This document shows positions 1 to 64,000 of a DNA stretch of 64,000 nt, piece after piece. A program made the position numbers and the translations under genes. Below the pieces are notes generated by a model that saw only the letters and a list, made by a program, of their open reading frames with translations, did no database searches and had not been told where the DNA came from. The DNA is from Geothermobacter ehrlichii (lineage in GTDB: Bacteria; Desulfobacterota; Desulfuromonadia; Desulfuromonadales; Geothermobacteraceae). Numbering within the stretch: position 1 is the first letter of the stretch; each line of letters opens with the position of its first letter. The stretch lies in NCBI RefSeq assembly GCF_008124615.1, contig NZ_VNIB01000007.1, positions 115,001-179,000 on the forward strand, given 5' to 3'.

Positions 1-792
1 GTAGTAGCGGACCATCAGCTCGTCGGAGATGCTCATGGTCTTGCCGTAGATCTCCTTCGGCGGCTCGGTGATGCCGATGTAGTTTCCGAGTGACTTGCTC
101 ATCTTGTTGACGCCGTCCAGCCCCTCGAGCAGCGGCATGGTCAGCACCGTCTGCGGCCGCTGGCCGACCTGCTTCTGCAGTTCGCGCCCGACCAGCAGGT
201 TGAACTTCTGGTCAGTTCCGCCCAGCTCGACATCCGCCTGCAGGGCGACCGAATCGTACCCCTGCACCAGCGGATAGAGAAATTCGTGGATGGCGATCGG
301 CTGCTGGCTGGTGAACCGCTTGTGAAAATCGTCCCGCTCCAGCATGCGCGCCACCGTGTAGCGCGACGCCAGGGTGATCATCTCCGAGGAGGTCATCTTC
401 CCCATCCAGGTGCTGTTGAAGGCGATTTCCGTCCGCGCCGGATCGAGGATCTTGAACACCTGCTCGCGGTAGGTTTCGGCGTTTTCCAGCACCTGCTCGC
501 GGGTCAGCGGCTTGCGGGTCTCGTTCTTGCCGGTCGGATCGCCGATCATGCCGGTGAAGTCGCCGATCAGGAAGATGACCTGGTGTCCCAGGTCCTGAAA
601 CTGCTTCAGCTTCTGGATCAGCACCGTATGGCCCACATGCAGATCGGGCGCCGTCGGATCGAACCCGGCCTTGATCCGCAGCGGCTTGCCGCTTTCGATC
701 GACCTGGCAAGCTTCTCCTCCAGCTCGCTTTCCACCAGAATCTCCACCGCGCCGCGGCGGATGACCGCCATCTGTTCGCTGACTGATTTCAT
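1..792 (-). CDS. tyrS: tyrosyl-tRNA synthetase (N-terminal 264 residues; runs off the window)
   Basis: Charges tRNA-Tyr with tyrosine in the cytoplasm. Reading the minus strand from the ATG at 792 gives an open frame to the window edge with no stop, so the gene continues to the left. The class I signatures are both present: HVGH at residues 52-55 (the HIGH motif, followed by [11 protein letters not shown]) and KMSKS at residues 230-234. The segment [13 protein letters not shown] just before KMSKS is typical of the bacterial TyrS catalytic domain. The C-terminal anticodon-binding/S4 part lies outside. The start codon is about 20 bp downstream of the ymdB stop, so co-transcription with ymdB and rny is likely. 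Confidence 0.95.
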
Positions 793-812
793 GAAAAACC
801 TCGATTCCCTCG

Positions 813-1598
813 TTATTCGCCCGGTTCCTGAATGATGCGTATGTCGGTCGCCCGGCCCGTTTCGACATCGATGGTGCAGAGAGTGCCGTTGAGCCAGGGA
901 TCCTTCTTGGCGATGTCGAACTTGACCGGCATCTGGGTCAGAAACTTTTCGATCGCCAGCTCCTTGCGGATGCCGATGACCGAATCGCGGCTGCCGGTCA
1001 TGCCGGCGTCCGTCTGATAGGCCGTCCCGCCCGGCAGGATTCGCGCGTCGGCGGTCGGCACATGGGTATGGGTGCCAACGACCAGCGAAACCCGCCCGTC
1101 GAGGTAGTGCCCCATGGCGGCCTTTTCGCTGGTCGCCTCGGCGTGAAAGTCGACCAGGATTACCGGCGTCTGCCGACGCAGCTCCTCCACCAGCCGGTCG
1201 GCGGTCCGGAACGGACAGTCGAGAGCACTCATGAAGACCCGCCCCTCCAGGTTTATGATGCCGACCTTGTGCCCGGCGCTGGTGGCGAAGACGCCGCAGC
1301 CCCGCCCGGGCGCCTGTCCCGGATAGTTGGCCGGCCGCAGCAGGCGGGGCCGGTCGTCGATGAAGCCGCAGACTTCCTTCTTGTCCCAGACATGGTTGCC
1401 GGTGGTCAAGACATCGATCCCGGCATCGAACAGCTCACGGACCACGTCGGCTGTCAACCCGAAGCCGGCGGCCGCGTTCTCGCCGTTGGCCACCACCAGA
1501 TCGACCTGATGTCGGTCGACCAGGCGCGGCAGCAGCCGCTCCACCAGCCGCCGGCCGACCCGACCGACGATGTCACCGATAAAGAGTATGTTCATCAC
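813..1598 (-). CDS. ymdB: YmdB-family metallophosphoesterase
   Basis: 261-residue cytoplasmic dinuclear-metal phosphoesterase of the YmdB/TIGR00282 family, whose characterised members hydrolyse 2',3'-cyclic nucleotides. Family signatures visible in order are the N-terminal [41 protein letters not shown] and [10 protein letters not shown] followed by [10 protein letters not shown]; these supply the metal-binding Asp, Asn and His residues. The length matches the family (about 260). Translation may start at the first or second of two adjacent Met codons. It sits between rny and tyrS; a ymdB gene beside RNase Y is a well-known bacterial arrangement, which fits a role in RNA metabolism. Confidence 0.93.
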
Positions 1599-1623
1599 TG
1601 ACCGATCCGCCCCGGTCGCAACG

Positions 1624-1654
1624 AACCGCCGGACGGACGAGCCGGCCGGCGGTT
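1624..1654. other. GC-rich hairpin in the rny-ymdB gap
   Basis: AACCGCCGG (1624-1632) and CCGGCGGTT (1646-1654) form a perfect 9-bp stem around a 13-nt loop in the 81-bp gap between rny and ymdB. No T-run follows on the minus strand, so it is not a classical terminator; it could be a processing or stabilising element in the transcript. Confidence 0.4.
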
Positions 1655-1679
1655 TCGGTCGACCATGCGGGCACCTGGT

Positions 1680-3245
<1,566 letters not shown>

Positions 3246-3300
3246 GACGTCATCCTCCGTTTCCGGTTTTCGGCCCTCGGGCCGTTCTGTCCCCTCTTAA

Positions 3301-3442
3301 CAGGGTGTTGAAAAACGTCATGAGGGCGGGCGGGACAAGGCGAAACCAGTCGAAAAAGCGCAGTTTGCAAACTCGGCAAATGAGCATTTTGCGACTGTTT
3401 TCAACGCTGTATCGCCAACCGCAATAGTTTTTCAACACGCTG
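3301..3442. repeat. 142-bp MITE-like element with 16-bp terminal inverted repeats
   Basis: The ends CAGGGTGTTGAAAAAC (3301-3316) and GTTTTTCAACACGCTG (3427-3442) are inverted repeats matching at 15 of 16 bases. The element has no credible coding capacity and abuts the stop codon of the 5-FCL gene. Single ends of similar type occur at about 16410 (GCTGCTGAAAAAGG) and 35720 (AGGCCGTTGAAAAACG). It could also act as a bidirectional terminator between rny and the 5-FCL gene. Confidence 0.6.
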
Positions 3443-4012
3443 TCAAAGATCGAAACCGGCGAACTCCTTCACCCCGGTCTCGGTCACCAGAACATGCAGC
3501 CGCACGTCATGCTCCTCGCGCGGCACATGGTCGACAACCTGCAAATCGAAAGCCAGCCCTACCCGCAGCGGACGGCAGCCGTGTCCGGCAAGGGCCCGGT
3601 CGTAATAGCCGCGGCCGTAGCCCAGCCGATGTCCGTCGCGATCGAAAACCACCCCCGGCACCACCAGCAGGTCGACGGCGACGAGCTCGACCCGCTCGTC
3701 GCCGGCAGGCTCCCTGACGCCGAAGGTCCCCTCGATCCAGCCGGTGTCGGGACCGACCGCCAGAAACTCGAGCCGTTCGCCGCGAACCCGCGGATAGACC
3801 ACCCGCTTGCCGTCTGCCCACGCCTGTCGACAGAGCAGATCGGTGGCGACCTCGTTGCGAATCGGGCGGTAGAGCCCGACACAGCCGGCACGCGCGAAAT
3901 GCCGCGTGGCCAGCAGGCGCTGCTGAACCGCCCGACTGCGGCGCGCATGACATTCGGCGTCGAGAGCGGCGCGGCGTTCAAGCACCAACGATCGAAGGGT
4001 GCGTTTGGGCAC
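3443..4012 (-). CDS. 5-formyltetrahydrofolate cyclo-ligase
   Basis: 189-residue cytoplasmic enzyme that converts 5-formyl-THF to 5,10-methenyl-THF using ATP, returning a storage folate to one-carbon metabolism. The family signature GYGRGYYDRAL follows VVPGVVFDRDGHRL, and the N-terminal Arg/Lys-rich helix is normal for the family. The length is typical (about 190). It lies downstream of zapA with a 320-bp non-coding gap, the classic proteobacterial zapA-6S RNA-ygfA arrangement. The stop codon is immediately followed by a MITE-like repeat. Confidence 0.93.
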   Translation of the reverse strand: MPKRTLRSLVLERRAALDAECHARRSRAVQQRLLATRHFARAGCVGLYRPIRNEVATDLLCRQAWADGKRVVYPRVRGERLEFLAVGPDTGWIEGTFGVREPAGDERVELVAVDLLVVPGVVFDRDGHRLGYGRGYYDRALAGHGCRPLRVGLAFDLQVVDHVPREEHDVRLHVLVTETGVKEFAGFDL

Positions 4013-4035
4013 GACAGGGACTCCCCTTCGGGCTG

Positions 4036-4308
4036 TTCCCCGAGGAAGCCGCAGATAGGAATGGTCAGAACATGGCCCGGCAGGGCCGGAAGGTCGCTGG
4101 CTGGTCAGGCTGTGCGGGTTTCTGTTGCAACTCTCCTGTGCGGCGCCTGGACGCCGTCGCGGTGCAGTCGTTCCGGATGCGATCGTTCGCTCGTTCTCAT
4201 ATCCGCCAGAAAACCCGCTTCGCTCGTTGCTTGCTGCGATTTACCTGGATAAGCGTCCTGGGACGCGAACCTGTCTGCTCCAATCTATCTGAAAACTCCC
4301 CGAGGAGT
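4036..4308 (-). ncRNA. ssrS: candidate 6S RNA
   Basis: The 320-bp gap between zapA and the 5-FCL gene has no credible ORF. In proteobacteria this position holds 6S RNA, which binds the sigma70 RNA polymerase holoenzyme. On the minus strand a two-part closing stem can be drawn: TCCTCGGGGAG (4306-4296) can pair with CTTCCTCGGGGAA (4048-4036), and CAGATAG (4291-4285) with CTATCTG (4058-4052). This resembles the terminal stem of the E. coli RNA. Local hairpins occur inside. Caution: about 240-273 nt is longer than the usual 180-200 nt, and both CTCGGGGAG-like arms are also self-complementary, so the identity rests mainly on synteny plus the stem. Confidence 0.55.
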
Positions 4309-4332
4309 GTCTGTTCCGCTGCGGACCTGCCT

Positions 4333-4614
4333 TCACTCCGCCTCGCAGGCCGCCTCGACCCGGCGCAGCAGCCGCTCGAGCCGTTCGCTTCCGCCCGCCT
4401 CTTCCCGGCGGTCGGCCAGGTCGAGATAGGCTTCGACCACGTTGAGCAGGGTCAGGACGGTGATCTGGTGCGTGTCGGCGGTGGGCGCCTGGGCGGCGAC
4501 TTCGTTCAGCCTGTCGTTGACGAAACCGGCGACCCGGGCGATCCGCTCCGGAGAAGCGTCGCTCCGAACCGTGTACTGCTGGCCGAGAATGGTCACCTGA
4601 ACCGATCGCTTCAC
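4333..4614 (-). CDS. zapA: cell division protein ZapA
   Basis: 93-residue cytoplasmic FtsZ-ring-associated protein that promotes FtsZ bundling. The N-terminal beta-strand region MKRSVQVTILGQQYTVRSD followed by ERIARVAGFVNDRLNEV matches the ZapA globular head. The C-terminal half is a helix/coiled coil (TLLNVVEAYLDLADRREEA) as in the family. Length is normal (about 90-110). It follows the ZapB-like gene by 43 bp and precedes the candidate 6S RNA and the 5-FCL gene, a conserved gene order. Confidence 0.92.
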   Translation of the reverse strand: MKRSVQVTILGQQYTVRSDASPERIARVAGFVNDRLNEVAAQAPTADTHQITVLTLLNVVEAYLDLADRREEAGGSERLERLLRRVEAACEAE

Positions 4615-4657
4615 ACCCGCACCCGTTTGTCCACCGCCGGCGACGCCGGAAGAACCG

Positions 4658-4840
4658 TCAGTCGAGGAGGGGTTCCAGCCGGGCCAGAATGCGGTCGACC
4701 TCGGCGGCGACCTCCCCGCGTTCCCGGTGCAGCAGCCGGTTCTCCTCCCGCAGGCGGCGGCATTCCTCGCGTAGCGCCTGGTGACGTTCGATCAGTCGGT
4801 CGATCTCCGCTTCAAGACGGTCGACCACATCCGCCATCAC
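4658..4840 (-). CDS. small coiled-coil protein, ZapB-like
   Basis: 60 residues, almost entirely one charged helix (LEAEIDRLIERHQALREECRRLREENRLLHRER) with heptad-like Leu spacing. This matches the size and character of ZapB-type cell-division coiled coils, which bind ZapA, and it is directly upstream of zapA in the same transcription direction. Two adjacent Met codons allow a start one residue later. Sequence alone cannot separate ZapB from other short coiled coils, so the name rests on context. Confidence 0.65.
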   Translation of the reverse strand: MMADVVDRLEAEIDRLIERHQALREECRRLREENRLLHRERGEVAAEVDRILARLEPLLD

Positions 4841-4889
4841 ACCCTCCCGACCCGCCTGCCTTTTGGCGGGCAGGGTTAAACTTACGAAA

Positions 4890-4918
4890 AGTTTAGGGAA
4901 CTGCTCAGGTCAAGTCAA
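4890..4918 (-). promoter_or_regulatory. sigma70-type promoter for the zapB-like/zapA operon
   Basis: On the minus strand TTGACT (4918-4913), a 17-bp spacer and TAAACT (4895-4890) make a near-consensus promoter in the 98-bp gap between ftsY and the ZapB-like gene. Predicted start is near 4883, giving a leader of about 40 nt. It would drive the ZapB-like gene, zapA, the candidate 6S RNA and the 5-FCL gene. Confidence 0.7.
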
Positions 4919-4938
4919 CATTGAATTGACGGCGGCAG

Positions 4939-6282
4939 TCATTTCTCGAACAGGGCCCGGACGAACATCTCCGGCTCGAAGGGCCGCAGATCCTCGATCC
5001 CCTCGCCGATGCCGACAAAACGCACCGGCAGCTGCAGGTCGTTGGCGATGGCGACCACGATGCCGCCGCGGGCGGTCCCGTCCAGCTTGGTCAGCACCAG
5101 GCCGGTCACCTCGACCGCCTCCTTGAACAGCCGCGCCTGGACCAGGGCGTTCTGCCCGGTGGTGGCGTCGAGCACCAGCAGGGTTTCGTGCGGTGCCTCC
5201 GGAATCTCCCGGGCCAGCACACGCCGCACCTTCTTCAGCTCCTCCATCAGGTTGACCTTGGTGTGCAGCCGTCCGGCGGTGTCGAGCAGCAGGATGTCGG
5301 CGCCACGGGCGACCGCCGCCTTGGCGGCGTCGAAGGCGACAGCGGCCGGGTCGGCCCCCTCGGCGTGCCGCACGATGTCGACGCCGGCGCGACCGGCCCA
5401 GACCTCGAGCTGGTCGGCGGCGGCGGCGCGAAAGGTATCGCCGGCGCCGAGCAGGACCTTCTTGCCCTGCGCGGTCCACAGATGCGCCAGCTTGCCGATG
5501 GTGGTCGTCTTGCCGACGCCGTTCACGCCGACCACCATAACCACCATCGGCCCCGGACGATCGAGATCGAAGGGCGTATCGACCTCCGCGAGGCGGCGGG
5601 ACATCTCCTGCTGCAGCACCTGGCGCACCATCTGCGGGTCGGCGGCGGCGTCGCGGGCCATGCGCTGCTCGATGGCCGCGATCAGCGCCTGCGTGGTCTG
5701 CATGCCGAGATCGGCGGTGATCAGGATCTCTTCCAGTTCCTCGATCAGCTCGGCGTCGACCTTGCCGCGCCCCCCCAGCAGGGTGTCGATGCGGCCGACC
5801 AGGCCGGCCTGAGTCTTGGCCAGCCCCCGACGCATGCGCTGAAAGAGACTGGCCGGCTCCTCCGGCGGAGCCTCTGCCGCCTGGTCGGCCGTCGGTTCGG
5901 CCTCTTCGCCTGCCGGTTCGGCTTCTTCAGCCACCGGCTCAACCCCGGTGTCGGTCACCAACGGCTCCTCAGCGGCAACGGCCCGCGGTTCCGGCACCTC
6001 GGCAACCGCCTCGGCCGGGGCCTCTTCGCCGGCCGTTTCCGCCGGGACTTCTTTCGCCGGCCGTTCCGGCTCCCTGCGTTCTTCCGGCTCTTCTTCGCCG
6101 GTGGCAGCCGGCTTCCGGCCGCCGCGCAGGCGGAAAAGGACCAGGATCAGAATCAGGACCAGAAAGGTCGCCAGAAGAAAAAGCAGCCCGAAGGCCGCCG
6201 CCGTTTTCTGGGTCTCGGGAACCCCGAGCCCGACCAGCCAGTCGCCCAGCTGCTGTACCAGTTGCGTCATCTGTTCGTTCAT
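4939..6282 (-). CDS. ftsY: signal recognition particle receptor FtsY
   Basis: 447-residue SRP-GTPase receptor that docks SRP-ribosome complexes at the inner membrane. Order seen: an N-terminal hydrophobic segment (about 28-51), an acidic Glu/Ala/Pro-rich linker (about 60-145), the helical N domain (about 150-235) and the G domain. GTPase motifs are G1 GVNGVGKT (252-259), G2 DTFRAAA (282-288), G3 DTAGR (334-338) and G4 TKLDG near the end. The N-terminal hydrophobic stretch makes it a clear single-TM form, unlike E. coli FtsY, which associates peripherally. It lies downstream of smc and a roadblock gene, and smc-ftsY adjacency is common. Confidence 0.97.
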   Translation of the reverse strand: MNEQMTQLVQQLGDWLVGLGVPETQKTAAAFGLLFLLATFLVLILILVLFRLRGGRKPAATGEEEPEERREPERPAKEVPAETAGEEAPAEAVAEVPEPRAVAAEEPLVTDTGVEPVAEEAEPAGEEAEPTADQAAEAPPEEPASLFQRMRRGLAKTQAGLVGRIDTLLGGRGKVDAELIEELEEILITADLGMQTTQALIAAIEQRMARDAAADPQMVRQVLQQEMSRRLAEVDTPFDLDRPGPMVVMVVGVNGVGKTTTIGKLAHLWTAQGKKVLLGAGDTFRAAAADQLEVWAGRAGVDIVRHAEGADPAAVAFDAAKAAVARGADILLLDTAGRLHTKVNLMEELKKVRRVLAREIPEAPHETLLVLDATTGQNALVQARLFKEAVEVTGLVLTKLDGTARGGIVVAIANDLQLPVRFVGIGEGIEDLRPFEPEMFVRALFEK

Positions 6283-6317
6283 CGTGTACTGCTTCCGTTT
6301 CGCCCGTCCCGCAGGAA

Positions 6318-6677
6318 TCAGGCGATCTCCTCTCTCAGTTTCTGCCGACAGCGGCGCGCCTCGAACAGGGCACGGCCCATGGCGCGCCGGTTTTCAAAGG
6401 TGACGACGAAGAAGTATTCGCTGTCCAGCGGCAAAATCAGGGTCTGCCGCCAGCTGGTGGTGATCAGGATCTCCTCCAGCTCATTCCCCTCGGCCCGGCG
6501 GACAGCACGCCGCATGCTATCGAGAATCAGCCCCTTGTGCGCCCCGATCACCTTCAGTTCGTATTCGTCGATCCGTCCGACCTGGTCGACGGCCTCCCCC
6601 TCCCAGTCGACGATGATCGCCCCCAGGGAGCCGGGAATGCGGTCGAGCATCTCTTTCAGGGTCCGCTTGAAGGGCAT
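6318..6677 (-). CDS. roadblock/LC7-type domain protein
   Basis: 119 residues. The fold signature is that of roadblock/LC7 (MglB-like) proteins: an N-terminal helix, the strand SLGAIIVDWEGEAVDQVGR, a central helix, then ITTSWRQTLILPLDSEYFFVVTF as the paired strands and a C-terminal helix. Such proteins commonly dimerise and regulate small Ras-like GTPases such as MglA; no small GTPase gene is next to it. It sits between smc (15-bp gap) and ftsY (35-bp gap) in one transcription unit, which hints at a link to membrane targeting or chromosome organisation. The function here is unknown. Confidence 0.75.
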   Translation of the reverse strand: MPFKRTLKEMLDRIPGSLGAIIVDWEGEAVDQVGRIDEYELKVIGAHKGLILDSMRRAVRRAEGNELEEILITTSWRQTLILPLDSEYFFVVTFENRRAMGRALFEARRCRQKLREEIA

Positions 6678-6692
6678 GGCATCTCATCCCGT

Positions 6693-9600
6693 TCAGAATT
6701 CGTTGATCCTGACCGACACCAGCCGGGACACCCCCGGCTCCTGCATCGTCACCCCGTAAAGGGTGTCGGCCATCTCCATGGTCCGCTTGTTGTGGGTGAT
6801 GATGATGAACTGCGACAGCGCCGACATCTCCTTCACCATCTCGTTGAAACGACCGATATTGGCCTCGTCCAGCGGCGCGTCGACCTCGTCGAGCAGACAG
6901 AAGGGAGACGGCTTGATCAGGAAGATGGCGAAAATCAGCGCCACCGCCGTCAGCGCCTTCTCCCCACCGGAGAGCAGAGTCACCCCCTGCAGCTTCTTGC
7001 CCGGCGGCTGGGCGATGATGTCGATGCCCGTTTCCAGCAGGTCGTCCTCGTCGGTCAGGCGCAGCTCGGCGCGACCGCCCTGGAACAGGCGCGGAAAGAC
7101 CTCCTGGAACTTGGCGTTGACCTGGTCGAAGGTCTCCCTGAACCGCTTGCGGGTGGTGCGGTTGATCTTGGCGATGGCCGTCTGCAGACCGTGCAGCGAC
7201 TGCCGCAGATCCTCCTGCTGCTCCAGCAGGAAACGGGCCCGCTCCTCCAGCTCGCGGTATTCGTCGATGGCGGTCAGGTTGACCTCGCCGATCCCCTCGA
7301 TGAGGCGCTTCAGCTCCTCGAGACGCCGCTCGGCCGCCTGCTGGTCGATTTCCGGCTCGTCCTCGACCTCTTCCAGGTCGTTCAGATCGAGCCGGTAGCG
7401 ATCGAGAAAGGACTGCCGCAGATGCTCCAGGGCCAGCTGCTTCTCCCGCAGCTGCAGCTGCAGGCCGCCGACCTCCTCACGCACCCGGTTGACCTGCTGC
7501 CGCAGCTCGCGCAGCCGGTCTTCCTCCAGCAGCAGCTGCTGCGCCGTCTCCTCGAACCGGTCGCGCTGCCGATCGTATTTCTTCTTCTCTTCCTCGCGGC
7601 GGGCGAAGAGTACCTCCAGCCGCTGCTGCAGGCTTTCGGCTTCCTGCTGCAGCCTGCGCTGTTCGGCGGTGGCGTCCTCCCGCTCGCCGGCCAGCACCGC
7701 GAGCCGGCCCTGCAGCTCGTGCCGCAACTGCTCCAGCCCCTCGCGGCTGCTGCGGGCTGCGGCCTCCCTCTCCTTCAGGCTGGCAACCTCGACCCGCAGG
7801 CGGGTCAGCCGTTCCCGCGCCTGCTCCTGCTCCCGGCGCTGTTCGGCCAGCGTCGCCGTCAGCTCTTCGATCTCAGCCTCGAGCCGCTGCCGCTCCTCTT
7901 CCTGTTGCCGCAGGCCGTCGGTCGCCTCCTGCAGCAGCCGCTGCAGGTGTTCCCGGTCGCCGTGCAGCTGGTCCTCCTCGAGGCTGAGGACCTCGATCCG
8001 CTGCAGAAGCCGCTCCTCTTCCTGCCGGAAGCGGGCCAGGTCCTTGTCGCTGTCGACCAGCCGCAGTTCCTGCCGGTGGATGGCGGCGGCCAGCTCCTGC
8101 AGCCTTTCCTCGCCCTCGGCGCAGCGGCCGTGCAGCTGTTGCCGCTCCGCCTCGAGCTCCTCCACCCTCCGCTCCAGGCCGGCCAGCCGGTCGGCCAGTT
8201 CCCTGATTTCGCGCTTCTTGTGCAGCAGCCCGCCGCCGGCCGCCGGCGCCGAGCCGCCGGTCCATTCGCCGCGACCGGTCAGGGTATCGCCGTCGCGGGT
8301 CACCAGGGTCACCCCGAACGGCAGGGTGCGCCCGAGCCAGGGGCGAACGTCCTCCACCAGATAGACGCCGGTCAGCAGTCCGCGCAGGCGGGCGTCGTCC
8401 GCTGTCTCGACCAGCTCGGCCAGATGCTTTCCTTCGCTCCAGGCCGGCACCCCGGCGGGCTGCGGACCGCCGAGAAGCAGCGTCGCCCGGCCGCCCTTCT
8501 GCCGCAGCAGGGCGAAGGCCGCCTCGGCGTCGCCGCTGTCGGCCAGCAGCGCCTGCAGCCGTTCGCCGAGCACCGCTTCCACCGCCGTCTCCAGCTCCCG
8601 CGGAACGCCCAGGTGATCGGCCACCAGGCCGCCGAGGCGGGATTTCAGCCCGTCGTCGGCCAGCAGGGTGCGTACCCCGCCGGCATAGCCCTCGAGGTCG
8701 GCCTCGAGCTGGCGCAACGATTCGAGCCGGGAACGGACCCGGTTGAGATCCTCCCGCGCCGTCAGCAGCTCCTCCTCGTTGGTCGTGCGCCGCGCCCGCC
8801 AGCCGTCGAGCTCTTCGCGCACACGCTCCTGCTCCTGTCGCAGGCCGGAATGGCGCTGGCGGTCCTCCTCCAGCCGGCGGCTGCGCTCCTGCGCCTCCTG
8901 CTGCACCCGCGCCAGCTCTTCCTGAATCTCCGCCGCCTCCCGGCGGTTGCGGGCCTTGCGCTCGTCCTGCAGCTCCAACCGGCGACGGGCGTCCTGCTGC
9001 TGGTTCTGCAACCGCGAAAGCCCGGACATAAGGGTGTAAAGTTTTTGCCGCGTCTCCTCGAGCTGCGCGTTCCGCCGCCGTTCGAGCCGCTCCCACTCGG
9101 CCGCCGCCTCGGCCGCCTCGGCCAGCCGCGCCTCGGCTTCGGCCAGCTCGCCGGCCAGCCCGTCGACGGTCCGCTCGAGCGCCTCCTCTTCGTCGTCCAG
9201 CGCCACCAGCCGCTGGCGGACCTCTTCGCTCTCGGCCGCCCGCCGCTCCTTCTGCAGCTCCAGCTTCTCCCGCTGCTGGCGGGCGAAGCTGATCCTCCCC
9301 TCCGCCTGCTGGATCTCGGCGGTCAGATGAAAAACCTGCTCCTGGATGCGGCCCAGCTCCTTCTCCAGTCCGGCCTGCTGCAGCCGCCCCTCGTCGAGCC
9401 GCATCTCCAGCACCTGCAGCTCGCCGCCCAGCCTCTCCAGAACGCCGCCCCCCTCGCGCTCCCCCTTTTCCAGCTCCGCGATCTCGGCGGTCAGCTGGCG
9501 GAAGCGGCGCAGAGCGAAACGGGTTTCGATCCCCTTGAGCTCCTCGCGGTAACGACGGTAACGCTCGGCCTTGTTGGCCTGCCGCTTGAGGCTGGCGAGC

Positions 9601-10211
9601 TGGCGGTTGACCTCGCTGATGATGTCGCCGAGCCGCAGCAGGTTCTGGCGGGTGGCGTCGATCTTGCGGATGGCAGTCTTCTTGCGGGCCTTGAACTTGG
9701 TCACCCCGGCCGCTTCCTCGATCAGAAACCGCCGTTCTTCCGGCTTGGCGTTGAGGATGAAACCGATCTTCCCCTGCTCGATGATCGAGTAGGCGCGGCG
9801 GCCGACGCCGGTGTCCATGAACAGTTCGGCAATGTCGAGCAGCCGACAGGGGGTCTTGTTGAGCAGGTATTCGCTCTCGCCGCTGCGGTAGAGGCGGCGG
9901 GTGACCATGATTTCGGCGTACTGGGCAAAGGCGGGAGGGGCCAGGCCGTCCTCGTTGTCGAAAATGAGAGAGACCTCGGCCATGCCGTGCGGCTTGCGGG
10001 TTTCGCTGCCGTTGAAGATGACATCCTCCATCGACTTGCCGCGCAGGTTACGGGCGCTCTGTTCGCCCATGGCCCAGCGGATGGCGTCGACGATGTTGCT
10101 CTTGCCGCAGCCGTTGGGCCCGACGATGGCGGTCACCCCGTCCTGAAAGTCGATCTCGACCTTGTCGACAAAGGATTTGAAACCGATGATTTCAAGCCGC
10201 TTGATGCGCAT
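6693..10211 (-). CDS. smc: chromosome segregation protein SMC
   Basis: 1172-residue ATPase of the bacterial condensin. Walker A GPNGCGKSN lies near residue 32-40, followed by IVDAIRWAMGEQSARNLRG. Two long coiled coils flank a hinge (roughly 510-630, GYAGGVRTLLADDGLKSRLG onward). The C-terminal head has the signature LSGGEKALTAV and Walker B PFCLLDEVDAPLDEAN. Start: an upstream in-frame ATG at 10235 exists, but the ATG at 10211 gives the conserved N-terminus MRIKRLEIIGFKSF and has a good Shine-Dalgarno run (AGGGGGG) just before it, so I prefer it. No scpA/scpB is in the window. It heads the smc-roadblock-ftsY unit. Confidence 0.97.
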   Translation of the reverse strand: MRIKRLEIIGFKSFVDKVEIDFQDGVTAIVGPNGCGKSNIVDAIRWAMGEQSARNLRGKSMEDVIFNGSETRKPHGMAEVSLIFDNEDGLAPPAFAQYAEIMVTRRLYRSGESEYLLNKTPCRLLDIAELFMDTGVGRRAYSIIEQGKIGFILNAKPEERRFLIEEAAGVTKFKARKKTAIRKIDATRQNLLRLGDIISEVNRQLASLKRQANKAERYRRYREELKGIETRFALRRFRQLTAEIAELEKGEREGGGVLERLGGELQVLEMRLDEGRLQQAGLEKELGRIQEQVFHLTAEIQQAEGRISFARQQREKLELQKERRAAESEEVRQRLVALDDEEEALERTVDGLAGELAEAEARLAEAAEAAAEWERLERRRNAQLEETRQKLYTLMSGLSRLQNQQQDARRRLELQDERKARNRREAAEIQEELARVQQEAQERSRRLEEDRQRHSGLRQEQERVREELDGWRARRTTNEEELLTAREDLNRVRSRLESLRQLEADLEGYAGGVRTLLADDGLKSRLGGLVADHLGVPRELETAVEAVLGERLQALLADSGDAEAAFALLRQKGGRATLLLGGPQPAGVPAWSEGKHLAELVETADDARLRGLLTGVYLVEDVRPWLGRTLPFGVTLVTRDGDTLTGRGEWTGGSAPAAGGGLLHKKREIRELADRLAGLERRVEELEAERQQLHGRCAEGEERLQELAAAIHRQELRLVDSDKDLARFRQEEERLLQRIEVLSLEEDQLHGDREHLQRLLQEATDGLRQQEEERQRLEAEIEELTATLAEQRREQEQARERLTRLRVEVASLKEREAAARSSREGLEQLRHELQGRLAVLAGEREDATAEQRRLQQEAESLQQRLEVLFARREEEKKKYDRQRDRFEETAQQLLLEEDRLRELRQQVNRVREEVGGLQLQLREKQLALEHLRQSFLDRYRLDLNDLEEVEDEPEIDQQAAERRLEELKRLIEGIGEVNLTAIDEYRELEERARFLLEQQEDLRQSLHGLQTAIAKINRTTRKRFRETFDQVNAKFQEVFPRLFQGGRAELRLTDEDDLLETGIDIIAQPPGKKLQGVTLLSGGEKALTAVALIFAIFLIKPSPFCLLDEVDAPLDEANIGRFNEMVKEMSALSQFIIITHNKRTMEMADTLYGVTMQEPGVSRLVSVRINEF

Positions 10212-10333
10212 CCAGCCCCCCTGCGCCGGAGCCATCCCCCGGCGATAGCGGGCTATGGTAGCAATCCAACCCCTCGCTGTAAAGGACTTCGCACCGCCTT
10301 CCGCCGCGCCGCAACCACCCCGCGACCAGCCCC

Positions 10334-10362
10334 TTGCCGAACCGTCGTTCCCTCTCTAAGAT
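10334..10362 (+). promoter_or_regulatory. possible sigma70-type promoter upstream of the pseudouridine synthase gene
   Basis: TTGCCG (10334-10339), a 17-bp spacer and TAAGAT (10357-10362). A transcript from it would begin at about 10368-10370, essentially at the ATG at 10370, so the mRNA could be leaderless. It lies in the divergent gap between smc and this gene. Confidence 0.45.
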
Positions 10363-10369
10363 GGGGGCC

Positions 10370-11239
10370 ATGGAAAGGATTGTCGACTCCCTGGACACAG
10401 GTCTGCCGCTGTCCGAATGGCTGCAGCGCCAGTTCCCCGCGGCCCCGGCCGGCTATCTGCGCCAGCTGCTGCGCAAGGGGCGGATTCTGGCCGACGGCCG
10501 GGTCGCCGAAGCCGACCTGCCGACCCGCCGCGGGATGCGGGTACGCCTGCCCGACAGCCGGCGGCTGCGCGAGATCGCGGAGCTGGCTCCCGCCCTGTCT
10601 ATTCTGCGCGAAACCGACGACTGGCTGGCCGTGAACAAGCCCGCGGGACTGGCGGTCCATCGGACCGCCGGCGTCGACACCGACCTGACCAGCCTGCTGC
10701 GGCAGCTGGTTCGGCGGCGGGGCGATCGCTACCGTCTTTCTCCGGTCCACCGGCTCGACCGCGGCACCTCCGGCGTCATCCTGTTCGCCAAGGGGCACCA
10801 GGCCGCCGGCCGGCTCGGCAAATCGCTGATGGCCGGCCTCTGGCGCAAGACCTATCTGGCGCTGGCCGCGGGTCTCGCCCCGCCCGGGGGCACCCTGGAC
10901 CAGCCGCTGCCGATCCGGGGAAAGATCAGGCCCTCGCGCGCCCGTTTCCGGCGTCTCGCCAGCCGCAACGGGCAGAGCCTGCTGCTGCTCGAACTCGAAA
11001 CCGGCCGCACCCACCAGCTGCGCCGTCAGCTGGCTGCGGCCGGCTGGCCCATCCTCGGCGACCGGCGCTACGGTGTCGACGCGCCCCCGCTTCCGCCCCG
11101 GCCCTTTCTCCACTGCCTGCGCATCGAGCTCGAAGACGGACAGACCCTGACCGCTCCCTTGCCACGCGAACTGCGCGACGGTCTGCGGCAGTGGCTGGCG
11201 TCGCCCGACGACGGAAAAGGGACTGGCCCGACAGCGTGA
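10370..11239 (+). CDS. RluA-family pseudouridine synthase
   Basis: About 289 residues; isomerises uridine to pseudouridine in rRNA or tRNA. The N-terminal part (about 1-70) resembles an S4 RNA-binding domain (LSEWLQRQF ... RQLLRKGRILADGRV). The catalytic motif HRLDRGTSGVILFAK contains the essential Asp, and ETGRTHQLRRQLAA is the second conserved block. The frame is open further upstream, but that stretch overlaps the probable promoter, so I place the start at the ATG at 10370. The gene is divergent from smc. The exact RNA target cannot be told from the sequence. Confidence 0.9.
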   Translation: MERIVDSLDTGLPLSEWLQRQFPAAPAGYLRQLLRKGRILADGRVAEADLPTRRGMRVRLPDSRRLREIAELAPALSILRETDDWLAVNKPAGLAVHRTAGVDTDLTSLLRQLVRRRGDRYRLSPVHRLDRGTSGVILFAKGHQAAGRLGKSLMAGLWRKTYLALAAGLAPPGGTLDQPLPIRGKIRPSRARFRRLASRNGQSLLLLELETGRTHQLRRQLAAAGWPILGDRRYGVDAPPLPPRPFLHCLRIELEDGQTLTAPLPRELRDGLRQWLASPDDGKGTGPTA

Positions 11240-11356
11240 AATGTTTATAATCGGACAGGAGTGACCTGCTCCCCGCTCCGGCCGCCGACGCCCGGCTAAG
11301 GGGAGCGAGCCGGAACGCCTTCGGCCGACAACCCCCAACCGACCCTGGTCTCGCGG

Positions 11357-14300
11357 ATGGCCCGAAAAAGCTCTCGCCAAATCGCCCGCATCATCATCCT
11401 GCTGTTCTGCCTGGGAGCCCTCGGCCTGAGCCTCTTCCTCGCCACCTTCGACCTGAACCGCTACCGTGGCGAAATCGAATCGGCCCTGAGCGACCTCTTC
11501 CGCCGCCCGGTCCGCTTCGCCAGCATCCGTTTTTCCGTCACCAAAGGACTGGCCATCGACTGCAACCAACTGGTGATCGGAAAAGACGCCAGCGACACCA
11601 TTTACCTGCAGGCCGACCATCTCTACATCAAGGTCGGCCTGCTGCCACTGCTGCAGGGGCAGCTGACCCTGCGCAAAATCATCCTGGCGCGGCCGCAACT
11701 GGTCATCAACCTCGACCGGCCGCAAAAAGCCGGGCCGGCCCCGCCGGCCGACAGCGGCAGCGACTGGTCCGACACCGGCCTGAGCGAAATCCGCATCCAC
11801 GACGGCGCCATCGAACTGCGCTTCCCCAGGAAAAGCGGCTATCCGCCGCTGCGGCTGACCGGCGCCGACCTCGGCCTCGGCGCCCGGCCGGACGGTCGGC
11901 TCGATCTCGTGCTCGACGCCCGCCTCGAGAAGGAACGGCTGAGCACCCCCCTTCACCTCGAAGGTATCGTTCGCGGCGACAGTCCGCTGCAATGGGGCCG
12001 CAATCCGCTGACCCTGGCTCTCAGGCTGCACGGCCTCCCCCTGGATGCCATCGACCACCGGCTGCTGCCCGACGGCGTCGCCCTCGCCGGCCGGGCCGAC
12101 CTCGACTGCCGGCTGCAGGGCAATCCGAACGAAGAACTCGCCTTCGATCTCGATCTGGCCGCCGACAGCGGCAGCCTGATGCGCCGGGAACGGCCGCCTC
12201 TCCCCCTCGGCCGCTGGCGCCTGCAAGGGACCTGGCGGCGGCAAAACGGAACCCAGAGTCTGGCCGGGCTGACCCTGAACCACGGCCGTCTGCGCCTGAA
12301 CGGCGAACTGCAGCTGGACCGGGACAACCTCGCCGGCCAGATTCGGCTGGCGCCGCTCGCCCTTGACGAGCTGCGCCCCTGGCTGCCGCAAGCAGACCTG
12401 CCCCGGCCGACCGGCACCCTCGGTTTCGATCTCGTCCTGCCGCGGACCCCCTGGACGGAACTGACCGCTACCGGCCTGCTGCGCCGTCTGCGGGGAGAAT
12501 TCCGCCTTGCCGACCTGGCCCTGCCGCTCGAAAAGCTTCCACCGCTCGAGCAGGGAGAAGCCCGCCTGCGGCTGGCGGACAGCGTTCTGAGCATTGAGCG
12601 CTTTACCGCCAGCTGGCAGGGTCGGACCCAACAGCTGCAGGGCCGCGTCGATCTGACCGGAGACATCCCGACCCTTGAGTTGAACGCCGAGCTGTCGCCG
12701 CCGCTGACGGCGCTGCTGCAGAAAACCGGCATGGATGCGAACCGGATCGACCTGAACGGTCCGCTGCCCGTCCAGGCGCGCATCAACGGACCGCTCGCCA
12801 ACCCGCGACTCGCCATCGAGGGCGACCTGACCCGGCTGACCGCCAACCTCGGCGGCTGGTTCCGCAAGCAGGCGGGCGAAGCCGGCACGATGAAACTGCA
12901 GCTGCAATACGGGAACGGAGGCTGGACGATCGAGCGGGGACGGATCACGCTGGCGGCGACGAGCGTCGATTTCAACGGCTCCATCGGCAGCAGGGGAGCC
13001 TACAGCCTGCACCTGAGCAGCGACGCCGTCGACCTGCGGCGTCTCGGCACCAGCCGGCATCTCGCCTGGTACCGTCTGCGCGGCACCGCCGGTCTCGACC
13101 TGCAGCTTGCCGGCTCCGCCGACAGGCCGCTGCAGATCAACGGCCGAATCACCCTGCAGAACGCCGGCACGCACCTCACCTCCATCCTCGCCGACCTCGA
13201 CCGGATCAAAGGCACTTTCCTGTTCCACGGCCGTTCCTTTGACACCGTTCTGCTCAACGCCCGGCTGGGAGATTCGCCGGTCACCATCCAGGCCCGTCTC
13301 GCCGACTTCGACCGGCCGCGCCTGGAACTGCGGCTGCAGGGGCGCAAGGTGCGGGCCGATGAACTGATCTTCAAAACGACCGACAACTGGTTTCACAACC
13401 TGGATGCCGAACTTGCCATCGACGGTGACGGCATCCGCTTCAAGAAGGTCGCCGTACGCCTCGACGGCGGCACCGACTGCGTCGTCAGCGGCGCCATGCT
13501 GGGCTGGAAAAACCCGCAGGTGCAGCTGCAGGCAAACGCCGCCTGGGCCGACATCGACGAAATCATCGGGCTCTGGCGGGGGCCGGCCAAGGCCCACTCC
13601 CCCGCCGCGGAAGGGCCGCCGGCGTCAGGAAAAAAGAGCAGACAGGGAACGCTGGTCACCGTCGAGGCCCGGGTCGCCAGAGGGCGTTTCGGCCGCCTGA
13701 ACTTCACGGAGGCCGCCGGAACCGTCACCAGCGACGGACGCGGCCTGCTGACCGTCTTTCCCCTGCATTTCAGGGCCAGAGAGGGCTACGCCACCGGTAT
13801 GGTGATCAGCGACGGCACCGGCCCCGGCCCGACCCGGCTGAAGATAGCCGGGCACGCGGAAAACTTTCCGGCGGCGGCCATTCATCGCGACCTGTTGCAG
13901 CAAAAGAGCCTGCTCAGCGGCACCCTGCGCGGCGATTTCTACCTGGAGGGCGAAGCCGGCAGGAACTTCATCCCCACCCTCGACGGCGGCGTCAGCCTCG
14001 AGGTCAGGGACGGCGTGCTGAACAAGTTCGCCTTCCTCTCCAAGGTCTTCTCCCTGCTCAATGTGTCGCAGCTCTTCGCCTTCAAGCTGCCCGACCTGGT
14101 GGAAAAGGGGATGCCCTACCAGAGCCTGACAGTGACCGTCTCGATCGAACAGGGGATAGTGCACACCGAAGACCTGCTGCTGCGCAGCGAGGCCATGGAC
14201 CTTTCCTTCGTCGGCGACTACGACCTGCCGCGCAACCGGCTCGATGCCGTGGTCGGGGTCAAACCGCTGAAGACCGTCGACAGGATCATCACCAAGATCC

Positions 14301-14521
14301 CCATCGCCGGCTGGATTCTCGGCGGGCGGGAACGGGCGCTGGTCACCGCCCACTTCAAAATCACCGGCGACGCCTCAAAACCGCAGGTCGAGGCCATCCC
14401 CGTCACCTCGCTGTCAAAAAAGATCTTCGGCATCTTCAAACGGGTGCTCACCCTGCCCGGCGAAGTGCTGACCGATCCGGGCAAGGTGCTGCTGCCGCAG
14501 CCGAGCGACCCTGAAAAATAG
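11357..14521 (+). CDS. AsmA-like inner-membrane/periplasmic protein
   Basis: 1054 residues. One N-terminal transmembrane segment (about 10-30, IIILLFCLGALGLSLFLATF) is followed by the AsmA-type start DLNRYRGEIESALSDLFRRPVRF. A very long, beta-rich periplasmic part is full of short repeated strand patterns (LNGELQL, INGRITLQNAG, VKVRADEL-type). Near the C-terminus is the AsmA/DUF3971-like block (GVSLEVRDGVLNKFAFLSKVFSLLN ... LRSEAMDLSFVGDYDLPRNRLD). Relatives are bridge-like proteins implicated in phospholipid transport or outer-membrane assembly. It has its own 117-bp upstream gap with no strong promoter seen. Confidence 0.85.
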   Translation: MARKSSRQIARIIILLFCLGALGLSLFLATFDLNRYRGEIESALSDLFRRPVRFASIRFSVTKGLAIDCNQLVIGKDASDTIYLQADHLYIKVGLLPLLQGQLTLRKIILARPQLVINLDRPQKAGPAPPADSGSDWSDTGLSEIRIHDGAIELRFPRKSGYPPLRLTGADLGLGARPDGRLDLVLDARLEKERLSTPLHLEGIVRGDSPLQWGRNPLTLALRLHGLPLDAIDHRLLPDGVALAGRADLDCRLQGNPNEELAFDLDLAADSGSLMRRERPPLPLGRWRLQGTWRRQNGTQSLAGLTLNHGRLRLNGELQLDRDNLAGQIRLAPLALDELRPWLPQADLPRPTGTLGFDLVLPRTPWTELTATGLLRRLRGEFRLADLALPLEKLPPLEQGEARLRLADSVLSIERFTASWQGRTQQLQGRVDLTGDIPTLELNAELSPPLTALLQKTGMDANRIDLNGPLPVQARINGPLANPRLAIEGDLTRLTANLGGWFRKQAGEAGTMKLQLQYGNGGWTIERGRITLAATSVDFNGSIGSRGAYSLHLSSDAVDLRRLGTSRHLAWYRLRGTAGLDLQLAGSADRPLQINGRITLQNAGTHLTSILADLDRIKGTFLFHGRSFDTVLLNARLGDSPVTIQARLADFDRPRLELRLQGRKVRADELIFKTTDNWFHNLDAELAIDGDGIRFKKVAVRLDGGTDCVVSGAMLGWKNPQVQLQANAAWADIDEIIGLWRGPAKAHSPAAEGPPASGKKSRQGTLVTVEARVARGRFGRLNFTEAAGTVTSDGRGLLTVFPLHFRAREGYATGMVISDGTGPGPTRLKIAGHAENFPAAAIHRDLLQQKSLLSGTLRGDFYLEGEAGRNFIPTLDGGVSLEVRDGVLNKFAFLSKVFSLLNVSQLFAFKLPDLVEKGMPYQSLTVTVSIEQGIVHTEDLLLRSEAMDLSFVGDYDLPRNRLDAVVGVKPLKTVDRIITKIPIAGWILGGRERALVTAHFKITGDASKPQVEAIPVTSLSKKIFGIFKRVLTLPGEVLTDPGKVLLPQPSDPEK

Positions 14522-14542
14522 TTTCGCGGTTCGAGACTTTCC

Positions 14543-14580
14543 AGCCGCAGATGACACCGATTTACACGGACAAGATGAAT
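14543..14580. repeat. degenerate copy of the 10-bp-periodic repeat arm
   Basis: GCCGCAGATGACACCGATTT and the following ACACGGACAAGATG have the ten-base spacing and sense of one arm of the repeat family that fills the 27-44 kb intergenic gaps. This is the only trace of that family seen left of 27 kb. Confidence 0.45.
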
Positions 14581-14610
14581 CGAAGTGTTGGGCGCCCGCC
14601 TTTCTGCTTT

Positions 14611-14639
14611 TTGACACCCCGCCCCGGGTGTGCTAAAAA
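14611..14639 (+). promoter_or_regulatory. sigma70-type promoter for menG/ubiE
   Basis: Consensus TTGACA (14611-14616), a 17-bp spacer and TAAAAA (14634-14639). Predicted start near 14646. It overlaps the earliest possible start (14630) of the methyltransferase frame and therefore supports translation from the ATG at 14675. Confidence 0.7.
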
Positions 14640-14674
14640 CGGCGCCAAACCCATCCCGAAAGAATCACCTCTCA

Positions 14675-15388
14675 ATGTTTCGACTCAGTGAAAAGGGGCG
14701 CAACATCCGCGAGATGTTTGACGCCATCGCCCCCCGCTACGACCTGCTCAACCGGCTGCTGTCGCTCGGCATCGACCGGCGCTGGCGCACCCGCGCCGTG
14801 TCACAGCTGGCCATACCGCCGGGCGGCCGGGTCCTCGACGTCGCCACCGGAACCGGCGACGTCGCCCTCGAAATCGCCTTCCGTACCGATCCAAGCGTCA
14901 AGATCGTCGGCCTCGACCTGACGCCCGGCATGCTGGTGGTCGGCAAGGGAAAAATCGCGGCGACCCGGCACCGCGACCGCATCACGCTGGTCAGCTGCCC
15001 CTGCGAAGCCATCCCGCATCCGGACGCCACCTTCGACGGCGTCACCATCGCCTTCGGCATCCGCAACGTGGTCGATCGCGAAGCCGGCCTGAAAGAGATG
15101 TTTCGGGTGCTCAAGCCGGGCGGACGGGCGGTCATACTCGAATTCTCCACGCCGAGCAATCCCTTCTTCCGGGCGATCTACCACTTCTACTTTCATCGCA
15201 TTCTCCCCCTGCTCGGAGGGCTGCTGTCGAAACGGAGCGCCTACAGTTACCTGCCCGACTCGGTGAGCAAATTTCCCGACCGGGCGGCGTTCAAGGCGAT
15301 GATGGCCGCTGCCGGCTTCACCGGCCTCTACCACCGGGACCTGACCTTCGGCATCGCCACCATCTACGTCGGCGACCGGCCGGCCTGA
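14675..15388 (+). CDS. ubiE: demethylmenaquinone/ubiquinone C-methyltransferase
   Basis: 237-residue SAM-dependent methyltransferase that performs the last C-methylation of menaquinone (or ubiquinone). The family blocks are all visible: IREMFDAIAPRYDLLNRLLSLGIDRRWR at the N-terminus, the SAM motif VLDVATGTGDVALE, then GIRNVVDREAGLKEMFRVLKPGGRAVILEFS and the C-terminal YLPDSVSKFPD with FGIATIYVGDRP. In an anaerobic deltaproteobacterium menaquinone is the likely product (MenG role). Start chosen at the ATG at 14675 because the upstream extension overlaps the promoter and is not family-like. Confidence 0.93.
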   Translation: MFRLSEKGRNIREMFDAIAPRYDLLNRLLSLGIDRRWRTRAVSQLAIPPGGRVLDVATGTGDVALEIAFRTDPSVKIVGLDLTPGMLVVGKGKIAATRHRDRITLVSCPCEAIPHPDATFDGVTIAFGIRNVVDREAGLKEMFRVLKPGGRAVILEFSTPSNPFFRAIYHFYFHRILPLLGGLLSKRSAYSYLPDSVSKFPDRAAFKAMMAAAGFTGLYHRDLTFGIATIYVGDRPA

Positions 15389-15450
15389 ATTCTGTTATGC
15401 TGACAGGGGAAAGCGACCGAAACTGACCAGCACCAAGCGGGGAGGTTGTC

Positions 15451-15978
15451 ATGCGACAGGCCCTTGTCATCATCGACATGCTCAACGACTTCGTCCAGCC
15501 CGGCGCCCCCCTGGAAGTTCCGGCGACCCGGGAGATCCTGCCGGCCCTGCAACAGCGCCTGCGGCAGGCGCGCGCGCAGGGACTGCCGGTCATCCACGTC
15601 TGCGACGCCCACGCCCCCGACGACAGCGAGTTCAGCCGCATGGGCTGGCCGCCGCACGCCGTGCGCGGCACCCGGGGCGCACAGATTGTCGACGAGCTGG
15701 CTCCCCTGCCCGGCGAAACCACGGTCTGCAAGACCACCTATTCGGGATTCCACGCCACCGACCTGGACGAGCATCTGCGCCGGCTGCAGGTCGACGAACT
15801 GGTCCTGACCGGCTGCGTCACCAGCATCTGCGTGCTGTACACGGCGGCCGACGCGGTGATGCGCGGCTACCGGGTCAGGGTTCCCGCCGACTGCGTCGCC
15901 CATCTCGACCCCGGGGACGGGGCCTTCGCCCTGCGGCAGATGCGGCAGGTGCTGGGCGTCGACGTCGAGGAAGACTGA
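15451..15978 (+). CDS. isochorismatase-fold hydrolase (nicotinamidase-like)
   Basis: 175-residue cysteine hydrolase. The triad is readable: D9 (ALVIIDMLNDF), K94 (TVCKTTYSGF) and nucleophile C127 (GCVTSICV). This pattern fits nicotinamidase/pyrazinamidase-like members that convert nicotinamide to nicotinate for NAD salvage, but other amidases and isochorismatases share it, so the substrate is open. A clear ribosome-binding site (GGGGAGG) precedes the ATG. It is 62 bp after ubiE and 35 bp before the NUDIX gene, probably co-transcribed. Confidence 0.85.
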   Translation: MRQALVIIDMLNDFVQPGAPLEVPATREILPALQQRLRQARAQGLPVIHVCDAHAPDDSEFSRMGWPPHAVRGTRGAQIVDELAPLPGETTVCKTTYSGFHATDLDEHLRRLQVDELVLTGCVTSICVLYTAADAVMRGYRVRVPADCVAHLDPGDGAFALRQMRQVLGVDVEED

Positions 15979-16013
15979 GAAACCGCCTTCTCCGGAGCCC
16001 CGCGCGACCCGCC

Positions 16014-16400
16014 ATGCCGCCCCTGATCGTCACCGCAGCCATCATCGAGGAGCAAGGCCGTTTCCTGGTCACCCGCCGCCCGGACGACTGCCGTCACGCC
16101 GGCCTGTGGGAGTTTCCCGGCGGCAAACTGGAAGACGGCGAAGCCCCCGAGCAGGCCTTGATCCGCGAGTTGCGCGAAGAACTCGATCTCGACATCGAGG
16201 TCGCCGGCATCGTCGATGTCCTTCACCATCGCTACGACTGGGGCGCCATCCTGCTGCTCGCCTACCGGGCACGCATCCTCGGCGGTCGAATCCGTCACCT
16301 CGGCGTGGCCGAACACCGCTGGGTGCGTCCCGACGAGATGCTGGCGCTTCCCTTCCTGCCGGCCGACGCTCCCCTGGTACGGAAACTGGCGGGGACCTGA
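16014..16400 (+). CDS. mutT: MutT-type NUDIX hydrolase
   Basis: 128 residues, the usual MutT size; a cytoplasmic pyrophosphohydrolase probably removing 8-oxo-dGTP from the nucleotide pool. The NUDIX box is complete from GGKLEDGEAPEQALI to RELREELDLDI, preceded by ITAAIIEEQGRFLVTRR-type and GLWEFPGGKL sequences that are characteristic of MutT rather than of ADP-sugar NUDIX enzymes. It ends the plus-strand housekeeping group that begins with ubiE. Confidence 0.85.
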   Translation: MPPLIVTAAIIEEQGRFLVTRRPDDCRHAGLWEFPGGKLEDGEAPEQALIRELREELDLDIEVAGIVDVLHHRYDWGAILLLAYRARILGGRIRHLGVAEHRWVRPDEMLALPFLPADAPLVRKLAGT

Positions 16401-17035
16401 CTCTCGCCTCAGGCTGCTGAAAAAGGCCTGCGGGCGGCATCATCCTCATCGACGCACCTCGAAACATGCCTCACGCCCGGAAGGCCGGATACCTTGCGTC
16501 CGGACTTTTTGCCCGGCCGGTCACCAGTCATTCCCCACAATGAACCCCGCATCGGCCCGGAACGCTCCCGGGAACCCGTAGTGAAAAATTTTCCGACATC
16601 GATTCGACAGCCGAAACGCCGATGCTATAATTTTCAACACATCGCTGCGAATCGAAATCCGTTTTACCGCCAGACCTCCAGACAACCCAAACAGGAAACC
16701 CGTTTCAAAACACTCCCGACCGGGGGACGAAAGATGCAGCGATTTATCAAACTTTTTACCACAAATAATAAAATGCAATTTTACAGAGCCGCATTCGGCC
16801 GAAAACATATGCGGCATATTTTGCGATTCATGGGGCAGGCAAGCCAGCATTTCATAACATTGCACATTTCCCATCTGTTTGATTTAAATGGTTTTTTTAG
16901 CAACATTTACGTCTGCAAAAAAAAGAGATTGACAAAAATAAAACGCCGTATTACTTTTTCGTCCAATATTTTTAAAACAGTGTGCCGAAATCGAGGCATC
17001 GCGAACATCAGCCGCAGTTTTCGAGGAGTTGAAAC
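16401..17035. other. 635-bp AT-rich gap before the IclR-type gene
   Basis: No convincing gene on either strand; open frames here lack any family character. The second half (about 16740-16990) is sharply AT-rich against a GC-rich background. A TTGACA hexamer at 16929-16934 followed 17 bp later by TACTTT could be the promoter of the downstream regulator. A half-site of the MITE-like end lies near 16410. Confidence 0.5.
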
Positions 17036-17806
17036 TTGGGCGCGAGAGGGCGTGAATCCTATTCCATCCAGTCGGTCGAGAACGCGCTGGACGTTCTCGA
17101 GGCGCTCTCCGAAGAGGAAGGCGAGGTACGCATTTCACGGCTCAGCCAGCGCCTCGGCATGAACAAAACCAGCGTTTTCCGGCTGATGGCCACCTTCGAG
17201 AGCCGTGGCTATGTCGAACGCGAAGACGGATCGAGCAAATACCGGCTGGGACTTTCTGCCTACGAGGTCGCGCAGAAACTGCTTTCCCGCATGGAGCTGC
17301 TGCGCAAGGCCAGGCCGGTGATGGAAAAGCTGGTTCGCTCCACGAAAGAAGCGGTCTACCTCACCGTACCGCGCACCGGAGAGGTACTGTTCTTTGACAT
17401 GGTCGACACCACCTACCAGGTCAAGATCGTATCCCTGGTGGGTCGCCGCTACCCGCTGGAAACCACGGCGGCCGGTCGTGTTCAGCTCGCCTTCGCCGAA
17501 GAAAGCGACAGACCGCAGCTCGACGAAGGACAGAAGCTCGACCTGACCCGCATCCACGCCCAGGGCTTCTGCCAGGACACGGGCACGCTCGGCGACGGCG
17601 TCACCGCCCTGGCGGTGCCGCTGCTGACCAAGGGCGGGCGGCTGGCCGGCAGTCTCTGCCTGGTCGCCCCGGACTTCCGGATGTCAGAGGAGATCATCCG
17701 GGACGAACTGGCGCCGCAACTGGTCGAGGCCGGCACCATCATTTCCAGCAAGCTCGGCTATGTCGGTCATTTTCTCGGCGGCGGAGTTTCTCCCGGCCGC
17801 AATTGA
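17036..17806 (+). CDS. IclR-family transcriptional regulator
   Basis: 256 residues. N-terminal winged helix-turn-helix (SIQSVENALDVLEALSEEEGEVRISRLSQRL ... NKTSVFRLMATFESRGYVER, about 5-70) followed by an IclR effector-binding domain (about 85-245, EAVYLTVPRTGEVLFFDMVD, RRYPLETTAAGRVQLAF). Start: a TTG at 17036 preceded by GAGGAG at suitable distance. Sitting just upstream of a DUF4212/sodium-solute symporter pair in the same direction, it probably controls uptake of acetate or a similar small organic acid. The effector is unknown. Confidence 0.88.
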   Translation: MGARGRESYSIQSVENALDVLEALSEEEGEVRISRLSQRLGMNKTSVFRLMATFESRGYVEREDGSSKYRLGLSAYEVAQKLLSRMELLRKARPVMEKLVRSTKEAVYLTVPRTGEVLFFDMVDTTYQVKIVSLVGRRYPLETTAAGRVQLAFAEESDRPQLDEGQKLDLTRIHAQGFCQDTGTLGDGVTALAVPLLTKGGRLAGSLCLVAPDFRMSEEIIRDELAPQLVEAGTIISSKLGYVGHFLGGGVSPGRN

Positions 17807-17847
17807 AAGCAATGTGAGTTTTCGGTCCGGGCAGGACCAGGACCGGG

Positions 17848-17947
17848 TTGACAAGGAGGTGACAGAGTCAAATCAACGACCGCTGGTGTTCCCCCGCGGC
17901 CACAGGGTCTGGATGCAAGGGGGGAGAAGAGTCAGGTTGTTCAACCA
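17848..17947 (+). promoter_or_regulatory. possible control region of the symporter operon
   Basis: The 171-bp gap between the IclR-type gene and the symporter small subunit holds a TTGACA hexamer at 17848 with no good -10 partner, and a short inverted repeat GGTTG-TT-CAACC near 17935-17946 that could be an operator. Both are weak, pattern-only calls. Confidence 0.3.
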
Positions 17948-17977
17948 ACGTAATGAGGAGAGAGAGGAGGCAAAACT

Positions 17978-18244
17978 ATGGCAGAACATCATGCACATGA
18001 TCACGAAGGGTATTGGAAAGCGACCCTCGGCCTGGTCAGAAACATTCTGATCGTCTGGTTCGTCGTGTCCTACGGGCTCGGCATCATTCTGGCCCCGGCA
18101 CTCAACGGCATCAAGATTGGCGGTTATCCGCTGGGATTCTGGTTCGCCCAGCAGGGCTCCATTTATGTTTTCGTGGCGCTCATCTTCATCTACGCCAAAC
18201 TCATGGGCAAAATCGACGAGAAGTTTGACGTCCACGAAGATTAA
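17978..18244 (+). CDS. DUF4212 small subunit of a sodium:solute symporter
   Basis: 88 residues with two transmembrane segments (about 22-42 and 58-77) and a His/Glu-rich N-terminus. The block PLGFWFAQQGSIYVFVALIFIYA is the family signature. Proteins of this family accompany large sodium/solute symporters of the VC_2705 type, which in Geobacter relatives take up acetate. A strong ribosome-binding site (GAGAGAGGAGG) precedes the ATG, and the stop is 15 bp before the symporter start, so the two are clearly one operon. Confidence 0.88.
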   Translation: MAEHHAHDHEGYWKATLGLVRNILIVWFVVSYGLGIILAPALNGIKIGGYPLGFWFAQQGSIYVFVALIFIYAKLMGKIDEKFDVHED

Positions 18245-18259
18245 GGGAGGATTTCTACA

Positions 18260-20062
18260 ATGAGTCTGCAAACCATTACATACATTATTGTCGGCCTGAC
18301 CTTCGCGCTCTATATCGGCATCGCCATCTGGGCCCGTGCCGGCAGCACCAAGGAGTTCTACGTCGCCGGCGGCGGTGTTCACCCCGTTCTCAACGGTATG
18401 GCAACTGGCGCCGACTGGATGTCGGCTGCGTCCTTCATCTCCATGGCCGGCCTGATCGCCGCCATGGGCTACGGCGGCGGCCTGTTCCTGATGGGCTGGA
18501 CGGGCGGCTACGTCCTGCTGGCCATGCTGCTCGCCCCCTACCTGCGCAAGTTCGGCAAGTTCACCGTGCCACAGTTCTTCGGCTCCCGCTACTATTCCCA
18601 GGGCGCCAGCACGGTCGCCGTTCTCTGCCTGCTGATGGCTTCCGTCACCTACATCATCGGTCAGATGACCGGTGTCGGTGTCGCCTTCTCCCGCTTCCTC
18701 GGTGTTTCGAACACCATGGGCATCATCGTCGGTATGGCCATCGTCTTCGTCTACGCCGTTTTCGGCGGCATGAAGGGGATCACCTACACCCAGGTCGCCC
18801 AGTACTGCGTCCTGATCATCGCCTACACCGTACCGGCGATCTTCATCTCGCTGCACCTGACCGGCAATCCCCTGCCGCAGCTTGGCCTCGGTTCCGACCT
18901 GGTCGGCACCACCACTCCGCTGCTGGAGAAACTCGACCAGATCTCCATGGAACTCGGCTTCGCCCAGTACACCACCACGCCGCGGCTGAGCTACTTCAAC
19001 ATGTTCGTCTACACCGTGTCGCTGATGATCGGCACCGCCGGTCTGCCGCACGTCATCGTCCGCTTCTTCACCGTGCCCAAGGTCAAGGACGCCCGTTCCT
19101 CCGCCGGCTGGGCCCTGGTCTTCATCGCCCTGCTCTACACCACCGCTCCGGCCGTGGCGGCAATGGCCAAGATCAACCTGCTCAAGACCATCCATCCCGG
19201 CATCATGCAGGGTAGCGATGTCTTCGCTCCTGAAGCCCAGATCAAGTACGACGAGCGTCCCGACTGGATGAAACGCTGGGAAGTCACCGGCCTGCTGAAG
19301 TTCAATGACAAGAACGGCGACGGCCGCATCCAGTACTACAATGACAAGAACAAGACGTTCGCCGAGAAGGCCAAGGCCGCCGGCTGGGCCGGTAATGAGC
19401 TGAGCGTCAACCGCGACATCATGGTTCTCGCAAATCCCGAGATCGCCATGCTGCCCAACTGGGTCATCGCCCTGGTCGCCGCCGGTGGTCTGGCCGCCGC
19501 GCTCTCCACCGCCGCCGGCCTGCTGCTGGCCATCTCGTCGGCCATCTCGCACGACCTGCTGAAAGAGAAGTTCATGCCTGACCTCTCCGAGAAGGGCGAG
19601 CTTCTCGCCGGCAAGATCGCCATGGCCTGCTCCATCATGGTGGCCGGCTACCTCGGCCTGAATCCGCCCGACTTCGCTGCCGGTACCGTGGCCATTGCCT
19701 TCGGCCTGGCCGCCAGCTCCATCTTCCCGGCGCTGATGATGGGCATCTTCAGCAAGACTATGAACAAGCAGGGCGCCATCGCCGGCATGCTGGCCGGAAT
19801 CGGCGTGACCATGCTCTACGTCTTCGCCCACAAAGGCATCTTCTTCATCAAGGGGACCTCGTTCCTCGGCCTGTTCGGCGGCAAACCCAACTTCTTCTTC
19901 GGCATCGAGCCGAACGCCTTCGGCGCCATCGGCGCTGTCGTCAACTTCATCGTCGCCTTCGCCGTCAAGAACATGACCGCTCCGGTGCCCGATGAGATCG
20001 CCCAGCTGGTCGAAGCCGTTCGTATCCCCAAGGGTTCGAAGGAGATCGGCGGCGCTCACTGA
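18260..20062 (+). CDS. sodium:solute symporter, acetate-permease type (VC_2705 subfamily)
   Basis: 600-residue inner-membrane transporter of the SSS family with about 13 hydrophobic segments. Conserved SSS features are seen: FYVAGGGVHPVLNGMATGADWMSAASF, VPQFFGSRYYS, VFGGMKGITYTQVAQY, TAGLPHVIVRFFTVPK, AALSTAAGLLLAISSAISHDLLK. A cytosol- or periplasm-exposed insertion at about 320-390 contains an EF-hand-like loop, DKNGDGRIQYYN at 350-361, with Asn instead of the usual Glu at position 12. Because of the DUF4212 partner and the lifestyle implied, acetate or a similar monocarboxylate is the likely substrate. A rho-independent terminator follows. Confidence 0.9.
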   Translation: MSLQTITYIIVGLTFALYIGIAIWARAGSTKEFYVAGGGVHPVLNGMATGADWMSAASFISMAGLIAAMGYGGGLFLMGWTGGYVLLAMLLAPYLRKFGKFTVPQFFGSRYYSQGASTVAVLCLLMASVTYIIGQMTGVGVAFSRFLGVSNTMGIIVGMAIVFVYAVFGGMKGITYTQVAQYCVLIIAYTVPAIFISLHLTGNPLPQLGLGSDLVGTTTPLLEKLDQISMELGFAQYTTTPRLSYFNMFVYTVSLMIGTAGLPHVIVRFFTVPKVKDARSSAGWALVFIALLYTTAPAVAAMAKINLLKTIHPGIMQGSDVFAPEAQIKYDERPDWMKRWEVTGLLKFNDKNGDGRIQYYNDKNKTFAEKAKAAGWAGNELSVNRDIMVLANPEIAMLPNWVIALVAAGGLAAALSTAAGLLLAISSAISHDLLKEKFMPDLSEKGELLAGKIAMACSIMVAGYLGLNPPDFAAGTVAIAFGLAASSIFPALMMGIFSKTMNKQGAIAGMLAGIGVTMLYVFAHKGIFFIKGTSFLGLFGGKPNFFFGIEPNAFGAIGAVVNFIVAFAVKNMTAPVPDEIAQLVEAVRIPKGSKEIGGAH

Positions 20063-20099
20063 GCCGCAGTTCTTGCCGATTCGATTCGATTGTGTCATT

Positions 20100-20130
20100 A
20101 TCCCGCCAGCTTGTGCTGGCGGGATTTTTC
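20100..20130 (+). terminator. rho-independent terminator after the symporter gene
   Basis: ATCCCGCCAGC (20100-20110), loop TTGT and GCTGGCGGGAT (20115-20125) form a perfect 11-bp stem followed by TTTTC. Confidence 0.9.
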
Positions 20131-20162
20131 TTGCCCGCGAACCCCGACAGGAGAGTGTCTCC

Positions 20163-20552
20163 ATGCCCGTTTTCACCGTCAGTATCGCCCTCACCTGGAT
20201 TCTTTACCTGGCCCTCTACTTCATGGCCTTTTTCTGGCTGCGCCGCGCCTGGCGCATCTTCAGGAAAAAGGACTATTCAGAAGTCGCTCTCAAGGGCGGC
20301 GAGCCGCCGAAAAACCCGGAAAAATGGGCCCCCTTCACCGGCATCGTCAACCTGGCCGCCGGTCTGGTGGCGGTCTGGGTCGCCCTCGGCGTCCCCCTGT
20401 ACATCGCCACCGGCATCGCCATCGGCCCCTTCATGGATTTCAACACCTGGATCGGCATCGCCGGCTCGACCCTGTGGCTGAAGATCTTCGCCGACTTCGT
20501 CATCAGCCGCCAGGCGCATCCCTTTAAGTTCGGGAAGAAAAAGAAAGAATAG
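20163..20552 (+). CDS. small membrane protein of unknown function
   Basis: 129 residues starting at the ATG at 20163, preceded by AGGAG. An N-terminal hydrophobic segment (about 5-28) runs straight into LRRAWRIFRKKDY. Two further hydrophobic segments (about 57-78 and 85-110) and a Lys-rich tail (FGKKKKE) follow. I do not recognise the family. It lies just after the symporter terminator and just before the tandem repeat array. Its small size and charged tail suggest an accessory to the transporter or a membrane sensor part, but this is only inference from position. Confidence 0.65.
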   Translation: MPVFTVSIALTWILYLALYFMAFFWLRRAWRIFRKKDYSEVALKGGEPPKNPEKWAPFTGIVNLAAGLVAVWVALGVPLYIATGIAIGPFMDFNTWIGIAGSTLWLKIFADFVISRQAHPFKFGKKKKE

Positions 20553-20567
20553 GCTCGAAGCTTAAAA

Positions 20568-23078
20568 CCGGCGGGTCGCGCCCCGCCAGGCGCCTTACTT
20601 TTTTCAACGCGAAAAAAGTAAGCAAAAACGCTGGGCTTTATGGCAGTCGCCAAGGCCTGTGGGCCTCTTCAACGCTGCCGCCAAACAAGCTGGCATCTTC
20701 TTCGTGGCAGCAGAAAAGGCATCGTTCCCGGGCTCGCTGCGCTCGCACGGGCCAGTTTGTTCGGAGGTGCCCCAACGGAAGGCACAACCGTTCCCGTCGG
20801 GGCCGCGGCGGTGCAACCTGGCCCATCGAGCGGCCTGCCGCTTGTTGGGAAAGCCTTTCTGCCGGCCCGAAGAGCCGGCGTTCCGGGTTGAGCCGACGTT
20901 GTAATGACCCACCGAACCCGCGCAACAGCAATGCCCGCCGCAGGCGAAGGGCCCTTTTCTGCGTCCTCTTTTGGGCCGGCAAAAGAGGACGGCGTCGTCC
21001 GGGGACGCAACCCCGGATCTACGTCCATCGACCGCAAGGTCGCAAGCAAAATCAAAAGCAAAACCGGCGGGTCGCGCCCCGCCAGGCGCCTTACTTTTTT
21101 CAACGCGAAAAAAGTAAGCAAAAACGCTTGTTTTTATTTCTGCCACGAAGGTCTGTGGCCCTTTTCAACCAGTTGCCCAGACAGACCGCCCTTTCTCCGT
21201 GACCACAAAAAAGCATCGTTCCCGGGCTCGCTGCGCTCACACGGGCCAAACGGTTCAGAGCTGCCTCGACGGAAACGGCTGTTCGATACAGGAACGTCCC
21301 CGTTGTGGCTGCGGCGGTACAACCTGGCCCATCGAGCGGTCTGCCGCTCGTTGGGAAAGCCTTTCCTGTTGGCCCGAAGAGCTGAAGCTCTTTTGACGGG
21401 ACAAACGAACCTTTGCCCTACCGAACCCACGCAACAGCAATGCCCGCCGCAGGCGTAAGGCCCTTTTCTGCGTCCTCTTTTGGGCCAGCAAAAGAGGACG
21501 GCGTCGTCCGGGGGCGCAACCCCGGATCGACATCCTTCGACCGCAAGGTCGCAAGCAAAATCAAAAGCAAAACCGGCGGGTCGCGCCCCGCCAGGCGCCT
21601 TACTTTTTTCAACGCGAAAAAAGTAAGCAAAAACGCTGGGCTTTATGGCAGTCGCCAAGGCCTGTGGGCCTCTTCAACGCTGCCGCCAAACAAGCCGGCA
21701 TCTTCTTCGCGGCAGCAGAAAAAGCATCGTTCCCGGGCTCGCTGCGCTCGCACGGGCCAGTTTGTTCGGAGCTGCCCCATGTGTGCCGCTTGTCTCAACA
21801 ACAAACGTTCCCGTCGGGGCTGAGGCGGTACGATCTGGCCCATCGAGCGGTCTGCCGCTCGTTGGGAAGCTTTTCCTGTTAGCCCGAAGCACCGACGCTT
21901 CTTTGATGGGACAAACGGAACCTCGACCCACCGAACCTTTGCGACAGCAATGCCCGCCGCAGGCGAAAGCTCTTTCTGCTTACTCTTTGGAGCGCCAAAG
22001 AGTAAGGCGTCGTCCGGGGACGCAACCCCGGATCTACGCACATCGACCGCAAGGTCGCAAACCATCAAAAGCAAAACCGGCGGGTCGCGCCCCGCCAGGC
22101 GCCTTACTTTTTTCAGCGCGAAAAAAGTAAGCAAAAACGCTTGTTTCTATTTCTGCCACGAAGGTCTGTGGCCCTTTTCAACCAGTTGCCCAAACAGACC
22201 GCCCTTTCTCCGTGACCACAAAAAAAGCATCGTTCCCGGGCTCGCTGCGCTCGCACGGCCAGTTTGTTCGGAGGTGCCCCAACGGAAACGCCCGTCCTGG
22301 CACAACCGTTCCCGTCGGGGCCGCGACGGTGCGGCCCGGCCCATCGAGCGGTTTGCCGCTCGTTGGGATGCTTTTCCTGCCGGCCCGGAGCACCGACGCT
22401 ACTTGGTGGGTCCGAGCCTTGCCTCGACCCACCGAACCTTTGCGACAGCAATGCCCGCCGCAGGCATAAGGCCCTTTTCTGCGTCCTCTTTTGGGCCAGC
22501 AAAAGAGGACGGCGTCGTCCGGGGGCGCAACCCCGGATCGACATTCATCCGACCGCAAGGTCGCAAGCAAAATCAAAAGCAAAACCGGCGGGTCGCGCCC
22601 CGCCAGGCGCCTTACTTTTTTCAACGCGAAAAAAGTAAGCAAAAACGCTGGGCTTTATGGCAGTCGCCAAGGCCTGTGGGCCTCTTCAACGCTGCCGCCA
22701 AACAAGCCGGCATCTTCTTCGCGGCAGCAGAAAAAGCATCGTTCCCGGGCTCGCTGCGCTCACACGGGCCAAACGGTTCAGAGCTGCCTCGACGGAAACG
22801 GCTGTTCGATACAGGAACGTCCCCGTTGAGGCTGCGTCGGTGCAACCTGGCCCAACGAGCGGCCTGCCGCTCGTTGGGAAGCTTTTCCTGTTAGCCCGAA
22901 GCACCGACGCTTCTTTGATGGGACAAACGGCACCTCGACCCATCGAACCTTGGCGATTGCAATGCCCGCCGCAGGCTAAGCTCTTTCTGCTTACTCTTTG
23001 GAGTGCCAAAGAGTAAGGCGTCGTCCGGGGACGCAACCCCGGATCTACGCACATCGCCCGAAGGGCAAAATTCAAAAC
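20568..23078. repeat. array of five tandem ~505-bp units alternating between two types
   Basis: The anchor CCGGCGGGTCGCGCCCCGCC recurs at 20568, 21064, 21573, 22077 and 22585 (periods 496, 509, 504, 508). Each unit is a chain of hairpins: GGCGGG/CCCGCC, TTACTTTTTT/AAAAAAGTAA, a CCGGGCTCGCTGCGCTCG block, a CGAGCGG/CCGCTCG block, and near the end CGTCCTCTTTTG/CAAAAGAGGACG (or a CTCTTTGG/CCAAAGAG version), TCCGGGG/CCCCGGA and CGACC/GGTCG. Units 1, 3 and 5 carry a CTGGGCTTTATGGCAGTCGC segment; units 2 and 4 instead carry a GCTTGTTTCTATTTCTGCC-type segment. Short stretches between the hairpins differ in every unit. Open frames here are Arg/Ser/Pro-rich, overlap on both strands and repeat with the DNA, so I do not call them genes. 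Confidence 0.9.
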
Positions 23079-23089
23079 CGAAATGGCTC

Positions 23090-23112
23090 GCGATTCTAGA
23101 TTCGTGAATCGC
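23090..23112. other. short inverted repeat before the cNMP-CBS-DUF294 gene
   Basis: GCGATTC (23090-23096) and GAATCGC (23106-23112) form a 7-bp stem with a 9-nt loop, about 105 bp upstream of the next start codon. It may be an operator or the border of the repeat array. Confidence 0.35.
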
Positions 23113-23217
23113 ACTGCGCACATCACATGAACCTTTGCTCATCTTCGTTTTTTTGCTAACCTTTCCTGAGTGTTAGCCGGGCGCGAACAGGCGCCCCCTT
23201 CTGCCACGGGAGACGCC

Positions 23218-25131
23218 ATGGGCCGGATCAGCACACTCAAGGACACACAACCCTTCAACCTGCTGCCCGACGAGGTGGTGACCCGCCTCGAACAGGCCGC
23301 CCTCATCAGGAAATTTCCGCCGCACATCCACATTTTCAACCAGAACGATCCGCCCACCGGCTATCTCTACATCGTGCGCCGGGGGCTGGTAGAAATCGTC
23401 GCCACCACCCCCGGCGGGGTGGAGATGGTGGTCGATCTGCGCAGCGACGGCTCCTTTTTCGGCTGCACCCCCATTCTGACCAACGAGTCATACACCGCCG
23501 GCGCCCGCACCGCCAAGGAAACCGAGTGCTACCTCATCCCGGCGGAGTTGATCGCCGAAACCGTCCGCGACTATCCCGACGTGGCGGACTTCTTCACCCG
23601 CGCCGTCTATTCACGGGTGCGCAGCCTCTACGCCGACATGGTCAGTGACCACGCCCAGAGCGCGCTGACCCAGATGGAGGCCTATCCGTTCAAGAAACGG
23701 CTGTCGGAAATCATGACTTCGCCCGTCATCACCTGCGACGGCAAGGCGACCGCCCGGGATGTCGCCCGGACCATGACCCGGCATGGCATCGGCGCCATCG
23801 TCGTCTCCAACGAAAGGAACCGCGCGGACGGCATCATCACCCAGAACGACCTGGTGACCAAGGTTCTGGCGCGGGACAGCGCCAATCCGGCGGAACTGAC
23901 CGCCGAGCGGATCATGACCCCCTCCCCCCTGACCCTGCCGCCGTCCGCCTACATGTACGAAGCGGCGACCTTCATGATGGCGCGCCGCATCAAACACCTG
24001 CCGGTGGTCGACAACGGCGAACTGGTCGGCATCATCTCCCTGCGCGACCTGATGAAGTACCGCAGCCAGAAGTCGATGCTGCTGGTCGGCAGCGTCAAGG
24101 AGGCGAAAAACCTCGACGACCTGGCCCGGGCCAAGCAGGAGATCGTCAAGGTCGCCAAGGGGTTGATGAGCGAGACCCGCTCGCCTTTCGAAACCATGGA
24201 GATCCTCTCCTACATCCACCACTGCATCCTGCGGCGCGGCTACGAGCTGGTGCTGGAGCAGATGCGCGCCGAAGGGATGGTGCCGCCTCCCATCCGCCAC
24301 TGCTTCATCATCATGGGCAGCGGCGGCCGCAAGGAGATGCTGCTCGGTCCCGACCAGGACAACGGCTTCATTTTCGAGGACTTCCCCGAGGAGATGCGGC
24401 AGGAGGTCGACGCCTTCTTCGTCCCCTTCGCCGAACGGCTGGTCGCCGCCTACGCCGCAATCGGCTATCCGCTGTGCAACGGCAAGGTGATGGCCAACAA
24501 CCCCCTCTGGCGCGGCCGGCTGCAGGACTGGAAGGAGCGCATCACCGAGTGGATCAGGGTTCCGGAACCGCAACGGGTGCGCTACTCGACCATCTTCTTC
24601 GATTTCATGCCCCTGGTCGGCGACACCAGCCTCTGCCAGGACCTGCGCGACATCGTCCACCTGCTGATCCGCGAAACCCCGGTCTTCCTCTACCACCTGA
24701 TGGAGCTCGACTTCCAGCACAAGGTGCCCCTCAGCCTGCTTGGCCGCTTCGTGGTCGAAAAGGACGACGAGATCAGGGGGAAGCTCTCCCTGAAACAGGC
24801 CGGCAGCATCTTCATCGTCGACTGCGTGCGCATCTTCATGCTCGAACAGGGGTTCGAGGCGACCACCACCATCGAGCGGCTGGACGAACTGGTCAAGCGC
24901 GGCGTCTTCACCCAGGACACGGCCGAACACCTCAAGGCCGCACTGGAGGCCTTCACCTTCCTGCGCCTGCGCAACGAGATCAACCTGATCGAGCAGGGAA
25001 AGAAGCCCACCCACTACCTTGATCCCTACGCCCTGTCCAGGATCGAGCAGGACCTGCTCAAGGAGGCCTTCCGCGCCGCCGGCAAGCTGCAGGATTCGAC
25101 CCGACGGCATTTTTCGCGGCTGGTGCATTAA
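23218..25131 (+). CDS. cyclic-nucleotide-binding/CBS/DUF294 putative nucleotidyltransferase
   Basis: 637 residues, cytoplasmic. Order: a cNMP-binding-like beta-roll (about 10-135, HIHIFNQNDPPTGYLYIVRRGLVEIV), two CBS domains (about 158-285, IMTSPVITCDGKATARDVARTM and IMTPSPLTLPPSAYMYEAATF), then DUF294 with the nucleotidyltransferase-like block IMGSGGRKEMLLGPDQDNGFIF and the C-terminal DUF294 domain. GS-x-GR-x-E ... DQDN resembles GlnD-type uridylyltransferase cores. Start at the ATG at 23218 with GGGAG in front. Such proteins often lie beside DUF4212/sodium-solute symporters, so it probably senses energy state and acts on that transport system. Confidence 0.88.
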   Translation: MGRISTLKDTQPFNLLPDEVVTRLEQAALIRKFPPHIHIFNQNDPPTGYLYIVRRGLVEIVATTPGGVEMVVDLRSDGSFFGCTPILTNESYTAGARTAKETECYLIPAELIAETVRDYPDVADFFTRAVYSRVRSLYADMVSDHAQSALTQMEAYPFKKRLSEIMTSPVITCDGKATARDVARTMTRHGIGAIVVSNERNRADGIITQNDLVTKVLARDSANPAELTAERIMTPSPLTLPPSAYMYEAATFMMARRIKHLPVVDNGELVGIISLRDLMKYRSQKSMLLVGSVKEAKNLDDLARAKQEIVKVAKGLMSETRSPFETMEILSYIHHCILRRGYELVLEQMRAEGMVPPPIRHCFIIMGSGGRKEMLLGPDQDNGFIFEDFPEEMRQEVDAFFVPFAERLVAAYAAIGYPLCNGKVMANNPLWRGRLQDWKERITEWIRVPEPQRVRYSTIFFDFMPLVGDTSLCQDLRDIVHLLIRETPVFLYHLMELDFQHKVPLSLLGRFVVEKDDEIRGKLSLKQAGSIFIVDCVRIFMLEQGFEATTTIERLDELVKRGVFTQDTAEHLKAALEAFTFLRLRNEINLIEQGKKPTHYLDPYALSRIEQDLLKEAFRAAGKLQDSTRRHFSRLVH

Positions 25132-25361
25132 AGGGTGCTTGGCGCCGGGTGCCGGGTTTTTCCTGGCCCTGACGCCCGACACCCGCCTTTCTCCCAGTAC
25201 CTGACGCCCGACCCCCGCCTTTCTCCCAGTACCTGACGCCCGACCCCCGCCTTTCTCCCAACACCTGACGCCCGACACCAAGTGCACGCCTCTACCCTGG
25301 CACCCACCTCTTTGCGCTAAATCTTCCGGCCACTTGCACCGATGAAAGACAGGAGGGACCG
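25132..25361. repeat. gap with 32-bp tandem repeats
   Basis: Three full copies of a 32-bp unit (CTGACGCCCGACMCCCGCCT and TTTCTCCCARYAC) run from 25169 to 25264, with a partial fourth to about 25279. They are preceded by GGCGCCGGGTGCCGGG. Related GGTGCC/GGGCGCC-rich strings recur at about 30715-30790, 32983-33005 and 38848-38875. No gene seen. Confidence 0.8.
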
Positions 25362-26105
25362 ATGCGCTACATCTACTACACGGCACTGATTCTGATCCTC
25401 GCCACCCTGGGCGTCTGGCTGACCGACCGGATGCTCGCCCCCCGGCCGCGGAGCGAAGCGGTGGTCAAGGTCAACGGCCGCATCATCACCCGCGCCGAAT
25501 TCGACCTGCGACGCCGCTACGCGCCCTACGCCTTCAAGGACGAGGCGAGCTTCGTCGACAACCTGGTGACCCGCGAGCTGCTGATCCAGGAAGCCCGCCG
25601 GCGCGGCATCGACCGCGAGGACGCCTTCCGGGTGGCGATGGAGGATCACTACGAGCAGGCGCTGATCCACCAGCTGCTCGAAAGAAAGCGCAAGGAGATC
25701 GCCGTCAGCGTCGACCGGCGGCAGATCGAACGCTTTCGCGACTGTGCGCAATACCGCTACCGGCTGACCCGGATCATCGAACCGGCAACGCCCGCTGGCG
25801 GCAACGAACAGGTCGTCGAGGAAGACTTTCTCGACCTGCCGCCCAACTGGCAGCTGCAGCTGCTCGACCTGCGCCCCGGGGAGAGCAGCACCCCCTTCCC
25901 CACCAATGAAGGCCTCTGCCACCTCATGGTCGAAAGCATCCGGTCCGCCGCCCGTCCCCCGTCCGGGCTCGACGACGAGAGCATCCGCCGCCAGCTCGAA
26001 GAGGCGGCGCGACAGGCGCGGCTCGACAGCTGGGTCGAACAGCTGCGACGCAAGGCCGACATCGAGATCAGCCTGAGCACCGGCGATGGAAGGAGGGAAG
26101 GATGA
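25362..26105 (+). CDS. SurA/PpiD-like periplasmic chaperone-type protein without a PPIase domain
   Basis: 247 residues. An N-terminal signal anchor (about 5-25, YYTALILILATLGVWLTDRML) is followed by VVKVNGRIITRAEFDLRRRY and DNLVTRELLIQEARRRGIDRE, the pattern of the SurA-type N-terminal chaperone domain, and a C-terminal helix EEAARQARLDSWVEQLRRKADIEI as in the swapped last helix of these proteins. The middle (about 125-195) is shorter than a parvulin domain and lacks its hallmarks. A strong ribosome-binding site (GGAGG) precedes the ATG. It overlaps the next gene by 4 bp (ATGA), so the two are translationally coupled. Confidence 0.7.
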   Translation: MRYIYYTALILILATLGVWLTDRMLAPRPRSEAVVKVNGRIITRAEFDLRRRYAPYAFKDEASFVDNLVTRELLIQEARRRGIDREDAFRVAMEDHYEQALIHQLLERKRKEIAVSVDRRQIERFRDCAQYRYRLTRIIEPATPAGGNEQVVEEDFLDLPPNWQLQLLDLRPGESSTPFPTNEGLCHLMVESIRSAARPPSGLDDESIRRQLEEAARQARLDSWVEQLRRKADIEISLSTGDGRREG

Positions 26106-26683
26106 GCCGGAAATACCGCCGCCGCAATTTCTTCATCAACAAAGAACTGCAGGGCCGTTTCATCTTCCGCTATTTCATCCTCAGCTTCGCCGGGGTCATG
26201 TTTTTCGCCCTGGCCTTCAGCTACCTCTCGCAGGACAACCTGACCATCGCCTACGATGGCGAACAGCTGCGGATCGGCGCCACGCCCATGATCCTGCTGC
26301 GGGAGATGGTCGAGGCCCACTGGTTCTTCCTGGTCACCGCCGGCGTCTTCATCGCCGTGTTTTCCATGTTCGTCACCCATCGCATCGCCGGTCCCCTCTT
26401 CCGCTTCGAAAAGACCTTCGAGGCGATGAGCAACCGCGATTTCAGCTGGAACGTGGTGCTGCGGGCCAAGGACGAGGCCAAACAGACCGCCGCCAAGCTC
26501 AACATCGTCAACGACGTCATCAGCAACGATCTGCGGGACATTCTGCGCCGCAGCGAAACCCTTGAACAGCTTCTGGAGGAGATGCAGGAGGGCGGCCCGG
26601 CCGACGGCGAACTGCTGCGGCGGGCAAGAGAGGAGAACCAAGTCATTCTCGAACTGCTGCGAGGATACCGCTTCCGATCCTGA
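26102..26683 (+). CDS. HAMP-like membrane protein (truncated sensor-type)
   Basis: 193 residues with two transmembrane segments (about 22-42 and 72-95) around a short periplasmic loop, then THRIAGPLFRFEKTFEAMSNRDFSWNVVLRAKDEAKQTAAKLN, which looks like a HAMP linker, and a C-terminal helix rich in Glu/Leu. There is no kinase or methyl-accepting output domain. The start overlaps the stop of the SurA-like gene. Its last 26 codons lie in the first copy of a 149-bp tandem duplication that also carries the start of the following peptidase gene. Function unknown; it probably works with its neighbour in the envelope. Confidence 0.65.
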   Translation: MSRKYRRRNFFINKELQGRFIFRYFILSFAGVMFFALAFSYLSQDNLTIAYDGEQLRIGATPMILLREMVEAHWFFLVTAGVFIAVFSMFVTHRIAGPLFRFEKTFEAMSNRDFSWNVVLRAKDEAKQTAAKLNIVNDVISNDLRDILRRSETLEQLLEEMQEGGPADGELLRRAREENQVILELLRGYRFRS

Positions 26684-26902
26684 TAGCCATGCACCCTGCC
26701 CACATCCTTTCCGTGACGCTCCTGTCCAAAGTGCTCGCGTTGATACCGGCCGGCGGCGAACTGCTGCGGCGGGCAAGAGAGGAGAACCAAGTCATTCTCG
26801 AACTGCTGCGAGGATACCGCTTCCGATCCTGATAGCCATGCACCCTGCCCACATCCTTTCCGTGGCGCTCCTGTCCGGAGTGCTCGCGGCGATACCGGCC
26901 GC
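26606..26902. repeat. 149-bp tandem duplication
   Basis: GGCGAACTGCTGCGGCGGGC begins at 26606 and again at 26755; the two copies run on with few differences to about 26754 and 26902. Each contains the 3' end of the HAMP-like gene and the start of the signal-peptide/peptidase gene. Confidence 0.9.
26689..26832 (+). pseudogene. hybrid 47-codon frame made by the duplication
   Basis: An ATG copy of the peptidase start begins a diverged signal-peptide-like stretch (MHPAHILSVTLLSKVLALIP). It then reads in frame into a second copy of the end of the HAMP-like gene (ELLRRAREENQVILELLR, ending RFRS). It is a by-product of the 149-bp duplication; differences from the downstream copy in the hydrophobic part suggest it has drifted. 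It could in principle yield a short exported or membrane peptide. Confidence 0.6.
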
Positions 26903-27359
26903 CGGCGCGGAAATCCGTTCCCGGCAGGCCAGCCTGGTCTACGACCGGCCCGAGCAGCTGCGCCAGTTCAACAGCAGGGTGCGCCTGTCCGGCGGTTTCT
27001 TCTCTTTCGGATCGGGAAGCGGGCAGATCGACAGGGATGTCAGCAACAAACTCGACCGATTCGCCTCCCTGGTACAGACGATCCTCGACATGCGGCCGGA
27101 CAACTTTCGCTACCGGGTGGTGCTGCTCGACAGCGCCGAAGACGTCGACCGCGTCTACCAGCAGCAGTACGGCATGAAACGCGACTTCATCGCCTTCTTT
27201 TCCCCCAAGACCGACACCATCTACATCTCCACCGCCGACGTCGACCGCAACGTCTTCGCCCACGAACTGGCCCACGCGGTGATTCACCACTACTTTCACC
27301 GCGCCCCGCCGACCAAGATTCACGAGCTGCTGGCGCAGTATGTGGAAAGCCAGATTTGA
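26838..27359 (+). CDS. exported putative zinc metallopeptidase (HEXXH)
   Basis: 173 residues. An N-terminal signal peptide (MHPAHILSVALLSGVLAA, cleavage probably after AAGA) precedes a mature domain with KTDTIYISTADVDRNVFAHELAHAVIHHYF. HELAH is the HEXXH zinc motif, and a Glu further on (HELLAQYVES) may be the third ligand as in gluzincins. The domain is short, as in minimal peptidase families. The start at the ATG at 26838 is inside the second copy of the 149-bp duplication. It follows the SurA-like and HAMP-like genes, which suggests an envelope-quality-control cluster. Confidence 0.75.
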   Translation: MHPAHILSVALLSGVLAAIPAAGAEIRSRQASLVYDRPEQLRQFNSRVRLSGGFFSFGSGSGQIDRDVSNKLDRFASLVQTILDMRPDNFRYRVVLLDSAEDVDRVYQQQYGMKRDFIAFFSPKTDTIYISTADVDRNVFAHELAHAVIHHYFHRAPPTKIHELLAQYVESQI

Positions 27360-27399
27360 GAACCGGGAAAGCCGACTGGTGTCAACCGCGGATGGGGCT

Positions 27400-27521
27400 T
27401 TTAAAACCTGGAAAAACCAAGGGTTTTGTTTTCATCTGCGCGTATCTGCGTGCATCCGCGGTTTGAAAGGTTTTGGTTTTCTGCATGCATCCACGGCGGA
27501 GAAATCACCCATCTTTTCCCA
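27400..27521. repeat. 10-bp-periodic repeat unit (variant)
   Basis: CATCTGCGCGTATCTGCGTG and the following CATCCGCGG, then TTGAAAGGTTTTGGTTTTC, belong to the family seen in the gaps to the right. It separates the convergent peptidase and ligase/TPR genes. Confidence 0.6.
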
Positions 27522-29858
27522 TCACTCCTCCGCCGCAAGAGTCCTGAGCCGTCTGCGGGCGGCCCGGTCGCCGGGACGGAGCAGCAGCACCTGCCGGTAC
27601 GACCTGCGGGCCAGTTCGCGCAACCCGATCCGTTCGGCGTACTGCCCCCGCAGCCGGTGCAGGGCGACATCGCGGGGGAAGGTCCGCGTGCCCTCGTCGA
27701 GCAGATGCAGGGCCTCTTCGTAGCGGCGCCGGTCACCGAAAAAGCGCGCTGCCAACCAGACGCTCCGGCCGCCAGCCGGTTCCGCCAGGGCCAGCGTAAA
27801 GGCGCGCCGGAAAGCCGCCTCGGCCTGCTGCGGCAGCTTGCGGCCCAGCAGGTAACGGGCGTAGGCCAGCCAGCACCGGGACGACTCGGGCAACACCGGC
27901 GCCAGCTCCCGGTCGGAAAAACCGGCAAGAATGAGCAGAGTCAGAACATCACCGGTCTTTTCCGGCGCCAGACGCAGCGTACGGCGCAACACTTCCTGTC
28001 CCGCCTCCCGTCGTCCCTGACGCAACAGCCAGCCGCCGTAGACCATCCCGCGCTCCGGCCGCCGCCGGTCGACCTCGACCGCCAGGCGCATGAGCCTTTC
28101 CGCCCGGCCGCCATCCCCCAGGCCGGCCAGCAGCAGACCGGCCTGCTGCAGCATCTCGCCGTTCAGGGGATTGCGGCGGATCGCCCGGCCATAGGCGGTG
28201 AGGGCTTCGGCGGAACGGCCGAGGGCCAGCCGCAGGTTGCCAACGGCATAGCGATAATCGGCCTGCAGCGGATCGAGACGCGCCGCTTCCTCGCTGGCCG
28301 TGAGCAGACGCTCGAGCCGTTCATCGTCGCGCAGCTGACGCAGATCCCCCCCCTCGGCCGGCGCGAAAGCGAGCAGCCCCAGACAGACGCCCCCCTGAAC
28401 CAGACAGAAAAAGCCCCCCCCGAGCGTCACCGCCAGAAAGGCGGCGACGGACGGTCGCCGGCCGGCATCCAGCTCGGTGGAGCGGCTACCGGCACGGGAG
28501 CGTCCATGCGACACGGCGACCAGCAGTCCCCAGAGAGCGGCGAACCAGAGCAGATTCGCCCCGATGTGCAGATTGAAGTCGGTCAGGCCATGCAGGGCGA
28601 TGGCGGCCAGCCCCGCCAGCACGCCGGGAAAGAGCAGCTGCGGCAGACGCGACCTGCGCCGTCGCCAGGCCCGCCAGCTGGTCGCCAGCAGGCCCACCGA
28701 CAGCCAGCCGACCAGACCGGCGCCGACCAGACCGGCGTCGGTCAGCAACTCAACATAGTCGTTGTGGGCATGATCGACCAGTTTGCCGCCGGTATCCACG
28801 CTCTGGTAGCCGCGGTAGGCGTCGGCGAAGGTGCCGAAGCCGGTACCGAACAGGGGATGATCGCGCCAGAGCCGCAGGCTGTCCCGCCAGTACGCGGGAC
28901 GCTGCTCGTGAATCAGCCCATCGGTACCGCGCAGCCGCTGGAAATCGGCAAAGATCGGATCCCAGCCGAAACCGCCCACCGCCGTCAGCAGCAGGCCGAA
29001 AAAGGCGGTCAGCACCAGGCCGCGGCGCAGGTCGCCGCCGGCAAAGGCCAGCAGCAGCCCGAGCACGATCAGGCTTCCCAGACAGCTGAGGATGCCGCCG
29101 CGCGACATGGAAAGAAAGACGGACAGGCCGCTCGCCAGCGCCAGGGCGCCGTAGATCAGATGCGGGCTCGATTGCGGATCGTTGAAAAAATCGACCAGCC
29201 GTTCCCGCCAGTTGCCGTGCACCACCACCGGCTTGCTGACGAAAAACCAGCACAGGCCCAGGGGAAAAACCATCGCCATCAGGCCGGCGAAATGGTTGCC
29301 GTTGACATAGGTTCCGAAAGGCTGCCCCGCCTCCGCCGGCCAGGGAGCCAGCAACCAGAGAATCCGGCCGTTGGGGAAAAGATCACAGAGAATCGCCAGC
29401 AGGGCGTAGATGCCGGCAAAACCGACCAGGACGCGCAGCACCTTCGCCAGCGCGGCACGGTTGTCGACCAGCTGAACCAGCAGAAAGAAGATTGCGGCGG
29501 CGGAGAAGAGCTGAACGGCCTCGAGCAGGGTCGCCCGCGGATGAACGGACAGGGGCATCCAGGCGTCGGGCCGCAGCTGCCAGACCCCTTCGGCGTAACG
29601 GGCGGCGGCGACCGGCGACAGCAGGCGCAGCAGCACCGGCGGCAGGGGGACGAGCTGCAGCAGCGGCAGCAGAAGCAGCGCGGCCAGCGGCCGGCCGCCG
29701 GGCAGCCGGTAACGATGCGCCCGCCCTCGCTGGGCCTGCCAGAACCAGACGGCGAGCAGCGCGAAAACCGCGCCCTGAATGGCAAGACGCGCCCAGGGGC
29801 CGGTGGTGCCGTAGGCCAGCGGAGCGAGAATCAGGATGGTCAGCAGGACATGGAGCAT
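27522..29858 (-). CDS. O-antigen ligase/polymerase-type membrane protein with C-terminal TPRs
   Basis: 778 residues from the ATG at 29858 (an upstream in-frame start at 29888 is possible but not membrane-like). About 12 hydrophobic segments up to residue 500 include the Wzy/WaaL block: PFGTYVNGNHFAGLMAMVFPL, then LSVFLSMSRGGILSCLGSLI and HPLFGTGFGTFADAYRGYQS ... VDHAHNDYVELLTDAGLVG. The region after about 530 is helical with TPR-type spacing (AYGRAIRRNPLNGEMLQQAG, YLLGRKLPQQAEAAFRRAF). Such fusions are common in exopolysaccharide loci, where they polymerise or ligate repeat units. It is the last gene of the leftward block that contains wza, wzc and the phosphatase. Confidence 0.85.
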   Translation of the reverse strand: MLHVLLTILILAPLAYGTTGPWARLAIQGAVFALLAVWFWQAQRGRAHRYRLPGGRPLAALLLLPLLQLVPLPPVLLRLLSPVAAARYAEGVWQLRPDAWMPLSVHPRATLLEAVQLFSAAAIFFLLVQLVDNRAALAKVLRVLVGFAGIYALLAILCDLFPNGRILWLLAPWPAEAGQPFGTYVNGNHFAGLMAMVFPLGLCWFFVSKPVVVHGNWRERLVDFFNDPQSSPHLIYGALALASGLSVFLSMSRGGILSCLGSLIVLGLLLAFAGGDLRRGLVLTAFFGLLLTAVGGFGWDPIFADFQRLRGTDGLIHEQRPAYWRDSLRLWRDHPLFGTGFGTFADAYRGYQSVDTGGKLVDHAHNDYVELLTDAGLVGAGLVGWLSVGLLATSWRAWRRRRSRLPQLLFPGVLAGLAAIALHGLTDFNLHIGANLLWFAALWGLLVAVSHGRSRAGSRSTELDAGRRPSVAAFLAVTLGGGFFCLVQGGVCLGLLAFAPAEGGDLRQLRDDERLERLLTASEEAARLDPLQADYRYAVGNLRLALGRSAEALTAYGRAIRRNPLNGEMLQQAGLLLAGLGDGGRAERLMRLAVEVDRRRPERGMVYGGWLLRQGRREAGQEVLRRTLRLAPEKTGDVLTLLILAGFSDRELAPVLPESSRCWLAYARYLLGRKLPQQAEAAFRRAFTLALAEPAGGRSVWLAARFFGDRRRYEEALHLLDEGTRTFPRDVALHRLRGQYAERIGLRELARRSYRQVLLLRPGDRAARRRLRTLAAEE

Positions 29859-29888
29859 GAAAATACGCTCAAAGGACGCGGGGCACAC

Positions 29889-30009
29889 AACTCGCCGTAT
29901 GGGTGTTCAGCCATCGATGACACTGATTTCAAAAAACCAAAAACATCCAGCTTTTATCCGCGTTCATCTGCGTCCATCCGCGGCCAAGACCAATCCGCAT
30001 TTTGTACTT
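29889..30009. repeat. 10-bp-periodic repeat unit
   Basis: GATGACACTGATTTC, a short AAAACC-rich spacer and TATCCGCGTTCATCTGCG followed by TCCATCCGCGGCC: left arm, loop and right arm of the intergenic repeat family, filling the gap between the phosphatase and ligase/TPR genes. Confidence 0.7.
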
Positions 30010-30705
30010 CTACCAGTTCCCGTCCAGCACTTTCTGCGGATGATCCACCACCAGTTTCCGCGCCTCGTCCCGACCGACCAGTTTCACCGCCGCCTTCAGC
30101 CCGACGCTCAGGCACGGCGGTCGCCAGTCGGCACTGTGACCGTCACTGGCCAGCAGGTGCACCCATCCCCGCCGCAGCAGGTGGCGGGCGCAGGAACGGG
30201 CCACCGGACCGAAACCGCCGGTCAGGCTTTCGGCGGTGACCTGCACCAGGCCTCCGGCTTCGATCAGCGGCACGATCCGCTCCGGATCGCGGGCCACCCC
30301 CGGGTTGCGCTCCGGGTGGGTGACAACGGGAATCCTCCCCCGCCGGGACAGCTCGAATATCAGCTCCGGGGCCTCCGCCGGCAGGTGGGTATGGGGGAAC
30401 TCGACCAGCAGCGCCGGACCAGGTCCGAGGCGGTAAGCGCAAAGTCCACCGACACCGAGAGACGTGGCGACGTCGGCCCCGGCGATCAGCCGCAGCCCGA
30501 TTCCTTCCCGGTCGAACACCGCCTGCAGCTCCGCCACCCGCGCCGCGATCTCCTCCATGCCCAGGCCGCAAAGCGGCACGTGCGGCGTCGCCGCCAGCAC
30601 GCGGATGCCGTCCGCCGCCGCCCGGCGCGCCATCGCCAAGGCTCCCTCAAGGTCGGCCGGACCGTCGTCGACGCCGGGGAGGATGTGGCAGTGCAGATCG
30701 ATCAT
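30010..30705 (-). CDS. CpsB/CapC-type tyrosine-protein phosphatase (PHP domain)
   Basis: 231-residue cytoplasmic metal-dependent phosphatase. The PHP signature MIDLHCHILPGVDDGP opens the protein, with further metal ligands in AATPHV, and VVTHPERNPG and LASDGHSADWRPP towards the end, all typical of CpsB/YwqE. It dephosphorylates the Tyr cluster of the Wzc-type kinase and so resets polymer-length control. The kinase gene lies about 100 bp upstream in the same direction, the expected pairing. Confidence 0.92.
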   Translation of the reverse strand: MIDLHCHILPGVDDGPADLEGALAMARRAAADGIRVLAATPHVPLCGLGMEEIAARVAELQAVFDREGIGLRLIAGADVATSLGVGGLCAYRLGPGPALLVEFPHTHLPAEAPELIFELSRRGRIPVVTHPERNPGVARDPERIVPLIEAGGLVQVTAESLTGGFGPVARSCARHLLRRGWVHLLASDGHSADWRPPCLSVGLKAAVKLVGRDEARKLVVDHPQKVLDGNW

Positions 30706-30807
30706 GGGCGTCGGGTATCAGGTATCAGGAGCCGGGCACTGGCCGCTGGGGGTTAGGCGCTGAACGCAGGGGGGCCCGACGCCCGCTTTTCGGCGAGAAA
30801 CCAAAAC

Positions 30808-32979
30808 TCAGCCTTCCTGGGCTTCGGGCTCCTCGCCATAGTACGACTGATAATAATACTGGTAATAGTAGTCGCTCTTCTTCAGCTCCAGGGCGTTGAT
30901 CACCAGACCGAGCACCGGCGCGTTGATGTCGGCCAGCGACTTGATCGCCTTGCCGGCCATCTCGAAGGTGGTCTGCCGGGCGCGCACCACCAGCACGGTG
31001 CCTTTGAACAGGCGACTGAGAATGCGGGGGTCGGCCACCGTGAGCAGGGGCGGCGTGTCACAGATGATGACGTCGAAGTTCTTCTCCAGCCCGTCGAGCA
31101 GCTTGCTCATCCGCGCTGAGGAGAGCAGTTCCGCCGGGTTGGGCGGCACCGGCCCGGAAGTGATGATCGCCAGGTTGTCGACCGGCCCCTTCTGCAGCAG
31201 ATCCTCGCCGCTGCCGCCGGCCAGGTAGTTCGACAGGCCGTAGCGGTTGGACAGACCGAACACCCGGTGCAGTCGCGGTTTGCGCATGTCGCCGTCGATA
31301 AGCAGTACCTTCTTTTCCGTCTGCGCCATGGTCACCGCCAGGTTGGCGGCGGTGGTGGTCTTGCCGGCGGCGGCTCCCGGACTGGTGATCAGGATCCGGC
31401 CCGGCGCTCCCTCCGGGGAAGAGAGCATCACCGCCGTGCGCAGGGCGCGGTAGTTCTCGGCGCAACCCGATCGCGGCTGATCGAGCAGCACCCGCTCCAG
31501 CACCTTGTCCTTCTCCTTCCACAGCGACACCAGGCCGAGCACCGACAGGCCGAGGGCCTTTTCCGTCTCGTCCGGATACTTGACGGTGTTGTCGAGATAC
31601 TCGACGAAAAAGGCCAGGCCGATGCCGGCCATCAGCCCGACGATCAGACCGAGCAGCAGATTCTTCGGCTTGTTGGGCAAAACCGGGCCCTCGGGCACCG
31701 ACGCCTTCTGCACGATCCACAGGTTGACCGGCTGGGTCTCCCGGGTGATGCTCTGCTCCTTGATCTTCATCATCAGGGCGTCGTAGAGCTGGCGGTTGGT
31801 CTCCACCTCCCGCTTCAGCACCCCGTACTGGATGAACTTCTGGTTCAGGTTGAGCGCCTCGGCCTTGGTCTTCTCCAGCTGGGCGCGCAGCCCCTCCTCG
31901 GTCGACACCGCCAGCTCGTACTGGTTCTCCAGCGAACGGACGATGCGCTGCACCTCCTGGTCGCGCTTGCGGCGCAGCACCTCCAGGTCCCCCACCACCT
32001 TCTTCATCACCGGATGCTTTGGACCGTACTTGGCCGACAGCTCCCGCACATGCTGCTCCGCCTTGAGGATTTCGGTGCGCAGGGTCTGCATCGCCGGATC
32101 GGAGGCGACGGCAGGCAGAGTTTCGGCCTCTTCCGGACTGTCGACCAGCCGCCGCACCTGGTTGTAGATCGCCTCCTGTTCCTTGCGTTTGGCCTCGGCG
32201 ATCACCAGCTGGCTGCTGATCTGGTTCAGCTTCTGCGGCGTCACCGCCAGCCGGTCCTCGAGGGTGACGATGTCGTTGGCCACCATGTAGGCCTGCAGCG
32301 CCTTCTCCGCCTTGTCCAGCTTCTTGCGCTCCTCCTCCGCCTTGCGGGTCATCCAGTCGAGCGTCAGGCGGGTCGAATCGAGCTTCATGTTCAGGGTCTG
32401 CTCGATGTAGGCCCTGGCCGTGGTGTTGGCCACCCGGGCGGCGAACTCCGGGTTGGGCGAACGGTAGCTGATGGTGACGATGCGGCTGTTCTTGAACGGC
32501 CGGACGGTCAGGTTCTCGCTGATCTCGTCAGCGAGGGCGATCTCCTCTCCCTCGGCATCGACCGCCTCCGGCTCCTCCATCTCGCCCAGAATCACCCTCT
32601 TCACCGTCCGCTTCAGGTCGCGGACCCAGTCGCCGAGCGAAGCGAGCAGTCCCCGCTCGCGGTCGGCCTCAAGGTCGGCGGCGGTCAGCTCCAGCGCCCG
32701 GACCACCCGCAGGGCCACCGCCCGGCTCTTGATCAGCTGGAACTGGGTCTCGTAGAACTCCGGGTCGTAGAGCCGGTACGAGCCCTCCGAACCCAGGCCG
32801 CTGGGGCGGGCCTTTTCGATCAGCACCTGCGTCGTCCCCTCGTAGAGAGGCGTCCTGGCGAAGGTGTACAGGGCCACGGCCACGAAGATCAGGCCGAACA
32901 CGGTCAGCACCAGGTTGCGGCGCTTGCTGATGACGCGCAGATAGTCGCGAAGGTGGATTTCTTCTGAATTCATAGACAC
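30808..32979 (-). CDS. wzc: Wzc-type polysaccharide copolymerase and tyrosine autokinase
   Basis: 723-residue inner-membrane protein. Order: Wzz domain with TM1 (about 19-38, LVLTVFGLIFVAVALYTF), a long periplasmic coiled coil (about 180-400), TM2 (about 440-460, LLLGLIVGLMAGIGLAFFVE) and a cytoplasmic BY-kinase domain. Kinase motifs: Walker A GAAAGKTT at 535-542, A' VLLIDGDMRKP, B VIICDTPPLL. The C-terminal cluster has eight Tyr between 704 and 714, the autophosphorylation sites. It controls chain length and export with Wza. Two in-frame Met codons lie at the start (residues 1 and 3). Confidence 0.96.
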   Translation of the reverse strand: MSMNSEEIHLRDYLRVISKRRNLVLTVFGLIFVAVALYTFARTPLYEGTTQVLIEKARPSGLGSEGSYRLYDPEFYETQFQLIKSRAVALRVVRALELTAADLEADRERGLLASLGDWVRDLKRTVKRVILGEMEEPEAVDAEGEEIALADEISENLTVRPFKNSRIVTISYRSPNPEFAARVANTTARAYIEQTLNMKLDSTRLTLDWMTRKAEEERKKLDKAEKALQAYMVANDIVTLEDRLAVTPQKLNQISSQLVIAEAKRKEQEAIYNQVRRLVDSPEEAETLPAVASDPAMQTLRTEILKAEQHVRELSAKYGPKHPVMKKVVGDLEVLRRKRDQEVQRIVRSLENQYELAVSTEEGLRAQLEKTKAEALNLNQKFIQYGVLKREVETNRQLYDALMMKIKEQSITRETQPVNLWIVQKASVPEGPVLPNKPKNLLLGLIVGLMAGIGLAFFVEYLDNTVKYPDETEKALGLSVLGLVSLWKEKDKVLERVLLDQPRSGCAENYRALRTAVMLSSPEGAPGRILITSPGAAAGKTTTAANLAVTMAQTEKKVLLIDGDMRKPRLHRVFGLSNRYGLSNYLAGGSGEDLLQKGPVDNLAIITSGPVPPNPAELLSSARMSKLLDGLEKNFDVIICDTPPLLTVADPRILSRLFKGTVLVVRARQTTFEMAGKAIKSLADINAPVLGLVINALELKKSDYYYQYYYQSYYGEEPEAQEG

Positions 32980-32982
32980 TTC

Positions 32983-33142
32983 GGGCGCCGGGCACCAGGT
33001 GCCGGACGCGGAATCAGGGGGTCAGATTCGGATGCCAGCCGCCCATCACGCGGATGCGCGCCGACAAAAAACAAAACCTCTATTGCAGCTCTTGCGAATT
33101 ATCCGCGTTCATCTGCGTCCATCCGCGGCTAACAAACCAGGG
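32983..33142. repeat. GGTGCC-rich string plus one 10-bp-periodic repeat unit
   Basis: GGGCGCCGGGCACCAGGTGC at about 32983-33003, then ATCACGCGGATGCGCGCCGA, a spacer, and ATTATCCGCGTTCATCTGCG followed by TCCATCCGCGGCT up to 33132. It fills the wza-wzc gap; no gene seen. Confidence 0.65.
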
Positions 33143-33940
33143 CTAGAAAAAACTCTCCGGCACAACGACCACATCCTCCGGCTTCACGACCATGTTCATC
33201 GGCACCCGGTCGAAAATCTTCTCCTTGCCGTCGGTCTTGCGGATCAGCTTGACCCGGCCGCGGGCGGCGAGGTTGGTGAAGCCGCCGGCCTCGGTGATCG
33301 CCTTGAGCACGGTCATCCCCGGCTCGACCCTGTACGAGTCGGGACTGCGCACCTCGCCGGTGACATAGATCATGCCGGCCTTGAGAATGAAGACATTGTC
33401 ACCGTTCTGCAGAGGGATATCGAGACGGCTGTCGCCGGTTTCGAACAGGCGCTCCAGGTCGACCTGGATCACCTTCTCGTTGCCGCCTTCGAGCCGGCGA
33501 TGAACGGTGGCGGTATCACCGGCGTCCCGGGCCAGGCCGCCGGCCTTGGAGATCAGTTCGAGCAGCGTGGTGGAGCCGGTCAGCTCGTAGAGGCCGGGAC
33601 GCTCCACCTGCCCGACGATCACCACTTTGCTGCTGCGGAATTCCTTGACGAAGACCGAAACCTGCGGATTGATGATGTAGCCGTCACCCAGGGCCGCCGC
33701 CAGTTTCGCGGCGACCTGGTTCACCGTCAGGCCACCGATGTCGAGCTGGCCGATCAGAGGAAAGATGATGCTGCCGTCGCCGCCGACGCGCACCGTGGTA
33801 GCAAGATCGGGATGATCGTAGACCGTGACCTCGAGAACATCCCCGTCGCCGACCCTGTAATCCTTTTCGGCCGCCGCGACGACGGCCAGGTCCAGGCACA
33901 GAACCGCCGCCAGGGCCAGAACAACCACTTTTTTCATCAT
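33143..33940 (-). CDS. wza: polysaccharide export outer-membrane protein (Wza family)
   Basis: 265 residues. An N-terminal signal sequence (MKKVVVLALAAVLCLDLAVVAAA) has no obvious lipobox Cys at the cleavage site. The Poly_export domain follows (DYRVGDGDVLEVTVYDHPDL ... DGSIIFPLIGQLDIGGLTV), then two SLBB repeats (VVIVGQVERPGLYELTGSTTLLELIS and IYVTGEVRSPDSYRVEPGMTVLKAI). It is shorter than E. coli Wza (379) and lacks its C-terminal amphipathic helix. It therefore probably spans only the periplasm and relies on another outer-membrane protein, possibly the beta-barrel protein encoded upstream. Confidence 0.92.
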   Translation of the reverse strand: MMKKVVVLALAAVLCLDLAVVAAAEKDYRVGDGDVLEVTVYDHPDLATTVRVGGDGSIIFPLIGQLDIGGLTVNQVAAKLAAALGDGYIINPQVSVFVKEFRSSKVVIVGQVERPGLYELTGSTTLLELISKAGGLARDAGDTATVHRRLEGGNEKVIQVDLERLFETGDSRLDIPLQNGDNVFILKAGMIYVTGEVRSPDSYRVEPGMTVLKAITEAGGFTNLAARGRVKLIRKTDGKEKIFDRVPMNMVVKPEDVVVVPESFF

Positions 33941-33989
33941 TCCCGGTTCATCCTATTGCAGAAAGCTGTCAATTCAAGTTCATGACAAG

Positions 33990-34356
33990 TGACGGGTGAC
34001 AGGCAGCAGGAATCTTTTGCCGTTGTTCCCTGCCCATTCACTGTCGTGCCAATTAATTTATTGTCCACGTCCATCCGCGACTAAAAACCAAAACCTTTCA
34101 AACCGCCGATGACGCCGATGCACGCCGATTGAAAACCAAAACCTTTATGATTTTTCAGGTTCTACGATTTCATCCGCGTCCATCCGCGTCCATCCGCGGC
34201 TAAACCAAAGATTTTTCTAACCGCCGATCACGCCGATGCACGCCGATTGAAAACCAAAACCTTTATGATTTTTCAGGTTCTATGATTTCATCTGCGTCCA
34301 TCAGCGGCTGACACCAGAGATTTTTCTGCCGCAGATTACGCGGATTCACACTGATT
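33990..34356. repeat. two full 10-bp-periodic repeat units with partial copies
   Basis: CCGCCGATGACGCCGATGCA starts near 34103 and a second CCGCCGAT near 34221 (118 bp apart). Each is followed by GAAAACCAAAACCTTTATGA, then ATTTTTCAGGTTCTAYGATT and a TCCATCCGCG/TCATCTGCG triplet arm. An ACAAGTGACGGGTGACAG string near 33985 recurs in inverted form near 41860. No gene seen in this gap. Confidence 0.8.
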
Positions 34357-35682
34357 CTACATCACCGCCGTCAGGTTCAGATAGGCGGCATTGTTGTCGT
34401 AATCGAAGGTGTCGAAATTCGAGTCGCGCTGCTCGAAGGCATACCCGAAGCTGACGTTGAGCCATTTACGCACGTTCCAGCCGACGCCCAGGCCGCACCG
34501 CAGGTAGTCGTCATCGCGAAAACCGGTCTGGCCGCCGATGGTGATCTGGTCATTGTACTCGTCGCGCAGCCACGACAGGTCCAGCTTCAGACTGGTCTTG
34601 GCGGTCATCTTCCACAGGTAGCCGAGAGAGACGAAATCCGACAGCCGGTCGTCGGTACCTGAGATGTCCGATTCGTTGGTCTGCCGGGTCACCGCCAGGT
34701 TCAGCGACGATTTCGGGGTCAGCTGGTGGCTCAGCTGAAGCTCGCCGATGAACTCGTCCTTGTCGTCGGAACTGCGGTGGTCGAACTTCTTCTGCCCGTA
34801 GCCCGCCTTGACCATGCCGCGCGATTTCGCCGTCAGCTGCCAGCTCAGGCCGGCGAAGTAATGATGCTCCTCGCTGTCGTCCTGGATCTCCCGGTCATAG
34901 CGGATGTCGATATACTCGTACTGGACGAACAGCCTTGTTTTCGGCGTCAGCCGGTAGCCCAGCGCCAGACCACCCTTCAGGTCGTCGCGATCGCGAAAGG
35001 CGTTGCGGGCGTCGTCGTAATCGAGGGCGTAATAGCCGACTTCCAGCCGCAGATCGGTGCGGGGACCGATTTCCCAGGTCACCAGGTCGTTCAGGGTCAG
35101 GGCGGTATAGTCGTCGGTCTGCGGCAACTGGTTGACACCGGTGCTGTAGGGATCGTGGGTATCATCGTAGACCGCCAGCAGGTTCATCCCCAGCCCGCCG
35201 CGCAGGTTGACATCGAGCATCGCCTCGCCGCGCTGGATGGTCTCTTCCTGGTCGCTGAAGTTTTCGTTGCGGTAGAAATCGGCACTGTACCCGCCATACA
35301 GCTGGAAGCGCCGGCCGGTATCCTGCCGGAAACGGGTCAGCGGCATGCCGCCGGGCGTGGTGTTCAGGGTGGTGGTCTTTTCCGGCGCCTGCTTCATCGC
35401 CGGAAAGGCGCCCCAGATGCCGGGAGTGACCACCGTCACCCACTCGTCCTCTTCATTGTCCGGCGTATTGAAGAAATTGTCGGTGTAGATCTGGCCGACC
35501 GAAAGATAGGGGTGCACATAGCCGGTGCGGCCGCCGAAGACGTCACCGGCGCTCTGCGCCTCGAAACGCGGGCCGGCAAGATACCCGCCCGGCGGCGCGA
35601 CCGTCTCATCCGCGGCCGGTCCGGCCACGGGCAACAGACACAGAACGAGCCCGGCAAGGGCCAAAAAACGTTTCATCGACAA
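34357..35682 (-). CDS. outer-membrane beta-barrel protein of the exopolysaccharide locus
   Basis: 441 residues. A signal peptide (MKRFLALAGLVLCLLPVAGPA) starts at the second Met. The rest is a succession of amphipathic strands with Tyr/Asp-rich turns (VHPYLSVGQIYTDNFFNTP, LTPKTRLFVQYEYIDIRYD, LNVSFGYAFEQRDSNF) ending in a hydrophobic C-terminal strand (AAYLNLTAVM). This resembles the BBP2/OMP_b-brl families found beside wza-wzc in deltaproteobacteria. It may form the outer-membrane exit for the polymer, which would complement the short Wza; that role is inferred from context only. Confidence 0.75.
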   Translation of the reverse strand: MSMKRFLALAGLVLCLLPVAGPAADETVAPPGGYLAGPRFEAQSAGDVFGGRTGYVHPYLSVGQIYTDNFFNTPDNEEDEWVTVVTPGIWGAFPAMKQAPEKTTTLNTTPGGMPLTRFRQDTGRRFQLYGGYSADFYRNENFSDQEETIQRGEAMLDVNLRGGLGMNLLAVYDDTHDPYSTGVNQLPQTDDYTALTLNDLVTWEIGPRTDLRLEVGYYALDYDDARNAFRDRDDLKGGLALGYRLTPKTRLFVQYEYIDIRYDREIQDDSEEHHYFAGLSWQLTAKSRGMVKAGYGQKKFDHRSSDDKDEFIGELQLSHQLTPKSSLNLAVTRQTNESDISGTDDRLSDFVSLGYLWKMTAKTSLKLDLSWLRDEYNDQITIGGQTGFRDDDYLRCGLGVGWNVRKWLNVSFGYAFEQRDSNFDTFDYDNNAAYLNLTAVM

Positions 35683-36128
35683 ACCTCCACCCTAAGCACA
35701 CGGCGCCTGAGACACTAGCAGGCCGTTGAAAAACGCCCATCTGCCCCATAAACGCCTTTGATTTTTTCCACCCCCCAAAACCGTACAGGACGCTGATACA
35801 CGCTGATTTAAATCTAAAACAGAATTCCTGCCTTTACCCTATCTGCTGCGTTCATCTGCGTCCACCCGCGGTAAAAACCAAAACCTTTCAAACCGCCGAT
35901 TGCGCCGATGCACGCAGATTGAAAACCAAAACTTTTATGATTTTTCAGACCCTACGATTTCATCCGCGTTCATCTGCGGCCATCTGCGTCCATCTGCGGC
36001 TAAACCAAAGATTTTTCTAACCGCCGATTGCGCCGATACACGCCGATTGAAAACCAAAACTTTTATGATTTTTCAGACCCTACGATTTCATCCGCGTTCA
36101 TCTGCGGCCAAAAACCAAAAATTTTCTT
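35683..36128. repeat. 10-bp-periodic repeat units and a MITE-like half-site
   Basis: AGGCCGTTGAAAAACGC near 35719 resembles one end of the MITE-like element at 3301. From about 35780 there are at least two full units (CCGCCGATTGCGCCGAT near 35893 and 36021, about 128 bp apart) with their triplet CATCTGCG arms. No gene seen. Confidence 0.8.
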
Positions 36129-36635
36129 TTATTGCACCGCCGACGGGCTCACCGTCGAGACGCCGCGACCGCCACCGCCGATGGTCGCCGGCGTGGCCAC
36201 CGGCGCGCCTCCGGTCCCGCCGGTACCGACGGTACCGGCGGGACCGGAGGTGTAACCGAGACCGGCAAGCTCCTCCTGCCCCACGACCCTGGCCACCACC
36301 TGCGGATCGCAGCCGGCGTCCATGGCGACGCGGGCGATGACATTGTTGTCGACCCGCGCCTTCTGCAAGGCGGCCAACACCGCCTCCTCGGCATAACCCA
36401 GCTCACGGGCCACCACCAGCACGCCGCAGAGATTGGGACCGATCTTGATCGCCTCGGCCACCATCGTCTCCAGCGGCTTGCCGGCCTTTTCCCCAGCCTC
36501 GAACACCGTCTTCACCACCGGCCGCACGTCGCTGGCGCAGTCGGTTCCGTTGGTCGCGGCTTTCTCTCCCGTGTCGGCGGCAAAGGCCGGCACGACCAGG
36601 CCCAGCAGCAGGATCATGGTCAGGATTCGTTTCAT
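36129..36635 (-). CDS. small secreted protein with Gly/Pro/Thr-rich tail
   Basis: 168 residues from the ATG at 36635 (an in-frame start 24 bp upstream is possible). A signal peptide (MKRILTMILLLGLVVPAFA) is cut probably after AFA. The mature region of about 100 residues is helical with three Cys (DCASDV, NLCGVLV, AGCDPQ). A low-complexity tail (GPAGTVGTGGTGGAPVATP) follows. I do not recognise the family. It sits between the WecA-like and beta-barrel genes, so a periplasmic or surface role in polysaccharide secretion is plausible but unproven. Confidence 0.65.
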   Translation of the reverse strand: MKRILTMILLLGLVVPAFAADTGEKAATNGTDCASDVRPVVKTVFEAGEKAGKPLETMVAEAIKIGPNLCGVLVVARELGYAEEAVLAALQKARVDNNVIARVAMDAGCDPQVVARVVGQEELAGLGYTSGPAGTVGTGGTGGAPVATPATIGGGGRGVSTVSPSAVQ

Positions 36636-36659
36636 CGCTCTGTCTCCCCAGGTGAACAT

Positions 36660-37032
36660 TGGTTTGAATGTAAGACCGAACTCTTCCAGATGTTATCCGC
36701 GTCATCCGCGGTTAAAAACTAAAAGCATTTCAGCCGCCGATTGCGCCGATGCACGCCGATTGAAAACCCAAAATCTTCATGATTTTCAGGTTCTATGATT
36801 TTATCCGCGTTCATCTGCGTCCATCTGCGGCTAAAACCAAAGCATTTCAAACCGCCGATTGCGCCGATGCACGCCGATTGAAAACCCAAAATCTTCATGA
36901 TTTTTAGGTTCTATGATTTTATCCGCGTTCATCTGCGTCCATCTGCGGCTAAAACCAAAACCTTTCAAACCGCCGATTGCGCCGATGCACGCCGATTGTC
37001 CTTGGTCCTTAACCGCTTCGTGCTTCGCGAGC
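36660..37032. repeat. three 118-bp repeat units in tandem
   Basis: CCGCCGATTGCGCCGATGCA starts near 36734, 36852 and 36970, spaced exactly 118 bp. Each full unit is a left arm (GCCGATTGC/GCCGATGCAC/GCCGATTGAA, 10-bp steps), an AT-rich loop (AAAATCTTCATGATTTT...) and a right arm (ATCCGCGTTC/ATCTGCGTCC/ATCTGCGGCT). No gene seen. Confidence 0.9.
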
Positions 37033-38700
37033 TTACCCCAGCCCGCGGACGACGACAATCACCAGCGCCGCCAGCATGGCGCCGCAAACCTGGTTGGCAT
37101 AGCTGCGGGCGCTGATGGCGACAATCTTCAGGGCCAGAAAGAGCAGCACCGCCTTGCCGACGATCCAGGGCAGATTGTAGGCCAGGGTCACCTCGGGCGA
37201 AACGATCACCAGCGACAGACTCATGGCCAGGATCAGAAAATCGAACGGCGTCGACAGGTAGATTTCCTGCGGGCGCTTGAAGATGATCTTCACGACCACC
37301 AGCGGCGCCATCAACCCGTAAAGGATCAGGCCGGCCCGGGCGACATCCAGCTCGCCGACGATCCTGTGTCCGCCGGCCTGTTCCAGCAGGACGATCAGCA
37401 CCAGCCCGGCCAGGTAGAGAAACCCGTGAAAGAAATGGTTTCCCGGATCACGGGTCAGCCAGACCAGCACCGCCCCGGAACCGACAACCGCCAGGGCGAA
37501 AATGGCCTCCTGGGTCGACGCCCGGCCGCCAGCCAGCACCGCCAGCAGCAACAGCAACCCGACCAGCGCCTTGAGACCGTTGACCGCCAGATCGGCCAGG
37601 TCCTGCATCCGGCGATAGGCGGCGGTCTGCTTCAGGCCCGCCTGGGAATCGCGCTGCAGCAGCGGAAACCGATCCCGATGGCGCAGCACGAACCTCAACG
37701 CCAGATAGAAAAGGCCCGAAACGGCGAGATAACCTGCCAGCAGCAGATACTCCGGCTGCTCGTGCAGCTGCAGCGCACAGACCGCCCCGAACAGGGAGAG
37801 CCCGTAGATGATCAGCACGGTAAAGCGATGCTGCACTCCCAAGTCGAGAAACTTGTGGTGCAGATGCGTCCGGTCGGCGACAAAAGGGCTGCCGCCACAC
37901 AACATCCGCTGGGTCATCACCCAGACCGTGTCGATGATCGGCACCCCCAGCACCAGTACCGGCACCATGGGGCTGATACTCTGTCCCGGATTCTGCGTCA
38001 GCTGGATGGCGAGAAAACCGAGCAGAAAACCGACCAGCAGGCTGCCCACGTCTCCCATGAAGATGCGGGCCGGATAGACGTTGTACTTGAGAAAACCGAG
38101 CACGCCGCCGAGCAGCGCGGCGCACAGGATCATGCATTCGCCGCTGCCGGCGTGCAGATCAAGCACGAAAAAGGTCGCCAGGGCGATCACCGTCACGCCC
38201 CCCGCCAGACCGTCCAGGCCGTCGATCAGGTTGACGGCATTGATCATGCCGACCACGGCGAACACCGTGAACGGAATCGCCAGCCACAGCGGCAGCACGA
38301 TCTCGCCGAAACCGAACAGGTCGCCGAGATTGCTCAGGTAGAGATCACCGACCGTCATGGTGACCAGGCAGGCGAGAATCTGCCCGGCGAACTTGCGGCC
38401 GGGGGACAGGCCGACCAGGTCGTCGGCCAGGCCGGTGACGAAGATGATCAGGCCGCCGGCCATCAGGGCCCGTACCTGCAGATTGAACTCCTTGAACATC
38501 AGCATGGCAAAGAGAAAGGCGAGAAAGATGGCGACACCGCCCAGCCGCGGCGTGGCCTGGCTGTGCACCTTCCGCTCCTCGTCCGGCAGATCGAGACTTC
38601 CCGTTCCCAGCGCCCACCTGCGCAACGCCGGCACGGCAAGCAGGGCTGCGAAAAGCGCCGTCAGAAAAATGTAGAAGCTCAACATCAGTTGCGGCCGCAT
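37033..38700 (-). CDS. WecA/MraY-family undecaprenyl-phosphate glycosyl-1-phosphate transferase with extended C-terminus
   Basis: 555-residue polytopic inner-membrane enzyme that loads a sugar-1-phosphate (commonly GlcNAc-1-P) onto undecaprenyl phosphate, starting glycan repeat-unit synthesis. Conserved loops: KVHSQATPRLGGVAIFLAF, the catalytic NAVNLIDGLDGLAGG, YPARIFMGDVGSLLVGF and the HIHH-type DRTHLHHKFLDLG. The transferase core ends near residue 340. The following 200 residues add about six more hydrophobic segments absent from WecA. It probably initiates the exopolysaccharide made by this locus. Confidence 0.9.
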   Translation of the reverse strand: MRPQLMLSFYIFLTALFAALLAVPALRRWALGTGSLDLPDEERKVHSQATPRLGGVAIFLAFLFAMLMFKEFNLQVRALMAGGLIIFVTGLADDLVGLSPGRKFAGQILACLVTMTVGDLYLSNLGDLFGFGEIVLPLWLAIPFTVFAVVGMINAVNLIDGLDGLAGGVTVIALATFFVLDLHAGSGECMILCAALLGGVLGFLKYNVYPARIFMGDVGSLLVGFLLGFLAIQLTQNPGQSISPMVPVLVLGVPIIDTVWVMTQRMLCGGSPFVADRTHLHHKFLDLGVQHRFTVLIIYGLSLFGAVCALQLHEQPEYLLLAGYLAVSGLFYLALRFVLRHRDRFPLLQRDSQAGLKQTAAYRRMQDLADLAVNGLKALVGLLLLLAVLAGGRASTQEAIFALAVVGSGAVLVWLTRDPGNHFFHGFLYLAGLVLIVLLEQAGGHRIVGELDVARAGLILYGLMAPLVVVKIIFKRPQEIYLSTPFDFLILAMSLSLVIVSPEVTLAYNLPWIVGKAVLLFLALKIVAISARSYANQVCGAMLAALVIVVVRGLG

Positions 38701-39415
38701 GCCTATCCCCCCCCCTCAAAAGCCTGTGGCCATCCATTGCCAGACAGATTTTTCAATCAGCAGAGTTGAAAGTATAGCCCTGCGATCTCAAAAAAATCTC
38801 AAATTTTCCCGCAAATCCGAAAAAAAATGAAAAAAAGAAGGGGGCTGGAGGGTGGGTGCCGGGTGCCTGGTGCCGCTTTTTAAAAATCATCTGCGTTCAT
38901 CTGCGTTCATCTGCGGCTGAACCAAAGATTTTTCAAACCGCCGATCACGCCGATGAACGCAGATTTGCAAACTAAAATCCCTATGATTTTCAGGCTTTAA
39001 GCCTTATCCGCGTCCATCTGCGTTCATCTGCGGCTAAAATCAAAGATTTTCTCAACCGCCGATCACGCCAATGCACGCCGATTGAAAACCCAAAATCTTC
39101 ATGATTTTTCAGACCCTACGATTTCATCCGCGTCCATCCGCGTTCATCTGCGGTTAAAATCAAAGATTTTTCTCAACCGCCGATTGCGCCGATGCACGCC
39201 GATTGAAAACCCAGAATCTTCATGATTTTTCAGGTTCTATGATTTTATCCGCGTCCATCTGCGTTCATCTGCGGCTAAAACCAAAGCATTTCAACCGCCG
39301 ATTGCGCCGATGCACGCCGATTGAAAACCCAAAATCTTCATGATTTTTCAGGTTCTACGATTTTATCCGCGTTCTTCTGCGGCCATCCGTGGCTAAAACA
39401 CAAGATTTCGCACTT
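38701..39415. repeat. 715-bp gap filled by four to five repeat units
   Basis: Left arms (CCGCCGATCACGCC or CCGCCGATTGCGCC) start near 38938, 39056, 39177 and 39295 (118-121 bp apart), each followed by the AT-rich loop and the CATCTGCG triplet arm. A partial right arm is near 38885. A GGTGCCGGGTGCCTGGTGCC string lies near 38855. No gene seen. Confidence 0.9.
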
Positions 39416-39838
39416 TCACGATTCGCGGCGCGCAATCGTCACCACCGTCCAGGCGACCAGGACGCCGCCGGTGCCGCGCAGCAGATCGGACCAGCTCGCC
39501 TGCCGCTCCGGCGAAAAGTGCTGCGCTAGCTCGATGCCGCCGAGAAAGAGCAGCACCAGCGGCAGCACCCACCAGCGGCGAACGACGTGCAGCCCCAGAC
39601 CGGCAAGGACAAAGCCGGCGACAAAGTGGCCGGCATCACTGATCTGCACCGACTGAATGTGATGGGCCTTCAGATCGATGAACAGGGCATGGGCGGCAGC
39701 GGTGTAGACCTTTTCCGTGGTGACACCGTCGAGCAGACTGAGAACGGCGGTCAGGACAAGCAGCCCCCAAAAGAGTGAGAGAAAAAACCTGCGAAGAAAA
39801 ATCACAATGGCCCCACCCCGTTCACGGCTGAAAAGCAA
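39416..39838 (-). CDS. VanZ-like membrane protein
   Basis: 140 residues with four hydrophobic segments. The VanZ-type pattern is seen: IQSVQISDAGHFVAGFVLAGLGLHVV (conserved D-x-x-H-F), LVLLFLGGIELAQHFSPERQASWSDLLRGTGGVLVAW (E-x-x-Q and D-x-x-x-N/R-x-x-G). VanZ relatives are frequent in surface-polysaccharide loci of this group, but their function outside glycopeptide resistance is unknown. It lies between two repeat-filled gaps. Confidence 0.8.
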   Translation of the reverse strand: MLFSRERGGAIVIFLRRFFLSLFWGLLVLTAVLSLLDGVTTEKVYTAAAHALFIDLKAHHIQSVQISDAGHFVAGFVLAGLGLHVVRRWWVLPLVLLFLGGIELAQHFSPERQASWSDLLRGTGGVLVAWTVVTIARRES

Positions 39839-39972
39839 AACATTTCAAACCGCCGATCACGCCGATGAACGCAGATTTGTAAACTAAAATCCCTATGATT
39901 TTCAGGCTTTAATCCTTATCCGCGTTCATCTGCGTCCATCTGCGGCTACAAACAAAAAAGCATTTCCACAGA
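39839..39972. repeat. one 10-bp-periodic repeat unit
   Basis: CCGCCGATCACGCCGATGAA near 39849, AT-rich loop, and TTATCCGCGTTCATCTGCG with TCCATCTGCGGCT to about 39946. Confidence 0.8.
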
Positions 39973-40362
39973 CTAATCTGGAAAACGATTCACCACTCTC
40001 CTTATCTGCACCTTGCTCTGCCCGAAATTGATCAGCAACCCTACCGGCCGGCCGGTCGCCTTGAGATAGTTGAGGCACTGGGCAAGATGCACATCCTCCA
40101 GTTGTTTGACAGCCTTCAATTCAACAATCAGATCGCCATCGACCAGCAAATCCGCAACGAAATCCCCGACCACCTGTCCCCGGTAACACACCTGGACAGG
40201 ATGCTGCTGCTCGGCCCGCAGCCCTTCCCTTTCCAGTTCGATCCGAAGGGCATTTTCATAGACCTTTTCGAGAAATCCACAGCCCAGCTCCCTGCCTACG
40301 GCATAGGCACAGCCGATGACCTGTTCAGTCAGTGCATCGTAGTAAGCTCGATCCTTGAGCAT
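39973..40362 (-). CDS. GxxExxY-family protein (PD-(D/E)XK-like)
   Basis: 129 residues, the family's normal size. The naming motif is GFLEKVYENAL (G-x-x-E-x-x-Y) near residue 29. VGDFVADLLVDGDLIVELKAVKQL supplies the D ... ExK pattern of a restriction-endonuclease-like fold. LNYLKATGRPVGLLINFGQSKVQIRRVV closes the domain. Members are widespread, often in many copies amid repeats and mobile regions in this lineage; their biological role is not established. It is isolated by repeat units on both sides. Confidence 0.88.
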   Translation of the reverse strand: MLKDRAYYDALTEQVIGCAYAVGRELGCGFLEKVYENALRIELEREGLRAEQQHPVQVCYRGQVVGDFVADLLVDGDLIVELKAVKQLEDVHLAQCLNYLKATGRPVGLLINFGQSKVQIRRVVNRFPD

Positions 40363-40596
40363 CGTTTCCCTCCATCCATGGTTCTACGATTTCGTCCGCG
40401 CTCATCCGCGTTCATCTGCGGCTAAAACCAAAGCATTTCTAACCGCCGATTGCGCCGATGGACGCCGATAACGGCAAAGGCGATTTGAGGGTTAAGACCT
40501 CAAGATCTCACGCTTTTGGAGTTAGGGTCTTATCCGCGTTCACCCGCGGCTAAAAACCAAAGATTTCTGTCCGCAGTTGACTGCATGCGTCCGTGA
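40363..40596. repeat. repeat units that begin the left long direct repeat
   Basis: A CATCCGCGTTCATCTGCGG arm near 40403, CCGCCGATTGCGCCGATGGA near 40443, then a divergent stretch (ATAACGGCAAAGGCGATTTG) and TTCACCCGCGGCT near 40540. From 40421 on it matches 43808 onward at a fixed 3,387-bp offset. Confidence 0.8.
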
Positions 40597-40680
40597 CTAT
40601 AAGTCCGGCCACCTGAACCACTGCGGAATTTTCCGCACCGGCTTCAGAAATAGCGTCCAGGGATAGGGTCGCAGAGAGTT
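40421..40680. repeat. left copy of the ~260-bp direct repeat flanking the toxin/defence islet
   Basis: Near-identical to 43808-44067 and in the same orientation. It contains repeat-family DNA and the last codons of a glycosyltransferase remnant. Differences are few until the two diverge near 40670/44058. Confidence 0.85.
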
Positions 40681-40820
40681 CCCGGGGCCGCACCCGCACC
40701 GCCCCGGGGACTGGCTCCGCAGGTGCCTGTCCCCGGCAGCAGAGACTGGCCGGCAATACAGGCAAGATTGTCCGCCAGGGTTTTCGCGGCATTGTAGGTG
40801 GCAGTGATGATGGAGATCAT
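40597..40820 (-). pseudogene. family 2 glycosyltransferase remnant with internal deletion
   Basis: The ATG at 40820 starts a GT2-type N-terminus (MISIITATYNAAKTLADNLA, then CIAGQS). The frame then runs into a palindromic insert (GGGGACAGGC ... GCCAGTCCCC, about 40708-40736). After it only a C-terminal tail survives (RPYPWTLFLKPVRKIPQWF, ending WPDL), in another frame relative to the head. So head and tail remain and the catalytic middle is gone. The ATG overlaps the stop codon of the ART-like gene. The same tail is found at 43984-44060, next to wecB, probably the ancestral position. Confidence 0.65.
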
Positions 40821-41434
40821 CCGACTGGGTAGCCGTCAACAGGGTCAAGAGGTCGGAAGTAGCCCTTGATACAGTTCAGGTTTCGCACACAGATCTGGAT
40901 GTGATTCTTCTCTTTGAACCCGGCATTCGGGTACAACTCCGGCCCCTCCCAGAAGGCCCCGCGCACCGTATCGTATTCTGGCATCCCCGTCTCCTTCCGG
41001 AACTCGTGAACCGCTTCATTAACGGCACAATCCAAGGGACGCAGCAGAAGATCCCGCTCTTCACCGATCGGCTTGTTCTCCGGAATCGGAAATCCAGACT
41101 TCTCTTGGGTCGCTACGAGAAGTTCATACCCCTTACGAAGGATCAGCAGAGATTCCGAATCCACCAGATTGAAGCAATAGCCCAGGTCGATCACCGCACC
41201 GATAACGGCCGGCTCTTCGATTTTGCCCTTGCCCTTGTGAGGATGTTTCTTTAGATGTTGCGCGTACTCAAGGGCCCGCCGAGGGTTCTGCTCCCAGAAA
41301 TAGACCCCGTTGCCAAGCCAGTCGTATTCATTTTCACTCGGCTGTAGACGCTCTTCACCGGCAAAAATCTTTTCTGCTAGCGCCTTGTCGCAGCCGTGGA
41401 AACCGAGAACAAAGGAAGGGTAGGTTGAATACAT
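40817..41434 (-). CDS. putative ADP-ribosyltransferase-like toxin
   Basis: 205 residues, no signal or membrane segment. The N-terminal part FVLGFHGCDKALAEKIFAGE followed by YDWLGNGVYFWEQNPRRALEYA has the pattern of ART/PARP-like folds: a strand with His (H13), then G-x-G-x-Y-F (Y45) and a helix. A later acidic region (CAVNEAVHEFRKETG) could hold the third catalytic residue. The family is not one I can name with certainty. A short coiled-coil protein is encoded 14 bp upstream, as in toxin-antitoxin pairs. Its stop overlaps the start of a glycosyltransferase remnant, so the C-terminus may be altered. Confidence 0.6.
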   Translation of the reverse strand: MYSTYPSFVLGFHGCDKALAEKIFAGEERLQPSENEYDWLGNGVYFWEQNPRRALEYAQHLKKHPHKGKGKIEEPAVIGAVIDLGYCFNLVDSESLLILRKGYELLVATQEKSGFPIPENKPIGEERDLLLRPLDCAVNEAVHEFRKETGMPEYDTVRGAFWEGPELYPNAGFKEKNHIQICVRNLNCIKGYFRPLDPVDGYPVG

Positions 41435-41448
41435 CCGAGAAAGGGATG

Positions 41449-41607
41449 CTAACGGTAAACTTGTTTGAGATTGCCTCTAGGGGTGCAAATACCGGTTTTG
41501 ACCAGAAATTCCCGTGATTTTCGGGAAGATGCCGTCACCTTGCGGGAAAATTTTTCCATTTCTTCCAAGATCTTGCTGGTTTCTTCACTGACCTGTGTTT
41601 TTTGCAT
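41449..41607 (-). CDS. small putative antitoxin partner of the ART-like protein
   Basis: 52 residues from the ATG at 41607 (an in-frame start at 41652 would give 67). It is charged and helical: MQKTQVSEETSKILEEMEKF and KVTASSRKSREFLVKTGI, the latter resembling the end of short antitoxins of ART/RES-type pairs. It ends 14 bp before the ART-like gene in the same direction. Identity rests on size, spacing and composition, not on a recognised family. Confidence 0.5.
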   Translation of the reverse strand: MQKTQVSEETSKILEEMEKFSRKVTASSRKSREFLVKTGICTPRGNLKQVYR

Positions 41608-41652
41608 CTGCCCACCTCCCGGCAATCGTACAGTCAGATTATCTGACTCCAA

Positions 41653-41984
41653 TCACCCTGTAAACAAGATTTCGGATTTTCATCTGCGTTCATCGGCGCA
41701 ACCGGCGGCTGAATAAGCATTGCTCACCCGCCCTCGAAATACCCAACCGGCGGGGGCGCCCGCCGGCCGCGCTCCTCCGTTCCGTGGCTTCCACAGGGAA
41801 TGGCAAAATCGTCCAGCCTTACTCGTCCCTCGTCCCTCGTCACCCGTCACTGCCTTTTTGTCACCCGTCACTTGTCCCTGCCTTTCAAGAAAGCAGGTTT
41901 GTCAAGTCTGACCCGATTCCCAGTTCCGGAGGCCTCGCAAAAAGTTGTCGAGGTCCGACCCGACGACCACACGCACCGCTCCAT
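41653..41984. other. 332-bp gap with hairpin and dispersed short repeats
   Basis: Contains a partial CATCTGCGTTCATCGGCG arm (about 41680), an 8-bp-stem hairpin CCGGCGGG-GGCG-CCCGCCGG (41747-41766), GTCCCTCGTCCCTCGTCACC-type strings (about 41826-41880) that match in inverse the string near 33985, and CGAGGTCCGACCC (41949-41961), which recurs at 43656-43668. No gene seen. Confidence 0.6.
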
Positions 41985-43001
41985 TTACAAACGCTCTAAA
42001 ACTTTTTTGACATCCTCCTGGAAAATCTCAAAATATTTCTCACCCGGGAAGGCGCTGCCCTCCCGCAACGGCTGACCCATTCCAGCATCCCCGAAAAGAC
42101 CTTTCATCTCTTTGGCCAGGCGTCGACACTCGGAAGCGAGCATTAAAGGGTCGAGTTTTTGTCGCCTGGGGTCTGACACCCCAAGCCAGAGAATCTCAAG
42201 GGCGCGGAACAAAGGAACCGAATTCTGCCAGGGAGTAAACCCTTCAGGTCGCAGTAGCCGGTCAAGTATCCCCGGAGTCAAGGAATAGATTTTTTCTCGG
42301 GCACGGGTCCGTACTTGCACCACTCCGGAAAGAACCATTTCCGCCAGCACATTCTGGGTTGAGCGGGGGTGCTGCCCGATCCGTCTGGCAATGAGCGAGG
42401 GGTGAATTTCATCGACGGAACCGAGCAAACAAAGAATCTCGCATCGCAAATTGACCCCCAGCAACGCCCGCAGCCTCAACAGCAACGTTGGCAGCCCCTC
42501 ACTTGGGAAGGGCTGGGAAAGGTTTCGCATTTTAACAGGTGGACGCAATAACCCGTGCCGCTGAAAGACCTTGTCACAATCCTTCGGTGCAGGCATCAGC
42601 CGCCCGTCTTTCATATAGAAGAGCGGCGACTCCTTATCCTGGGTGTATCTGGTTGCCAGCTTATTCCATTTGAGGGCCACCGACGCTTTTTGACCGAGCA
42701 GTTCGGCAACCGCGCTCAGTTCAGCCCTGGCCTGGAAATCGAATTGCTTCACCAGGCTCTGAAGTCGCTGAACATTCAGAAAGTCGCCGTTGACCACCAG
42801 CCAATCGAGCACCTCGTCAAAAAGCCTCGCATCGTAACGAGCGACGGTTAACGTCAGCAACAGGAGTGCCTCCGGATCGACCACCTTCAATTCTTCGGAG
42901 CCACTGTACCCGGACACGCCAATCGCAGACCACTGCCGCCACAGAAGGGCCAGAAGCTGTTCGAGTACCTTTTCTTTAAATTCGTTCAACGAGGTGTTCA
43001 T
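41985..43001 (-). CDS. winged-helix-type DNA-binding protein paired with the nucleotidyltransferase
   Basis: 338 residues from the ATG at 43001 (a TTG at 43076 is open but unlikely). The C-terminal half contains a helix-turn-helix-like stretch, LGSVDEIHPSLIARRIGQHPRSTQNVLAEMVLSGVVQVRTRAREKIYSLTPG, the pattern of a winged helix with wing. The N-terminal half is helical and unrecognised. It overlaps the end of the nucleotidyltransferase gene by 26 bp, so translation is coupled. By analogy with AbiE systems it would be the regulatory/antitoxin component, but the gene order is reversed here. Confidence 0.65.
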   Translation of the reverse strand: MNTSLNEFKEKVLEQLLALLWRQWSAIGVSGYSGSEELKVVDPEALLLLTLTVARYDARLFDEVLDWLVVNGDFLNVQRLQSLVKQFDFQARAELSAVAELLGQKASVALKWNKLATRYTQDKESPLFYMKDGRLMPAPKDCDKVFQRHGLLRPPVKMRNLSQPFPSEGLPTLLLRLRALLGVNLRCEILCLLGSVDEIHPSLIARRIGQHPRSTQNVLAEMVLSGVVQVRTRAREKIYSLTPGILDRLLRPEGFTPWQNSVPLFRALEILWLGVSDPRRQKLDPLMLASECRRLAKEMKGLFGDAGMGQPLREGSAFPGEKYFEIFQEDVKKVLERL

Positions 43002-43575
43002 AGCCGAACTCCCGGAAAAACAACTTGATACTCTCAAGGTAGCCTTCCGACGGATCATGTGTTCGGGACCAGGCAACAGCCCTCAACAGCTCATCATCGG
43101 TCGGATTGAGCGCCTGGAGATCGGTTGCATGATAACTACCGAATTGATCAACGGCTGCATAGAGCTTGAAGTGGATCTGGTCGATGCGGTCAATGAACGC
43201 AACCGTCAGCTTTTCCCCGAACCTCTTCCAGCTCAGGCGATCAGCAAACCCATCCGGGAGACCAAGGCGAAAAAGTCCCCCCTCGCCACGACTGGGGCCA
43301 TTGTTCAACCAGTCCCTCGGGAGCCCCAAATCCTCTGCCACCTCCCGTGCCGCTCTCTCCAAAGCTTCCGGCAGTGGCGCCGGATCAATCAGCTCGCCGT
43401 CATCATCTGCCAGTGCGACGACATCGACGTCTCGGGTGGCGCGCATGACCAGTTCGGTAGCTACCAGGGCGGTTCCGCCACAAACCACCAAATTGAAATT
43501 CGGAGCACCCGCTATAACCAGGCGCCCGTTCAGTAGGCGCAGCGCGGTGTCAAATTGCTCATACTGGTACGTCAT
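42976..43575 (-). CDS. nucleotidyltransferase-fold protein (AbiEii/DUF6036-like)
   Basis: 199 residues. The nucleotidyltransferase core is visible: VVCGGTALVATELVMRATRDVDVVAL, i.e. GG at 33-34 and D49-x-D51, the metal-binding pair. The helical remainder contains FIDRIDQIHFKLYAAVDQFGSYHATDLQAL, similar in style to nucleotidyltransferase toxins (the K and D/D pattern after the core). It overlaps the downstream winged-helix-type gene by 26 bp. Likely a toxin or abortive-infection component; the target (tRNA or protein) cannot be told. Confidence 0.75.
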   Translation of the reverse strand: MTYQYEQFDTALRLLNGRLVIAGAPNFNLVVCGGTALVATELVMRATRDVDVVALADDDGELIDPAPLPEALERAAREVAEDLGLPRDWLNNGPSRGEGGLFRLGLPDGFADRLSWKRFGEKLTVAFIDRIDQIHFKLYAAVDQFGSYHATDLQALNPTDDELLRAVAWSRTHDPSEGYLESIKLFFREFGYEHLVERI

Positions 43576-43807
43576 TGAATCTTCTAGGTCGCATTTTGCG
43601 CACTATAAAATACATTTACATGGGTTTCAATAAAAATATTATTCAAACAGCTTGCCGAGGTCCGACCCCGCACCCCAGGACCTTGACCTTCAAACCCCAA
43701 ATCTATCGGACGCTGATTTGCGCTGATACACGCTGATTAAAAACCAAAATCCTTTATGATCTTTCAGGTTCTATGATTTTATCCGCGTCCATCCGCGTCC
43801 ATCCGCG
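43576..43807. repeat. gap with short direct repeat and one repeat unit
   Basis: CGAGGTCCGACCC (43656-43668) repeats the string at 41949-41961, so it brackets the nucleotidyltransferase pair. From about 43705 a variant unit with CGCTGATTTG/CGCTGATACA/CGCTGATTAA left arm, AT-rich loop and TCCATCCGCG triplet right arm follows. Confidence 0.7.
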
Positions 43808-44067
43808 GCTAAAACCAAAGCATTTCTAACCGCCGATTGCGCCGATGGACGCCGATAACGGCAAAGGCGATTTGAGGGTTAAGACCTCAAGATCTCACGC
43901 TTTTGGAGTTAGGGTCTTTTCCGCGTTCACCCGCGGCTAAAAACCAAAGATTTCTGTCCGCAGTTGACTGCATGCGTCCGTGACTATAAATCCGGCCACC
44001 TGAACCACTGCGGAATTTTCCGCACCGGCTTGAGAAACAGTGTCCAGGGATACGGCCGCAGACCGTT
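43808..44067. repeat. right copy of the ~260-bp direct repeat flanking the toxin/defence islet
   Basis: Matches 40421-40680 at a constant offset of 3,387 bp. Ends inside the glycosyltransferase tail remnant. Confidence 0.85.
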
Positions 44068-44167
44068 CACCGTCCAGGCGCGGCGGCACCCAATTTCTGC
44101 CTCAGCACAAGCCAGAGGAACTTCGGCGTCGAGATGAAGTTCCGTCGCCAGAGACGAAAGCTGGATT
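43984..44167 (-). pseudogene. C-terminal remnant of the family 2 glycosyltransferase
   Basis: Directly after the wecB stop, one frame reads NGLRPYPWTLFLKPVRKIPQ and ends WPDL, identical in its last 24 codons to the remnant at 40597. Basic, hydrophobic tails of this kind end many GT2 proteins. A second frame just upstream (FRLWRRNFISTPKFLWLVLR) looks like the tail of yet another protein. Both are debris. Confidence 0.5.
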
Positions 44168-45283
44168 TCACACTGCCGTTGGGGGGTGAGAGAGCAGTAC
44201 CTGCACAATCCTTTCGGCCGCCTTGCCATCCCATTTTTCCGGCACCTGGCCGAAATTCCAGTCACCGCGCAAAACGGCCTCCGCGGCTTCCTTGACCTTG
44301 CGGGGATCATTGCCCACCAGCCGGTTGGTGCCCTCCGTGCAGGTAATGGGTCGCTCGGTGTTGTGGCGCATGGTGATACAAGGGACGCCCAGCACCGTGG
44401 TTTCCTCCTGCAGGCCACCGCTGTCAGTCAGCACCATTTTCGCGTTCATGTTCAGGTGCAGAAATTCGAGATAGCCGAGCGGCTCGGTGCACCAGATACC
44501 TTCGATCCGATCACCGCTGTTGAGAAAGTGCTCTAAGCCAAACTTTTCGGCCATCTTGCGGGTACGCGGATGAATCGGGAAGACGATCGGCAGGTCGCGG
44601 GAAATGTCAGCCAGTGCTTCCAGCAAACCGGCCAGAATGTGAGGGTCATCGACGTTGGACGGACGATGCAAGGTCATGGTGGCATAGCGGCCAGCCTCCA
44701 GTCCCCAATCGTGCAGCAATGTCAGAGACTCGGCCTTGCGCTCATGCTTGCGCAACGTATCGATCATCACGTTGCCGACGAAATGGATCTTCTCCTCAGG
44801 CACCCCTTCGGCCTTCAGGTTCCGATCGGCGACATAGTCGGTGGTAAACAGATAATCACAGAGCACATCGGTGCAGAGTCGGTTGATCTCTTCCGGCATG
44901 CCCATATCGCGCGAGCGCAGTCCCGCTTCGACATGCGCGACCTTGATGCCGAGTTTTTTTGCGGTGATGGTGCAGGCCATGGTCGAGTTGACGTCGCCGA
45001 CCACAATCCCCAGATCCGGTTTCTCCCGCAGGCAGACCTTTTCGAATTCGACCATGATCCGTGCGGTCTGCTCGGCATGGCTGCCGCTGCCGACCTCCAG
45101 ATCGATATCCGGCTTGGGCATCCCCAGGTCATCGAAGAAGGCCTTGCTCATCTTCTCGTCGTAATGCTGACCGGTATGGACAAGCAGATGTTTGATCTGC
45201 TCCGGATATCTGTTCATGGCCTCGATGATCGGCGCCATTTTCATGAAGTTGGGTCGTGCTCCAACGATATTGATGATCTTCAT
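44168..45283 (-). CDS. wecB: UDP-N-acetylglucosamine 2-epimerase (non-hydrolysing)
   Basis: 371-residue cytoplasmic enzyme interconverting UDP-GlcNAc and UDP-ManNAc. N-terminus MKIINIVGARPNFMKMAPII, then VHTGQHYDEKMSKAFFDDL, VVGDVNSTMA, HVEAGLRSRDMGMPEEINR and ITMRHNTERPITCTEGTNRLVG, all family signatures. Normal length. It overlaps the upstream GT4 gene by 4 bp (ATGA). The epimerase plus the next gene's WbuB-like transferase suggests an N-acetylated amino sugar in the glycan. Confidence 0.95.
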   Translation of the reverse strand: MKIINIVGARPNFMKMAPIIEAMNRYPEQIKHLLVHTGQHYDEKMSKAFFDDLGMPKPDIDLEVGSGSHAEQTARIMVEFEKVCLREKPDLGIVVGDVNSTMACTITAKKLGIKVAHVEAGLRSRDMGMPEEINRLCTDVLCDYLFTTDYVADRNLKAEGVPEEKIHFVGNVMIDTLRKHERKAESLTLLHDWGLEAGRYATMTLHRPSNVDDPHILAGLLEALADISRDLPIVFPIHPRTRKMAEKFGLEHFLNSGDRIEGIWCTEPLGYLEFLHLNMNAKMVLTDSGGLQEETTVLGVPCITMRHNTERPITCTEGTNRLVGNDPRKVKEAAEAVLRGDWNFGQVPEKWDGKAAERIVQVLLSHPPTAV

Positions 45284-46557
45284 TTCCCCTCCTGGTTTCC
45301 CATAACTTCCGGTACTTTTCTGCCGCCATCGACGATGTCGTTCAATATGTCGAGCATTGCGCCTGCCAGATGCGTGCGATCATAATTCTTTGCGCCCGCC
45401 AGGCAGTTTTCCTGCAGTTGTCGATAACAGTCCCCATCCTCTTTGAGTTTGACCAGGTTTTCGATCAACTCATCAGCATTCTCGGGTTCGAAAACGATCC
45501 CAGCCCCTTCCCTTTCAACGATTTCGGCCGATTCACCGGCCACGCCATGCAGGGTCGGGATCCCCATCCCCATGCATTCAAACAGCTTGGAGGGAATCAC
45601 CGTAGTGAACAGGGGCGTCTTCTTCAGGTGAATGATCGAAACATCGAGGAGAGACCAGTATCGAGGAACTTCTTCCTTTGGCACGGAATCGATGAAGATG
45701 ACGTTTTCGAGTTGCATCTGTTTGGCCTTCTCGATCAAGGCCTCTTTTCGTGCTCCATGCCCAAGCAGGATAAAATGGTACTGGTCACCATTCTCAAAAC
45801 GGCGAACGCGTTCTGCCGCCTCAAGAATCGTCTCCAGGGCATGCGCCATACCGTGAGTGCCGATATAGCCGGACACAAACTTGCCTTCCAGGCCGTAACG
45901 CTGGACGAGTTCGGCATCTTTGGGCATCGGCTGAAAGCGGGAACTGTCAACGCCATTGGTCACGACACTGATCTTCTCACCATCGATGCCACGTTCAATG
46001 AGGGTCCGCTTGAACGACTCGGTCACCGAGACAATCCCTGCCGCCTTGCGGTAGAGGAACATCTCGATCTTTTCGAAAAAACGGATAACCGCTGAATCCC
46101 CCATGGCACCGACCGCCTTGACCGATTCGGGCCAAATATCCCGCAACTCAAAGACAAAGGGAACCCGTTTCAACCGGCTGACAACATAGGCCGCACAGGC
46201 GGTAAAAAACTGCGGGGACGTACCGATAACCAGGTCCGGCCTGCCGGCAAAGGGGGATGCCAGGATTGCAGACAGCATAAAACTGACATAATCGAGGATG
46301 CGTTTGGCAAATCCCTCATTGGCGGCAATGTAGGTCCAGACGCGGATGACCTTGATGCCATCCATGATCTCGGTCTGCCAGAGTCTGTTTTTATACCCCT
46401 CGTAGACCTCACCCTTAGGGAAATTAGGTGCGCAGGTAATCACTGTCACATGGTGCCCTGACTTGATCCACTCACGGCAGTGCTCAAAGGTGCGGCTTGC
46501 CGGGGCATTGACCTCGGGGGGGAAATTGTCAGTGAGGAACAGAATCTTCATTTTCAT
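45280..46557 (-). CDS. family 4 glycosyltransferase, WbuB-like
   Basis: 425 residues. GT-B fold: N-terminal MKILFLTDNFPPEVNAPASRTFEHCREW and the C-terminal nucleotide-sugar region VTNGVDSSRFQPMPKDAEL ... GYIGTHGMAHALETILEAAE ... PSKLFECMGMGIPTLHGVAGESAEIVEREGAGIVF with the E-x7-E-type acidic pair. This is the pattern of WbuB-type amino-sugar transferases. Start: several close candidates (46566 TTG, 46557, 46551); 46557 chosen. It overlaps the heparinase-fold gene upstream by about 29 bp and wecB downstream by 4 bp, a tightly coupled operon. Confidence 0.9.
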   Translation of the reverse strand: MKMKILFLTDNFPPEVNAPASRTFEHCREWIKSGHHVTVITCAPNFPKGEVYEGYKNRLWQTEIMDGIKVIRVWTYIAANEGFAKRILDYVSFMLSAILASPFAGRPDLVIGTSPQFFTACAAYVVSRLKRVPFVFELRDIWPESVKAVGAMGDSAVIRFFEKIEMFLYRKAAGIVSVTESFKRTLIERGIDGEKISVVTNGVDSSRFQPMPKDAELVQRYGLEGKFVSGYIGTHGMAHALETILEAAERVRRFENGDQYHFILLGHGARKEALIEKAKQMQLENVIFIDSVPKEEVPRYWSLLDVSIIHLKKTPLFTTVIPSKLFECMGMGIPTLHGVAGESAEIVEREGAGIVFEPENADELIENLVKLKEDGDCYRQLQENCLAGAKNYDRTHLAGAMLDILNDIVDGGRKVPEVMGNQEGK

Positions 46558-48151
46558 TCCATTCAAACCGGACCGCTGCAGCCTTGCCTTCTAGGGCCAC
46601 CTCAAGACAGGTATTTTTCAAGCTGACATTGAATTCGGGATGCCAGGTCGATTCGCACAATCGCGGGACACCAGATATCACCCAAAAAGAGAATTCCTTT
46701 CCACCTTTCATCCGGCCAATGCCGCGTTTATTATCGACCATCGCCACCTGGACATCGGGATGGAAATGGTAGCGCGCAACCGCCTCCACAAACTCGCCAG
46801 CGACAGTGTCAACAACCGTCAGGCTGGCCTGACCGAATTCCCAGCACCGGCTGTGGCCAGGTTTTCTTGGCAAACGCCGGTAGCCATCATGGGCACAAGA
46901 GATTGTCGTCTTCTCGGGCTGTTCATCGATCTTCAGACCAAACGGCCGGGCCCGGCGGGCAACTCGAAACCCTCCCCAGACTTCCGAGGAATCCTGCCCA
47001 TCAATGGTTACGGTATTGTGTGCCGCTGTCCCTCGTTGGCGCTGACGTTCAGCATTCTTCTCATAGGTCGAAGTTCCGGTATCGACAATGACGCGCTCTC
47101 CCCAAAGGGCCAGCTCGAAATTGAGCGTGTCCGCATGGGCATGGCCGGGAATGTAATCCGGGCCAATGGCGCCGACATCAACCAGCAGTTCAGCACCCGG
47201 GCTTTCGAAACGCCGGTAACCACTTTCACCTAGAGGAAGCGTCTTTTTCTGGACCCCCAACCGTTCTGCGTATTCGAAAAGCTGGCTGCTGAATGGGGCA
47301 ATTCCGCATGCGGCATCATTGAACAGGGGAATCTCACCATTTGCGAAAGTCATCTTTTCAAGCCAGCCGAGCATCGCTGAAGCCTTGTCGGTAAGCAAGG
47401 GCAGCAGGTCCTCCCCAAGGGGGCGGTTGTTCTGCAATAGATTGATGCAATCGAGCAACCGATCCAGCAAAATCTGGTGGTACATGGGGCTCAGTTCAAA
47501 ATGGGCCCCATCGGCGAGGACCTGTTCTTTCAGTTCTGGCTCCAGGATTTCTCTCGCCAGCCGGAGGAATTCGCTGTCAGCGAAGAAGACGGCAGCAAAC
47601 AGAAGACCGAAACCGTTCTCTAGCAGGTGGTTGCCCAGCAGGTGGTATTCAAGCTGTCTGGTAAGATTGACCGATTGGACGTACAGGCTCTTATCGATGG
47701 CCGGGTCGCGAACTTTCTCGCAGCTGAGGAACTTGATCCAGTTCACCAGCCGCAAAGAGGTCGGGTAAGGCTCCCATGCCGTTTCCAATCCATCCAGACT
47801 CGTCAGAAACTGGTGGATCAGCTCAAGCCCCCGGTCTTTGGACATCCCCTCCTGGTTGAGAAAATCAAAGTAATTCAGGTTATAGGTCCAGAGCCTGCCG
47901 TACTTCTGAAAATCCCAATCAATTGCCCCGGAAAACTCCTGTTGGAGGTTTAAAAAGCTGAACCGATTTTCGTCATTTGAATGCGCCCGTGGGATCGAAG
48001 CGGCCAAATTCAGAGAATGCCCGGCATGCGCACCTGACACTGATCTGAGCGCCTCGCCTCCAAACCTTTTCCGGGCAGCGTAAAAACCCCGGTAGACAAG
48101 TTGGCGCGGCTTCAGATAGCGAACGGTATGAACAAACTGCGCAAGGTCCAT
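46529..48151 (-). CDS. heparinase II/III-family protein (alginate-lyase-like)
   Basis: 540 residues. An N-terminal helical (alpha/alpha toroid) domain (about 75-330, YNLNYFDFLNQEGM ... LLGNHLLENGFGLLFAAVFF ... HFELSPMYHQILLDRLLDCINLL) is followed by a beta-sandwich heparinase II/III domain (GHAHADTLNFELALWGERVIVDTGTSTYE). The His and Tyr residues of the lyase active site (LSPMYHQ, GHAHAD) are present. There is no signal peptide, so it may act in the cytoplasm. Proteins of this type are regular members of O-antigen loci with wecB and the two-domain oxidoreductase; their role there is unclear. Confidence 0.85.
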   Translation of the reverse strand: MDLAQFVHTVRYLKPRQLVYRGFYAARKRFGGEALRSVSGAHAGHSLNLAASIPRAHSNDENRFSFLNLQQEFSGAIDWDFQKYGRLWTYNLNYFDFLNQEGMSKDRGLELIHQFLTSLDGLETAWEPYPTSLRLVNWIKFLSCEKVRDPAIDKSLYVQSVNLTRQLEYHLLGNHLLENGFGLLFAAVFFADSEFLRLAREILEPELKEQVLADGAHFELSPMYHQILLDRLLDCINLLQNNRPLGEDLLPLLTDKASAMLGWLEKMTFANGEIPLFNDAACGIAPFSSQLFEYAERLGVQKKTLPLGESGYRRFESPGAELLVDVGAIGPDYIPGHAHADTLNFELALWGERVIVDTGTSTYEKNAERQRQRGTAAHNTVTIDGQDSSEVWGGFRVARRARPFGLKIDEQPEKTTISCAHDGYRRLPRKPGHSRCWEFGQASLTVVDTVAGEFVEAVARYHFHPDVQVAMVDNKRGIGRMKGGKEFSFWVISGVPRLCESTWHPEFNVSLKNTCLEVALEGKAAAVRFEWNENEDSVPH

Positions 48152-48157
48152 CGCACC

Positions 48158-50347
48158 TTATCCGACCGTAACCGGCTGACCTGAGCGCAGCGACTCAAGG
48201 ACGGCAAAGGTTGTCCGAGTGGTGGCGCAGATGGAGTCAAAGGGGATCGGTGCTATCCCACTGCGCACCCCTTCGCGGAAGGCGATGAATTCGGCCTGAA
48301 ACCCTTTGTCCTGGTTGGCGCCCTTGTGCTTTTCCTTACAACTGCCATCGAAGATGACCAGCTCACGAAAATCATTTAGCTGCATCGTCTTCGAACCCGT
48401 CGAAAGTTCGATCCATTCCTTGGGAACCTGCCTGCTGCCGTAGGCCAGGTAGTGAATCGCGGCCGTGGACCCATTGGCAAAATTGAGCAGGATGCTGACA
48501 TTGTCTTCATCAGGGATCGACGTATCCGCTTTGCGCACGCAGGTCGCGTATGCGGAGATCGGGTTGCTCCCTGCCAGAAAGGAGCAAGTATCGACAAAGT
48601 GACAGACTTCACCAACAATCCGGCCGCCACCAACCTCAGGGTCCTGTATCCAGACATCCCTGGGGATCACACCGGCATTGATCCGGTAGGTCACCGCCAA
48701 CGGCTGTTCGCCGACAGCTTCTTTCATCTTGCTTATGAGTGGGGCGAACCGGCGGTTGAAACCAACCGTAAGGACCGGGGCCTTGCCATCGGCCAGCATG
48801 AACCGGTAACCCTGTTCGATCTCGTCCAACTCTGCCTGGTTGATACACAACGGTTTCTCGACAAAGACATGTTTCCCTGCCTTAAGAGCTCGCAAGACGT
48901 AATCGGCGTGGGTGTTGTGTCGGGTGGTGATCAATACGGTATTGACCCGGGGATTGGCAAAGATGGCTTCGCTGTCTGTCGTGATTTCATCGAAACCGTG
49001 CTTGGTGCCAACGGAGTGGGCACTGACGCCAGTAGCGGTACAAAGAGCGACCGGATCAAAACCGCCGACCTTACTCAGGTTGGGGAGAATGACCGATTTG
49101 GTGAAATTGCCAGCACCGATCAGCCCATATGAAATATCTTCCGAGGACAGACCAGGTCTGTGCTGATTGTTAAGCCTGACCACCCTGGAGAGGTTGCCAG
49201 CCTGAGCCGATTCAAGATAAGCGTCAGCGTTGGGATAATTCAGAACAATCCCGAGGTACTTTTCCTTAATCTTCCCTTCCAGAAGATCGTAGGCCTTGAG
49301 CGCATCATCAAAATCAAACTGGTGGGTGACCAACTCTTTCGGGGTCACTTTGCCTTCGGCAACCAGGCCAAGAAAGGCCTCGAAGTTCCGCTGTTCGGTC
49401 CAGCGAACGTAGCTGTAGGGATAGTCGATCCCCTTTTCCTCGTACTGCGGGTCATAGCGCCCCGGGCCGTAGGCCATGGAAAGTCTTAGATCCAGTTCTT
49501 TCCGATAATAACTGTTGCGAGGGACATCCATACCGACCATCCCCACCACAACAACCTTGCCTCGCAAACGGGCAATTTCACCGGCATCGATGATCGGCTG
49601 ATTGCTGGAAGTTGATGCGGTTATGATCACACTGTCAACACCATGACCATTGCTGAAAGCAGAGGCCATGGGAATTAGATCTCCCGCCGAACAGACCGAA
49701 TCAGCGCCAAGTTTTTCGGCCAGGGCCAGCTTGTCGGAATCAAGATCGCTTCCCAGCACCTTGCAGCCATTGGCCTTGAGCAACTGAACCGTAAGTTGGC
49801 CGATCAGGCCAAGGCCAATAACGGCAACTCTTTCACCAAGGGTCGGCTCCGCTTGGCGAACACCTTGGAGAGCAATCGCACCAACTGTGACAAAAGAGGC
49901 CTCGGGATCATCGACACCGTCGGGAATTTTGACGCAGATGTTTTTAGGGACGTAGTTGATCTCGCTGTGATTTGCATAGCCGGCGCCACCGCAGGCAACC
50001 CTGTCACCAACGGAAAATCCATCAACCTGCTCACCCACTTGAATGACCCTGCCAGCGCAGCTGTAGCCCAAGGGGATGGGGGTATCAAGTTTGTTGAACA
50101 CCTTTTCAAGGGTATTCTTGACACCCTCCTGCTTCATTTTATCGATAACCTGCTTGACCAGATCGGGACGGGCTTTAGCTTTGCCAAGGAGGGATTTCTT
50201 GGCAATGTCGACGATCATCTTTTCAGTGCCGGCGGAGACTAGGGATGCAGTGGTGGCGATAAGGAGGCCGTTTGGGTCGCAAACGGGGCAAGGCACTTCA
50301 AAAAGGCCGAGTTCGCCGGTTTTGTAGGATTGGATGAGTTGTTGCAT
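48158..50347 (-). CDS. two-domain oxidoreductase: zinc-type dehydrogenase fused to Gfo/Idh/MocA
   Basis: 729 residues. The N-terminal half (about 1-365) is a medium-chain dehydrogenase: IPLGYSCAGRVIQVGEQVDGFSVGDRVACGG, Rossmann segment VAVIGLGLIGQLTVQLLKANG. The C-terminal half (about 385-729) is a Gfo/Idh/MocA oxidoreductase: YGLIGAGNFTKSVILPNLSKVGG, HVFVEKPLCINQAELDEIEQ (EKP motif), VGFNRRFAPLI. Such fusions occur beside heparinase-fold proteins and WbuB-like transferases in surface-glycan loci and probably modify a sugar nucleotide or lipid-linked sugar. It is 6 bp upstream of the heparinase gene. Confidence 0.9.
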   Translation of the reverse strand: MQQLIQSYKTGELGLFEVPCPVCDPNGLLIATTASLVSAGTEKMIVDIAKKSLLGKAKARPDLVKQVIDKMKQEGVKNTLEKVFNKLDTPIPLGYSCAGRVIQVGEQVDGFSVGDRVACGGAGYANHSEINYVPKNICVKIPDGVDDPEASFVTVGAIALQGVRQAEPTLGERVAVIGLGLIGQLTVQLLKANGCKVLGSDLDSDKLALAEKLGADSVCSAGDLIPMASAFSNGHGVDSVIITASTSSNQPIIDAGEIARLRGKVVVVGMVGMDVPRNSYYRKELDLRLSMAYGPGRYDPQYEEKGIDYPYSYVRWTEQRNFEAFLGLVAEGKVTPKELVTHQFDFDDALKAYDLLEGKIKEKYLGIVLNYPNADAYLESAQAGNLSRVVRLNNQHRPGLSSEDISYGLIGAGNFTKSVILPNLSKVGGFDPVALCTATGVSAHSVGTKHGFDEITTDSEAIFANPRVNTVLITTRHNTHADYVLRALKAGKHVFVEKPLCINQAELDEIEQGYRFMLADGKAPVLTVGFNRRFAPLISKMKEAVGEQPLAVTYRINAGVIPRDVWIQDPEVGGGRIVGEVCHFVDTCSFLAGSNPISAYATCVRKADTSIPDEDNVSILLNFANGSTAAIHYLAYGSRQVPKEWIELSTGSKTMQLNDFRELVIFDGSCKEKHKGANQDKGFQAEFIAFREGVRSGIAPIPFDSICATTRTTFAVLESLRSGQPVTVG

Positions 50348-50615
50348 AACTTCGGCCCTCTTAATTAGTCGATTGTTCTAAAACTAGTATTTTAACTATA
50401 ACAAATGAATTTTTTCGACAAAGCACTGTGTCAGTGCGCAGTAAACTCGAATATTGTTGCTCTGCGTCATTCGCTCCCCAAAAGTTGGCAACCAACTCGT
50501 CTAAATAAAGACGTAAAAAACTCATCCTCGTCCACACCATGCCCCGGCAGACTCGGGCCACGTAACAACATTTTGACAAGGCTCCTGTGAGTTGGGTTTC
50601 TTTGCTTTGTAATAC
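50348..50615. other. 268-bp gap between the oxidoreductase and radical SAM genes
   Basis: AT-richer than the genes to the left. No convincing ORF or RNA. It is where the GC-rich core of the locus gives way to the AT-rich, IS-containing part, so it is a possible recombination junction. Confidence 0.4.
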
Positions 50616-51605
50616 TCACCTGCGCAAGAGCGATGAAAATATGTATTTGGTTCTCCAACGTCCACTCGATGCACTGTACGGCATGTCGCACTCCTTGCAA
50701 CACTCTATATCCTCGACTCGTTCTTCTATTAGTGCTCTGCGCATGTTGATATATTTCTCTCCTCTCCAGATATCCATTATGGTCTGCCTATAAATGTTAC
50801 CAAGGACCGTTTTTCCTTCTGTGTTTCGTCCACAGGCTACCACGTCACCATCCCATGTGACATGGAAGGATGTCCAAGGATATGGGCACAATTTGTAATG
50901 ATTCGGGCTATTGCCCTTACTGCCATTCTTCAGGTGCCCACCAAAATTATGGAATTTCCTGGACCAAAACTGAATATTGGGTGGTAAGTCGCGCGGAAAT
51001 AATGCTCGCATCTTGGCCAGCGAACCCACATCATCTACCTCACCGGAGAAGTGGGTAATATCAACGATCTCCAGACGGATTGAGGGGTTATCTTTCGCTT
51101 TCGAGATAAGATAGCGTAGGTTTTCTAGAACGATCTCGAAATCGCCCTCTCGACCCCGAATTTCATCAAAAATGCGAGGTTCACTAGCGAAGTCAACGGC
51201 AGCAAGAAAGCTAAATTTCGACAATCTATCAGTAACAGTGGGGGTAAGCAATTTCCCATTAGAGGAGAATCTCGGCATCATCCCTAGCTCATTTCCAATT
51301 TCTATAAAGTCGGGAAAGGCTTTATTCATCAGCGGCTCGCCGTCAAGGCAAATGGACACAGTCCTGTTGCCATGTTTGAGTTCCTTAATGCTCTTGAGGA
51401 AGAAGTAAAAATTGGCCGCAGTTAAATTTCCGACAGGTCTAATATCCTTATGCGTCGGGCTACTCTGAGGACAAAAGGCACACTTGAAATTGCACTTGTT
51501 AGTCGCCTCTATTGAGAATTGAAATGGAGGGCCAAGGGGCCTTAAAGTCTTGAGTTTGTATGAAACACCAAGTTGGGCTAGGCGGTAAATTTTTTCAAAG
51601 ATCAT
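50616..51605 (-). CDS. radical SAM/SPASM-domain protein
   Basis: 329 residues. The radical SAM cluster motif CX3CX2C is at C38, C42, C45 (NKCNFKCAFCPQS). A C-terminal SPASM-type Cys set follows: YKLCPYPWTSFHVTWDGDVVACGRN ... CCKECDMPY. Such enzymes in glycan loci may modify sugars or lipid carriers, but the substrate is unknown. Codon use is intermediate between the GC-rich and AT-rich parts of the locus. The ISL3 element inserts about 43 bp upstream of its start codon, so its original promoter or upstream gene link has been disturbed. Confidence 0.82.
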   Translation of the reverse strand: MIFEKIYRLAQLGVSYKLKTLRPLGPPFQFSIEATNKCNFKCAFCPQSSPTHKDIRPVGNLTAANFYFFLKSIKELKHGNRTVSICLDGEPLMNKAFPDFIEIGNELGMMPRFSSNGKLLTPTVTDRLSKFSFLAAVDFASEPRIFDEIRGREGDFEIVLENLRYLISKAKDNPSIRLEIVDITHFSGEVDDVGSLAKMRALFPRDLPPNIQFWSRKFHNFGGHLKNGSKGNSPNHYKLCPYPWTSFHVTWDGDVVACGRNTEGKTVLGNIYRQTIMDIWRGEKYINMRRALIEERVEDIECCKECDMPYSASSGRWRTKYIFSSLLRR

Positions 51606-51647
51606 GTTTTTAGGCTCGCTTGAGGTCTACGGGTAATGTAAAAAAAA

Positions 51648-52958
51648 GGTTCTTCGCTGTTTCAAGTGGGTTGAGGGAACTTGAGCTTGCCAGCAATGAG
51701 GTATGCCATGGCAATCAGGTTGTTCGGATTCCGGTAGCCTCTCGCTTTGGCCTTAGCCACCTGGATGAGGCTGTTGATCCCTTCCAGAAAGCCGTTGGTC
51801 AGTCGTGAGTCGAAGTAGCTCAGGATTCCCCGCCAGTGTTCTTTGATGGCTTTGGCCAGCTTGACGATTCGATCGACCTTGCTGCGGACCGCTCTGCGGT
51901 ACCAGCGCTTGAGAAGAATCTCCGCTTCCTGGCGGTTCTCGACGAAGTAGACGAATTGCAGGCCCAGTTTGAGGATGTACGCTTTGATGCTCCCCAGGTC
52001 GAATCGGGTCAGGCTGCGCAGCCGCTGCTCCTGCTCCTTTGTCAGCCGGTCGGGGTTTTTCAGGAATAGATAGCGAGTCTTGCGCAACTCTTCGGGAAAC
52101 TGACGGGCCTCTTCAGCGCTGATCTTGCCCAGCACGTCGTTCATCATCTTGATGACGTGAAACTGATCGAATGTCAGTACCGCCTTGGGGAAATTGTCCT
52201 GCAGCCCCTTGATGAAGGACTTTGACATGTCGATGCAGGCGTCGGTGATGTTTTCCGTGCTGCCGCCATGGGCTTCGAGGTCAGCCACAAAACGTTCCAC
52301 AGTCGTATGGTCTTTGCCATGGGCGCCGAACAGTAGTTTGCGCGCGTCCATGTCGAAGAAGAAGGTGACGTAGTCATGGCCCCGTCTAGCGCTGGTTTCA
52401 TCCGCACCAAGGCGCGTCACGCCGGAGAAATCTTCCGCGTCACGGGCAGATTCAACATAGCTACAGATGATGCGCCACAGCCGGGTATCGTGGGCCTGAA
52501 GCAACTGAGCGATGGCATTGACCGCCATCTGGCGGGCCAGGGCCATCACCAGAGCTTCAAACAGCAGGGTGAACCCGGAGCCGGCCCGAACCCAGGGAGC
52601 CGCCACTTGCTTGACTCCGCAGTCCTGATTGGGACATTTGGTCCGCGGCACCCGGGCCGTCAGGTAGGTTTCATACTGGAAGAAGCTCAGGTGCCGCCAA
52701 GCCTTCTCGGTAGTGTCGTGAACGGGAGCAGCAGTCCCGCAGACGGGGCAGGCAAACTGGGCTCCTCGTGGAAAGTCGATGCGAATGTCGAGTCGCTTGT
52801 TCTCCTGGGAAAACTCGACACCCACGACTTTCCAGGGAGGGGAAATTCCAAGAGCAACAGCAAAGAGCGCTTCAGGATTCATGGTAAAAGCAAAACCTCC
52901 GGGCATGGTATGATAGTTACACTCTCATACCATTACCCACACGAAATAGCGATGAGCC
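51648..52958 (-). mobile_element. ISL3-family insertion sequence, copy A (1,311 bp)
   Basis: Ends GGTTCTTCGCTGTTTCAAGT (51648 onward) and, inverted at the right, GGCTCATCGCTATTTCGTGT (52958 backward) match at most positions over about 29 bp. Identical to copy B at a 2,697-bp offset. Flanks are A-runs of 8 (51640-51647) and 7 followed by T (52959-52966), consistent with an 8-bp target duplication in an A tract. Confidence 0.9.
51662..52906 (-). CDS. ISL3-family transposase (copy A)
   Basis: 414 residues. An N-terminal zinc-binding region (FACPVCGTAAPVHD ... KCPNQDCGVKQ) is followed by helix-turn-helix-like helices, then the DDE core: GADETSARRGHDYVTFFFD, ACIDMSKSFIKGLQDNFPKA with LTFDQFHVIKMMND, and the Glu in GFLEGINSLIQVAKAKARGYRN. 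Full length, no frameshift, so probably active. Its stop lies 14 bp inside the left end of the element. Protein identical to copy B. Confidence 0.95.
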   Translation of the reverse strand: MPGGFAFTMNPEALFAVALGISPPWKVVGVEFSQENKRLDIRIDFPRGAQFACPVCGTAAPVHDTTEKAWRHLSFFQYETYLTARVPRTKCPNQDCGVKQVAAPWVRAGSGFTLLFEALVMALARQMAVNAIAQLLQAHDTRLWRIICSYVESARDAEDFSGVTRLGADETSARRGHDYVTFFFDMDARKLLFGAHGKDHTTVERFVADLEAHGGSTENITDACIDMSKSFIKGLQDNFPKAVLTFDQFHVIKMMNDVLGKISAEEARQFPEELRKTRYLFLKNPDRLTKEQEQRLRSLTRFDLGSIKAYILKLGLQFVYFVENRQEAEILLKRWYRRAVRSKVDRIVKLAKAIKEHWRGILSYFDSRLTNGFLEGINSLIQVAKAKARGYRNPNNLIAMAYLIAGKLKFPQPT

Positions 52959-53192
52959 AAAAAAATTCGCTTTTTCTGACAGTGTCTCTCCTCTCCTGTA
53001 AACAATCGACTTCATTTGTTATTCCAGCAAATGACCCTGAGTACGTCGATATTCAGATATCGTCTTTGTTCCAACTTGGTTCCGGGAATATGTTTGAGCC
53101 GGGCCGCACAATACATCAGTGGTGAATGGCCATTATGAAACGTACGACTCTTGTTCTTCGTCGAATCACTTTCATGATCTGCTCAAAAGCAT
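52959..53192. other. 234-bp remnant between IS copy A and the bracketed glycosyltransferase
   Basis: AT-rich DNA with no intact gene. A short minus-strand frame (AARLKHIPGTKLEQRRYLNI) may be the stub of a disrupted gene, but I cannot assign it. Confidence 0.35.
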
Positions 53193-54338
53193 TTATAAAT
53201 CACATTTCGCCTCATAAAACGTCTCAACCACTTTTTTCATTGTCTTTTTCTGGTCGAATAAATCCAAAGCCATTTGTGACGGCTTAAATGGTTTCTTAGT
53301 TATTGAAAGGGCAAAGTCGTAAGCTTTATCTAACCATTCTTCATCCTCAATGTCTACTACATACAATCTTGACCTCATGCATGAAGGGAGGTTTTCAATC
53401 CATGGATTATAGGTTACTGCAACACAGCATCCACAGAATATCGCTTCATATACACTTCTTGGTGATGAGTCGCTTTTAGGTATAGATATAGCTAGTGCTG
53501 TTGAGGTCAGCAACTCATACATTTGCCCCCTTGAAAGTCGACCTAAGTCTGAATCACCAGGATCTAATTTTGACATAATAATTCGTTTATAATCGTCTGC
53601 CCAAAATGGATAGATAAAAGATATCGACGGTTTCATTTTAGAGGCATCACGAGCCTCAAGTATTGCTTCTATACGGTATAGTGGAACAATGGCTCTGATT
53701 GAAAGAACCTTAGATCGTTTTGTATTTTTAGTTTGCAGGCCTTTAATGGCAGAAACGTCTATTCCATTTTGGATTACAATAGCTTTCTTGCCACATAGAT
53801 CATAAATTTTGTTTTTTAAATTTTCAGAATCGACAAGAATATGGCTAGCAGCCATCAATGACTTAATAGCAAAATACCTGTAAACGGATGACTTGTCTGA
53901 CCGCACTAACACTTCACTACCTAGTGGCGTACCTATGAATTTGATCCGAGCTAGCCAACACAAAAGCATATAATACATTGAATGTGCGTGATATATGGCT
54001 TTCGGGTATTTTTTACGTATGTCGTTGATTTTAACAACCTGAATAGGAATAAAAATAAATTTTATAAAATTTCTCCACAAATTACCTGCACTCGTTTGCC
54101 TATCGAACAAAAGCCAATCAATATTATATAAATCGATCAACCTATCGTCTTCTCGCACAATTTTAAGATAACTTTCGCTGTCGATTAAATCTGTTGCCAA
54201 TAATACATTTTTATTATTACAAATATTTTTTATAGTTCTGTACCAATCGATCGCATGATAACTACGTGCGTTACCAACAATAATTATTTCTTTTTCTTGC
54301 AAACCACGTACTCCTATATTACTCGGTCGATCATTCAT
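53193..54338 (-). CDS. family 4-like glycosyltransferase bracketed by the two ISL3 copies
   Basis: 381 residues from the ATG at 54338, six bases inside the inner edge of IS copy B. A TTG at 54362 within the IS would extend it by 8 residues and overlap the transposase stop. No Shine-Dalgarno is seen before 54338, so the 5' end may have been remodelled by the insertion. GT-B features: IVIQNGIDVSAIKG, and IPKSDSSPRSVYEAIFCGCCVAVTYNPWIENLP near the C-terminus (sugar-nucleotide site with E). Strongly AT-rich compared with the housekeeping region. Confidence 0.75.
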   Translation of the reverse strand: MNDRPSNIGVRGLQEKEIIIVGNARSYHAIDWYRTIKNICNNKNVLLATDLIDSESYLKIVREDDRLIDLYNIDWLLFDRQTSAGNLWRNFIKFIFIPIQVVKINDIRKKYPKAIYHAHSMYYMLLCWLARIKFIGTPLGSEVLVRSDKSSVYRYFAIKSLMAASHILVDSENLKNKIYDLCGKKAIVIQNGIDVSAIKGLQTKNTKRSKVLSIRAIVPLYRIEAILEARDASKMKPSISFIYPFWADDYKRIIMSKLDPGDSDLGRLSRGQMYELLTSTALAISIPKSDSSPRSVYEAIFCGCCVAVTYNPWIENLPSCMRSRLYVVDIEDEEWLDKAYDFALSITKKPFKPSQMALDLFDQKKTMKKVVETFYEAKCDL

Positions 54339-54344
54339 AACGTT

Positions 54345-55655
54345 GGTTCTTCGCTGTTTCAAGTGGGTTGAGGGAACTTGAGCTTGCCAGCAATGAGGTA
54401 TGCCATGGCAATCAGGTTGTTCGGATTCCGGTAGCCTCTCGCTTTGGCCTTAGCCACCTGGATGAGGCTGTTGATCCCTTCCAGAAAGCCGTTGGTCAGT
54501 CGTGAGTCGAAGTAGCTCAGGATTCCCCGCCAGTGTTCTTTGATGGCTTTGGCCAGCTTGACGATTCGATCGACCTTGCTGCGGACCGCTCTGCGGTACC
54601 AGCGCTTGAGAAGAATCTCCGCTTCCTGGCGGTTCTCGACGAAGTAGACGAATTGCAGGCCCAGTTTGAGGATGTACGCTTTGATGCTCCCCAGGTCGAA
54701 TCGGGTCAGGCTGCGCAGCCGCTGCTCCTGCTCCTTTGTCAGCCGGTCGGGGTTTTTCAGGAATAGATAGCGAGTCTTGCGCAACTCTTCGGGAAACTGA
54801 CGGGCCTCTTCAGCGCTGATCTTGCCCAGCACGTCGTTCATCATCTTGATGACGTGAAACTGATCGAATGTCAGTACCGCCTTGGGGAAATTGTCCTGCA
54901 GCCCCTTGATGAAGGACTTTGACATGTCGATGCAGGCGTCGGTGATGTTTTCCGTGCTGCCGCCATGGGCTTCGAGGTCAGCCACAAAACGTTCCACAGT
55001 CGTATGGTCTTTGCCATGGGCGCCGAACAGTAGTTTGCGCGCGTCCATGTCGAAGAAGAAGGTGACGTAGTCATGGCCCCGTCTAGCGCTGGTTTCATCC
55101 GCACCAAGGCGCGTCACGCCGGAGAAATCTTCCGCGTCACGGGCAGATTCAACATAGCTACAGATGATGCGCCACAGCCGGGTATCGTGGGCCTGAAGCA
55201 ACTGAGCGATGGCATTGACCGCCATCTGGCGGGCCAGGGCCATCACCAGAGCTTCAAACAGCAGGGTGAACCCGGAGCCGGCCCGAACCCAGGGAGCCGC
55301 CACTTGCTTGACTCCGCAGTCCTGATTGGGACATTTGGTCCGCGGCACCCGGGCCGTCAGGTAGGTTTCATACTGGAAGAAGCTCAGGTGCCGCCAAGCC
55401 TTCTCGGTAGTGTCGTGAACGGGAGCAGCAGTCCCGCAGACGGGGCAGGCAAACTGGGCTCCTCGTGGAAAGTCGATGCGAATGTCGAGTCGCTTGTTCT
55501 CCTGGGAAAACTCGACACCCACGACTTTCCAGGGAGGGGAAATTCCAAGAGCAACAGCAAAGAGCGCTTCAGGATTCATGGTAAAAGCAAAACCTCCGGG
55601 CATGGTATGATAGTTACACTCTCATACCATTACCCACACGAAATAGCGATGAGCC
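54345..55655 (-). mobile_element. ISL3-family insertion sequence, copy B (1,311 bp)
   Basis: Same ends, orientation and sequence as copy A. The flanking octamers (ATAACGTT on the left, AAAGTATT on the right) do not match, so no target duplication is visible here; this copy arose by recombination, or one flank has been lost. Confidence 0.9.
54359..55603 (-). CDS. ISL3-family transposase (copy B)
   Basis: 414 residues, identical to the copy A transposase including the Cys-rich N-terminus and the D-D-E core. Complete frame. Its TGA overlaps a TTG from which the bracketed glycosyltransferase frame could also be read, so read-through from the IS may express that gene. Confidence 0.95.
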   Translation of the reverse strand: MPGGFAFTMNPEALFAVALGISPPWKVVGVEFSQENKRLDIRIDFPRGAQFACPVCGTAAPVHDTTEKAWRHLSFFQYETYLTARVPRTKCPNQDCGVKQVAAPWVRAGSGFTLLFEALVMALARQMAVNAIAQLLQAHDTRLWRIICSYVESARDAEDFSGVTRLGADETSARRGHDYVTFFFDMDARKLLFGAHGKDHTTVERFVADLEAHGGSTENITDACIDMSKSFIKGLQDNFPKAVLTFDQFHVIKMMNDVLGKISAEEARQFPEELRKTRYLFLKNPDRLTKEQEQRLRSLTRFDLGSIKAYILKLGLQFVYFVENRQEAEILLKRWYRRAVRSKVDRIVKLAKAIKEHWRGILSYFDSRLTNGFLEGINSLIQVAKAKARGYRNPNNLIAMAYLIAGKLKFPQPT

Positions 55656-55781
55656 AAAGTATTAAAATAGACAAAAATGAACTTTTACCATAGGGGTTAA
55701 AAAGCAGCCATGGGCATATCATTATTATGCATCTGACAATTTTTTTTGAATAAATAAGTATAATGCCGATAAATTTCATTT

Positions 55782-57011
55782 TCATAAGGAAAAATCAGGA
55801 GTACTTGAACTTGAAAACCCGTAGGTGCTCACACAAGTTGTGAGCGCAAGCAAAAACCAGTAATCTGGAGAGGAAAAAGATTCTCTAAAACAACCAAAAA
55901 AAACAATGCAAACAAAAATAGATAGTAGCAATACCCCGTCCTTATTATTATTTACAATATCTACAAGGCGTTTATAATTATTCCCTAAAAATAAAATATA
56001 TAAAATCAGACAAATAACTCCATAATTAGCTAAAAGGTCAAGAAAGTCACTATGCGTTCCAAGATCATGATTTAAAATAGTTTCGTAAACTTCTGATTTT
56101 GATTTATGAATATAAAGAGAATGAATTGCCCTATATTGACCAACCCCAATTCCAAGAAAGTAGTGATCTAAGGTAACTTCAACTGCATTCTTCCAAATAT
56201 CGGTCCTTCCAGAACCACTATTAAGTGCCTCTTGTGAATACCTCCCAATAATATAGTCAAAGTCTGTTGCAATTATAGTATCTAAATAAGGCATTGACCA
56301 AATAGTCAAAAGAACTAGCGTAGCCAAAAGTATTATTTTTTTGCAATTTATATGTTTCCTCAAAATGCACAGAAAAGCTATTAAAAGAGCTAGCATTGCC
56401 GACCTTGAGCCTGATGCAAACAATGCATAAAAAAGAAGAACCACACTAGGCATTAATAATATTTTTATTAATAAGCGCGACCCGCCTCTAACCAAATAAT
56501 GAAATATAGTTATTATAGAAATAGCACATGCCAGTCCTAAGTTGTTTGGATTACGATAGAGCCCAGAAAACCTGGGTATATATATTTTACTATCGAAAAG
56601 CAAGAATATAATAATACTCGAAATAGTACCAACGGAATACGCTAAAAGAAGTTTTTTTATCAATTCTGGCGTTACTCTCAGATTGTCCATCACTATATAA
56701 ATGAAAAAACCGAATACAATTAGCACAATACTGTTAAGTGCATAGTCTAGCCTTCCTTTGCCAAAAATTATAAAAACAAAGGACGCCAATGTCCCGTACA
56801 TAAAAACAATGCAGAATATTTTGACATTATTGGAAATAAATACTTTATTTCCATTAAACAATAAGGCCTTAAGAAAAACCACCAATATAATTATTCCTGC
56901 AACCCTGTACGGCTTGAATACCGACGAAAACCCAAAAACTACCTCATATAAGTATTCAAACGGCAACAAGGAGGCATAAATTACCAACAGATACTCTAAA
57001 GGTTTTTTCAT
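55782..57011 (-). CDS. wzy: O-antigen polymerase/ligase-type membrane protein (Wzy)
   Basis: 409 residues with about 11 hydrophobic segments. A long periplasmic loop follows about residue 240. Conserved-type blocks: FSGLYRNPNNLGLACAISI, LFASGSRSAMLALLIAF and LDHYFLGIGVGQYRAIH with NHDLGTHSDFLDLLANYGVI, as in Wzy/O-antigen-ligase proteins. It polymerises lipid-linked repeat units in the periplasm. It overlaps the upstream GT2 gene by 4 bp. Very AT-rich. A second, different polymerase/ligase-type gene lies at 27522-29858. Confidence 0.88.
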   Translation of the reverse strand: MKKPLEYLLVIYASLLPFEYLYEVVFGFSSVFKPYRVAGIIILVVFLKALLFNGNKVFISNNVKIFCIVFMYGTLASFVFIIFGKGRLDYALNSIVLIVFGFFIYIVMDNLRVTPELIKKLLLAYSVGTISSIIIFLLFDSKIYIPRFSGLYRNPNNLGLACAISIITIFHYLVRGGSRLLIKILLMPSVVLLFYALFASGSRSAMLALLIAFLCILRKHINCKKIILLATLVLLTIWSMPYLDTIIATDFDYIIGRYSQEALNSGSGRTDIWKNAVEVTLDHYFLGIGVGQYRAIHSLYIHKSKSEVYETILNHDLGTHSDFLDLLANYGVICLILYILFLGNNYKRLVDIVNNNKDGVLLLSIFVCIVFFGCFRESFSSPDYWFLLALTTCVSTYGFSSSSTPDFSL

Positions 57012-57919
57012 TTTATTTTGGAAGGGATAAAAATGGATTTTATCCGATGATATTTAGTGCCCAGTGCAGTCCTAAGGAGCCTGGAAAAGATCTTTATCAA
57101 AGCATGCTTAATCGCCACCTGCAATGCGGCACCCGGGCCAAAATATAATTTATTGATCTGGAAGACCTCCAGTACTCCCCGAAAGGAAGTTGATGCTCCA
57201 TTCAGCCGAAATTTCGCCAGTGGTGAGTTCGCCTGGGCGAATTTGATGCCATTAAGAGTTAGATGGAGGTAATATTCATAGTCGGCAGAAACCTCAAAGT
57301 CTGTGCAATACAGTCCAAAGTCGCTATATATGTTTTTTGATATGTACCACGTTGGGTGAAGAAAATTTGGAAAAATCTTACTTGTCCTAGCCAAATGCCA
57401 CGTACAGTCATATTGTCCATGCTTGTCAATGATAACAAGATCACTATATAGGGCAAAATGTTTTGATTTATTTTTATCATAATACTGACAAGCCATTTTT
57501 ATTGAATCCTTTACAAGCAAATCATCAGCATTAACCAGCTTGATTAGCTCTCCCCTAGAAAGATATATTCCTTTATTGAACGCGTCGTAAATACCCTTGT
57601 CTTCTTGACTTAACCAGAGATCAATGTGCTCTTCATATCTTCTAATTATATCAAGCGTTCCGTCTTTAGAACCAGCATCTATAATTAAGTACTCAATTTC
57701 GTCAGTCTTCTGCGAGATGACGCTTTTAATAGCGTCTTCCAGAAATTTCACTCCATTATAAACTACAGTAATGATACTTAATTTTTTTTTAAACTTATCT
57801 TTAGAAGATTTACTGCCTTTGACTCTTTGGCCGCCTATTTCATAGAAAGGACAGCAAAGCGTATCTGAATAATCGCCTATTGTCTTACGATTGAAATTTC
57901 TAGCCGTATCATTGTTCAT
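57008..57919 (-). CDS. family 2 glycosyltransferase
   Basis: 303 residues, GT-A fold. Motifs: LSIITVVYNGVKFLEDAIKSV, EYLIIDAGSKDGTLDII, YDAFNKGIYLSRGELIKLVNADDLLV (N-A-D-D as the DXD-type metal site). An N-terminal extension of about 45 residues precedes the core; a start just before the core is possible. It overlaps wzy by 4 bp, so the two are coupled. Adds one sugar to the lipid-linked repeat unit on the cytoplasmic side. Confidence 0.9.
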   Translation of the reverse strand: MNNDTARNFNRKTIGDYSDTLCCPFYEIGGQRVKGSKSSKDKFKKKLSIITVVYNGVKFLEDAIKSVISQKTDEIEYLIIDAGSKDGTLDIIRRYEEHIDLWLSQEDKGIYDAFNKGIYLSRGELIKLVNADDLLVKDSIKMACQYYDKNKSKHFALYSDLVIIDKHGQYDCTWHLARTSKIFPNFLHPTWYISKNIYSDFGLYCTDFEVSADYEYYLHLTLNGIKFAQANSPLAKFRLNGASTSFRGVLEVFQINKLYFGPGAALQVAIKHALIKIFSRLLRTALGTKYHRIKSIFIPSKIK

Positions 57920-58115
57920 GTCTTTATTGATTCTCTACTGTGTCCACTTTAAATACAATGATTCGTTTCAATTTTCCACTTAACTAATAAAACCAGGCGA
58001 ATTCAATTGCATTTATAAGACACGGCAATATTATATTACGTGGAGCCTTATTAAATTTACACTAATGCCACTCGAGTTATTTTAGACCTAAAAGTAAATA
58101 TTTCGTTAAATATAT

Positions 58116-59357
58116 TCAGTCATAAAGAATTGATTCATAGAGTTCTATATATTTTTTTGCTATAATTTTGGTTTCAAACTTTTCTTTGGCTCTTACGCTT
58201 GACTTATTCCATCCACCCTGCTGGTTATAGTTTTTTTCTAGCCCCCACACTATACCAATAGCCAAATCTTCTTCATCGAAAGCGCGAGCAATATAACCTG
58301 TTTCACGATGCTCTACTATATCTTCAACGCCTGTGTCTTTGAAGCATACAACAGGTGTTCCACATGATAATGCCTCTAATGCAGTGAGCCCAAAAGCCTC
58401 CTGTAGCGAAGGGACGACCATAACATCTGCAGCAGAATACAAACAAGCGAGGCTCACGTCGTCTTTTACAAAACCGACATCATGTATTTTTGTTCTTACA
58501 TTTAAAGGTTCATCAGTAGATGATCTTCCAAAAATGACTAACTCAAAATCATTCAACCCTTTTTCTCGCAACAAGTCTGTTGCACATTTTAAATGCTCAT
58601 AACCTTTGCGCTTATCAACGGTAGCATTAACGGCTCCAAAAAGGATTAATTTTTTTTTCTCAGGTAAATTCCAAGCCTTTCTAGACACCTTCTTATCTAT
58701 TGGCTTGAATACAGTTGTATCGACGCAATTTGGGATAACCGTAATATTGTGTCTACCGAAAAGTGAACTCTCTCTAGCTTTTCTGGCTATCCAACCACTA
58801 ACAGCCACAACATGTATTTTTAAACTTCCCAAAATCTTTATTTTGCGCTTCTGATTCCAATAAGATAAATCAAACTTCGAGTTACTATTCAGAACTGGGC
58901 ATCTACCACAGGTGCTTGAAAATTTTCCGCAAAAATTATCGTAATGACATCCACCCGTAAAGGGCCACATATCGTGTAAAACCCAAACAATGGGCTTATC
59001 AATTTTTGCCAACTGGTTGATACTCAAAAAACCATCTGTTATCCAATGTACATTTATAATGTCCGCATCAGCAATGTAGCTTTTATTGATTGAGTTACCA
59101 ATCCAGCCAATTGAAAATTTTCCTAGTCTATTTCGCGCAGAAATACATACTGGAACATTATCTATCTTATTTGTTGCTAAATTATAAAATTTTACGAACG
59201 GATTGTTAGTACTACAAATCGGTTCGTCGGGAATTACCTTATTCTTCACAACAATTTTTGAAGCAATGTCGCACTCAATAAGCCCCGAATGAATCCGCAA
59301 AGCCGCCCTGGCAGCACCACCATGGCACTCTGAGCTATTTAAATGTACTATCTTCAT
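58116..59357 (-). CDS. family 4 glycosyltransferase
   Basis: 413 residues. N-terminal MKIVHLNSSECHGGAARAAL and WVLHDMWPFTGGCHYD, with Cys pairs C-G-K-F-S-S-T-C-G-R-C typical of a WcaC-like/GT4 subgroup. The C-terminal nucleotide-sugar site is VPSLQEAFGLTALEALSCGTPVVCF (E-x7-E). ILFGAVNATVDKRKGYEHLKC gives the glycine-rich turn. It is 10 bp downstream of the LIC12162-family gene and followed by a 196-bp AT-rich gap before the GT2 gene. Confidence 0.9.
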   Translation of the reverse strand: MKIVHLNSSECHGGAARAALRIHSGLIECDIASKIVVKNKVIPDEPICSTNNPFVKFYNLATNKIDNVPVCISARNRLGKFSIGWIGNSINKSYIADADIINVHWITDGFLSINQLAKIDKPIVWVLHDMWPFTGGCHYDNFCGKFSSTCGRCPVLNSNSKFDLSYWNQKRKIKILGSLKIHVVAVSGWIARKARESSLFGRHNITVIPNCVDTTVFKPIDKKVSRKAWNLPEKKKLILFGAVNATVDKRKGYEHLKCATDLLREKGLNDFELVIFGRSSTDEPLNVRTKIHDVGFVKDDVSLACLYSAADVMVVPSLQEAFGLTALEALSCGTPVVCFKDTGVEDIVEHRETGYIARAFDEEDLAIGIVWGLEKNYNQQGGWNKSSVRAKEKFETKIIAKKYIELYESILYD

Positions 59358-59367
59358 GCGACACCCC

Positions 59368-61143
59368 TTAGGAAGGGTTTAATTTTTGTCTCAAAAACCT
59401 TGCCCAATCCTGAATTGGTGTATTTGAGGTCAATGCAAAGTTCTTCTTAAATTTTTGCACAGCAGTTTGACGAATTTGATCGCCCCACCAATCATCCACC
59501 TTGGAATATATTTCATTTAGCTTTGTTGCCACCGATTCTGGACTATAATGTAATACTCCAACACGCTCGAGTTCCTCGTAAAAAGGTTTTGCAGCATCTC
59601 TTATTTTGAATAAATCAGGATTTCCAAAAATAATGGTTGGCACATTCATTGACAAGCACTCAAGAAAAGTTGTTCCTCCAAAATGGTCTAGCACCACCAT
59701 CATTGCCTGACTTGCACTATCTCTGAACGAATCATTGTTATCCTGAAACTTCAAACCTGAACATTTTTTTTGTAACATCTCCTTTACTCCCCATCCAAAG
59801 TCCCGAGGATATAGCCTTATTTTGATACTGTTCCTCACCTTTCCATCAAGATTTTCCCAAAAAGCTACCTGCCAATTGAAATGTTCTAAAAATCTAGAAC
59901 TAAAAGGGAGATGCGAAAGAAAATTGGCATATCTTGAGTCCAAAGTTGTTACCCACAACACCTCTTTATTCCTCTTTTTTGACTGCTTTACCTTTTTCAG
60001 GCCAAAGAGCCCTTGTGCCGGCAATGGGATCACATCTTCATCGTCACTCCACCCCCAGGAAATAAATTTATCTACGACGGACCGTTCAAATATTTCGCCA
60101 TAGGAAGGTTCAGATTCTCCATAGGTACCACCATGTTGCACACCATATATTTTTGTTCCCTTTTGTGCGCATTCTGCAGCCCAAATTGAGAATGCGGTAT
60201 CCCAAAGAAAACCGACACCTGTAATTATTTTTTTGGGAACATTTGAGATTAAACAAGGCTTTATACCATCTCTAATGAAAGAAAATCCTTCAAGGAACTC
60301 ATAAGGTAAATTCACCCGTAGTGTAGAAAGTACTAAGCGTTCAAACTCATCATTAGTCGGCAGATTATTAAGACCTTCACGCATATCTTGGTTATTTGAG
60401 TAATCGTATTTTTTCTGTGGAAAACTATATATCGGCCAAGCTTTAAATCCGGTCAATAGGCTTAATTTAAATAAATCTTTCTTGCCGATCAATGTGACAT
60501 ATAGTGCCACTTCACTTTCTTTCCCATTATCAAGAATATTTTCTAAAAATCGGCTTAGTTTTGTTTTGCTAATTTTATTTGTGCCATTTGACGTGATTTC
60601 ATTTTGATATTGGTCAAAAAAGTTTATTCTTCTTTCTATTGGGAAACCTAAAAATTCTGAAATTTGACCGTATAATTGAAGGTTTAAATTATCGCAAACC
60701 CGCACTTTTTCATAAAAACTCAAGGCATCATTGCAAGTAAAATATGACGACTGGTCAATAGAAATAGTACTTATACTTTCAAATCTATCCTTTGCATCTT
60801 TTAAGCATGTGTATTTATCAAACAAGGTCTGTATGTATATCGTAAGGAAATAACCAACAATTTTCCTCCAGTAGGCTTTATCTTTCTCTATCCCATGCAC
60901 TTCATTAAGATATATTGAAAGGACTTTCAAAACATTTTCATATGTTTTCTGACAATATTTTATTGATTTATCCAGCCTTTCAAAATCATTCCAGGGAAAT
61001 TTTATTTGTTGACAATCAGAATTTGATTGTTGGTTTGCCGTGTGTTTTTTACACCATTCACCTAAAAGAACTATGTCTTTATTTTTTGGCCATAAATCTT
61101 CTTGAGATGTCGTAGCCAAAAAATATTCTCTTTTTAAATCCAT
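59368..61143 (-). CDS. LIC12162-family putative transferase
   Basis: 591 residues from the ATG at 61143; an upstream in-frame start (61176) would overlap the flippase gene. Family pattern: YFLATTSQEDLWPKNKDIVLLGEWCKK at the N-terminus, then a helical region and GTKIYGVQHGGTYGESEPSYGE, VLWVTTLDSRY, VLDHFGGTTFLECLSMNVPTIIFGNPDLF in a GT-B-like C-terminal half. Members occur in nonulosonic-acid and O-antigen loci, where they probably transfer a sugar; the pseudaminic-acid synthase three genes away fits that. The exact reaction is not established. Confidence 0.82.
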   Translation of the reverse strand: MDLKREYFLATTSQEDLWPKNKDIVLLGEWCKKHTANQQSNSDCQQIKFPWNDFERLDKSIKYCQKTYENVLKVLSIYLNEVHGIEKDKAYWRKIVGYFLTIYIQTLFDKYTCLKDAKDRFESISTISIDQSSYFTCNDALSFYEKVRVCDNLNLQLYGQISEFLGFPIERRINFFDQYQNEITSNGTNKISKTKLSRFLENILDNGKESEVALYVTLIGKKDLFKLSLLTGFKAWPIYSFPQKKYDYSNNQDMREGLNNLPTNDEFERLVLSTLRVNLPYEFLEGFSFIRDGIKPCLISNVPKKIITGVGFLWDTAFSIWAAECAQKGTKIYGVQHGGTYGESEPSYGEIFERSVVDKFISWGWSDDEDVIPLPAQGLFGLKKVKQSKKRNKEVLWVTTLDSRYANFLSHLPFSSRFLEHFNWQVAFWENLDGKVRNSIKIRLYPRDFGWGVKEMLQKKCSGLKFQDNNDSFRDSASQAMMVVLDHFGGTTFLECLSMNVPTIIFGNPDLFKIRDAAKPFYEELERVGVLHYSPESVATKLNEIYSKVDDWWGDQIRQTAVQKFKKNFALTSNTPIQDWARFLRQKLNPS

Positions 61144-61145
61144 AA

Positions 61146-62693
61146 TTACCTCTTTAAAACACAAGTAATTAAACATAATAGATTAACAGACTGTAGAGTT
61201 CTCATTTTTTTTATAATTACACTTTTTTCTACTTTATCAATTCCAAAAATAAAAATTAAAACGCTCACAAGTAGAGATAGGACAACAGCGGCAAAAACAA
61301 ATCCCTGCCACGTTTCGATCACCTGAATATTCCTCCAAAAAGGTACGATTAACAAACCACCAAACCAGACAGGCCATTGCCCTTTAATAACGACTGTGCT
61401 CAGATAATTAAGCCTAGGCACATGAAGGTCCGGAAACACCACATAATAGTACATGAATACACCCAATATCCCCGCAACTATCGTTCCCCAAATCACTCCA
61501 GACAAACCGAACAAATTTACCCACCAAATACTTAGAGAGATATTTATAACCCCTGTAGTTATCGCCACCAAACCAGGCTTTTTTGAATTCCCTATTCCGG
61601 TGCATACCTCTCCCAAAAAAGCATTCGATTGCCAGAGCAACTGAAAGAAACAGGCCAACTGAGCAATCCAGACATAATCTTGATATCTACCCCCCATCCA
61701 TAAACGAATAAATGGCCCGGCCAAAAAAACACCCATCACTGCAACAAAGGCTAACAACGTGTTGTGATAACGAGCACCCTTGTAAATAAACCGATCAACC
61801 CCTTCCCTCCCATTGACGGCATGCGTTTCACTAACTGCCGGCATGATTGCCGTGGCCGACAATCCCGATATCTGCTGAATCATTCTGAACGGATACACTA
61901 TAACCGAATAAACCGTTATCATGACGACTGGGAGAGCCGCCCCTATGATTAGTTGATCGGATTCATACTCGAGCATGACTGCTAGTTTCCCCAGCATGAG
62001 CCAAAGACTGAAATTGAACATCCATTTAAGGACATCAAACTTAACCGTTATGAACCTAACTGACCAAAAGGGGATTTCTTGCTTAAGCCAAACAAATTGC
62101 CAAACTGCGCCTACTAATTTATCAATATTGTAAGCCACAAAGATCAAAGGCAAGGGGTGAGAGTAGATCGCCAAAAGCATGGCTAACCCAATGGCCAGTA
62201 TCCGCCCACAGCCAAGGGTAAAGTTCAGCTTCTGGAAATTTTGGAGACCCCGGAAAGCTCCTTCAAGAACTAATCTCGGCCAGGCAATAATTGCGAACAC
62301 ACCTGCAATGTAAAACAAATTCTTCGCAGAGGCGTAGTGACTTTGCGAAATATTCAGCAACGATAAACCATCAAAACCAACAAACAAAAAGATCAAACTA
62401 CAAACGACAAATCCGGCTACTGTAAACACAAAAAGGGACGAATTAATAACTTGATTAACTTTTTCCTCATCTTGCTTTGCACTAAATTCAGCAACATATT
62501 TCGTGATAGCCGCAGGCAGTCCAAAATCGAAGGCATGGAAATATCCAACCACAAGATTGGCAAGTATAAGCAGTCCGAAAGCCTCTTCCCCTACAGTGCC
62601 GATCAGCACGGGTATTGCAATGAGGTTGAGGAGTATATTGATCAATCGAAGCAAATAATTTGAAAAGGTATTGGTAATAATTTTTTTCAGCAT
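61146..62693 (-). CDS. wzx: polysaccharide flippase (Wzx/MATE-like)
   Basis: 515 residues with about 14 hydrophobic segments and the flippase start NTFSNYLLRLINILLNLIAIPVLI ... EEAFGLLILANLVVGYFHAFDFGLPAAITKYVAEFSA. It moves the undecaprenyl-linked repeat unit across the inner membrane for Wzy. The stop is 2 bp before the next start, so the genes are coupled. The 5' half is closer to the chromosome's base composition than the AT-rich genes downstream. Confidence 0.92.
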   Translation of the reverse strand: MLKKIITNTFSNYLLRLINILLNLIAIPVLIGTVGEEAFGLLILANLVVGYFHAFDFGLPAAITKYVAEFSAKQDEEKVNQVINSSLFVFTVAGFVVCSLIFLFVGFDGLSLLNISQSHYASAKNLFYIAGVFAIIAWPRLVLEGAFRGLQNFQKLNFTLGCGRILAIGLAMLLAIYSHPLPLIFVAYNIDKLVGAVWQFVWLKQEIPFWSVRFITVKFDVLKWMFNFSLWLMLGKLAVMLEYESDQLIIGAALPVVMITVYSVIVYPFRMIQQISGLSATAIMPAVSETHAVNGREGVDRFIYKGARYHNTLLAFVAVMGVFLAGPFIRLWMGGRYQDYVWIAQLACFFQLLWQSNAFLGEVCTGIGNSKKPGLVAITTGVINISLSIWWVNLFGLSGVIWGTIVAGILGVFMYYYVVFPDLHVPRLNYLSTVVIKGQWPVWFGGLLIVPFWRNIQVIETWQGFVFAAVVLSLLVSVLIFIFGIDKVEKSVIIKKMRTLQSVNLLCLITCVLKR

Positions 62694-62711
62694 GGAATCT
62701 TCATTTAACCA

Positions 62712-63782
62712 TCAGCCGCCGACCTGTGACCAATTAATGGGTGTGCCACGCTTAATTTCCCCAACGGCCTTTTTGCCTAGAACAGTCTCAAAATATTTTG
62801 GCGGCAAACCATGCCCAGGGCGAATACAACGTACATTCTCCAGAGTAAACTCTTCACCCTCCGCTATGTCTTGCACGGCGTACAATGACCTTCGGAACAC
62901 CAAAGACTTCTTTTCTGCCTCCAAAGGTCCATAACTGACTTTCCCAAGGGATTGCCAAGCCCTTTCAACCTCTTGAACCAGAGATTTCATTTCTTCTGGT
63001 TCTAAAGAAAAAACTGCGTCCACTCCACCTCCATCACGGTTGAGCGTGAAATGTTTTTCAATAACTTTCGCACCCAAAGCAACACTTGCCACAGAAACAC
63101 CCACCCCCAGAGTGTGGTCAGAGATCCCAACTTCACAATCGAACAAATCACTCAAATGTGGGATCGTCAGGATATTTGTATTTTCAGGTGTTGCAGGATA
63201 GGTACTGGTACACTTGAGCAAGATGAGGTCCTTGCACCCAGCCTCTCTCGCAGCACGGACCGTCTCATCCAGCTCCGCAACCGTTGCCATTCCCGTTGAA
63301 ATGATCATTGGCTTGCCGGTTGCGGCGACTTTACGAATGAGGGGGATGTCGGTGTTTTCAAAAGAGGCAATCTTGTAGCAGGGCACCTCGAGATCCTCAA
63401 GAAAATCAACGGAAGTATCATCAAAAGGGGTACTGAAACAGATGAGCCCTAGATCCTTACAACGATCAAAGATTGGTTTATGCCATTCCCAAGGGGTGTA
63501 TGCCTCCCTGTACAAATCGTAGAGAGAACGTCCTTTCCAGGGATTGTTTTGGTCTTCAATAAAGAAACCGCCTTCAGAAAGATCCAAAGTCATTGTATCT
63601 GCGGTATAAGTCTGGAGTTTGATAGCATGGGCCCCCGACTGTGCAGCAGCTTCTACGATTTTCAGTGCCATATCCAACGACTGGTTATGATTGCCAGACA
63701 TTTCAGCAATTATCAAAGGAGGCTCTCCTTTGCCAATATAACGTCCGGAGATTTCAATTGTTTTTTCAATAGCTCTATGCAT
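62712..63782 (-). CDS. pseI: pseudaminic acid synthase (NeuB family)
   Basis: 356 residues. NeuB TIM barrel: GKGEPPLIIAEMSGNHNQSLDMALKIV, IKLQTYTADTMTL, CFSTPFDDTSVDFLEDLEVPCYKIASFENTDIPLI, GKPMIISTGMAT, VIEKHFTLNRDGGGVDAVFSLEPEE. It is followed by a SAF (antifreeze-like) domain (FRRSLYAVQDIAEGEEFTLENVR ... GLPPKYFETVLGK). ENTDIPLI and the overall pattern point to PseI (pseudaminic) rather than NeuB (sialic), condensing a 2,4-diacetamido hexose with phosphoenolpyruvate. It overlaps the upstream acetyltransferase by 8 bp. Confidence 0.9.
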   Translation of the reverse strand: MHRAIEKTIEISGRYIGKGEPPLIIAEMSGNHNQSLDMALKIVEAAAQSGAHAIKLQTYTADTMTLDLSEGGFFIEDQNNPWKGRSLYDLYREAYTPWEWHKPIFDRCKDLGLICFSTPFDDTSVDFLEDLEVPCYKIASFENTDIPLIRKVAATGKPMIISTGMATVAELDETVRAAREAGCKDLILLKCTSTYPATPENTNILTIPHLSDLFDCEVGISDHTLGVGVSVASVALGAKVIEKHFTLNRDGGGVDAVFSLEPEEMKSLVQEVERAWQSLGKVSYGPLEAEKKSLVFRRSLYAVQDIAEGEEFTLENVRCIRPGHGLPPKYFETVLGKKAVGEIKRGTPINWSQVGG

Positions 63783-64000
63783 GGTTCAATTCCTGCACAT
63801 ACGTGAGATGATTCTTGATATAACCTGCTTTTTTAAATGCCTTTTGAGAGGCAATATTTTCCGGCAGTATCTCAGCAAAGATACGAAGGACTTGAGGATA
63901 ATTCTGTCTTAACCACTCACTACCAGAACGAATCAGTTGGGGCCCTGTGCCTGGAGGTTGCCCCCCAGGCACCAGATAGACAGAGATCGTAGCGCTTTCT
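63775..64000 (-). CDS. C-terminal part of a GNAT acetyltransferase (pseudaminic-acid pathway)
   Basis: Open on the minus strand through the right edge: ESATISVYLVPGGQPPGTGP, then LIRSGSEWLRQNY and AEILPENIASQKAFKKAGY. The G-x-G-x-G/A-type acetyl-CoA loop and the P-E-N-x-x-S-x-x-x-F-x-x-x-G-[FY] ending are the GNAT hallmarks. Next to pseI it is most likely PseH, or the acetyltransferase half of a PseG-PseH fusion, making the 2,4-diacetamido sugar. The 8-bp overlap with pseI shows coupling. A GTG at 63972 is not the true start because the frame continues upstream with family-like sequence. Confidence 0.8.
   Translation of the reverse strand, partial: ESATISVYLVPGGQPPGTGPQLIRSGSEWLRQNYPQVLRIFAEILPENIASQKAFKKAGYIKNHLTYVQELNHA

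Follow-up and report, generated by a model that had tools for sequence, protein, structure and literature searches.

An array of structured units in Geothermobacter ehrlichii consists of copies of an unnamed intergenic repeat found in many bacterial phyla

We analysed a stretch of 64,000 nucleotides from the genome of Geothermobacter ehrlichii (the window; positions 115,001 to 179,000 of contig NZ_VNIB01000007.1). Between positions 20567 and 23070, it contains an array of five tandem units. These are copies of an unnamed, non-coding, intergenic repeat that is found in many bacterial phyla. The fuller reading, to which we give about even weight, is that the five copies of this widespread repeat act as folded single-stranded DNA and that their segments are shuffled by recombination.

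Results

Anatomy of the units

The five units are 487–509 bp long and start at positions 20567, 21063, 21572, 22076, and 22584 (lengths of 496, 509, 504, 508, and about 487 nt). All five keep the same chain of hairpins: a GC hairpin, a TTACTTTTTT hairpin, CCCGGGCTCGCTGCGCTC.CACGGG, CCCATCGAGCGG..CCGCTCGTTGGG, a GTCCTC or TTACTC hairpin, and CCGGGG..CCCCGG. The original prediction of five tandem units of about 505 bp with fixed hairpins therefore describes something real, and our confidence in the anatomy of the units is high. When one unit was folded as DNA, its stability was above that of dinucleotide shuffles on both strands (z of -4.3 and -3.1). The features are listed below in window coordinates; each unit is assigned the orientation of its core hairpin (minus strand).

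20567..21062, minus strand: unit A1, 496 nt, segment code a a a a a
21063..21571, minus strand: unit A2, 509 nt
21572..22075, minus strand: unit A3, 504 nt
22076..22583, minus strand: unit A4, 508 nt
22584..23070, minus strand: unit A5, the last, about 487 nt
20568..20636, minus strand: core-side end module of A1, with pseudoknot 1 and its T-rich third strand, then pseudoknot 2 (covariance model and pairing tests)
21064-21132, 21573-21641, 22077-22145, and 22585-22653, minus strand: core-side end modules of A2-A5 (covariance model)
20632..20726: variable segment V1 of A1 (versions a and b alternate in A1-A5)
20727..20748, minus strand: core hairpin of A1, whose tip has the local form GAGCGCAGCGAG (as read on this strand)
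21221-21242, 21732-21753, 22235-22256, and 22744-22765, minus strand: core hairpins of A2-A5
20822..20849, strand not assigned: H4 hairpin of A1, CCCATCGAGCGG..CCGCTTGTTGGG
Starts at 21328, 21839, 22340, and 22851: H4 hairpins of A2-A5
20948..21018, plus strand: distal end module of A1, inverted
21457..21527, plus strand: distal end module of A2
21965..22033, plus strand: distal end module of A3, TTACTC version
22468..22538, plus strand: distal end module of A4
22976..23044, plus strand: distal end module of A5, TTACTC version

None of the open reading frames of the array matched Pfam, no reading frame is conserved, and the spacing of the units is not divisible by three. We dismissed a protein-coding repeat on these grounds, and the earlier view that the units are not selected as protein holds.

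The window contains other repeats as well. At 34064-39408, there are tandem repeats with a unit of about 118 bp that contain CATCCGCGTCCATCTGCGG and AAAACCAAAACC; pieces of them border arrays C and D of contig C7 (L022). Near coding sequence, at 26597-26907 and 25168-25279, a 149-bp stretch is duplicated in tandem (95% identity) and a 32-bp repeat occurs in 3.5 copies.

The units are recombination mosaics

We extracted the copies genome-wide and found about 25 units at about ten sites in this genome (3.24 Mb in 33 contigs). The other sites are distributed over several contigs: C7 has two more arrays at its end, C15 has four sites, and C13 and C17 have pairs; damaged single copies lie on C4 and C3. 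Because the ends of C7 and C15 have 47 nt inside a unit in common, one array probably bridges these two contigs.

We cut the 21 full units into segments between fixed landmarks and grouped the segments into versions at 90% identity. This gave 9 versions of V1, 12 of V2, and 12 of V3, while hairpins H2 and H6 have two versions each. Segments are 92–97% identical within a version and about 70% identical between versions, and their lengths are nearly constant. For every pair of segments tested, the combinations of versions were as numerous as in shuffled data, which implies that segments are exchanged freely between units. With high confidence, then, the units are a mosaic of freely reassorting segment versions, which bears out the suggestion of repeated recombination. 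In units E3 and B2, the left arm of one hairpin version is joined to the right arm of another, so a crossover occurred inside a hairpin and was not purged. (Within this one genome, covariation in V1-V3 is too thin for folding these segments.)

The original prediction also stressed that one segment alternates strictly between two versions. V1 does run a-b-a-b-a from A1 to A5, but the alternation carries no message: with three a copies and two b copies, strict alternation has a probability of 1/10, and the other segments come in other orders (a-b-c-d-b for V2, a-b-c-d-c for V3, and a-a-b-a-b for H6). Strict alternation is absent from all other arrays of the genome.

The ends can form pseudoknots that fit a triple helix

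We defined the end module by comparing copies from this genome and from three relatives in the same family. An element carries the module at both ends, in inverted orientation. It starts with a short arm (S1) and a T-rich linker; hairpin A, a linker of 5–7 nt, and hairpin B follow. Nearly every copy has a hairpin A loop complementary to S1 and a hairpin B loop complementary to the linker before it. In the distal module of A1, for example, the first part has the third strand GGGCCCTTTTCT and the hairpin GTCCTCTTTT/AAAAGAGGAC, whose loop is complementary to an upstream GGCCC; the second part has the CCGGGG hairpin, whose loop is complementary to an upstream GCGT.

Across 145 modules from many genomes, we compared the longest complementary run with that of permuted loops (300 permutations, which ignore the relatedness of the module copies). 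The longest run averaged 3.97 for knot 1, against 2.89 (sd 0.06) for permuted loops, and 3.24 for knot 2, against 2.50 (sd 0.08); none of the 300 permutations reached either value. Crossed control pairings in these 145 modules were not raised above permutation. We have good confidence that each module contains two consecutive H-type pseudoknots.

The T-rich linker and the purine arm of hairpin A are parallel, and they match in register. In 41 of 70 distinct modules (rho 0.82), as many Ts precede the first C as As precede the first G, against a mean of 14.8 and a maximum of 27 in shuffles that ignore relatedness. Among the modules with both letters, the position of the C equals that of the G in 35 of 49 (shuffle mean 12.6, maximum 23). 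The linker thus covaries with the purine arm as T.A-T and C.G-C base triples would, and a pyrimidine triple helix on the pseudoknot stem fits this covariation well. The register test was run after, and in place of, a comparison of mirrored and direct matches between linker L1 and the 5' arm, which gave 27 versus 20 among distinct copies (not significant). The topology of S1, U-rich loop 1, and S2 is that of RNA triple-helix pseudoknots, and a triple helix on a pseudoknot stem is known from telomerase RNA. Covariation in the stems had been proposed as a check; compensatory change is present in stems, knots, and triples, and together with the two pseudoknots and the triple helix it supports selection on structure.

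The repeat is widespread

With a covariance model, we found the module in 119 of the order's 136 genomes, where it often occurs in tandem. The core hairpin lies about 50–90 nt from one module. In related elements, it has a variable stem and the tip CTGTCTGAGCGNAGCGAGTTT; this genome has a shorter form, on the minus strand. A scan of species genomes for exact matches to the tip gave at least 120 stretches, where about two are expected by chance (by our own arithmetic). The matches listed include isolates of Ralstonia, Polaromonas, Thioalkalivibrio, Sphingobacterium, Selenomonas, Hungatella, Blautia, and Clostridium and MAGs labelled Thermotoga and Nitrospirae; Bacteroidota, Firmicutes, and Nitrospirae are among their phyla. 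A matching stem surrounds the tip in most of the listed matches.

A module lies within 700 nt of 31 of 88 listed tips. In 28 of these cases, it is on the same strand and 3' of the tip, mostly 47–84 nt away. By an independent structural rule, a knot-1 module lies 3' of the tip in 17 of 78 listed tips, against 0.2 expected; these include Bacteroidota and a Thermotoga MAG, with the arm CTTGAC and the loop GTCAAG or close forms. In the Firmicutes matches, the tip hairpin was seen and the module was not visible. We have high confidence in the wide distribution of the element. The suggestion that such hairpins recur across proteobacterial genomes was right, and their reach goes beyond the proteobacteria.

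Some copies have unusual surroundings. In four Firmicutes loci (L158, L182, L187, and L205), the tip sits inside a nested hairpin of about 250 nt with no visible end module, and this hairpin keeps the internal-loop words GCGTTA / TTTTAGC, CTTGG, and CGAAAC. At about 1400-1480 of L091 (genome G043), a longer hairpin, capped by a GAAA loop, takes the place of the GC-GNA-GC end of the core tip. In two near-complete genomes, the best-scoring modules cluster in one region of 55–80 kb (G112, C1:1322-1402 kb; G113, C1:347-402 kb; L117-L125).

The tip occurs in 0 of 2.9 million viral contigs, and we rejected a phage origin on that basis. The array had no matches in phage and plasmid records. For the Ralstonia element, only three replicons among the plasmid records matched, of 1.1–2.5 Mb, so spread by plasmids was rejected as well.

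Copies come and go beside unrelated genes

We compared two genomes that are about 95% identical (G003 and G004) by searching for two element loci in the other genome. Both loci are polymorphic, so elements were gained or lost at each: G004 lacks the element at L029 (its flanks there are 44 bp apart), and G003 lacks the element at L036. The locus L040/L038 is conserved. The missing pieces at the L029 and L036 flanks sit between copies of another dispersed repeat of about 140 bp (GTCGAGACGTGCGTA..GCAGCAGATGCGTGCGTATCGGCCGCCC), so loss by recombination between these copies and insertion are equally likely. The polymorphic copies, which lie between these repeats, showed no clean target-site duplication.

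The array separates a symporter operon from a DUF294 gene, which the original prediction regarded as its likely partner. The link of the array with this pair is not conserved. In three relatives from the same family, the element is absent upstream of DUF294, and the gap between the symporter and DUF294 is other sequence or short. The array is therefore not a conserved regulator of the pair, and the two genes appear to be bystanders. Elsewhere, the arrays lie beside unrelated genes (radical SAM, GDP-mannose pyrophosphorylase, AMP-binding enzyme, aminotransferase, chemoreceptor, and two-partner secretion). We count both the differences between sister species and the unrelated neighbours in favor of the fuller reading.

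Selection on the pairing in DNA or in RNA

If pairing were selected in RNA, then G.U pairs should be far more common than A.C mismatches. Among about 2,800 pairs of the elements, we counted 46 G.T and 29 A.C (34 versus 23 in 111 distinct core stems, and 12 versus 6 in module stems). The excess of G.T over 1:1 is near significance (p 0.06), and some selection at the RNA level may be compatible with it. In the tRNA stems of the same loci, used as a control, the counts were 12 and 0, and the difference from the elements is significant (Fisher p 0.007). Even in RNA, the triple helix would make hairpin A avoid G.U, but nothing of the kind applies to the core stems. The strands of the neighboring genes show no arrangement that fits a leader or 5' UTR, a 3' UTR, or a terminator, and we rejected a UTR or terminator role for this reason. 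The near-equal counts and this arrangement lead us to prefer folded single-stranded DNA, and we have moderate confidence that pairing is selected in DNA more than in RNA. The structure had been suggested to act as RNA or as single-stranded DNA; of the two, the counts favor DNA.

A structured non-coding RNA, with transcribed units, a telomerase-like triple-helix pseudoknot module, and a tip that serves as a protein or metabolite site, is nevertheless an explanation to weigh, if an unlikely one. The shared topology, the covarying triples and knots, the hypervariable stems with a conserved tip, and the longer tip with a GAAA loop in the relative at L091 would all suit it. It fits poorly with the pair counts set against the tRNAs, with the neighboring strands, with the high turnover of the elements, and with the broken hairpins that E3 and B2 retain after recombination. 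Rfam release 15 had no family at the gathering threshold, with sub-threshold miRNA matches only.

The units might instead organise the chromosome in the manner of BIMEs: their folded or bent DNA, arranged in arrays, would be bound by gyrase, IHF, or another nucleoid protein or would act as a barrier to replication forks. Intergenic, chromosomal, tandem, and mosaic arrays beside unrelated genes, with no matches in phages and nearly none on plasmids, speak for this. Covariation of pseudoknots and triples needs a single strand, whereas simple protein sites in duplex DNA do not, and positions are not conserved between sister species, so we consider this quite improbable. Relative to replication, the strand of the element shows no visible bias (8 versus 7 in 15 copies, by our own assignment, with few strict tip matches in complete genomes). 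This weighs against the fuller reading, as do the missing target-site duplication and the absence of an associated transposase or recombinase.

Candidate movers

Elements with inverted, folded ends recall REPINs moved by RAYT (Y1) transposases, and Y1 transposases are present in 116 of the 136 genomes of the order, with six in this genome. The end module, however, was found within about 1.5 kb of none of 20 Y1-transposase loci (mostly RAYT-sized), several of which are surrounded by different, shorter palindromes of their own, and the module consensus has no constant tetranucleotide of the GTAG type. By these two features, RAYT-gene flanking and GTAG next to a palindrome of 20–40 nt, the element is not a REPIN; mobilisation by RAYT was rejected, and we regard a REPIN-like origin as very unlikely. 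Palindromes of the form GGGGACAGGCACC..GGAGCCAGTCCCC lie between tandem elements in G002, and they also cluster at a RAYT-type locus of G067 (L046 and L285).

Among the open reading frames within several kb of 80 tip loci, we found no recombinase cluster, only housekeeping families, so an autonomous parent with its own recombinase was rejected. No transposase or recombinase was found to be associated with the elements. They might be mobilised in trans; our confidence in this is weak. Neutral tandem duplication of decayed, functionless sequence could give mosaics and turnover, but it is highly improbable, because stems, knots, and triples show compensatory change and the tip has been conserved across phyla.

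Comparison with known repeats

Among described repeats, the intrastrand triplex repeats of bacteria come closest. BoxC, PIT, and TM_ECO are multicopy, intergenic repeats that form a single-strand triplex and are linked to unstable regions of the genome (Holder et al. 2015, PMC4666352). In class IV motifs, the strand order is Hoogsteen, pyrimidine, purine, with three stems of 6–15 nt and loops of 1–6 nt; TM_ECO belongs to class II, is G/C-rich, and spans about 36 nt, with the consensus CCCTCNCCCN3-6GGGNGAGGGN3GGGNGAGGG (PMC4666352). Like these repeats, the element is multicopy intergenic DNA in which a single strand can fold with a Hoogsteen strand beside a hairpin. The module has the class IV order (Hoogsteen T/C, pyrimidine, and purine strands, matching as T.A-T and C.G-C in the register test), with stems of 5–8 nt and a pyrimidine-purine loop that is often 8 nt unless the closing G-C pair is counted. 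The TM_ECO consensus is not visible in the units. Unlike TM_ECO, the element combines a core hairpin with paired, inverted modules, each with a pseudoknot stem and a second pseudoknot, over a length of about 300–570 bp.

REPINs or REP elements with RAYT (PMC3116915, PMC2817692) and GTAG/CGTC repeats (PMC3733652) are likewise palindromic, intergenic, paired in inverted orientation, and apparently non-autonomous. In contrast to REPINs, our units are about 10 times longer, have two hairpins per end with knots and triples, and have neither a GTAG tag nor a link to RAYT. Integron attC sites act as a folded single strand with hypervariable stems and few conserved positions. The element resembles them in these respects, but no integrase was seen nearby, there are no cassette genes, and it has a conserved tip instead of R/L boxes.

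Uncharacterised multicopy nucleotide sequences are described in Geobacter and Pelobacter (PMC2700814, PMC3543383). As described there, these are also intergenic and come from related bacteria. Queries of the open-licence literature with the tip and stem strings returned nothing relevant. It is possible that the element was sighted earlier under another name.

Discussion

We infer that the elements are non-autonomous repeats that fold as single-stranded DNA. The structure would act on the lagging-strand template, during repair, or as the target of an enzyme, supplied in trans, that processes single-stranded DNA. Folded ends that are recognised, or that stall the replication fork, could then cause the elements to be copied, duplicated in tandem, and deleted; their segments would then be shuffled by homologous recombination between units. 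Tentatively, and with rather less than even weight, we propose that these are an undescribed family of structured single-stranded DNA elements, present in many phyla and only on chromosomes, with a conserved tip and triple-helix pseudoknot ends, and read by a putative, widely conserved factor.

If this is right, then one unnamed repeat architecture accounts for the TTACTTTT-type hairpins that are scattered through many bacterial genomes, and the modules provide sequence evidence for a covarying triple-helix pseudoknot that is seemingly selected in DNA. The simple tip motif would offer a way to find further copies and the factor that reads them. In Geothermobacter ehrlichii, the array shows how such repeats recombine segment by segment.
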